From positions 1 to 22,295 of the IMG/VR virus record IMGVR_UViG_3300034683_000253: a DNA stretch of 22,295 bases. The stretch is one strand, 5' to 3'. This DNA is from a virus. Shown here piece after piece: positions 1 through 22,295 of this stretch (the stretch's first letter is position 1; each line of letters begins with the position of its first letter). The notes under the pieces were generated by a model. It did not search any database. It saw only the letters and a program-made list of their open reading frames with translations, and was not told the origin of the DNA. The position numbers and the translations under genes are program-made.

Positions 1-446
1 CCCAGGGTGTTGAGGTTGAAACGGGCCCCACGGCCCTGGTCCACACCGAACGTCCGGCCCGTGACCTTGCCCCCGAAACTCAGCCGCTGGAGGTAAAGGA
101 AGCGGGCGGCGCGCTCCAGGTCCGTGAGGGTATCAGGGTCCGTAACGCACAGCCGCTCGAACGCCGCGCGGCTCGTGATCTGGAACTTGAGCGTCTCCAT
201 GAACTGCGGGTAATGGCGCTGAAGAATCCGGAAGAAGGTGGCCACGTCGCGCGAGGCGTCGTTGATGACCTCGCACCGGGCCGGGGTGGGCCGCCGCAGG
301 AACACTCCCCCCATGCCCACGAAAGGCTCGGCGTAGGTCTCATGCGGCCAGGCGTTGATGTGCTCGATGACGCGCGCCGCCAGGCGGCGCTTGCCCCCGA
401 TGTAGGGGGCGACCGGTGACACTGTGGCGGTCTCCTGGGTTGTCAT
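1..446 (-). CDS. DNA adenine N6-methyltransferase, D12 (Dam-like) class, 3' end cut by window edge
   Basis: The minus-strand reading from ATG at 446 gives 148 residues and runs off the left edge, so the C-terminal catalytic part is not visible. Residues 13-20 read APYIGGKR and residues 38-48 read YAEPFVGMGGV, which match the N-terminal SAM-binding motifs of Dam/DpnII-type adenine methylases (PYxGGK and EPFxGxG). Later segments such as RAARFLYLQRLSFGGK also fit the family. The DPPY catalytic motif would lie outside the window. A weak ribosome site (AAAGAGAG) precedes the start. It is the last gene of the late region, the place where Mu carries com-mom, so an anti-restriction DNA modification role is a reasonable inference. 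The target sequence cannot be read from this fragment; GATC is only a guess from family resemblance. Confidence 0.88.
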   Translation of the reverse strand, partial: MTTQETATVSPVAPYIGGKRRLAARVIEHINAWPHETYAEPFVGMGGVFLRRPTPARCEVINDASRDVATFFRILQRHYPQFMETLKFQITSRAAFERLCVTDPDTLTDLERAARFLYLQRLSFGGKVTGRTFGVDQGRGARFNLNTL

Positions 447-489
447 GGCTCTCTTTACGATTCGGCCCGCGCCTGCTAGGGAATCTCCA

Positions 490-501
490 CCCTGATCAGG
501 G
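490..501. promoter_or_regulatory. 12-bp palindrome containing GATC, upstream of the methylase
   Basis: CCCTGATCAGGG is a perfect palindrome with a GATC at its centre. It lies about 44 bases upstream of the methylase start codon in a short intergenic stretch. It could be an operator or a methylation-sensitive site. In Mu the mom gene is controlled through GATC methylation upstream of it, which is the reason for noting this. No promoter could be assigned around it. Confidence 0.35.
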
Positions 502-530
502 GAATGGAGCAGCTGCCTGCGGGCGGTGGT

Positions 531-616
531 CCGGTGTTCGCGCACCGGGCCAGTGGGGGTGCTGCCGCACCCCCGCCTGTTCCTCTCATGCGCCCGGCCC
601 CGTTTTGGGGCCGGGC
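531..616. other. Cluster of three perfect hairpins between the fibre-assembly gene and the methylase
   Basis: Three consecutive perfect inverted repeats fill this gap. 592-601 pairs with 607-616 (10 bp, GCCCGGCCCC, 5-base loop). 555-562 pairs with 567-574 (8 bp, GGGGGTGC, 4-base loop). 531-536 pairs with 543-548 (6 bp, CCGGTG, 6-base loop). No T-run follows on either strand, so they are not textbook rho-independent terminators. They may end or stabilise the 3' end of the tail-operon mRNA, or lower expression of the downstream methylase. The rest of 447-648 shows no convincing gene. Confidence 0.5.
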
Positions 617-648
617 CTCCTTGTCAAAGAACCTCGAGCCCTCGGGCT

Positions 649-1026
649 TCAGCTTCCCGACGGCGCCTCCGGCCAGTCCACCGCCGCCGGGAAGCCCGGC
701 TGCTGGGGCACGTCGCGCAGGGCTTGGCGGTAGGCGGCCCAGGCAGACCGGGTCTCGGCGTCCAGGACGGCGTCGGGCAGTTGCGTCCAGTCGCAGGCCG
801 CGAGCAGCACGTCGCGCTGGACGCGCACGCCGCTGGCGGACGGGACGTGCTGCGTGGCCTGCGGGCGCCCGGCCTCGTCGGGCCGGATCACCTGCCCCGC
901 GCCCTGGGCGTCCAGAAGGGCCCGGTGCTCGGCGGCGGATACCGCCACCGCGTCCTCCGGGATCGCGGCGTCGGCGTCGGCCTCATCGTAGAACCAGCCA
1001 GTGCTGGCGGAATACAGAATGCCCAT
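649..1026 (-). CDS. Tail fibre assembly chaperone (phage tail assembly chaperone family, Mu U-like position)
   Basis: This 125-residue protein has the two parts usual for short tail-fibre assembly proteins. The N-terminus (MGILYSASTGWFYDE, then IPEDAVAVSAAEHRALLDAQ and IRPDEAGRP) resembles the usual 'iPxdAvxIsxxxhxxLLxxQ ... I..D..GrP' lead. The C-terminus (RDVLLAACDWTQLPDA, WAAYRQALRDVP, FPAAVDWPEAP) matches the conserved 'R..LL..sDWtqLpDa...W..YRqaLRDip...v.WP..P' block of the tail assembly chaperone family. It starts 19 bases after the fibre gene's stop with a strong ribosome site (GGAGG). It most likely helps fold or trimerise the fibre encoded just upstream and attach it to the baseplate. 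The role is inferred from family and position. Confidence 0.85.
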   Translation of the reverse strand: MGILYSASTGWFYDEADADAAIPEDAVAVSAAEHRALLDAQGAGQVIRPDEAGRPQATQHVPSASGVRVQRDVLLAACDWTQLPDAVLDAETRSAWAAYRQALRDVPQQPGFPAAVDWPEAPSGS

Positions 1027-1044
1027 GGTAACCTCCTAATCCGG

Positions 1045-1728
1045 CTAATATCCAAGCACGATCAGCCGCACGCCGACCGTGCCACTCTGGGAGTAGACCA
1101 CGGCCCCGCCGTTGGTCAGCGCGCGTACAGCCCACGAGTAGGTGTTCAGCTCGCTGGTGCCCGCGCCAGCGAGCGACAGCAGGCCGCCGGGGAACGCGAT
1201 CGGCCACGTCACGGCCGCGCCCGAGGTGGTCGCGTTGACGCCCGTCATCTGCACGATCAGCCCTCCCGGGAGGCGCTGATAGCCCTGTGCCGCCAGGAGC
1301 TGGTTGCCACCACCGAACGCCCGGGCGAGCCCCAGCGGCGTCAGGGCGGTCAGGTTGTCCGTCAGCCCCTGGGCCTCGGCGGTGGTGGAGATCCGCAGCA
1401 GGCCGAGTAACGCCTCGGTGGCCTGGGCGTGCTCCCGCAGGTGGGCCAGCAGGTCCGGGAGTTGCGCCGCCGTCACTTCGTGGGGGTTGTCGGTGCGGGT
1501 GGCGTGCGCGCCGACCTCGGCCCCGGCCAGGGCCAGGATGGCGGCGCGCAGTTGCGTCAGGCTGGCGCCGTCCGGCTCCAGCTCTGCCGCCTCTATCACG
1601 TCGAGGATCTCGCGCTGGGGGTGTTCGATGGCGGCGGCGGGCACCACGCTGCCCTCGATGCCCAGGGCGGGCTGGGCGTCCACATACGCGGCGTCGGCAT
1701 CAGCGCCGAGCGGGGGAACGTATTGCAT
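1045..1728 (-). CDS. Short tail fibre protein (Mu S-like position)
   Basis: The product has 227 residues, much shorter than Mu's S fibre (about 500). Residues 80-90 carry the fibre motif NPHEVTAAQL, residues 127-138 the motif ALTPLGLARAF, and residues 148-160 QGYQRLPGGLIVQ. The last part (to SGTVGVRLIVLGY) resembles the gp53-like C-terminal fibre domain, in which 'GYQrLPgGlIiQ' and a terminal 'IGY' are typical. The start at 1728 lies one base after the gp48 stop and has an AGGAGG ribosome site. It probably acts as the host-binding fibre. The short length suggests a reduced shaft between the baseplate-attachment part and the tip. It is followed by its likely chaperone. Confidence 0.85.
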   Translation of the reverse strand: MQYVPPLGADADAAYVDAQPALGIEGSVVPAAAIEHPQREILDVIEAAELEPDGASLTQLRAAILALAGAEVGAHATRTDNPHEVTAAQLPDLLAHLREHAQATEALLGLLRISTTAEAQGLTDNLTALTPLGLARAFGGGNQLLAAQGYQRLPGGLIVQMTGVNATTSGAAVTWPIAFPGGLLSLAGAGTSELNTYSWAVRALTNGGAVVYSQSGTVGVRLIVLGY

Positions 1729-1729
1729 G

Positions 1730-2329
1730 TCAATCCTCCTCGTAGGCTACGATCAGATGGGTGTGCGCCGGGGCCAACCGGCCCAGGACGCACTCCAAAT
1801 CCTGGGCGCGGGCGATGGCCCCGAGCCGGTCGCCGCTGCTGCTGGCCCCGGCGCGGAACCACGTCACGCGCGACCCCAGCACGCGCACCCGCCAGGTATG
1901 CCGCACCGTCGCCGGACCGTTCAGCAGGCCGCCGCAGCGGCTGGCCCCGGCGATGAATGGCCGGAATTCTTCGATGATCACGTTGTATCCCAGCTCGCTG
2001 CCCACGGCCTGGAAATACGCGGGGCTCTGCCCGCCGCGCGCGGTCAGCATGCGCACAACGGCGCGGCGACGCTCCTGGAGCGTGGTGGCGTCCCCGGTGC
2101 AGGCGTCGGGCAGGGCGCAGACCCGCTCCCAGTCGGGCAGCAGTTCCAGGGTCGATCGCGGATCGACCTCGTCGAGCAGGTCGTCCGCGCGCGCGTCCAC
2201 CCGGGCCAGCTCCTCGGCCAGCGCGGCCAGGAACTGCCCCCACGTCGAGTCCATGTCCTGGGGCAGTGCGGCGCCGGGCGGCTGCAGGGCCTGCAATTGG
2301 GCCTGGAAATCCTGTGTGCTGCGGCCCAT
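1730..2329 (-). CDS. Mu gp48-like baseplate protein (DUF2313 / YmfQ family)
   Basis: The 199-residue protein starts at an ATG that overlaps the gp47 stop by one base (TAATG). The frame is open further upstream but that part is a shadow of gp47. Family-like features are the N-terminal 'QLQALQPPGAALP', the 'LLDEVDPRSTLELLPDWERVCALPD' block, 'LQERRRAVVRMLTARGGQSPAYF' and 'GYNVIIEEFRPF'. These are hallmarks of DUF2313 proteins, which sit at the outer baseplate of Mu- and P2-like tails between the J-like wedge protein and the fibre. The C-terminus 'LAPAHTHLIVAYEED' (P-A-H-T) is also typical. Position between gp47 and the fibre agrees. Confidence 0.92.
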   Translation of the reverse strand: MGRSTQDFQAQLQALQPPGAALPQDMDSTWGQFLAALAEELARVDARADDLLDEVDPRSTLELLPDWERVCALPDACTGDATTLQERRRAVVRMLTARGGQSPAYFQAVGSELGYNVIIEEFRPFIAGASRCGGLLNGPATVRHTWRVRVLGSRVTWFRAGASSSGDRLGAIARAQDLECVLGRLAPAHTHLIVAYEED

Positions 2330-3387
2330 TACATATCCTCCCAGACGATGGCCCCGGGAACGGCGATCTCTCCCGGCCCGTGGGCCACGTCCGCCGCAGG
2401 GCTGACCAACTGGTGGTCCGTCTCCCCGGGCGCCACGCTGATGGCCTCGCGCAGGTGCGACAGCGGAATGGTGCCCCCCGGGCGGGCCTGCCGCCGGATC
2501 AGCGCCGTCACCTCGGCCTGCACGGCGGCCCGCACGGCTGCGGTGTTGGGGGCCAGGCGCACGGTCATGTCCAGGGGCACGGGCAGCGGCGCCACCACGG
2601 TCACCTCCGCCGTCACGGGGCGGGCGGCCTCGATGACGGCCTGCACGGCGGCCACGTCCAGGGCCGTGGGGATGCCATCCGGGGTGGAGTCGTCCGTCAT
2701 GATGCGCACGACCACGGTCCCCGGGCCCTGTTCCTGCGGGGCAACCCACACCCGGGTCACACCGGCCACACCCAGGGCCCAGGCCTCATAGTCCTGTTCC
2801 GCGCCGCCCTGGGGCGGGTTGCGCACGCGCGCCAGCAGCCGGGCCAGCAACGAGGCGTCGGCTTCCTCGTCCGCCCCGGCCCCGAACCCCGCTGCGGCCA
2901 GCGCCCCCCGGACCCCCGCCAGGGGCGTCACCAGCGTCAGCGCCAGCCCGGCGTCGGCATTGCCGCTCTGCCCGGGCTCGTCGGCAACGGCGGGGGCCGT
3001 GGCCGTGCCTGCCGCGCTCACCGCTACCTCGGCGGTGGTGGCGTAGGTTGCCCCATCGGCCCGGGCCAGCATCGTGCCCGCCGGAATCACGGCGCCGGAG
3101 GTGCCCGTGACGGTCACCTCGCCGCTTGCGCGGCTGGCGGCCTTGCGCGTCACGCCCCACCAGCTGCCCCACCGTTCCAGGTGCTCGGCCTCGGCGGTGT
3201 CGGGCATGGCCTGCCGGGCCAGCCAGTCCAGGTACCCGTACAACCCATGCACCGCCCCCGAATGCATCCTGGCCACCACGCCCAGCAGCGACCGCCGCAA
3301 CTGCGGCGAGGCGTCGGGCAGGCGGCTCTGGATATCGGCCAGGGCACGGTCCAGCAGGGTCTGGAAGTCCGGTCTGTCAAACGGCAT
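2329..3387 (-). CDS. Baseplate wedge protein gp47 (baseplate J family)
   Basis: The product has 352 residues, the usual size for gp47/J-like wedge proteins. The N-terminal 'RPDFQTLLDRALADIQSRLP' and 'HGLYGYLDWLARQAMPDTAEAEHLERWGSWWGV' are characteristic, as are 'GTMLARADGATYATTAEVAV' in the middle domain and 'RNPPQGGAEQDYEAWALGVAGVTRVWV' in the J core. It should form baseplate wedges that couple the tube and spike complex to the fibres. It starts three bases after the gp46 stop codon begins, directly adjacent, with a GGAGG ribosome site, and overlaps the next gene by one base. Confidence 0.95.
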   Translation of the reverse strand: MPFDRPDFQTLLDRALADIQSRLPDASPQLRRSLLGVVARMHSGAVHGLYGYLDWLARQAMPDTAEAEHLERWGSWWGVTRKAASRASGEVTVTGTSGAVIPAGTMLARADGATYATTAEVAVSAAGTATAPAVADEPGQSGNADAGLALTLVTPLAGVRGALAAAGFGAGADEEADASLLARLLARVRNPPQGGAEQDYEAWALGVAGVTRVWVAPQEQGPGTVVVRIMTDDSTPDGIPTALDVAAVQAVIEAARPVTAEVTVVAPLPVPLDMTVRLAPNTAAVRAAVQAEVTALIRRQARPGGTIPLSHLREAISVAPGETDHQLVSPAADVAHGPGEIAVPGAIVWEDM

Positions 3388-3822
3388 TTATCCCTCCAAT
3401 GCCCTGGTAAATGAATAGGTGGACTCCGAGCCGGAAGTGCGGGTGATGCGGATGTTCCACTGCAACACCCCCCTGCGCGGGAAGCTGGTGGCCACGCTCA
3501 CGCTGGTGGCCACGCCGTCCTCCACCAGCCAGCCCAGGGCCTCTTCGGCGTACTCGCGGGCCTCGGCCAGCACCTCGGGCAACTGCTTGCGCCGCCACAG
3601 CAGCCACAGCCGCGACCCCGTCAGGTCGGCATCACCGAAGGCGTCGGCCCACCAGCCGCGCCGGTCCGTCCCGTCGTGCGGCAGTTCGTCCTCGGGCAGC
3701 GCCCGCCTGTCCAGGAACAACGACAGCACCACGGCGGTGGCCAGGCTCTCCTCGGCCAGCAGATCCCCGCCCAGCACCTGCAGGTCGCCTCCGGTGTCGG
3801 TCCAGACCAGGGCCGCGTCCAT
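3388..3822 (-). CDS. Phage GP46 family baseplate protein (gpW/gp25-like)
   Basis: The chosen start is ATG 3822, one base after the gp45 stop, giving 144 residues; the same frame is open upstream but overlaps gp45. The sequence contains 'MDAALVWTDTGGDLQVLGGDLL', 'LATAVVLSLFLDRRA', 'RRGWWADAFGD' and 'GSRLWLLWRRKQLPEVLAEAREYAEEALGWLVEDGVA', all characteristic of the GP46 family. In contractile tails this protein is a small wedge component related in role to T4 gp25. It ends next to gp47, the usual partner. Confidence 0.94.
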   Translation of the reverse strand: MDAALVWTDTGGDLQVLGGDLLAEESLATAVVLSLFLDRRALPEDELPHDGTDRRGWWADAFGDADLTGSRLWLLWRRKQLPEVLAEAREYAEEALGWLVEDGVATSVSVATSFPRRGVLQWNIRITRTSGSESTYSFTRALEG

Positions 3823-3823
3823 C

Positions 3824-4462
3824 CTAGCTCTCCTGCGGCGGGTCAGTGGGGCCGCCGCCGTCGTTCTCGGGGTGGACGTGCCCGCGCAGGGAAACGCCCT
3901 GCGCGCGCACATCCGCATCGGTGGTCACGTCGCCGACCACATGCACCGCCCCCTCGAACCGCGCGACGGACGCGCCCCCGCCCGCCGCGCGGGCAGTCAG
4001 GCTGGGCGTCACGATCTCCACCGCCTCCGAGGCGGTCACCGCGTAGCGCGTCGTCTGCACGGCCACGTCCTCGGCGGCGTCGATGTGCAGGTGCAGGGTC
4101 GAAATACGCACCCGGCGGCCCCGCGCCAGGTGGATCACGTCGCCCTCGTCCGTGTAGAGGGCGACCTCGCCCTCTTCCAAGGCGCGCAGGCGGTACCGAC
4201 GGTCATCCACCCGCAGCACCACTGCGTGGCTGCGGTTGCCGCCAACAGAGCCCACCAGCACCTCGGCGCCGGGGTGCGGCACGCTGGTGATGCCGTAGTC
4301 CTGCCACCGCTCAAGGCCGTCCAGGGTCTCCCCGGCCAGCGCGGTGACCTGCACGCGCTGCAGCGTGGCGTCGTCGGCCACCAGGCGCAGCACGCCCCGG
4401 GTCAGCAACAGGCGCACCGCGCGCCGCACGGGGTCGAGCAGCTTGTGCAGGTTGCGCAGCAT
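3824..4462 (-). CDS. Baseplate spike protein gp45 (gpV-like cell-puncturing tip)
   Basis: The start at ATG 4462 overlaps the gp44 stop (TGATG) and gives 212 residues, close to Mu gp45. The N-terminal region contains 'LQRVQVTALAGETLDGLERWQDYGITSVPHPGAEVLVGSVGGNRSHAVV', an OB-like domain typical of Mu gp45 and P2 gpV. A beta-rich region with many short strand-like repeats follows ('GRRVRISTLHLHIDAAEDVAVQTTRYAVTASEAVEIV'), as expected for the triple-stranded beta-helix shaft. Near the C-terminus, H195-V-H197 in 'RGHVHPENDGG' matches the HxH iron-binding motif at the tip of such spikes. The protein pierces the outer membrane on sheath contraction. Confidence 0.94.
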   Translation of the reverse strand: MLRNLHKLLDPVRRAVRLLLTRGVLRLVADDATLQRVQVTALAGETLDGLERWQDYGITSVPHPGAEVLVGSVGGNRSHAVVLRVDDRRYRLRALEEGEVALYTDEGDVIHLARGRRVRISTLHLHIDAAEDVAVQTTRYAVTASEAVEIVTPSLTARAAGGGASVARFEGAVHVVGDVTTDADVRAQGVSLRGHVHPENDGGGPTDPPQES

Positions 4463-5496
4463 CACCAGCCCTCCTCCTCGCCGGGTTCGGGCAGCTCCAC
4501 CAGCGCAAAGGCCTCGGGCGGGCACAGCTCCAGCTCGGTGCGGCAGCCCTCGTCGTCCAGCAGCCAGGTCGAGGAACACACCAGCAACTCGGCCCCGTCG
4601 TAACTCAGGAAGGCGTCCTCCACCCTGGCCAGGGCGCCCGGCTCCCAGAGTCCGCCCGGATGCGTCCAGCCTTGCACGGTGTAGGTCACGGTCCGCGACC
4701 GCCCGTAGCGCACGTCGCGCTCCCAGGCCGCGCGGGCCGTGGCCGCCGCCTGGTCGATGCTCTCCTCGGCGATGATCGTCTTGGGCCGGTGGCGGGTCAC
4801 GCCCTGGTCGCGGGCCGTGCCGCAGGGGTGCGCAGCGGCCTCTCCGGACCAGTCGTCGTCCCCGGCGGCCTGGCCCTTCACTGTGTAAATCTGGTGCCGG
4901 TCGCGGTCGCTGAACCGCGCGCTGCACTTGACCACGTTGCCCCCCAGGGTCAGGGCGCCGCCCCGGCTGGCCCCGGCGCTGCGCGTCAGGACCAGGTTGC
5001 CCGCGCCGTCCGTCGTGAGCAGCACCGCCCGCACCCGCGCCGCCGCCTCCAGCACCTCCAGCACGCTGTCGCCCTCGCCGCCCTTGAAGGTGCGAAACGG
5101 TGCCCCGGCCTGGGCCAGATCGCGGACCTGGACGCCGTAGGGCGCGCACAGCTCCCGGGCCACCTGGGCCAGGGTGCGGCCCGTGAATTGCGAGGCCGGG
5201 GCGCTGCAGTCGGCCAGATCCCCGGTCTTGTCACGGCCCTGCACGCTCACGGTGTGCGCGGTGGCGTCGTAGTCCACCGACACCTCGTCCACATAGCCGG
5301 TGATGACGGTGTGCCCATCCAGGGCCACGGTGCAGGCCTGCCCCGGGCGCACCGGACGCGTGGTCCGCTGCCCTGGCCAGCGTTCGGTGAGCGTCAGGTC
5401 GAAGCGCCCGGACACCCTGTCCAGGGCCCGGGCCACGCTGATACGGGTCCAACCCTCGTAGCGGGCCGAGCCTATCTGCAGCACCGCCCTAGGCAT
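4462..5496 (-). CDS. P: Baseplate hub / tail protein gp44 (Mu P, gpD-like)
   Basis: The start at ATG 5496 overlaps the gpN gene by 8 bases and gives 344 residues; the longer open frame upstream is a shadow. The protein begins 'MPRAVLQIGSARYEGWTRISVARALDRVSGRFDLTLTERWPGQ', typical of Mu gpP and other gp27-like hub proteins. 'QACTVALDGHTVITGYVDEVSVDYDATAHTVSVQGRDKTGDLADCSA' follows, the conserved hub segment ending in 'GRDktgDLvDcSa'. The hub joins the tail tube to the spike encoded next. The gene order gpN, gpP, gp45 agrees exactly with Mu. Confidence 0.95.
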   Translation of the reverse strand: MPRAVLQIGSARYEGWTRISVARALDRVSGRFDLTLTERWPGQRTTRPVRPGQACTVALDGHTVITGYVDEVSVDYDATAHTVSVQGRDKTGDLADCSAPASQFTGRTLAQVARELCAPYGVQVRDLAQAGAPFRTFKGGEGDSVLEVLEAAARVRAVLLTTDGAGNLVLTRSAGASRGGALTLGGNVVKCSARFSDRDRHQIYTVKGQAAGDDDWSGEAAAHPCGTARDQGVTRHRPKTIIAEESIDQAAATARAAWERDVRYGRSRTVTYTVQGWTHPGGLWEPGALARVEDAFLSYDGAELLVCSSTWLLDDEGCRTELELCPPEAFALVELPEPGEEEGW

Positions 5497-6739
5497 CCAG
5501 CACCTCCAGATCCACGCCGCCGGGCACGAAGCCCGGGTGGCGCACCACGGCCCGGTTGCGGCTGACGACTTCGTCCGCCCGCGTCGCGTCGCCCCAGACA
5601 TTGTGGGCCACCACCAGCGCGGGCAGGGTGGCCCCGGGCCGATAGGAGCGCAGCGCGGGCAACCGGGCTCCGCGCTCGGTCAGGTCGAGCACCAGCGCCG
5701 TGCGCACGGCGCCCAGCGCCCGGAACGTCGCGTCGCCGGCACTGTCCATTTCCAGGTCCAGGCGCTCCCCCAGTTCCTCGCGCGTGGCCAGGGCGTCGTT
5801 TGCCGACGCGTAGTCCTGGCTCGCCGCCGCCCGGCTGGCCTCGACCACCGCCGCCCGGCGCACCAGTGCCGCCACGGCGGCGCGGTTGGCCAGGGTGCGG
5901 GTGGCGGTTGTGGCCTCGGCCCCGGCGGGCACGACCAGGGCGGCGGTGGACAGCGATGCGGACCCCCGCGCCGCCGTGCCCGTCGCCCCCCAGGAACGCG
6001 AGAGCCCGAAATCCCACATCGTCCGGTATGCGGCCAGCACGCCGCTCCCGGAGCCGGACAGCGCCGCCAGCGTGCCCAGCACCCCCGAGGCCATGGCGCC
6101 CGGAGCCCCGGCCAGCGTCAGCGCCTGGGCCGCCAGGCTCACGGTCTGCCCCTGGATGGCGGCCAGCGTCCCGCTGGGGGCCCGCACGACGCCCAGCGCC
6201 TGCGACAGCGCATCGCTCACCGCGCCCAGGCTCCAGGCCCCGTCCTCGCGCACATGCTCCGGGTAGCCCTGCGTGTCGTAGTGCGCGGCGAAATCCTCGG
6301 CCAGGGTGCCGGTCGCCGCATCGGCTGCCTCGCCGACCAGGGCCCCCGTGTCCACGCTGCGGCTCGGCGCGCTGTCCTCGCCCGCTTCCAGGAACTCGAC
6401 GGACACCGTGGCCATGCCGCCCTTGTCCGTGGTCTCGCGCAGCGTTGCCCGCGCCACGCACACCCGCAGGCTGCCCAGCCAGGGGTGGACCAGCGTGCCC
6501 GGGCCGGGCTCTTCCAGGGCGGCGAGCAGCGCATCCCGCGCGGCCATGTAGTCCGGCCCCAGCACGTAAGCCTCCACCCGCCAGCCGCGCGCCAGGCGCC
6601 CCATGTCCTCGGTGTACGGCGTGTCGCGCAGCGGGTACTCGTGCTGCACCGTGCGGCGCCCCAGGGTCGCGTCGTGCGACCGGACGTGGAACGACGCGCC
6701 CCGGAACGACGCGCTGCGCAGGCTCTCGCGCCAGCTCAT
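5489..6739 (-). CDS. N: Tail/DNA circularisation protein N (Mu gp43 family)
   Basis: The 416-residue protein starts 'MSWRESLRSASFRGASFHVRSHDATLGRRTVQHEYPLRDTPYTEDMGR', the classic N-terminus of the DNA_circ_N family (W...L..ASFRGV.F.V......GRR...HEYP.RD.PY.ED.GR). This domain covers about residues 5-105. The remainder is alanine-rich, mostly helical, and poorly conserved in the family. In contractile-tailed phages the protein is a tail or baseplate-centre component; the circularisation name comes from an old annotation. It overlaps the tape measure gene by 4 bases (ATGA) and gp44 by 8. Confidence 0.95.
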   Translation of the reverse strand: MSWRESLRSASFRGASFHVRSHDATLGRRTVQHEYPLRDTPYTEDMGRLARGWRVEAYVLGPDYMAARDALLAALEEPGPGTLVHPWLGSLRVCVARATLRETTDKGGMATVSVEFLEAGEDSAPSRSVDTGALVGEAADAATGTLAEDFAAHYDTQGYPEHVREDGAWSLGAVSDALSQALGVVRAPSGTLAAIQGQTVSLAAQALTLAGAPGAMASGVLGTLAALSGSGSGVLAAYRTMWDFGLSRSWGATGTAARGSASLSTAALVVPAGAEATTATRTLANRAAVAALVRRAAVVEASRAAASQDYASANDALATREELGERLDLEMDSAGDATFRALGAVRTALVLDLTERGARLPALRSYRPGATLPALVVAHNVWGDATRADEVVSRNRAVVRHPGFVPGGVDLEVLDA

Positions 6740-8664
6740 CGGCCCACCCCCCCGAGCACCACGCCGGTGTCCACGTCCAGATCCATCCCCTGGGCCTCCA
6801 TGCGCTTGACCCGCACGCGGTCGTCGCTAATGGAGACGAGCACAGACGCCTGCGCCGGTTCAGGTGCCGCGCCCTTGCCCCCGGCCAGCCATTCGCCGAA
6901 TTTCGACCCGCCCCACTCGCCGCCGAGAAAGCCTGCCAGCGACCCCGCCAGCCCGCCCAGAGCCCCGCCCACGGCGGTGCCGATGCCGGGCAGGATGGCC
7001 GTGCCGATGGCCGCGCCCAGGGCCGCGCCGCCCCAGCCCCCAAGCGCGCCGCCCGCAGCGCCCCCCGCGTAGCCGCCCGCAGCCGTGGTCTGCTCTTCGC
7101 CGCTCAGGCTGTCGTCGGTCAGCACGTCGGCCAGGCCGACCCCGGCGGCCACAATGGACGCCGCTCCGCCCAGGCGCCCGGCGTAGCGCCCCATGCCGCC
7201 AAAGCGCGCCAGCATCCGCCCCACGCGCCCGCCGCGCTTGCCCAGGGTGCTCCGTCCGCCCTTGGCGCCGCCCGCAGCGCCCCCCGCATAGCCGCCCCCA
7301 TACTCGCCGGGCAGCAGGCTCATCCGGCTGTTGACCACATACACGGGCAGCGGCACGGGCAGGCCGCCCAGGCCTGTGGCTTTAGCCAGCGTCTTGCCGA
7401 CCCCGGCCAGCATCCGCCCGCCGAGCTTCAGGGCGCCAAAGCCAGCAGCACCGGCGGCGACGCCTCCGAGCAGCAGTTCTTTGCCCCCCAGCTTGTGGTT
7501 GTCCAGCAACTGCTTGATCCCGTCCCGAATCACCTCGTTGACGGGCTGGGCAAACGCATCCGCCGCATCCCAGAGTGCGGCTTTCAGCCGGGCCACCTGG
7601 TCCACGGCGTTATCGACGGCCTCGGCCATGTCCCGCCCCAACGTGCCGGAGGCTCCGGCTATCTCCTGGGTAACGGTCCGGACGTTGGCCAACTCGTCGC
7701 CGCCCAGCAACTTCATGAGCCCCTTTTTGGTGTCCAGATCGGTCTCGCCGAACGCCCGGTCGATGAAGTTGTCACGGGCCCGGTCGCTGCCCAGGGTCTT
7801 GTACTTCGTCGCGATGTCGTCCAACACCGCGAAGGCCGCCCGCCGCTGTCCATCCGCATCGTAGAAGGAGACGCGCGTTGCCTTGGCCGCAGCGCGCAGG
7901 TAACGCTGATTCGTGAACAATCTCAGCGTGGAGTCCGCCAAGGTTGCCAGTCGTTCGGGGGCCCGTTCAACCAGGGACAATTGCTCAATAAAACCGAGCG
8001 CCTCATCGAAGGAGAGTCCGGCACCCTTGGCGTTCACGCCGACCCGGGCAAAAATCCCAGCCAGATCCTCCAACTCCGCATTGCCCGCTCTCCCGGCCAC
8101 GGTCATCTTGTCCAGCAGCAACGCTGCCGTCTCGGGTGCGGACAAGTCGAAATTGAACGCTTCTGCCGCCACGGTCAGACCTGACGACAGCACGTCCGCG
8201 CTGGCCCCAGTCACAGCCATGGCGGCGTTGGTCGCCCTGATCGTGGCCAGAGCCTGCTCCCAGCCCTGGCCAGCCTGCACCAGGTTGTTGAATCCGCCCA
8301 ACAGGTCGTCCAGGGATTGCCCTGTCTCCCGCGCCAGCCGATGTAGTTCGATGCGCAGCAGCCGCGCGGCCTCCCGGCTCGCGCCCGCCGTCTGCCGCAC
8401 CCGGGTGAGCTGCTTGTCCAGCGCGGCGGAGGCCATGGCCGCCTGGGTCGCCTTGTAGGCCGCCCCCGCGCCCGCCAGCATGCCCGTGTACTTGTTGCCC
8501 AGCGCGTCCAGCCCCCGGCCCAGGGCCGCCGCCGAGCGCGACACGCGCCCGAGCTGCCGCTCGGCCCCGCCCGCGAACTGGCCCACGGCGCTGCCGTAGC
8601 GCCGCGCGCGGGCTTCGAGGTTGCCGGTCAGGGACAGGACGATGGATGTGCGCAGGTCGCTCAT
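6736..8664 (-). CDS. Tail tape measure protein (Mu gp42-like)
   Basis: The 642-residue protein begins like TP901-type tape measures, with helical heptad-like segments at 1-120 ('LGRGLDALGNKYTGML', 'ALDKQLTRVRQTAGAS') and the conserved block at 114-170 ('TGQSLDDLLGGFNNLVQAGQGWEQALATIRA', 'VTGASADVLSSGLTVAAEAFN'). Further family segments run to about 360 ('GVNAKGAGLSFDEALGFIEQLSL', 'FGETDLDTKKGLMKLL'). Residues 395-412 and 500-582 are Gly/Ala-rich and hydrophobic. The stretch 547-582 looks like a glycine zipper that could enter the host inner membrane during DNA delivery. Two copies of an 11-residue Gly/Ala motif lie at 457-467 and 530-540. It sets tail length and follows the chaperone gene, as usual. 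Confidence 0.95.
   Translation of the reverse strand: MSDLRTSIVLSLTGNLEARARRYGSAVGQFAGGAERQLGRVSRSAAALGRGLDALGNKYTGMLAGAGAAYKATQAAMASAALDKQLTRVRQTAGASREAARLLRIELHRLARETGQSLDDLLGGFNNLVQAGQGWEQALATIRATNAAMAVTGASADVLSSGLTVAAEAFNFDLSAPETAALLLDKMTVAGRAGNAELEDLAGIFARVGVNAKGAGLSFDEALGFIEQLSLVERAPERLATLADSTLRLFTNQRYLRAAAKATRVSFYDADGQRRAAFAVLDDIATKYKTLGSDRARDNFIDRAFGETDLDTKKGLMKLLGGDELANVRTVTQEIAGASGTLGRDMAEAVDNAVDQVARLKAALWDAADAFAQPVNEVIRDGIKQLLDNHKLGGKELLLGGVAAGAAGFGALKLGGRMLAGVGKTLAKATGLGGLPVPLPVYVVNSRMSLLPGEYGGGYAGGAAGGAKGGRSTLGKRGGRVGRMLARFGGMGRYAGRLGGAASIVAAGVGLADVLTDDSLSGEEQTTAAGGYAGGAAGGALGGWGGAALGAAIGTAILPGIGTAVGGALGGLAGSLAGFLGGEWGGSKFGEWLAGGKGAAPEPAQASVLVSISDDRVRVKRMEAQGMDLDVDTGVVLGGVGR
7046..7296. 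repeat. Pair of near-identical 32-bp direct repeats inside the tape measure gene (7046-7077 and 7265-7296)
   Basis: The two 32-base copies differ by a single base (g/a in the ...ccgc(g/a)tagcc part). They begin 219 bases apart, which is exactly 73 codons. Each encodes GGYAGGAAGGA in the same frame. Recombination or slippage between them would remove or add 73 residues without breaking the frame, changing the length ruler of the tail. The separating segment encodes a basic, glycine-rich stretch and then an Ala-rich hydrophobic one. Confidence 0.8.
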
Positions 8665-8685
8665 GTGTCGCTCGTGTCAGGCTGG

Positions 8686-9190
8686 TCAGGGGTTCAGCAG
8701 GCGCAGGTAGGCCAGGGCCCGGCGCACGGGCAGGGCGCCCACCTCTGTGGGGCCCCAGCCCGTGCGGCTGGCCAGGATCAGGGGCAGGGGCTCAAGCGCC
8801 GCCGCCGCCCCCGTCAGCTCGCCCCCGGGCGGCGGCCCTCTCGGCGGCCTGCAGGCTGGCGGCGTCCATCCGGTCCGCCGCGTCCTGGATGGCCGCGAAG
8901 TCGTCGGGGTGCAGCCGCCCCATCTGGGCGACGGACAGCGGCCCCTGCAGCGGCTCCCCGCCGTCTTCCAGGCGCACGATCTGCCGCCGCAGGGTCTCCA
9001 CGCCCATGCCCGAGGGGCTGCACACCAGGGCCGGCCCTTCGCCCGGCACCATGACCAGCCGCTCCGAGGCCGCCCGGGCGTCCAGGATGTCGCCGGTGGT
9101 CAACTCGCGGAGCACCGCCTGGCGCAGGGCGGTTTCACCGAGCCGGTACCCGTGTTTCAGTGGAACAGTGACGGTCGCGGTCTCGTGCAT
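8686..9190 (-). CDS. Tail assembly chaperone long form, made by a predicted -2 ribosomal frameshift
   Basis: The short chaperone (132 residues) ends at 8792, but the overlapping frame stays open to a TGA at 8686, 21 bases before the tape measure start. A -2 slip at 8819-8827 would add 45 residues after Gly123, giving about 168. The added part contains 'LEPLPLILASRTGWGPTEVGALPVRRALAYLRLLNP', which looks like real protein and like other chaperone extensions in its 'tGW.p.ev..lpv..al.Y' pattern. No start codon with a ribosome site would express it separately. Tail phages usually produce a G and G-T pair this way, just upstream of the tape measure. For Mu a -2 shift has been reported, as I recall from work on conserved tail-gene frameshifts. 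The fusion is inferred, not proven. Confidence 0.72.
8792..9190 (-). CDS. Tail assembly chaperone short form (Mu gp41-like)
   Basis: The 132-residue zero-frame product starts 'MHETATVTVPLKHGYRLGETALRQAVLRELTTGDILDARAASERLVMV', which matches the Mu gp41-type tail assembly protein family ('v.L..p......g....l..R.pt.gDl..a'). Residues 63-105 are helical ('GVETLRRQIVRLEDG', 'LHPDDFAAIQDAADRMDAASLQAAERAA'). It ends in a run of glycines (GGGGGA) encoded by repeated GGC codons. It starts 3 bases after the tube gene stop with a GAGGAG ribosome site. It is expected to coat the tape measure during tail assembly and to be absent from the finished virion. Confidence 0.88.
   Translation of the reverse strand: MHETATVTVPLKHGYRLGETALRQAVLRELTTGDILDARAASERLVMVPGEGPALVCSPSGMGVETLRRQIVRLEDGGEPLQGPLSVAQMGRLHPDDFAAIQDAADRMDAASLQAAERAAARGRADGGGGGA
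8819..8827 (-). other. Predicted -2 frameshift slip site (CGG GGG CGA)
   Basis: In the chaperone's zero frame the minus strand reads CGG GGG CGA at codons 122-124. A glycyl-tRNA on GGG can move back two bases and pair with GGG again perfectly, after which reading continues GGC GAG CTG in the extension frame. A second G-run (GAC GGG GGC) lies 9 codon-bases further on and is a weaker alternative. The first site resembles the G-rich slip site I recall for Mu. Confidence 0.65.
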
Positions 9191-9193
9191 GGT

Positions 9194-9541
9194 CTACTCC
9201 TCGTCGCAGCTCATGGCCGACATTTCCAGGTCCACCTGCCCCTCGGACAGCTCCAGAGCGTTGGTGACGAACGCCCCGCGCAAGGTGAACACCTTGCCCG
9301 TGTCCGTCTCGAACATCACGGTGGCGTCGGTCAGGCTTTGCAGGGCCGTGATCGACAGGTCCGCCCCGTGGCGCGCCTTGCACTTGAGCACGGGGGGTTC
9401 GTAGTTCTCGGTGTAGCCCAGGGTCTTGGTGCCATCGGTGGCGACCTCGCGGGCCATGCCGCCGGGCGTCAGGGAGCCCTTGCCGTCGGAGGGGATTTCC
9501 GCCCCGTCCACGCGGATGATGGCGCTGCCGGTGTACTTCAT
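9194..9541 (-). CDS. M: Tail tube protein (Mu M, gp40 family)
   Basis: The 115-residue protein begins 'MKYTGSAIIRVDGAEIPSDGKGSLTPGGMAREVATDGTKTLGYTENYEPPVLKC', the standard opening of the Mu-type tail tube family ('G.a.irvdG......g.a.l.pGG..R..v..d...Gy.E...pa.le'). The rest is beta-rich with 'TDATVMFETDTGKVFTLRGAFVTNALELSEGQVDLEMSA', as expected for a tube protein with a T6SS Hcp-like fold. It follows the sheath gene with an AGGAGAGG ribosome site. It polymerises around the tape measure to form the inner tube. Confidence 0.95.
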   Translation of the reverse strand: MKYTGSAIIRVDGAEIPSDGKGSLTPGGMAREVATDGTKTLGYTENYEPPVLKCKARHGADLSITALQSLTDATVMFETDTGKVFTLRGAFVTNALELSEGQVDLEMSAMSCDEE

Positions 9542-9550
9542 GGACCTCTC

Positions 9551-11023
9551 CTAGAGGATGAACTGGACCTGCTGGGCGTAGATGCGCAGCTGGTTGACCA
9601 GGTCGGGGTTGGACCGCACGTTCAGGCGGTTGCGGTCGTCGGGATCGCGTTCCACCAGCAGGGTGGCCTTGTAGAATTCGAAGTTCTCCACCAGCCCCTT
9701 GGCCTCCAGCTCGCGGAAGAGCGCCAGCAGCTCGGCGCGCACGATGCGCGGGGTGGCGATGGCCTGGCCGGGGCTGAAGCGCGTGCCGTCGTCGGCCAGC
9801 TTGTGGCGCGGGAACTTCTGGGTGATGCGCGTCCGGATGGCGTAGCGCAGGTACGACAGGGTCGCCGGGGTGGTCACGTCCAGGTAGCTGGGGTCGGGCA
9901 GGCCGTAGCTGTTGGTCTGGTAGGTCGTGATCTGCCGTTCGACCTGCACGGCCCCGTCCCGGGTCACGGTGTGCGTGGCCAACCCGCTGTACAGCAGCAG
10001 GTTGCGCTCGACCATGGTCCAGCGATCCTCCACCGCCGGGGGCAGGCAGCCCGGCAGCTCCAGGGTCTGCAGGGGCCGGGCCGGGTCGATGTCCAGGTGA
10101 TACGCGGCCACGCCGCAGTTGACGGCGGCCCAGGTCCACGGCGGCGTCGGGCTCTGGCCCATCGCCATGCAGCTGACGGCCTGGTGGTTGCGGGCCGCGC
10201 CCCAGGTGGTCGCGGCGGCGTGCGATCCGGCCAGCGCCGCGAAGGCCACGCCGTCCACCATCTTGAGCGGTCCGCCGCGCGCGTCCAGCTCGGCTTCCAG
10301 GGCCGCCATGTTCGCGGCGTCGGTGTACGGGGTGCAGAGGTAGTTCCACCAGCCGTCGCCCAGGGCCGCCAGGGCGTCGGCCAGGTCCGGGTTGGCCGTG
10401 CCGCCGCTCATGGCGGTGACGGCCACGCCGACGCCGGAGGGCAGCGTCTCGCCGTAGTAGCCCAGGCGCAGGTCGATGGCGTTGCCCGTCTCGCCCTTCC
10501 AGCGGCAGGTCAGGTCCACCTTTTCGGGCACGGTCCCGTTCACGGCGGCGGTCACGGGCAGGTCAGGCTCGGCGGCGATGGCGGCGGCGATCTTGGTGGC
10601 GATTGCGGCGGCGGTGTCCGCAGCCGCAACGGCGACGCGCACCCGGACCCCGGCCACATACAGGGCCAGGGTGCCCGAGCCCGTGGCCGGGCCCGTGACC
10701 GTCAGCGCCCCGCTGGCCGCCACTCCCTCGGCATCGTCGGCCAGGGGCACGGCCCAGGTCTCGGTGTAGGCGTTGGCGCCCTTGAGCCCCGCGATCATGG
10801 CCGCCAACATCGAGCCCCGCCCGAAGAGCTTGACGCCGTGGTCGGCGGACAGCACCTGCACGGGGCTGCCCGGCGTTGCCGCGCCCGTCTCCAGCATCTG
10901 CCCGAACACCATGATCTTGCTCATGTAGCTGGGCGTGCCCTGCACGGCCTGGCTGTTGTCGAACTCGACGTAGCACAGCGGCACCCGGATGGTATCCGGG
11001 ATCTGGTTGAAGCTGATCGGCAT
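9551..11023 (-). CDS. L: Contractile tail sheath protein (Mu L, gp39 family)
   Basis: At 490 residues it is the usual length for Mu gpL. It opens 'MPISFNQIPDTIRVPLCYVEFDNSQAVQG', the conserved start of the family ('I.F..IP..irvP..y.EfdnS.A'). It continues with 'KIMVFGQMLETGAATPGSPVQVLSADHGVKLFGRGSMLAAMIAGLKGAN' and later 'TYQTNSYGLPDPSYLDVTTPATLSYLRYAIRTRITQKFPRHKLADDG', both typical. The C-terminal region ends 'DPDDRNRLNVRSNPDLVNQLRIYAQQVQFIL', the standard sheath ending that interlocks with neighbouring subunits. The start codon follows the DUF2635 gene by 3 bases, with AAGGAGG upstream. Confidence 0.97.
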   Translation of the reverse strand: MPISFNQIPDTIRVPLCYVEFDNSQAVQGTPSYMSKIMVFGQMLETGAATPGSPVQVLSADHGVKLFGRGSMLAAMIAGLKGANAYTETWAVPLADDAEGVAASGALTVTGPATGSGTLALYVAGVRVRVAVAAADTAAAIATKIAAAIAAEPDLPVTAAVNGTVPEKVDLTCRWKGETGNAIDLRLGYYGETLPSGVGVAVTAMSGGTANPDLADALAALGDGWWNYLCTPYTDAANMAALEAELDARGGPLKMVDGVAFAALAGSHAAATTWGAARNHQAVSCMAMGQSPTPPWTWAAVNCGVAAYHLDIDPARPLQTLELPGCLPPAVEDRWTMVERNLLLYSGLATHTVTRDGAVQVERQITTYQTNSYGLPDPSYLDVTTPATLSYLRYAIRTRITQKFPRHKLADDGTRFSPGQAIATPRIVRAELLALFRELEAKGLVENFEFYKATLLVERDPDDRNRLNVRSNPDLVNQLRIYAQQVQFIL

Positions 11024-11026
11024 TTT

Positions 11027-11200
11027 CTAGGCCTCCTTCTTGGCCTTGGGCCGGGTGGCCCGGGCCACGTCGCCGTCGCGCAGGCGGCGGCGCCAATAGG
11101 TGGTGTCGGGCACGTCGGCCCCATCCTGGGGCAGGGGCTGCCCCGTCGCGGGGTCCAGCACGGCAAGTCCCGCGCCGGGCTTGAGGTAGAGCGTCTTCAT
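11027..11200 (-). CDS. Small DUF2635 family protein (Mu gp38-like position)
   Basis: A 57-residue protein, MKTLYLKPGAGLAVLDPATG..., is encoded between gp37 and the sheath. It opens like DUF2635 proteins ('yvkPa.G..VrdP.tg..Lpe.G..Vp....W.RRl.DGDV'), here seen as 'QPLPQDGADVPDTTYWRRRLRDGDVARA'. The C-terminus is lysine-rich (PKAKKEA). The ribosome site CAGGAG overlaps the gp37 stop codon region. Its function is unknown in Mu-like phages. The fixed position before the sheath suggests a tail or connector role. Confidence 0.9.
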   Translation of the reverse strand: MKTLYLKPGAGLAVLDPATGQPLPQDGADVPDTTYWRRRLRDGDVARATRPKAKKEA

Positions 11201-11203
11201 GCG

Positions 11204-11725
11204 TCACTCCTGAGGCAGGGTTATATGGTCCTGGGCCACGGGCGCCCCGTCGGCCTGGGCCTGCTCCGCGAAAACCGTAGCCAGCACGTCGATCGTGGCG
11301 GGGTCGAGAGCCCCGGCCAACGCGAACCGCTGCCGCCAGCTCACGCCCCACATGGCCACGCCGCGCTGCGCGATCCGGCTGGCGAACAGGTTCTGGGCCT
11401 GGACCTGGGCCGGGGCGGTCTCGGTGGCCGCAAGGCCCCAATCCTGCCGGTCCAGGCCGCGCAGCGCGGCGGCGACCATGGCCAGGGCGGCCCGGTCGCG
11501 CGTCGCCCCGGCGGAGTCCTTGGCGACCACGAACGCCGCCAGGGTCAACTCCAGGCTGCGGTCCATGAGGCGCACGTCCAGCGCCGCCACATAGACGGCG
11601 GGTGCGGCCTGGCACACCCGCCGCAGTTCGTCCTCGTCGAACCGCCCGCCATGCACCTCGCAGGTGCGCAGGCCGGGGATCACAGCCTGTAGGCCGTCGC
11701 GCACCGCGTCCAAAATCTGTTGCAT
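11204..11725 (-). CDS. Mu gp37-like protein (DUF1834 family)
   Basis: The start ATG at 11725 overlaps the upstream stop (TGATG) and gives 173 residues; upstream continuation of the frame is a shadow. It contains 'ILDAVRDGLQAVIPGLRTCEVHGGRFDEDELRRVCQAAPAVYVAALDV' and 'LELTLAAFVVAKDS...RDRAALAMVAAALRGLDRQDWGLAATETAPAQVQAQNLFASRIAQRGVAMWGVSWRQRFAL', matching the gp37/DUF1834 family of Mu-like phages. These proteins lie between head-completion and sheath genes and are thought to act at the head-tail junction or tail terminator. That role is inferred from position. Confidence 0.9.
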   Translation of the reverse strand: MQQILDAVRDGLQAVIPGLRTCEVHGGRFDEDELRRVCQAAPAVYVAALDVRLMDRSLELTLAAFVVAKDSAGATRDRAALAMVAAALRGLDRQDWGLAATETAPAQVQAQNLFASRIAQRGVAMWGVSWRQRFALAGALDPATIDVLATVFAEQAQADGAPVAQDHITLPQE

Positions 11726-12177
11726 CACCTGGCCTCCATCTGCCCGGCGGCCCACTCGTCCACCAGGCGCCCCAGATCGGCCAGGTTGTCGGGCGACAGG
11801 CCGAGGTAGGGCCGGGCGGGGAGTTGCGGCTTGCCCGCCTCCGCCCCGCCGAACTGGTGGATGGCCGCGTAGACCAGGTTGGACCCGACCTCCACCGCGG
11901 CGGCAGCCACCAGGTACTGAATGGAATCCAGCAGCCCGCCCCCGGCCTGCAGCAGGCTGTGCCCGCCGTGCCGCGTTGCCGCGTAGCGCGGCGACCACGC
12001 CGCCCAGGGCGTGCCGTCGGGAGCCTGGCGCTCCTCGGCGATGCGTCGCCGGGTCTGCGACTCCACCTCCGCGCCCACAGCGTCCAGCAGGCTAGGCGTG
12101 TCCGCGTCGGCCAGCGCCTCGATGCGCTGGGCCAGGGCGCCCAGCTCGCGCAGGTCGACCCGCAGCGCCATGCTCAC
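11725..12177 (-). CDS. G: Phage virion morphogenesis protein (Mu G / P2 S family)
   Basis: The product is 150 residues with the GTG start at 12177, which overlaps the gp36 stop (GTGA) and has a GGGAGG ribosome site; an ATG two codons later is an alternative. Family features are 'LRELGALAQRIEALADADTPSLLDAVGAEVESQTRRRIAEERQAPDGTPWAAWSPRYAATR' and 'HSLLQAGGGLLDSIQYLVAAAAVEVGSNLVYAAIHQFGG', then 'LPARPYLGLSPDN'. The motif 'P.G..W..' followed by 'L...G.L..Si' and 'YA.iHQfGg...iPaRp.lG' is diagnostic. In P2 the homologue completes tails; in Mu gpG acts in head assembly. In Mu it sits next to F, whereas here it sits after gp36. Confidence 0.93.
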   Translation of the reverse strand: MSMALRVDLRELGALAQRIEALADADTPSLLDAVGAEVESQTRRRIAEERQAPDGTPWAAWSPRYAATRHGGHSLLQAGGGLLDSIQYLVAAAAVEVGSNLVYAAIHQFGGAEAGKPQLPARPYLGLSPDNLADLGRLVDEWAAGQMEAR

Positions 12178-12590
12178 GGGCGGAACCTCCCCCGCCCGAA
12201 ACGGGCGGGCTGGGACAGCATTTCCACCGTCCCGCCCGACACCGTGGGCGCGGGCGCCAGCCCAAGGGACACCTCCCCGGAGCTGATGCGCCGCAACACG
12301 CCCACGGCGTCCTCGTAGCGGGTGCGGATCTCGTCGGTCAGCACGTCGGCGCTGCCCGCCAGGCGGTAGACGGCGATGTCCACCGCCAGCCTGGTCAGCA
12401 CCAGGGGCACACCGGGCAGCGGCAGCGCGTGGCGCGCCCCCACATACCCGTCGACCTCCGCGACGGCGTCGGCCAGGGCCCGGTCCAGGGCGTCCTGGTC
12501 GGCCTGCCCGTCGCCGTCGCGGTCGGCGAGGACCAGCAGCCGGTCCTCGCCGTAGCGGTCGACGATGTCCTGCGCGCTGGCGTAGGGCAC
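12174..12590 (-). CDS. Mu gp36-like head-tail connector protein (DUF1320)
   Basis: The start is a GTG at 12590, overlapping the gp35 stop by one base (TAGTG) with AAGGAGAG upstream. The 138-residue product reads '(M)PYASAQDIVDRYGEDRLLVLADRDGDGQADQDALDRALADAVAEVDGYVGARHALPLPGVPLVLTRLAVDIAVYRL', exactly the pattern of DUF1320 proteins (Y.t..dl..r.G...l..l.d.......d...l..Al.dA.a.Id.Yl..RY..Pl...P..l...a.diA.Y.L). The last 40 residues are variable. The family is related to gp6-type connector rings beneath the portal. Confidence 0.94.
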   Translation of the reverse strand: MPYASAQDIVDRYGEDRLLVLADRDGDGQADQDALDRALADAVAEVDGYVGARHALPLPGVPLVLTRLAVDIAVYRLAGSADVLTDEIRTRYEDAVGVLRRISSGEVSLGLAPAPTVSGGTVEMLSQPARFGRGRFRP

Positions 12591-12823
12591 TAGCGGCTCT
12601 CCTTCTTGGCCTTGGCGCCCTGGGCCTTGGCGCCGGGCTCGTCTTCGGCCTGCGCCTCGGCAGCGGGAGCCTCGACCACCTGGACCACGAGCAGGGGCTC
12701 GGCCTGGAGGGCTGCCAGCTCGGCGGGTGAGAAGCGCTCGTCCGGGTACGAGGTGGCCTGCGCCGGGTGGGCCAGGCCCGCCCGACGGAAGCCGTCCTGC
12801 TTGCTGGTGATGATGATGCTCAT
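12590..12823 (-). CDS. Mu gp35-like small protein (FluMu N-terminal domain family)
   Basis: This 77-residue protein opens 'MSIIITSKQDGFRRAGLAHPAQATSYPDERFSPAELAALQAEPLLVVQVVE', the known FluMu N-terminal domain ('v.i.s..dGFRRaG..h.......p...ft..ql..L..eP.L.V'). The last 27 residues are a low-complexity Ala/Glu/Lys tail (AEAQAEDEPGAKAQGAKAKKESR). It sits directly after gpT with an AAGGAGG ribosome site. Function is unknown; co-location with the head protein suggests a capsid or head-completion role. Confidence 0.9.
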   Translation of the reverse strand: MSIIITSKQDGFRRAGLAHPAQATSYPDERFSPAELAALQAEPLLVVQVVEAPAAEAQAEDEPGAKAQGAKAKKESR

Positions 12824-12832
12824 GGTGCCTCC

Positions 12833-13876
12833 TTACTCGGTCCCGGTGCTGCCGTAGGCCATCTGCCAGAAGGCGTAGCCCCCGGCGGCCCGAGCCTCGG
12901 CGCCGAACTTGTACTCCCCGCGCGTGAACACGTCGTCCGCGCTCATGTCGGTCTGCTGCACGAACACGGGCTTCTTGCGCTCCTGGTAGATGAACGGGCG
13001 GACCGGCTTGGTGGTGTCGAGCAGGAACCAGGCCGTGTCGCTGGTCAGGTGGGCGCTCTCCACGACCTCGGCGGTGCCTCTGTAGGGGTTGGGCTTGCCG
13101 TCCTCCAGCCGCTCGGTGGTCATCAGCAGGCGCGCGGTGTCCCCCAACGCCGGAGGCACCAGCAGCACGTTGGGCGTGATGTTCAGCGGGCGGCCCTCGT
13201 CGTCGCGCATCTTGCGCAGCGCCGTGCGGGCGGCGCCGTAGCTGCCCTGGGCGGCGGCCAGGGTGGCCGCGGAGAGCGCCTTGGTGCCCCTGTTGCTGAC
13301 CGACGCACCGGCCACCGGGTGGTCGGTGTCGAAGAAGTACTGGCCGTCGTAGCACAGGGCACTGAATCCCTGGTTGACCAGGTCGAACACGATCTCGTCG
13401 GGCAGTTGCTTGGCCGAAAATCCGGCCATCTGGGCCTGCGGCCCGTAGATGCCCAGGGTGTCGTCCTCGATGTCGTTGCGCTTGACCGACACCGTCGCCT
13501 CGAAGTCGTCGTTGACGATCGAGTAGCGGAATCCCTCCAGCGCCTTGATGACCTTGTCCCCGACCCATTTGCGCATCCGGGGGAAATTGGACAGCCACGC
13601 ATAGTCGTTCTGGCTGCCCGTGGAGGTCACCTTCATGGCGATCTTCTCCCACAGGCTCGGCGCGGCATCGAAGGCCTTGTGGAAGGTGGTCTTGAGGTTC
13701 ATGAATACGTCGGTCAGCACCGCGCGGTTGACCAGCAGACCGCCGAAGCCGAGCAGCGGCCAGGCGCCGCCGGGGTCGGCCTGGGCCGCCTGGGCCGTCT
13801 GGAAGGACAGGGCCAGGGCCACGGCAAACAGCAGCAGCCAGGCCAGGCAGATGGAAACAGTGCGTTTGATGGGCAT
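12833..13876 (-). CDS. T: Major head subunit gpT with an N-terminal signal-peptide-like extension
   Basis: The body of the protein (from about residue 47, 'LLVNRAVLTDVFMNLKTTFHKAF') is a standard Mu gpT: 'LWEKIAMKVTSTGSQNDYAWLSNFPRMRKWVGDK', 'NDDFEATVSVKRNDIEDDTLGIYGPQAQ', 'LCYDGQYFFDTDHPV'. The reading starts at ATG 13876, with AAAGGAGAG placed correctly before it. This adds about 46 residues ahead of the family start: MPIKR, a hydrophobic run (LAWLLLFAVALAL), then polar SFQTAQAAQADP with Ala-x-Ala sites. No ATG or GTG with a ribosome site exists nearer the conserved start. Total length is 347 versus about 305 in Mu. The extension could be a removable signal-like, scaffold-like or membrane-docking segment. 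Confidence 0.95.
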   Translation of the reverse strand: MPIKRTVSICLAWLLLFAVALALSFQTAQAAQADPGGAWPLLGFGGLLVNRAVLTDVFMNLKTTFHKAFDAAPSLWEKIAMKVTSTGSQNDYAWLSNFPRMRKWVGDKVIKALEGFRYSIVNDDFEATVSVKRNDIEDDTLGIYGPQAQMAGFSAKQLPDEIVFDLVNQGFSALCYDGQYFFDTDHPVAGASVSNRGTKALSAATLAAAQGSYGAARTALRKMRDDEGRPLNITPNVLLVPPALGDTARLLMTTERLEDGKPNPYRGTAEVVESAHLTSDTAWFLLDTTKPVRPFIYQERKKPVFVQQTDMSADDVFTRGEYKFGAEARAAGGYAFWQMAYGSTGTE

Positions 13877-13887
13877 GTGTCTCTCCT

Positions 13888-14289
13888 TTACTCGACCCAG
13901 ACGCCCTCGGCGCCGACGCCGAGCACGATCCCGCAGGCCGAACGGGTGTTGGTGCCGTGGGTCTTGGCCACGGTCTGGTCGTCCACGATGTAGCAGGGCT
14001 TGCCCACGCACGCCTGGTCCACGGCGTCCGTGGCCGAGTTGGCGAACAGGAACGCCTTGCGGCGGCGCACGAGCACGGTCCGCGCGCCGTCGGCGCCCGC
14101 GCTGTTGTCCACCTGCTCCTCGGCCCGGCCCAGGTAGGTCAGGGTCGTGGCGGTGCTGCCGGGTGCGGCGTAGCCGGTGGCAGTGGCCACCACCAGGCTG
14201 CCAGCGTAGATCTTGACGCCCGCCGCCACGGGCACGGAGATCAGTTCGCCGTCCCGGTAGGGCGTGTTGCGGTCACTGGTGAGCGCCAT
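13888..14289 (-). CDS. Putative head decoration/cement protein (Mu gp33 position)
   Basis: A 133-residue protein, MALTSDRNTPYRDGELISVPVAAGVKIYAGSLVV..., lies between scaffold and gpT. The beginning resembles capsid cement proteins found before the major head gene ('R.t..r.G......pvaag..i.aG.lv......g...p'). The rest is beta-rich ('AAPGSTATTLTYLGRAEEQVDNS', 'TVLVRRRKAFLFANS', 'ACGIVLGVGAEGVWVE'). The ribosome site AAGGAG sits upstream. It probably stabilises the expanded capsid, an inference from position and composition. A trimeric DUF2190-like fold is possible but not demonstrated. Confidence 0.7.
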   Translation of the reverse strand: MALTSDRNTPYRDGELISVPVAAGVKIYAGSLVVATATGYAAPGSTATTLTYLGRAEEQVDNSAGADGARTVLVRRRKAFLFANSATDAVDQACVGKPCYIVDDQTVAKTHGTNTRSACGIVLGVGAEGVWVE

Positions 14290-14298
14290 GTCGTCTCC

Positions 14299-14901
14299 TT
14301 ACCCGGCGTACTTGGCCAGGTCTTCGGGGGTGTTGCCGAACATCTCGGCGATCTGGGCCTGCTGCGCGTTCAGGGCCTTCGGGTCGGCGTCCCCGGGCTT
14401 GCCGGGCAGCTCGGGATCCTTGATGACCTGCGGCGCCGTGGCCATGAACTTCTTGAACTCCTCCAGGCCGCCCTCCGCCGCGCACATGGCGCGGTAGTAG
14501 CCCTGGCTGGCCGGGGCGATCTTGCCCCCGGCGATGGCCTGGGTCACGGCGGCCTCGATGTCGGCCTCGCGCCGGGCGGCCTCGATCGTGCGCAGCCGCT
14601 CCTCGGCGTTGGCGGCGCGGGTCAGGGCGTGGTCCAGGTCGGTGCGGGGCACATACTTGTCCAGGCCTCCGGGCTGCTGCTGGTTGGCGGCCTTCGCCAG
14701 GGCCTGGGCTTTGGCCGCGGCCTGGTCGGCGGTGGACCCGGCGGGCAGGTCCAGGGCGGCGGCCACGCCTGCGGGCACTTCGGGGGTGTTCTTGGCCTTG
14801 TCCAGGGCGGCCTGCACGGCCCCCGCCTGCTGGTTGATCTGCTCCTCGGTGGCGTCTTCGGCCACGCCGAGCAGGGCGCACAATGCCTTGGGCAACTTCA
14901 T
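14299..14901 (-). CDS. Z: Head scaffolding protein nested in the protease gene (Mu Z-like internal start)
   Basis: An in-frame ATG (protease Met157) at 14901 is preceded by a strong ribosome site, GGAGG, 5 bases before it. Initiation here would yield a 200-residue protein (MKLPKALCALLGVAEDATEEQ...) that lacks the protease domain. It is rich in Ala, Gln and charged residues with long helices ('LTRAANAEERLRTIEAARREADIEAAVTQAIA'), typical of scaffolds. In Mu the scaffold Z is made from the 3' part of the protease gene I, and lambda does the same with C/Nu3. Sequence and precedent agree; expression is inferred. Confidence 0.75.
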   Translation of the reverse strand: MKLPKALCALLGVAEDATEEQINQQAGAVQAALDKAKNTPEVPAGVAAALDLPAGSTADQAAAKAQALAKAANQQQPGGLDKYVPRTDLDHALTRAANAEERLRTIEAARREADIEAAVTQAIAGGKIAPASQGYYRAMCAAEGGLEEFKKFMATAPQVIKDPELPGKPGDADPKALNAQQAQIAEMFGNTPEDLAKYAG

Positions 14902-15369
14902 CTCGTCCTCCGGTTCGGCGGCCTGGGCGTTCAGCGCCTTGAGCCGCAGGTTGGGGTGATTCGTGAGCCCCGCCGACACCAGCTCGGCAACATGGCTCGG
15001 GACTGATTGGGTGTGGTAGAACACGGGCGACAGGTAGCGGTATTCCCGCGTGGCGATCTGATTCGCCGCCCGGGGGGTCCATTCGACCCGGCCCCACACG
15101 GCGCCGCCCCGAATCTCCAGCCCGGTGATCCAACCCGCAGCAGGGGCCTCCAGGCCTTTCGGCGCGCGGTGTTCGGTCGCGTGTTCCCAGTCGATCTGTA
15201 CGGGCAGCCCGCGCCGGTTGTACGCGGCGACGACCCGGGCGGCGTCGTCCGGGCCGAACGCCCAGGCCCGCCCGTCGATGCCGCGCACCTCAGGGCCAGC
15301 GGGGATCAGCTCGACCCACTCCGGAGCCTGCCCTGCGGGCATCTCGGTGTTGAAAGCGATACGTCTCAT
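14299..15369 (-). CDS. I: Prohead protease with scaffold domain (Mu I)
   Basis: The 356-residue protein begins 'MRRIAFNTEMPAGQAPEWVELIPAGPEVRGIDGRAWAF' and contains 'GLPVQIDWEHATEHRAPKGLEAPAAGWITGLEIRGGAVWGRVEWTPRAANQIATREYRYLSPVFYH', the Mu-like prohead protease signature. His63 in DWEHA and Ser114 in YLSPVF are the best candidate catalytic residues. 'SAGLTNHPNL' at 132-141 closes the protease domain. Residues 157-356 form the helical scaffold part, which also has its own start. The start follows GAGGGG in the leader, at the downstream end of a 380-base gap. The protease matures the prohead before packaging. Confidence 0.95.
   Translation of the reverse strand: MRRIAFNTEMPAGQAPEWVELIPAGPEVRGIDGRAWAFGPDDAARVVAAYNRRGLPVQIDWEHATEHRAPKGLEAPAAGWITGLEIRGGAVWGRVEWTPRAANQIATREYRYLSPVFYHTQSVPSHVAELVSAGLTNHPNLRLKALNAQAAEPEDEMKLPKALCALLGVAEDATEEQINQQAGAVQAALDKAKNTPEVPAGVAAALDLPAGSTADQAAAKAQALAKAANQQQPGGLDKYVPRTDLDHALTRAANAEERLRTIEAARREADIEAAVTQAIAGGKIAPASQGYYRAMCAAEGGLEEFKKFMATAPQVIKDPELPGKPGDADPKALNAQQAQIAEMFGNTPEDLAKYAG
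14907..14911 (-). promoter_or_regulatory. Internal ribosome binding site for the nested scaffold
   Basis: The minus strand reads GGAGGACGAGATG here, a full-length Shine-Dalgarno core spaced 5 bases from an in-frame ATG. A site of this quality inside a coding region is unusual and decides the scaffold start at 14901. Confidence 0.7.
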
Positions 15370-15405
15370 GCCGCCCCTCTAGCGCATCGCTCGGGGCAGG
15401 GTCTT

Positions 15406-15420
15406 TTAACGGGGGTTAAC
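15406..15420. promoter_or_regulatory. TTAAC direct repeat spaced by 10 bases upstream of the protease
   Basis: The plus strand reads TTAACGGGGGTTAAC. Two TTAAC copies start 10 bases apart, one helical turn, so a protein could contact both on one face. This AT-rich element lies about 37-51 bases ahead of the protease start in otherwise GC-rich DNA. Its role is only inferred. Confidence 0.35.
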
Positions 15421-15504
15421 AGTTGCGGCGGGCGCCGCGTGGTACGAGGCAGGGTTCAGGGGCAGGGAGGGGCGTCCGCTGCGTCAAGGATGCCCGTTCA
15501 AAAA

Positions 15505-15516
15505 CGTTTATAAACG
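15505..15516. promoter_or_regulatory. 12-bp palindrome CGTTTATAAACG, possible activator or operator site
   Basis: The 12 bases form a perfect palindrome and sit inside an unusually AT-rich patch (AAAAACGTTTATAAACG). The centre TTTATAAA could serve as a -10 on either strand, but no good -35 is spaced 16-18 bases from it. This fits either a dimer-binding site or an activator-dependent late promoter of Mu P_I type. It lies 136 bases upstream of the protease start. Confidence 0.4.
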
Positions 15517-15605
15517 CCCTGTGCCGCCCGTTCGGGCCGGGGCGCGCACCTCGGGCCGCCGCGCTGGGCTGCGACCTCCCAGGGGCGTTTTTCCGCACCC
15601 CGGGG

Positions 15606-15634
15606 TTTACACGCTCATCCAGCGGCGCTATAGG
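15606..15634 (+). promoter_or_regulatory. Plus-strand sigma70-like promoter, antisense to the late operon
   Basis: TTTACA (15606-15611, five of six with TTGACA) and TATAGG (15629-15634, four of six with TATAAT) are separated by exactly 17 bases. It is the only good consensus pair I found in the gap. A transcript would begin near 15640-15642, which is the 5' edge of the foldable element listed next, and would run antisense into the MuF gene. Confidence 0.45.
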
Positions 15635-15640
15635 AGTGGC

Positions 15641-15751
15641 AGAGGCGGACGTGACACGGTGATACACTCCCGGCCGTAGCACGTCAGTCCTGACGGAGCG
15701 CCATGTGGGGTTGCCGGGCGTCGCCCGGAGGGAGGCCCCACCGTCCGCCTC
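15641..15751 (+). ncRNA. Candidate structured RNA closed by a perfect 10-bp stem
   Basis: GAGGCGGACG (15642-15651) pairs perfectly with CGTCCGCCTC (15742-15751), enclosing about 90 bases. Inside, CGTCA (15682-15686) pairs with TGACG (15691-15695) around GTCC. GTGGGG (15705-15710) pairs with CCCCAC (15736-15741), directly stacked on the closing stem. CCGGGC (15714-15719) pairs with GCCCGG (15723-15728) around GTC. The predicted transcript start of the upstream promoter coincides with the closing stem. The element overlaps the last bases of MuF (stop at 15750). It could instead fold in the late mRNA on the minus strand. No T-run terminator follows, and no known RNA family is recognised. Confidence 0.4.
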
Positions 15752-17039
15752 ACTTCCGCCCCTTCTTCAGCAACCGCCGAATCTCCAAGTTCCGCTTCAC
15801 TTCAGAGGTCGAAAGCCGCCTGAAACTCGTCAGGAACACGGCCCTTCCGCTGCCCGTGCCCTTCACCACCGTGACGTAGCCCTCGGATTCCAGGACGTAG
15901 ATCAGGCTCGCAGCGCCGTCCTGGATACGCTCCCCGTGCTCCAGAGCGTCCTGGATGCTGGCGTACTCGGCAGGCGACAGCTCCGGGTGCTCCCGGCCCT
16001 GCTTGGCATGCGTGTCCGGCGAAAAGCGCACGGTGCTGGTGCTGGCCCCGACCAGGTCCGCGTCCCCGACGCGCAGGATGCCCACGGGAAAATCACCGCG
16101 CGGTGCCCGGAACCACTCCGAGAACGACGGGCCGCCCACCATCTGGCGGACGATCCCCGCCGCGTCCTCGCGGTGGGCAGCGTCCAGTTTTGCGGCGACC
16201 AGTTCCAGGCTGTGGGCCAGTCGCCCGGCCGCCCCCGGGTTGTAATCCCAGCCCGGGTCGATGCCCTCGGGCACCTGGTGCGTCTCGCCGGTGCGGATGT
16301 TTTTCCAGGGCCGGGTGCGCACGGGCGGCGCCTGGCGCTGCACGCGCACGCGGGCCGGAGCCCGGTGCCCCGTGGGCAGTCCCGTCCCGGCGTCAACAAG
16401 CGGCTCGGGCTCCGGCGCCTGCACCCCCGTGCGCCCCAGGCGCTCCGCCTCGGCGCGCGACACCTGGCGCACCCGGCATTTGCAGCCCCAGCCGTTGGGC
16501 GTGTAGTGCGTGTCCCACCACGGGTCGTCCACGGGCAGCAGCGTCCCGTGCCAGCCCATGTGCTCGGGGCGGTGGACACGGCTGGGCCCCAGCTCGTAGA
16601 GCAAAAACGGGTGCGACGCCTTGGTGCGCTGGATGCGCGCCCACTGCCCGGCGGCGCGCGCCGTGCGCATGTTGGTGCGATAGATGGTCGCCAGGCGCCG
16701 GGGGCTGCCCAGTTGCACCTCGCGCACCTCGCCGGTGACCGGGTCCACCGCCTCCTTGCGGCCCCACCAGCCCAGCGCCTGCAGGCGCGGGGTGAGCGTC
16801 TTGGCGAAGTCCCGCAGGGTGCGCCCCTCGGCCTGGGCCCGGGCCGCCTCGGCGCGGATCGCGGTCAGCACGTCCAGCTCCATGGCCTTGGCCACGGTGA
16901 ACGACGTGGCGTGCTCCTCGCGCCACACGTCCGTGTGGTCGAATCCGGGCTTGAGCCCCTTGGCCCGGAACCACTCCATGGCCTCCCTGGGCGGCGGCCC
17001 CGGGAAGCTGAAGCCGGGCTTGGGCGTATGGCTAGGCAC
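15750..17039 (-). CDS. F: MuF head morphogenesis protein (gp30, SPP1 gp7-like) with nuclease-like C-terminal region
   Basis: The start is a GTG at 17039 overlapping the previous stop by 8 bases; the product has 429 residues. Residues 110-200 hold the MuF core: 'GSPRRLATIYRTNMRTARAAGQWARIQ', 'HPFLLYELGPSRVHRPEHMGWHGTLLPVDDPWWDTHYTPNGWGCKCRVRQVSRAEAERL'. Residues about 310-410 resemble the small RNase-like domains often fused to MuF proteins: 'TVRFSPDTHAKQGREHPELSPAEYASIQDALEHGE', then 'YVTVVKGTGSGRAVFLTSFRRLS'. H344, K346, H351, K393 and the TSFRR segment are candidate active-site residues. MuF is carried in small numbers in the virion and is needed for head assembly. The nuclease-like part is an inference from pattern. 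Confidence 0.92.
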   Translation of the reverse strand: MPSHTPKPGFSFPGPPPREAMEWFRAKGLKPGFDHTDVWREEHATSFTVAKAMELDVLTAIRAEAARAQAEGRTLRDFAKTLTPRLQALGWWGRKEAVDPVTGEVREVQLGSPRRLATIYRTNMRTARAAGQWARIQRTKASHPFLLYELGPSRVHRPEHMGWHGTLLPVDDPWWDTHYTPNGWGCKCRVRQVSRAEAERLGRTGVQAPEPEPLVDAGTGLPTGHRAPARVRVQRQAPPVRTRPWKNIRTGETHQVPEGIDPGWDYNPGAAGRLAHSLELVAAKLDAAHREDAAGIVRQMVGGPSFSEWFRAPRGDFPVGILRVGDADLVGASTSTVRFSPDTHAKQGREHPELSPAEYASIQDALEHGERIQDGAASLIYVLESEGYVTVVKGTGSGRAVFLTSFRRLSTSEVKRNLEIRRLLKKGRK

Positions 17040-17271
17040 GGTCCCGCACTCCGCGAATCACCAGCTCCCGTCCGTCGGCCAGGACGATGAGCCCGTCCAT
17101 GCGCCCGTGTCCGCAGCAGCTCATCACGGTGCGGATATTTGCGGCGGCCAGTGCCGCGACCAGGTCGGCGATGCACAGGTCGATGTCGCAACGCCGTCCG
17201 CTGATGGCCATGGGCACCTGGCAGGAGTATTCCCCCGGCTCGCAGCACACGTCAGGACGCCGCATCGCCAA
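17032..17271 (-). CDS. Small Cys-rich protein of unknown function between portal and MuF
   Basis: This 79-residue protein overlaps the portal gene by 20 bases and MuF by 8, which argues that it is a real, translated gene. It has seven cysteines (9, 10, 17, 28, 33, 52, 53), and a conserved-looking core 'IRTVMSCCGHGRMDGLIVLADGRELVI' at residues 46-72. The CCGHG patch plus upstream cysteines could bind zinc. I have seen 'CCGHG....I.L.DGR.L.I' in phage proteins of unknown function. Mu has no gene here. A second start at Met3 is possible. No function is assigned. Confidence 0.75.
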   Translation of the reverse strand: MAMRRPDVCCEPGEYSCQVPMAISGRRCDIDLCIADLVAALAAANIRTVMSCCGHGRMDGLIVLADGRELVIRGVRDRA

Positions 17272-18787
17272 CCCCCCGGGCCCGGAATGTCGCCTCGGCC
17301 AGGCTGCGCACCAGGGCCGTGGAATCCAGCCCTCCCGCCGCCAGTTCAGTCAGCCCGGCCAGGAATCCCTCCAGGCTTTCCGCCCGTTCGGCCAGCGCCA
17401 GCACGGGGTCCACCATGGGCGCCAGCACGCGCTCCCAGTCCTCCAGCGCCTCGTCCGCCAGGGCCTCCACAGGGTCCGGTTCCTGGGGCGCGCTCTGGCG
17501 GTTCAGGGCGCGGTTCAGGGCGGGCGGCTCCTGAGGCAGCGGTTGCACCCCCAGCAGTTCCGCCCCGGGCTCCGGGTCAGGCAGGTTGAAGCGGTCGCGG
17601 ACCACGGACTGCTCGACCCGGAGGCCCAAGGGCACCAGTATGCCCAGCGCCTCGGCCAGGAGCTTCAGATCCTGCGCCTCGGGCAGGAAGAAGCTCACCC
17701 GGGGGTAGCCCCCCTTGGGCGGCCCGTAGTTCAGGTCCACGAACGGTCGCACCAGGTCGCGGTTGATGGTGTTGCCCAGTTGGCGGGCGTCGGCGTCGCG
17801 GATGTCCTGGCGCACCTCGTCATGCACCTGGGCCTGGCTTAGGCTCGCCCCGTCGTCCGTGGTCATGGTCTGGCCCAGCACGGCCTTGGAAATCTGGCGG
17901 TCCAGCCAGTCGGCCAGCCGCGCGAACAGATCCTGCCCGCCGGTGGACTTGCCGCTCTCGACGAATTCTAGGCGCATCCCGTCGGGGATGATGCACGCCG
18001 CGTCCGTGCCGATGTTGGCCACCGCCCGGATCAGCGTCAGCTTGTCTTGCTCCGAGGCCTGCGGGCCGTAGCGCCCGACGCGGATGGGCATCCCGAACAC
18101 CTCGGCGAAGCGCATCCAGTCCGAGAGGGTGAACGCCTTGCACATGTAGGCGGCTGCGGCCAGCCGTGCCAGGCCGCCGCGCGCGGGCAGCCCGCTTTTC
18201 AGGCGCGGCAGATGCGTCACGAACTTGTACGCGGGCAGGGGCAGCCCCTGGTACATGTCGGCCTGGTCCAGCAGCCGCAACTCCCGGCCCCTGCCCCTGT
18301 CGAAGAGGAAAAACCGCTGGTCGGTCCAGCGGTACTCGCGCGGCACCCAGCGCCCGGGCCGTGTCTCCCACATGATCTCGCAGGCCGAGAAGCCCTTGCC
18401 CAGGGCGTCCAGCAGGTCATCCACCAGATCGCCGAACTGCGGCGGCCCCACAAGCTCCTCGCGCACCGCGTCGGCGATTTCCACGTCGCGGGCCTCGTCG
18501 CTGGCCGCCTCCACCGTCACGGGCAGCCCTGCCACCGCCCGCTTGCGCGTGCCCAGCACGCTGGCGTAATGCGGCTCGCGCTCCTCCATCTCTTCGGCCA
18601 GCACGAGGTACTCGCGCAGCTCCCCCTCGGCGGCGTCGCGCAGGATGCGCGCCAGCCGTTCGGGCGTCAGCCCCTGGGCCACGCTGGCCTCGTGCCAGAC
18701 GCTGCGCACTCCAACCAGCGACGGGGCCGCGTGCTCGCGGCGCAGCGCGCCGGTGTCCACCGGGCGCCCCAGATGATCGTACAGCAT
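17252..18787 (-). CDS. Portal protein (Mu gp29, DUF935 family)
   Basis: ATG at 18787 overlaps the terminase stop (TGATG), giving 511 residues, the normal gp29 size; the frame continues upstream as shadow. The N-terminal 'LGRPVDTGALRREHAAPSLVGVRSVW' and 'GLTPERLARILRDAAEGELREYLVLAEEMEEREPHYASVLGTRKRAVAGLPVTVEAAS' are classic DUF935. 'GFSACEIMWE', 'RFFLFDRG', 'LSDWMRFAEVFGMPIRVGRYG', and 'ISKAVLGQTMTTDDGASLSQAQVHDEVRQDI' are also conserved. The portal is the dodecameric ring through which terminase pumps DNA. It lies directly after the terminase, as in Mu. Confidence 0.96.
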   Translation of the reverse strand: MLYDHLGRPVDTGALRREHAAPSLVGVRSVWHEASVAQGLTPERLARILRDAAEGELREYLVLAEEMEEREPHYASVLGTRKRAVAGLPVTVEAASDEARDVEIADAVREELVGPPQFGDLVDDLLDALGKGFSACEIMWETRPGRWVPREYRWTDQRFFLFDRGRGRELRLLDQADMYQGLPLPAYKFVTHLPRLKSGLPARGGLARLAAAAYMCKAFTLSDWMRFAEVFGMPIRVGRYGPQASEQDKLTLIRAVANIGTDAACIIPDGMRLEFVESGKSTGGQDLFARLADWLDRQISKAVLGQTMTTDDGASLSQAQVHDEVRQDIRDADARQLGNTINRDLVRPFVDLNYGPPKGGYPRVSFFLPEAQDLKLLAEALGILVPLGLRVEQSVVRDRFNLPDPEPGAELLGVQPLPQEPPALNRALNRQSAPQEPDPVEALADEALEDWERVLAPMVDPVLALAERAESLEGFLAGLTELAAGGLDSTALVRSLAEATFRARGVGDAAS

Positions 18788-20217
18788 CAAATCGCTCCTC
18801 GCCGGAACCCCGCCGTACAGCGCACGGCCCGGGTTATGCGGTCTGTGTCGAGAGCATTGCGAAGGGAAACGGCTTGGTACCCGAAGGCCTCGGCAGGGCC
18901 GGAGGCAGCGTGTACGGCCAGGGCCAGGGCCCAAAATCGGTCGGCGTGGCCGTCCGGGCGGCGCTCGGCGGTGAACCGGATGTTGCCCGCCGCCGTGGTC
19001 TGCTTGGTCACGGAGCGCAGGTCCGCGCGGATGGCGGGGTCATAGGGCAGACGCAAGGTGCGGTCCTCCATGCGCCCACGCACGGGATAGGCCAACGCCT
19101 CCTTGACCCGCGCGGTAAACGTCACGGGCTCCACACGGCTGCCGAACCGGGCCGTGGCGTCGTCGGCCCAGCCGATACCCAGGCCCGTGGCGTCGATGCA
19201 CACCCGGGCCGCGCGCTCGAACCAGGGCCAGAGCACCTTCTCCTGCTCGCCCTTGGACATCCCCGCCAGCGGCTCAATGTGGCGCGTGTAGAGCACATCG
19301 CCGAGCTGCTCCATCACCCAGAGCACGGTCAGGTCACGGGTCCGCCCGATGTCCACGCCCATGTACAGCGGCCCAGGGCCCATATCCCACCACGGGTATT
19401 CCCCCGGGTACTCACACGAGGCGATGAGGTCGTATTCCAGGAAGGCGGAATCGTCATCCGCCGGGCGGCACATATACTCCTGCTGGAACGTCTCCTCGTC
19501 GGGGCAGCCCGTGCGCACCCAGTCGTAATAGGCGGCCTCGTCCATGGCCTGGCGGGGGTCGCCGGGCGGCAGGGACTGCTGGAGCTTGTAGAGGAAGCCC
19601 TGGCTCAGGGCGTCCTCCAGGGTGACCGTGTGCAGGCTGATGCCCTTGGGGTTGCCGGATTCACGGACCTCTCGAATCAGCTGGTTGAAATAGTTGTGGC
19701 TGCCCCGGTGCGTGGAAATGACCTCCAGGGTGCCGCCCCAGGTGATGCCCGGGTAGGCGATGGCCCACAGACGCCGGGGGTCGGGGTGCAAGGCGAACTC
19801 GTCCAGGATGCGACTGCCGCGCTTGCCCGCCTGGGCGTCCGGGTTGGAACTCATGGAGTTGATGCGCCGTCCGTTGGCGAACTCCAGCACATAGGCCGCC
19901 GTCATGCCCTTGCGGTCCAGCACCACCTCGCCCAGATCCTTGGCCACGATGTCCAGTACCCGGCCCCAATGCTTGCAGTCCTCAATCAGCAGCTTGGCCT
20001 GGGTCTCGTCGCGGCTGCTGACCCATTGGTCCCAGCGGGCGGCCTGGGCCGCTGTGCGCTCGCAAGCGGCGTAGGACGTACACCAGGACAGCCCGATCTG
20101 ACGGGCCTTTTCCATGAGCTTAAGCAAGGCCACGTCCGTGATCCAGGCCGACTGGTAGGGCAAGAACAACGCCCCGGGGTCGGCGGGAAGCACCTTGGCG
20201 TTGCCGCGCCTGGTCAC
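18787..20217 (-). CDS. Terminase large subunit (Mu gp28-like)
   Basis: The GTG start at 20217 overlaps the DUF3486 stop (GTGA); the 476-residue product begins VTRRGNAKVLPADPGALFLPYQ. The ATPase part shows 'EKARQIGLSW' (residues 36-45, deviant Walker A) and 'RILDEFALH' (136-144, Walker B with D139-E140). The RNase-H-like nuclease part shows 'YMGVDIGRTRDLTVLW' (D289), 'VCIDATGLGIGW' (D342) and 'PDGHADRFWALALA' (D422/D426). This is the packaging motor and headful nuclease that also takes the flanking host DNA in Mu-like phages. It is followed by the portal gene. Confidence 0.96.
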   Translation of the reverse strand: MTRRGNAKVLPADPGALFLPYQSAWITDVALLKLMEKARQIGLSWCTSYAACERTAAQAARWDQWVSSRDETQAKLLIEDCKHWGRVLDIVAKDLGEVVLDRKGMTAAYVLEFANGRRINSMSSNPDAQAGKRGSRILDEFALHPDPRRLWAIAYPGITWGGTLEVISTHRGSHNYFNQLIREVRESGNPKGISLHTVTLEDALSQGFLYKLQQSLPPGDPRQAMDEAAYYDWVRTGCPDEETFQQEYMCRPADDDSAFLEYDLIASCEYPGEYPWWDMGPGPLYMGVDIGRTRDLTVLWVMEQLGDVLYTRHIEPLAGMSKGEQEKVLWPWFERAARVCIDATGLGIGWADDATARFGSRVEPVTFTARVKEALAYPVRGRMEDRTLRLPYDPAIRADLRSVTKQTTAAGNIRFTAERRPDGHADRFWALALAVHAASGPAEAFGYQAVSLRNALDTDRITRAVRCTAGFRRGAI

Positions 20218-20735
20218 GCGGTGATCCCCAACTCGGCGCGGATGGAGAGCAGCGCGTCTTCGGACAGCCCCGCCCGGCGCCCGACCTTGGTCATGGCCTC
20301 GGCGGCCTCCTTGCGGGCCTGCTCGCGCACCTCTTCCACGTACTTCTTCTGGGTCACCGATGCGCGCCCCAGGTCCGCGATGCTCCGGGCCAGGCTGGCC
20401 AGGTTGATCTTCTCCGGGTTCACCTCCAAATCCTTGAGCACCGAGAAGAGCTTCTCCTGCACGAGGCGCATCAACGCCTCGTTGATGGCCCCCTCCGTAT
20501 CGGGCGCGGCGTCCACAATGGCCCGGGCCTGTTCGCTGGCGACCTTGAGGGCGGCCAGGCGCTCCTCGAACTCCTGACCGTAACGATGCACGGCGCTCTT
20601 GGATATTTCGTATCCGCGCTCCTTCAGGGCGTCGGCCAGGGCCTGGTACCCGGCAAACCCACCCTGGACCAGGGCGTGGTCCAACCACTCCTTGACCTCG
20701 GCGGGCAGCCGTTCAACGGCAGAGCGGGGCGGCAT
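20214..20735 (-). CDS. DUF3486 family protein, likely small terminase (Mu gp27)
   Basis: ATG at 20735 overlaps the preceding stop (TAATG) and gives 173 residues; the frame upstream is shadow. The N-terminal 'MPPRSAVERLPAEVKEWLDHALVQGGFAGYQALADALKERGYEISKSAVHRYGQEFEERLAAL' matches DUF3486, with a helix-turn-helix-like region ('GYEISKSAVHRYGQ') that would bind DNA. Helical segments follow ('EALMRLVQEKLFSVLKDLEVNPEKINLASLARSIADLGRASVTQKKYVEEVREQARKEAAEAM'), suited to oligomerisation. Location just before gp28 supports the small terminase assignment. Confidence 0.92.
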   Translation of the reverse strand: MPPRSAVERLPAEVKEWLDHALVQGGFAGYQALADALKERGYEISKSAVHRYGQEFEERLAALKVASEQARAIVDAAPDTEGAINEALMRLVQEKLFSVLKDLEVNPEKINLASLARSIADLGRASVTQKKYVEEVREQARKEAAEAMTKVGRRAGLSEDALLSIRAELGITA

Positions 20736-21043
20736 TACCAGTACTTCCCGGGGCGGGCGATGCCCGGCTCGCAGTCGATGGTGTATTCGGCCAGATCCAC
20801 TCCGTAGCGGGTCAGGTCCGCGAACCACCTGCCGTCGGGCTGCTGGCGCACGGCGACCAGCTTGCGGTCGGCCAGATAGTCCAACTCGCGGCGCACTTCC
20901 AGGTGGGTGGCGTCCGGGTACATGCCCTGCACGGTGGCGAGGATTACCTCTTCATACGCCCCCACGGGCCGGGCGTTGTTCAGCGTCAGGACGATCAGCC
21001 ACCGCATGTGCTCGCGCCGCGCGCGGGCGGGGTCAACAGTCAT
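20735..21043 (-). CDS. Small winged-helix-like protein of Mu-type head operon (gp26 position)
   Basis: The 102-residue protein starts at ATG 21043, inside the end of the DUF2730 gene (11-base overlap). It reads 'ARREHMRWLIVLTLNNARPVGAYEEVILATVQGMYPDATHLEVRRELDYLADRKLVAV', then 'GRWFADLTRYGVDLAEYTIDCEPGIARPGKYW'. This pattern is well conserved in Mu-like prophages and often labelled ArsR-like, because the middle looks like a winged helix. The ending 'YTvDC.PGIARP.KYW' is highly characteristic. Its role is not known; the fixed place just before the terminase genes hints at packaging or regulation of late genes. Confidence 0.88.
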   Translation of the reverse strand: MTVDPARARREHMRWLIVLTLNNARPVGAYEEVILATVQGMYPDATHLEVRRELDYLADRKLVAVRQQPDGRWFADLTRYGVDLAEYTIDCEPGIARPGKYW

Positions 21044-21359
21044 ACCGGCCTCCCTTTTTTTCCAGTTTTGCGGCCAGGGCGTCGAGCTTGGCCTCGATGA
21101 CGGTCTGGTTCCTGATCCAGTCCTCCCGGCGCACGTATTCCAGCGGGAGCTTGGCCAGCAGCGACAGGAGCCCCTTTTCGGTCGCCTCGGCGCGTTGCTT
21201 CGCCTCGGCGGCGTCACGGGCGATTGTGGCCATGTACGTCGCGGTTTGCCGCTCCTGGAGGTGGCTGACAATCTTCCAGACCGCGAAGACGAACCCGAAC
21301 CACGCCAGCAGGAGGGTGACCCCCAAGGTCACCAGTTGCCAAAGCGGAAGGGTCACCAC
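21033..21359 (-). CDS. DUF2730 family membrane-anchored protein (Mu gp25-like)
   Basis: The 108-residue protein has one membrane segment at about residues 8-30 ('QLVTLGVTLLLAWFGFVFAVWKIVSHL'), then a helical coiled-coil-like tail ('RDAAEAKQRAEATEKGLLSLLAKLPLEYVRREDWIRNQTVIEAKLDALAAKLEKK'). The 'LPleYVRReDw' and 'id.kLdal..kle' patterns are typical of DUF2730. Starts are GTG at 21359 or GTG at 21356; the second gives a GTGA overlap with the preceding stop. Function is unknown; it belongs to the block between lysis and packaging genes. Confidence 0.88.
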   Translation of the reverse strand: MVTLPLWQLVTLGVTLLLAWFGFVFAVWKIVSHLQERQTATYMATIARDAAEAKQRAEATEKGLLSLLAKLPLEYVRREDWIRNQTVIEAKLDALAAKLEKKGGRYDC

Positions 21360-21655
21360 GCGGCCCCCTGGTCAGCGCCGCGCGCCTCCCGGACCTGCCA
21401 GCAGCGCAGGGCCGCCTCCAGGCGTTCCGCATAGCCCGCCAGGTCGATTACGTTGTGCATCAGCGTCTCCAGGTTCTGCGCGCTGCCCAGGTGCGCATCA
21501 GGGTCGAGCGGCGCCAGGGCGGGCCGCTGCGGGCTCGGGCAGGCCGGGGGCGCCGGGGGCGGCGCCAGGGTCGGCTGCGGCGTCGCGCAGCCCGCCAAAA
21601 ACATCGTTGAGCACAGCAGCAACACGCGCGCTGCTGGCCATGTCCACCACCGCAT
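21353..21655 (-). CDS. Outer-membrane spanin lipoprotein (Rz1-like), nested start in Rz
   Basis: The 100-residue protein has a short charged and aromatic start, a hydrophobic run (VLLLCSTMF) and a lipobox LAGC at residues 20-23, so Cys23 would be lipidated. A proline-rich stretch follows (residues 25-49, e.g. PTLAPPPAPPACP), typical of Rz1 proteins. The rest is helical ('NLETLMHNVIDLAGYAERLEAALRCWQVREA'), a little longer than the classic Rz1. It starts inside the Rz-like gene in another frame, with AGGAGG just upstream, and overlaps it by 158 bases. This arrangement is diagnostic. It partners the inner spanin to fuse the two membranes at lysis. Confidence 0.88.
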   Translation of the reverse strand: MRWWTWPAARVLLLCSTMFLAGCATPQPTLAPPPAPPACPSPQRPALAPLDPDAHLGSAQNLETLMHNVIDLAGYAERLEAALRCWQVREARGADQGAAW

Positions 21656-22016
21656 ACTCCTCCTCCGCCCGCTGCGCGGGCACGGGTTGTGCGCCCGCCA
21701 GGGCCGCCCGGGCCGCAGTGCGGCGCTGGCGCTCCCGGGCCTGGGCCGCTTCCGTGGCGCGCACCTGCCCGGCCAGGGCCTGGGCCGACGCGTCCAGGGC
21801 GGCGGCCTCGGCCTGGGCGGCGGCCAGGCGCAGTGCCAGGGCCGCTACGGCCCGTGAGCACTCGGCCTGCTCGGCGACCAGCCGGGCCCGGGCCGTGTCC
21901 AGCCGGGCCTGGGTCAGCCACAGCGCCAGGCCCAGCCCGGCGGCAGCCAGCAACCCGGCGGCCCCCAGGGCCCCGCGCCAGCCCACCAGCGCCCACGCTG
22001 TACGCAGCCAGGTCAC
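21498..22016 (-). CDS. Inner-membrane spanin (Rz-like)
   Basis: A GTG start at 22016 overlaps the transglycosylase stop (GTGA). The 172-residue product has an N-terminal membrane anchor at about residues 15-35 ('GALGAAGLLAAAGLGLALWL'), then a long Ala-rich coiled coil from about 36 to 106 ('LDTARARLVAEQAECSRAVAALALRL', 'AQARERQRRTAARAAL'), matching i-spanin topology. The C-terminus is low-complexity Pro/Ala, under pressure from the overlapping Rz1-like frame. It is anchored in the inner membrane, spans the periplasm and acts after peptidoglycan cutting. Confidence 0.82.
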   Translation of the reverse strand: MTWLRTAWALVGWRGALGAAGLLAAAGLGLALWLTQARLDTARARLVAEQAECSRAVAALALRLAAAQAEAAALDASAQALAGQVRATEAAQARERQRRTAARAALAGAQPVPAQRAEEEYAVVDMASSARVAAVLNDVFGGLRDAAADPGAAPGAPGLPEPAAARPGAARP

Positions 22017-22295
22017 GGGCACACCCCCCGGCCCCAGCCCGCCGCCGCGTACAGCGGCGTCAGGTGCAGCAGGATGCGGCGCGGGTAGCCCCGGTTTTCC
22101 TTCCAGGCCGCCGGGCCGCGCCCGGCGTTGACGGCCTCCACCTGGCCCCACCAGCGCGAGGGGTCCAGCCCCTGGGCCCGGGCCAGGGCCGCGTCGCGGC
22201 GCACCCAGCCCAGCCCGCCGTTGTAGGCCGACAGCGTCAGCGCCCAGCGGTTGCAGTCGTCCGCCGCCTCCACGCGCCGCCACAGCCACAGGTCG
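22013..22295 (-). CDS. Lytic transglycosylase-like endolysin, C-terminal part (5' end outside window)
   Basis: The frame enters from the right edge and ends at 22013; 94 codons are visible. It reads DLWLWRRVEAADDCNRWALTLSAYNGGLGWVRRD..., in which 'dRWa.tLSAYNGGLGWV.RD' is the conserved C-terminal half of SLT-type transglycosylase domains in Mu-like prophages. The tail 'WKENRGYPRRILLHLTPLYAAAGWGRGVCP' is also typical. The catalytic glutamate would lie outside the window. A GTG at 22273 inside the frame is not the start. It degrades peptidoglycan for host lysis and is followed by the spanins. Confidence 0.85.
   Translation of the reverse strand, partial: DLWLWRRVEAADDCNRWALTLSAYNGGLGWVRRDAALARAQGLDPSRWWGQVEAVNAGRGPAAWKENRGYPRRILLHLTPLYAAAGWGRGVCP

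Follow-up and report, generated by a model that had tools for sequence, protein, structure and literature searches.

A recurrent N-terminal leader of transmembrane-helix character on the major head protein of Mu-like phages

The question raised by this locus is whether the major head protein gpT of a Mu-like phage begins with a leader of 46 residues and, if so, what such a leader might do on a capsid subunit. The window, a virus record of 22,295 bases, carries on its minus strand a Mu-like head and tail module of portal, gpF, gpI protease, a 133-residue structural protein, gpT, FluMu_N and sheath (all window coordinates below are on the minus strand). The gpT open reading frame (P0001; 12833–13876) encodes 347 residues, leader included, and is identified by matches to PF10124 (E = 8.5e-97; profile score 324.4 bits against a curated cut-off of 20.1) and to phrog_371, major head protein (E = 4.4e-106), as well as by an HK97-fold match to the JBD30 procapsid structure 8rkx. 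Within the protein the Pfam match sets in near residue 55, the PHROG match at residue 49. The conserved core, from LLVN onward (12836–13738), starts where short-form relatives begin. The frame opens with TAAAGGAGAGACAC-ATG at 13876 and runs to 12833; AAAGGAGAG precedes this ATG, the ribosome-binding region AAAGGAGAGACAC, assigned from the sequence and from anti-Shine–Dalgarno pairing, lies 5' of it at 13877–13890, and the 46 extra codons (MPIKRTVSICLAWLLLFAVALALSFQTAQAAQADPGGAWPLLGFGG) span 13739–13876 exactly, ahead of LLVNRAVL.

The sequence-only reading had taken this ATG and its ribosome site to place the gpT start 46 residues before LLVNRAVL, and the open reading frame, codon usage and anti-Shine–Dalgarno pairing all agree with that placement. 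The in-frame codon score is 0.91 both in the leader and in the gpT core, compared with −0.93 and −0.63 in the other two frames. Pairing energies at the own starts of extended gpT genes are strong (median −7.4 versus a background of −2.2). An internal start at LVN, which would make this a dual-start gene, was considered and rejected: the energy there equals that of random codons, and the Gly codons at this position show no purine bias. Translation from LVN, which the earlier reading had named as a refuting outcome, is thus very unlikely, and a double gpT product is not expected because no ribosome site is left there. An upstream part thrown out of frame by a sequencing error or frameshift is ruled out, since many relatives align in frame through the leader, where the synonymous rate exceeds the non-synonymous rate; the codon scores point the same way. 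It is therefore nearly certain that the leader is real and translated from its own start.

The leader follows a fixed plan, consisting of a positive start, a transmembrane-grade helix of about 18 residues, an acidic linker, a Gly-rich stretch and a Gly immediately before LVN. The n-region MPIKR (13862–13876) has a net charge of +2; the basic start noted earlier holds well beyond the window, a positive n-region being present in 87/87 extended relatives, with a net charge of about +2 in the 61 representatives aligned. The hydrophobic helix TVSICLAWLLLFAVALALSF (residues 6–25; 13802–13861) contains the run previously read as 13 residues long; the run is there, but its length was underestimated, as it is apolar without interruption for 20. 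When the same residues are shuffled, 0.2% of the shuffles attain its 15-residue Kyte–Doolittle hydropathy (KD15) of 2.87, and 0 of 20,000 show every signal-like feature at once; all 87 extended relatives have a hydrophobic run, with a median KD15 of 2.47. Among the 61 representatives the uninterrupted apolar run has a median of 18 residues and reaches at least 18 in 67%, and the mean Eisenberg hydrophobicity of 0.77 and moment of 0.10 fall in the region of transmembrane helices, not of amphipathic ones. These are the values of a transmembrane anchor (at least about 18 apolar residues of high hydrophobicity) and not those of the charged or amphipathic soluble helix of a capsid pro-domain.

The Ala-rich, acidic linker QTAQAAQADPG (residues 26–36; 13769–13801) is followed by the second, Gly-rich hydrophobic stretch GAWPLLGFGG (residues 37–46; 13739–13768), which ends in the near-invariant Gly-46. 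Over the 61 representatives the linkers contain 101 Asp/Glu in total versus 9 Lys/Arg, and the second stretch has a median hydropathy of 1.93 over positions −9 to +3 and an apolar run of about 12–14 residues (median 12). Gly occupies position −1 in 56/61 and Gly or Ala position −2 in 52/61, and the boundary Gly is as conserved as residues of the gpT core. The positive n-region and acidic linker together predict a membrane segment with a cytoplasmic N-terminus. No lipobox or twin-arginine motif was found in the leaders; the leader alone matched no known domain in PHROGs or NCBIfam, and the full extended proteins, all 61 of which match PF10124, gave no leader-specific Pfam match.

Comparison of gpT N-termini among relatives, a check proposed in the earlier reading, shows that the leader recurs. 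A scan of genomes and five scans of viruses directed at gpT yielded 456 gpT loci, 316 of them non-redundant; 87 of the 316 carry an in-frame leader of 36–56 residues with its own start and 229 begin at the canonical M-(L/I)-V-N. Since extended proteins served as queries, this sample is weighted towards the extended form (the first scans gave 28/160 extended). No intermediate between the two forms occurs among the 316, and a further scan added five extended and three short proteins. Hosts of extended prophages include Pseudodesulfovibrio, Geomonas, Mariprofundus, Nitrosovibrio, Herbaspirillum, Rhodocyclaceae, Methylobacter, Methylotenera and KSB1; cultured hosts among them are Mariprofundus ferrooxydans PV-1 (L098), Geomonas limicola Red745 (L099), Nitrosovibrio sp. 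Nv4 (L085) and Herbaspirillum sp. ST 5-3 (L084). No extended gpT was seen in an isolated-phage collection (209–214 records with a gpT match, N-termini inspected in part). The suggested fusion with the gene of a small membrane protein, taken as a single event, is unsupported because the same architecture appears in 87/316 relatives with many switches between forms; the leader is, on the sequences compared, a recurrent add-on to the capsid protein and not an isolated oddity. One Methylobacter contig (JAGXGY010000027.1; L153, L158) encodes both forms of gpT, extended and short, at a distance of about 19 kb; they apparently belong to two neighbouring Mu-like prophages of different type. Two Salinibacter phage gpT genes (MF580961 and MF580956) are annotated with a 'sig_peptide' over the full gene or as 'contains transmembrane regions'; they have no hydrophobic leader and were rejected as further cases, the annotations being probably erroneous.

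The leader changes quickly in sequence and hardly at all in plan: leaders are about 27% identical where gpT cores are 70–80% identical, and close pairs give a dN/dS of 0.34 for the leader and 0.087 for the core. Such values suggest a segment that is coding and constrained, though loosely, and are as expected if physical character and not sequence is selected, which seemingly is the case. Trees of the gpT core require 32 (FastTree) or 29 (IQ-TREE) changes between extended and short forms, of which well-supported branches force 15 or 14, so that there are at least 14 gains or losses on these single-gene trees; many of them may reflect recombination between phages at the 5' end. In the sister phages L177, with a leader, and L093, without one, the cores are 93% identical and two upstream proteins 78%, and the short L093 protein begins exactly at the position homologous to the core start of L177.

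AlphaFold modelling of gpT, run with the 61 extended proteins, gives an HK97 fold with an N-arm helix at residues 51–71, joined by a low-confidence linker to a leader helix at residues 4–24. Block mean pLDDT is 77–88 over residues 1–20, and segments below 50 fall within residues 31–45 (residues 31–34 and 36–39 among them). The closest structures found with Foldseek are 8rkx (JBD30 procapsid; E = 1.2e-17) and 9jod (Mu; E = 8.1e-17). The N-arm of the JBD30 capsid protein (residues 6–25) is helical in the procapsid and unfolds upon expansion (PMC11445458), which suggests that the leader would start in or near the procapsid interior.

The surroundings of gpT are the same in both forms. The 133-residue virion structural protein just upstream (13888–14289; phrog_1731, E = 3.4e-55) is present at 85/87 extended and 216/229 short loci. 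The gpI head maturation protease, a candidate processor of the leader (14299–15369; PF10123, E = 1.8e-61; phrog_328), is equal in length in extended and short phages, and gpI, the 133-residue protein and FluMu_N keep their places. A leader that replaces a scaffold or is tied to a different protease was therefore rejected. Across the 20 kb examined, no gene could be linked convincingly to the extended form. FluMu_N had given the strongest association (p = 9e-5) and was set aside, since the larger set does not show it (76/87 extended versus 186/229 short); the association was probably a clustering effect. In 50 virus records the sheath is present in 12/27 extended and 19/23 short phages, leaving 15/27 and 4/23 sheathless; both tail types thus occur among extended phages and the link between leader and tail type is only a tendency. 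The greater frequency of extended gpT in sheathless Mu-like phages may be a lineage effect. Elsewhere in the window, positions 21356–22295 read as Rz-like and lipoprotein spanin-like open reading frames together with the last part of what is probably a lytic transglycosylase gene; a holin would lie past the end of the contig.

The best single account of these observations, held tentatively, is that the leader interacts with the membrane as a removable arm on a capsid subunit that itself stays cytoplasmic. Of the roles proposed in the earlier reading, membrane docking and a removable scaffold-like arm are both candidates. In favour of the arm speak the coding character and own start of the leader, its transmembrane-grade and non-amphipathic helix, the charge pattern, the loose constraint on sequence, the constant second hydrophobic element and boundary Gly, the gpT cysteines, which give no hint of export, and the modelled helix joined flexibly, at low confidence, to the capsid fold. 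Taken separately, interaction of the leader with the membrane is likely and a cytoplasmic location of the gpT domain is likely. The gpT domain would stay in the cytoplasm while the leader enters the inner membrane, either as an N-in/C-in helix with a re-entrant hairpin or as a loosely held arm, and holds gpT or growing proheads there. Its removal would fall within maturation or precede it, and the simplest route would be a cut after Gly-46, restoring the short-form N-terminus. The hairpin is needed to rescue a membrane reading, since behind a simple N-in signal anchor gpT would end up in the periplasm, where packaging is impossible; with the N-terminus predicted to be cytoplasmic, a cytoplasmic gpT requires either that the second stretch turns the chain back or that the helix lies in the procapsid lumen. 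The combination of membrane hairpin and cut after Gly-46 is speculative. Membrane contact, removal and an effect on assembly are what we infer here for a leader whose existence, coding, architecture and switching are read from sequence. Against a membrane arm, the second stretch is short for a transmembrane span, phages with a 93% identical gpT manage without the leader, and the search for a gene specific to extended phages found none. To our knowledge, no tailed-phage capsid protein has been shown to act as a membrane-interacting, removable arm, and no precedent for a membrane-interacting capsid leader was found in the limited open-access literature searched. It is possible, though rather doubtful, that a large and so far unrecognised group of Mu-like phages uses a removable hairpin at the N-terminus to tether its capsid subunits to the inner membrane, gain or loss of this one module switching the phages between tethered and free assembly.

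The main rival to a membrane arm is a leader that makes no membrane contact and lies inside the procapsid, bundled under the capsomers or touching the scaffold, until gpI cuts it at Gly-46|Leu-47. This arrangement is also possible but somewhat unlikely, and both readings predict a cut near Gly-46. The N-terminal arm is the site of removable pro-regions in other head proteins, T4 gp23 losing 65 N-terminal residues and its N-terminal regions leaving the prohead interior on expansion (PMC9958956); the JBD30 N-arm behaves compatibly, being helical in the procapsid and unfolded after expansion (PMC11445458). The gpI gene lies two genes upstream of gpT, and a cut at the conserved boundary Gly would give the short form. 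Nevertheless, the 18-residue helix is uncharged and non-amphipathic, which does not resemble a charged coiled-coil pro-domain; the length of gpI and the gene neighbours stay the same with or without the leader, and in short sister phages the same protease is encoded although there is no arm for it to cut.

A classical Sec signal peptide, which the signal peptidase of the host would cleave at Ala-x-Ala, with some or all of gpT exported to the periplasm, is improbable. The positive n-region and hydrophobic h-region would suit it, as would the Ala-x-Ala sites that the earlier reading took as cleavage sites. Such sites are indeed present, in 51/61 leaders; as cleavage evidence they are weak because 43.9 ± 3.0 of 61 are expected from composition shuffles (P = 0.012), and they lie at a median residue of 23 of about 46, well ahead of the gpT start. 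Capsid subunits in the periplasm could, moreover, not be packaged. Export of the gpT domain is also disfavoured because extended and short proteins are equal in cysteine content (p = 0.87), whereas phrog_240 shows a marked difference; by this indirect test the gpT domain is probably not exported, and a classical export signal is unlikely.

The family phrog_240 (L475, 4600–5124, minus strand; L513–L553) is a virion protein unrelated to gpT with a fibre-tail-adaptor or neck fold (Foldseek 8jou, E = 2.2e-6). About half of its 36 distinct viral relatives carry a textbook signal peptide of 22–32 residues exactly before the usual start, and a cysteine pair, at two alternative places, is found in 15/18 leader forms and 0/18 others (Fisher p = 3e-7, which overstates independence because the sequences are related). 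This pattern is probably what true export looks like, and it suggests that these virion fibre adaptors mature in the periplasm.

It is highly improbable that the leader acts as a released peptide, cut off in head maturation as a small membrane peptide that either leaves the head and aids lysis timing or stays in the virion until it is ejected together with the DNA. The module is swappable, tolerant of sequence change and membrane-grade, and the 13–15 Å pores of the JBD30 procapsid could allow exit (PMC11445458), but cleavage of the leader is itself only presumed. An annotation artefact, with the true start near LVN or a broken frame, is hardly credible: Met does stand at the LVN position in 27/61 extended forms, but LVN lacks a Shine–Dalgarno sequence, the window codon there is CTG, codon usage and dN/dS are those of coding sequence and the frame is open in 87 relatives. 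The Met frequency of 44%, versus about 17–18% expected among Met, Leu and Ile, is likely to be a start-codon relic.

Capsid subunits of tailed phages are usually regarded as cytoplasmic proteins that require no more than a soluble scaffold or pro-domain. If the most abundant virion protein recurrently carries a swappable, membrane-grade leader, then either some heads would be built at the membrane or capsid pro-regions would include a new kind. Pairs of sister phages that differ in the leader while their capsid proteins are 93% identical open the question to direct test. The gpT leaders may also have been overlooked where gene callers trim starts of this sort.

Compared with known systems, the window gpT shares with Mu-like gpT proteins (PF10124; JBD30 gp38, PDB 8RKC/8RKX; Mu capsid 9JOD) the same core from about residue 50, the HK97 fold and the gene order gpI, 133-residue structural protein, gpT and FluMu_N; the solved JBD30 and Mu chains have 302–305 residues and no leader, whereas the window protein has 46 residues more. 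Sec/SPase I signal peptides, signal anchors and phage signal-arrest-release sequences have a positive n-region, a hydrophobic helix and Ala/Gly richness. The leader shares these features, but it sits on a capsid protein whose assembly has to take place in the cytoplasm, adds an acidic linker and a Gly-rich second stretch, and belongs to a protein without a cysteine export signature. The T4 gp23 propeptide and the HK97 delta domain are likewise N-terminal extensions on an HK97-fold subunit with a protease gene in the head module; these are cut by the prohead protease, whereas cutting of the window leader is presumed and its core is uncharged and transmembrane-grade. In T4, prohead initiation takes place at the inner membrane through gp20 with gp40 and YidC (PMC9958956); there it is the portal and not the major capsid protein that binds the membrane, the common idea being head assembly held at the inner membrane.

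What the first reader, a model, noticed from the sequence alone, without database searches (positions are those of the whole stretch)
15606..15751. Promoter-like pair feeding a foldable 110-base element, antisense to the late operon
Seen: TTTACA-17-TATAGG on the plus strand, with the predicted start at about 15641, then a perfect 10-bp closing stem (15642-15651 with 15742-15751) and three internal stems, one stacked directly on the closing stem. Coincidence of a promoter start with the stem edge is the striking part. Inference: a small structured RNA, or a regulator of MuF and protease expression. It is also possible that the fold works in the minus-strand mRNA between MuF and protease. I recognise no known family.
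Basis: partly seen in the sequence, partly recalled or inferred. Interest (0 to 1): 0.72.

Follow-up and report, generated by a model that had tools for sequence, protein, structure and literature searches.

The report
RNA antidote beside a phage toxin
A small folded RNA gene, not in the RNA-family library and found in at least 200 phage and bacterial sequences, sits back-to-back with the toxin-like tail of a phage head protein and is exchanged together with it, which suggests that the RNA is the antidote that keeps the toxin in check.

Summary
Window 15642-15751 (+) is a ~110-nt RNA gene with its own sigma70-type promoter (TTTACA-17-TATAGG), convergent with the 3' end of MuF. A covariance model finds it in 225 places in viral contigs and bacterial genomes. 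Covariation is overwhelming (315 double-sided changes against 78 in shuffles), includes a pseudoknot, and points to the plus strand. Rfam has no match. In viral contigs 102 of 124 copies directly follow one C-terminal domain (CTD) of MuF, predicted to have the colicin D/RelE RNase fold. In a near-identical phage only the CTD and the RNA are replaced, both at once. Other CTD classes carry other RNA classes at the same spot and strand. Bacterial genomes also hold solo CTD + RNA pairs, and orphan RNAs without any CTD, five of them within 160 nt of CRISPR arrays. Best explanation (about 65%): an RNA antitoxin that neutralises the MuF CTD, i.e. RNA-based immunity to a phage-delivered polymorphic toxin. 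RNA structure, strand, promoter and linkage are shown by comparative analysis; transcription, binding and neutralisation are inferred. No experiment or paper was found that tests it.

The parts
15606..15611 (+). -35 hexamer TTTACA of the RNA promoter (TTGACN in many relatives)
   Evidence: position conserved in relatives
15629..15634 (+). -10 hexamer TATAGG, 17-nt spacer
   Evidence: 9/12 match
15642..15751 (+). Structured RNA, class A (model R1 match 15643-15750, 96.4 bits)
15642..15651 (+). P1 closing stem, 5' arm (pairs with 15742-15751)
   Evidence: compensatory changes in 8 of 9 pairs
15742..15751 (+). P1 closing stem, 3' arm; overlaps the MuF stop codon on the other strand
15656..15677 (+). 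P5 hairpin ACGG/CCGT (15656-15659 with 15674-15677), invariant
15667..15671 (+). Pseudoknot strand CTCCC, pairs with GGGAG 15730-15734
   Evidence: 100% of cells paired, 3 of 5 pairs with double changes
15730..15734 (+). Pseudoknot partner GGGAG
15679..15699 (+). P4 hairpin
   Evidence: 5 of 6 pairs with double changes
15705..15741 (+). P2 stem GTGGGG/CCCCAC (15705-15710 with 15736-15741), enclosing the optional P3 hairpin 15714-15728
15753..16169 (-). C-terminal domain (CTD) of MuF, 139 aa, predicted colicin D/RelE-like RNase fold (PBECR3/Ct_MAD-like)
15750..17039 (-). MuF gene: N-terminal Phage_Mu_F head domain plus CTD
15631..16222 (.). Exchanged cassette (CTD + RNA): the only part of this region that differs between the window and the ~97% identical phage L012
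14299..15369 (-). Mu-like protease I gene on the far side of the gap

Best explanation
An RNA antitoxin (immunity RNA) for the C-terminal domain of MuF. The prophage transcribes the plus-strand RNA from its own sigma70-type promoter, even while the late operon is off. The RNA folds into a compact pseudoknotted shape (P1, P5 with pseudoknot, P4, P2) and binds the RNase-like CTD, blocking it in the lysogen and in cells about to lyse. MuF carries the CTD in the phage head into new hosts; cells without the RNA would suffer its RNase activity, lysogens and bacteria with orphan copies would be protected. Shown by sequence comparison: the RNA, its strand, its promoter, its linkage and joint exchange with the CTD, and the predicted RNase fold. 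Inferred: transcription, binding, neutralisation, injection and toxicity.
For: (1) Real plus-strand RNA gene: covariation with pseudoknot, G-U asymmetry 108:32, promoter at the RNA start in 54% of copies against ~5% in controls, terminator-like sites after 32/222 copies against 2/222 shuffled and 11/215 upstream control. (2) Partner is the CTD: 102 of 124 viral copies directly follow this CTD; RNA distances follow CTD distances (r 0.50) better than MuF N-domain distances (0.31), partial 0.43 with 0/2000 permutations as high. (3) Joint exchange: L012 is ~97% identical around but has another CTD and another RNA; CTD-B relatives carry the same class-B RNA; classes C and D likewise, D with a junction exactly at the RNA 5' end (L343/L344). 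(4) The CTD is a predicted RNase: AlphaFold pLDDT 97; best solved matches colicin D, CdiA-NC101, BrnT, RelE, Z 6.2-4.3; PBECR3 hits in 20/58 members. (5) Solo CTD genes of ~127-184 aa convergent with the RNA in bacterial chromosomes. (6) Asymmetry: 9 of 15 RNA-bearing genomes have no CTD, while each of the 6 with a CTD has an RNA beside it. (7) MuF toxins normally have a downstream immunity ORF, but the Proteobacterial CTDs were left without assigned function (PMC5576092).
Against: No transcript, binding or toxicity data exist here. Foldseek alone gives no PDB match below E 0.001 and VIA Z stays under 8, so the RNase fold is likely, not proven. In the window itself no terminator is evident after the RNA. 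In an unbiased sample of 337 alphaproteobacterial genomes only 5 of 10 CTD hits have a class-A RNA beside them; of the rest one is at a contig end, two look like remnants and two are divergent CTDs. Some divergent CTDs (L083, phage B23) show no RNA. Many orphan copies could mean another role altogether.
Confidence: 0.65

Rival explanations
1. A cis-acting antisense RNA or convergent transcript that represses MuF (and protease) expression in the prophage, like a type I antitoxin or a transcriptional interference device.
For: Convergent orientation over the MuF 3' end in nearly all phage copies; own promoter.
Against: A fold with invariant loops and a covarying pseudoknot is not needed for antisense pairing. 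RNAs stand alone in genomes without any CTD, and in L160 and L241 another gene separates RNA and CTD by ~960-980 nt. The RNA body lies outside the coding sequence, so overlap with muF is only the last codons.
Confidence: 0.12
2. The RNA is a cofactor, guide or cargo of the CTD: it is bound by MuF, packaged with it, and directs or activates the domain after injection.
For: Same linkage and joint-exchange evidence; Iyer et al. suggested RNA binding for the inactive Mu domain (PMC5512222).
Against: Stand-alone and orphan RNAs without CTD or phage genes do not fit a virion cofactor; a housekeeping-type promoter would make it in the lysogen rather than late.
Confidence: 0.1
3. A packaging or head-assembly RNA, comparable in role to phi29 pRNA.
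For: It neighbours a head protein next to the portal gene.
Against: L012 keeps near-identical neighbouring head genes and MuF N-domain but has a different RNA; solo CTD + RNA pairs occur without head genes.
Confidence: 0.03
4. The structure works in the minus-strand late mRNA between MuF and protease.
For: Single-sequence folding is slightly better on the minus strand.
Against: G-U asymmetry favours the plus strand 108:32; plus-strand promoter at the RNA start; orphan copies lack any such operon.
Confidence: 0.04

Closest known systems
Type III toxin-antitoxin systems (ToxIN, CptIN, TenpIN)
   Same: A protein with a predicted endoribonuclease fold paired with a pseudoknotted RNA; classes of RNA track classes of toxin; anti-phage and phage contexts.
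   Different: Type III: RNA repeats upstream of the toxin in one operon with a terminator between (PMC5086642). Here: usually one ~95-115-nt RNA, own promoter, convergent with the toxin gene; toxin fold BECR (colicin D/RelE-like) and fused to a phage head protein.
MuF polymorphic toxins (Jamet et al. 2017, PMC5576092; Apk2 MuF toxins, PMC12226406)
   Same: MuF N-domain with exchangeable C-terminal domains in temperate phages; 'Ct_MAD' extensions of Proteobacteria without known function probably include this CTD.
   Different: Known MuF immunities are proteins encoded just downstream; here an RNA takes that place.
PBECR / MuF-C domains (Iyer et al. 2017, PMC5512222)
   Same: The CTDs match PBECR3 or MuF_C weakly; predicted RNases, also found solo.
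   Different: No associated RNA was described in the passages read.
Orphan immunity genes of polymorphic toxin systems (own knowledge)
   Same: Stand-alone protective genes without the toxin, often on mobile islands.
   Different: Here they would be RNA genes, some at CRISPR array ends.

Membership tests
Type III toxin-antitoxin system | Antitoxin is a pseudoknotted non-coding RNA | tested here: met
   Covarying pseudoknot, 100% of cells paired
Type III toxin-antitoxin system | Antitoxin RNA is a tandem array of short repeats upstream of the toxin in one operon, with a terminator between | tested here: not met
   Usually a single unit, convergent with the toxin and with its own promoter; definition in PMC5086642. 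Two orphan loci have two copies in tandem (L294, L321)
Type III toxin-antitoxin system | Toxin is an endoribonuclease of the ToxN/CptN/TenpN family | tested here: inconclusive
   Predicted fold resembles colicin D/RelE; no ToxN-type chain was listed, which does not exclude it
Type III toxin-antitoxin system | RNA neutralises the toxin protein directly | not testable with these tools
   needs experiment
MuF polymorphic toxin | N-terminal MuF domain in a temperate phage | tested here: met
   Phage_Mu_F E 7.5e-17, PHROG 220; Mu-like head operon
MuF polymorphic toxin | Exchangeable C-terminal toxin domain | tested here: met
   CTD swap between window and L012; toxicity itself untested
MuF polymorphic toxin | Small downstream ORF for an immunity protein | tested here: not met
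   The gap before protease holds the RNA; the frames there (e.g. 15416-15682 -) overlap it and have no Pfam match
PBECR/BECR RNase fold | Barnase-EndoU-colicin D-RelE-like fold | tested here: inconclusive
   Top VIA rows are colicin D, CdiA-NC101, BrnT, RelE but Z under 8; PBECR3 weak hits in 20/58 members, best 4.9e-5, none for the window's own CTD
Known Rfam RNA family | Match to a covariance model of Rfam 15 | tested here: not met
   0 matches at gathering and at E up to 10; orphan loci also unmatched at the RNA

The most novel reading that the evidence does not exclude
A superfamily of structured immunity RNAs, at least four recognisable classes sharing one architecture, each specific to its own class of MuF C-terminal RNase domain. 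Toxin domain and RNA move between phages as one cassette, and bacteria keep orphan RNAs, some at the distal end of CRISPR arrays, as defence against the injected phage effector.
Probability: 0.5. Interest if true: 0.93.

Novelty: new variant of a known kind. Interest (0 to 1): 0.87.

Why it matters
It would give Proteobacterial MuF C-terminal domains, which the 2017 survey could not assign, a partner and a function, and show that a polymorphic toxin can have RNA instead of protein immunity. It adds a widespread structured RNA that is missing from Rfam, with ready-made natural experiments (domain swaps with matched RNAs, solo pairs, orphans). It makes one open question directly testable: what MuF carries into the host and how lysogens and hosts protect themselves.

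Tried and rejected
Known RNA family: Rfam empty. Near or distant DNA matches in the phage collection: none; plasmid matches were weak, mostly chance in IS66. First idea that CTDs without a class-A RNA have lost the conserved lysine and need no RNA: withdrawn, because most of them turned out to carry other RNA classes; only L083/B23 and phage Mu show none. A recombination-site-only reading (attC- or IMH-like): considered, but does not explain promoter, orphans or G-U bias. An automatic promoter+P1 test on the single rare-class loci was only partly significant (L020 and L080 0/60, L040 1/60, L073 2/60, L066 3/60, L212 4/60; L064, L071, L077 not clearly distinguishable from shuffles, L062, L067, L068 not found). 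Padloc hits of the CTD were scattered and weak. Literature searches for RNA, MuF and structured RNA found no description of this RNA.

Full report
WHAT WAS CLAIMED AND WHAT IS THERE. On the other strand the stem overlaps the stop codon of MuF (gene 15750-17039, minus; Phage_Mu_F); the next late gene is the Mu-type protease (14299-15369, minus). Folding of the single sequence is only weakly better than shuffles on either strand, and Rfam has nothing, so the case rests on relatives.

RELATIVES. A search with MuF brought 80 viral loci. In the closest relatives the 110 nt are better conserved than the surroundings. An alignment showed variable stems with fixed loops. A covariance model (R1) gives 225 places above 36 bits in the loci held (tally). 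Hosts include Alpha-, Beta-, Gamma- and Deltaproteobacteria, Nitrospinota, SAR324 and single contigs of other phyla.

STRUCTURE AND STRAND. With the helices P1, P5, P4, P2 and a pseudoknot written out, 97.4% of cells pair; 19 pairs have double-sided changes; 315 cells change on both sides against 78 in shuffles and 33-73 in slid registers. The pseudoknot (CTCCC with GGGAG in the window; CTGCC/GGCAG, CTCGC/GCGAG, CCCCC/GGGGG and others elsewhere) pairs in every sequence of that alignment. Departures from Watson-Crick pairs point to the plus strand: 108 are G-U only when read on the plus strand, 32 only on the minus strand, leaving out one invariant pair. A sigma70-like promoter ends 3-11 nt before the RNA start in 54% of 224 copies at >=8/12 matches, about 5% in shuffles and in windows slid by 12-28 nt. 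Intrinsic-terminator-like sites follow 32/222 copies, against 2/222 shuffled and 11/215 in an upstream control; none is evident in the window. So this is a small RNA gene, antisense to the late operon and convergent with MuF.

PARTNER. In viral contigs 102 of 124 copies directly follow one family of C-terminal domains of MuF; most others lie at contig ends or stand alone. The domain is predicted with high confidence (pLDDT 97). Its best solved matches are colicin D, the CdiA toxin of E. [quoted passage not shown] Iyer et al. (PMC5512222) predicted RNase or RNA-binding roles for such domains, and Jamet et al. (PMC5576092) listed a Proteobacterial MuF extension (Ct_MAD) of unknown role. That the present domain is Ct_MAD is an inference; their profile was not available.

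JOINT EXCHANGE. Phage L012 is 97% identical to the window on both sides of 15631-16222, but in this stretch it has a different CTD and, at the same place and strand, a different RNA. Model R1 finds it only at 17.8 bits, E 0.49, so homology by sequence is weak, but relatives with 57 and 53% identical CTD carry the same second-class RNA with its own promoter, and a pattern for it finds further copies, five of six loci beside that CTD. This CTD-B resembles the MuF C-terminal domain proper. MuF proteins with other CTDs have further RNA classes in the same gap (C: L062-L068 and L345-L349; D: L066, L071, phage POA1180, L341-L344; E: L073, L080). In L343 and L344 CTD end and RNA are the same while the sequence beyond the RNA 5' end is different: the RNA start is a cassette edge. 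Class C shows compensatory changes in its closing stem. For classes D and E few sequences exist and their structures are provisional. Across 78 phages RNA distance follows CTD distance more than MuF N-domain distance.

BEYOND PHAGES. In bacterial genomes 47 of 101 copies have the CTD next to them; about half of these are solo genes of roughly 127-184 aa convergent with the RNA (Methylobacterium, Hyphomicrobium, Methylorubrum and others). The other copies are orphans. They keep the fold. Of 15 whole genomes examined, 9 had RNA but no CTD, 6 had a CTD and each of these had an RNA beside it; these genomes were chosen for having the RNA. In an even sample of 337 alphaproteobacterial genomes 10 CTD hits were found, 5 with a class-A RNA beside them, the others at a contig end, in remnants, or divergent. 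Five orphans lie within 160 nt of CRISPR arrays (5, 58, 96, 126, 158 nt), in at least three cases at the leader-distal end judged from repeat orientation. Others lie by an integrase or a resolvase.

HOW IT PROBABLY WORKS. An RNA that has its own promoter, is folded with fixed loops, is exchanged with the toxin-like domain, pairs with the domain also outside phages, and is kept without the domain by bacteria, fits an RNA antitoxin or immunity RNA best. MuF is part of the head; delivery of its C-terminal domain into the host is proposed in the literature (PMC5512222) but not shown here. The lysogen would be protected by the constitutive RNA; orphans would protect bacteria from such phages. The steps shown are structure, strand, promoter, linkage and exchange; transcription, binding, neutralisation, toxicity and injection are inferred. 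Antisense control of MuF, a virion cofactor, and a packaging RNA remain as rivals.

KNOWN OR NEW. [quoted passage not shown] No record of this RNA was found in Rfam or in the papers searched; subscription papers and preprints are not held, so an earlier description cannot be excluded.

Noticed in passing
L251 304-410, L289 7131-7224, L325 2996-3092, L228 1156-1272, L315 4206-4300: Orphan class-A RNAs 5-158 nt from CRISPR arrays, apparently at the leader-distal end where orientation could be judged; no explanation beyond a general defence setting.
   Followed up: partly
L294 764-869 and 889-996; L321 601-698 and 760-857: Two copies of the RNA in tandem without a CTD beside them (Desulfovibrio MAG; Neokomagataea thailandica).
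   Followed up: no
L273 3162-3249 (+): Rfam sRNA-Xcc1 (RF02221, 81 bits) ~3 kb from an orphan RNA in a contig with Mu-like genes; known elsewhere as an integron-borne sRNA.
   Followed up: no
window 15495-15516: Overlapping palindromes CGTTCAAAAACGTTTATAAACG in the MuF-protease gap; similar tandem CGTTCANAAACGTT motifs recur in L333, L064, L067, L068, perhaps a late-promoter or regulator site.
   Followed up: no
L104, L175, L189, L223: MuF-type proteins of about 600-700 aa in which the CTD profile matches twice, suggesting a duplicated CTD, followed by the RNA.
   Followed up: no
L160 and L241: A DNA-methylase-like gene sits between MuF and the RNA, so the RNA need not touch the CTD gene.
   Followed up: partly
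L343/L344 around the class-D RNA: Identical CTD end and RNA with unrelated sequence beyond the RNA 5' end, each with its own promoter-like pair: a clean cassette junction.
   Followed up: partly
phage Mu, locus L213 1953-3272: Mu gene F has no gap and no RNA before gene G; its C-terminal domain matches CTD-B weakly and was called inactive by Iyer et al. 2017.
   Followed up: partly
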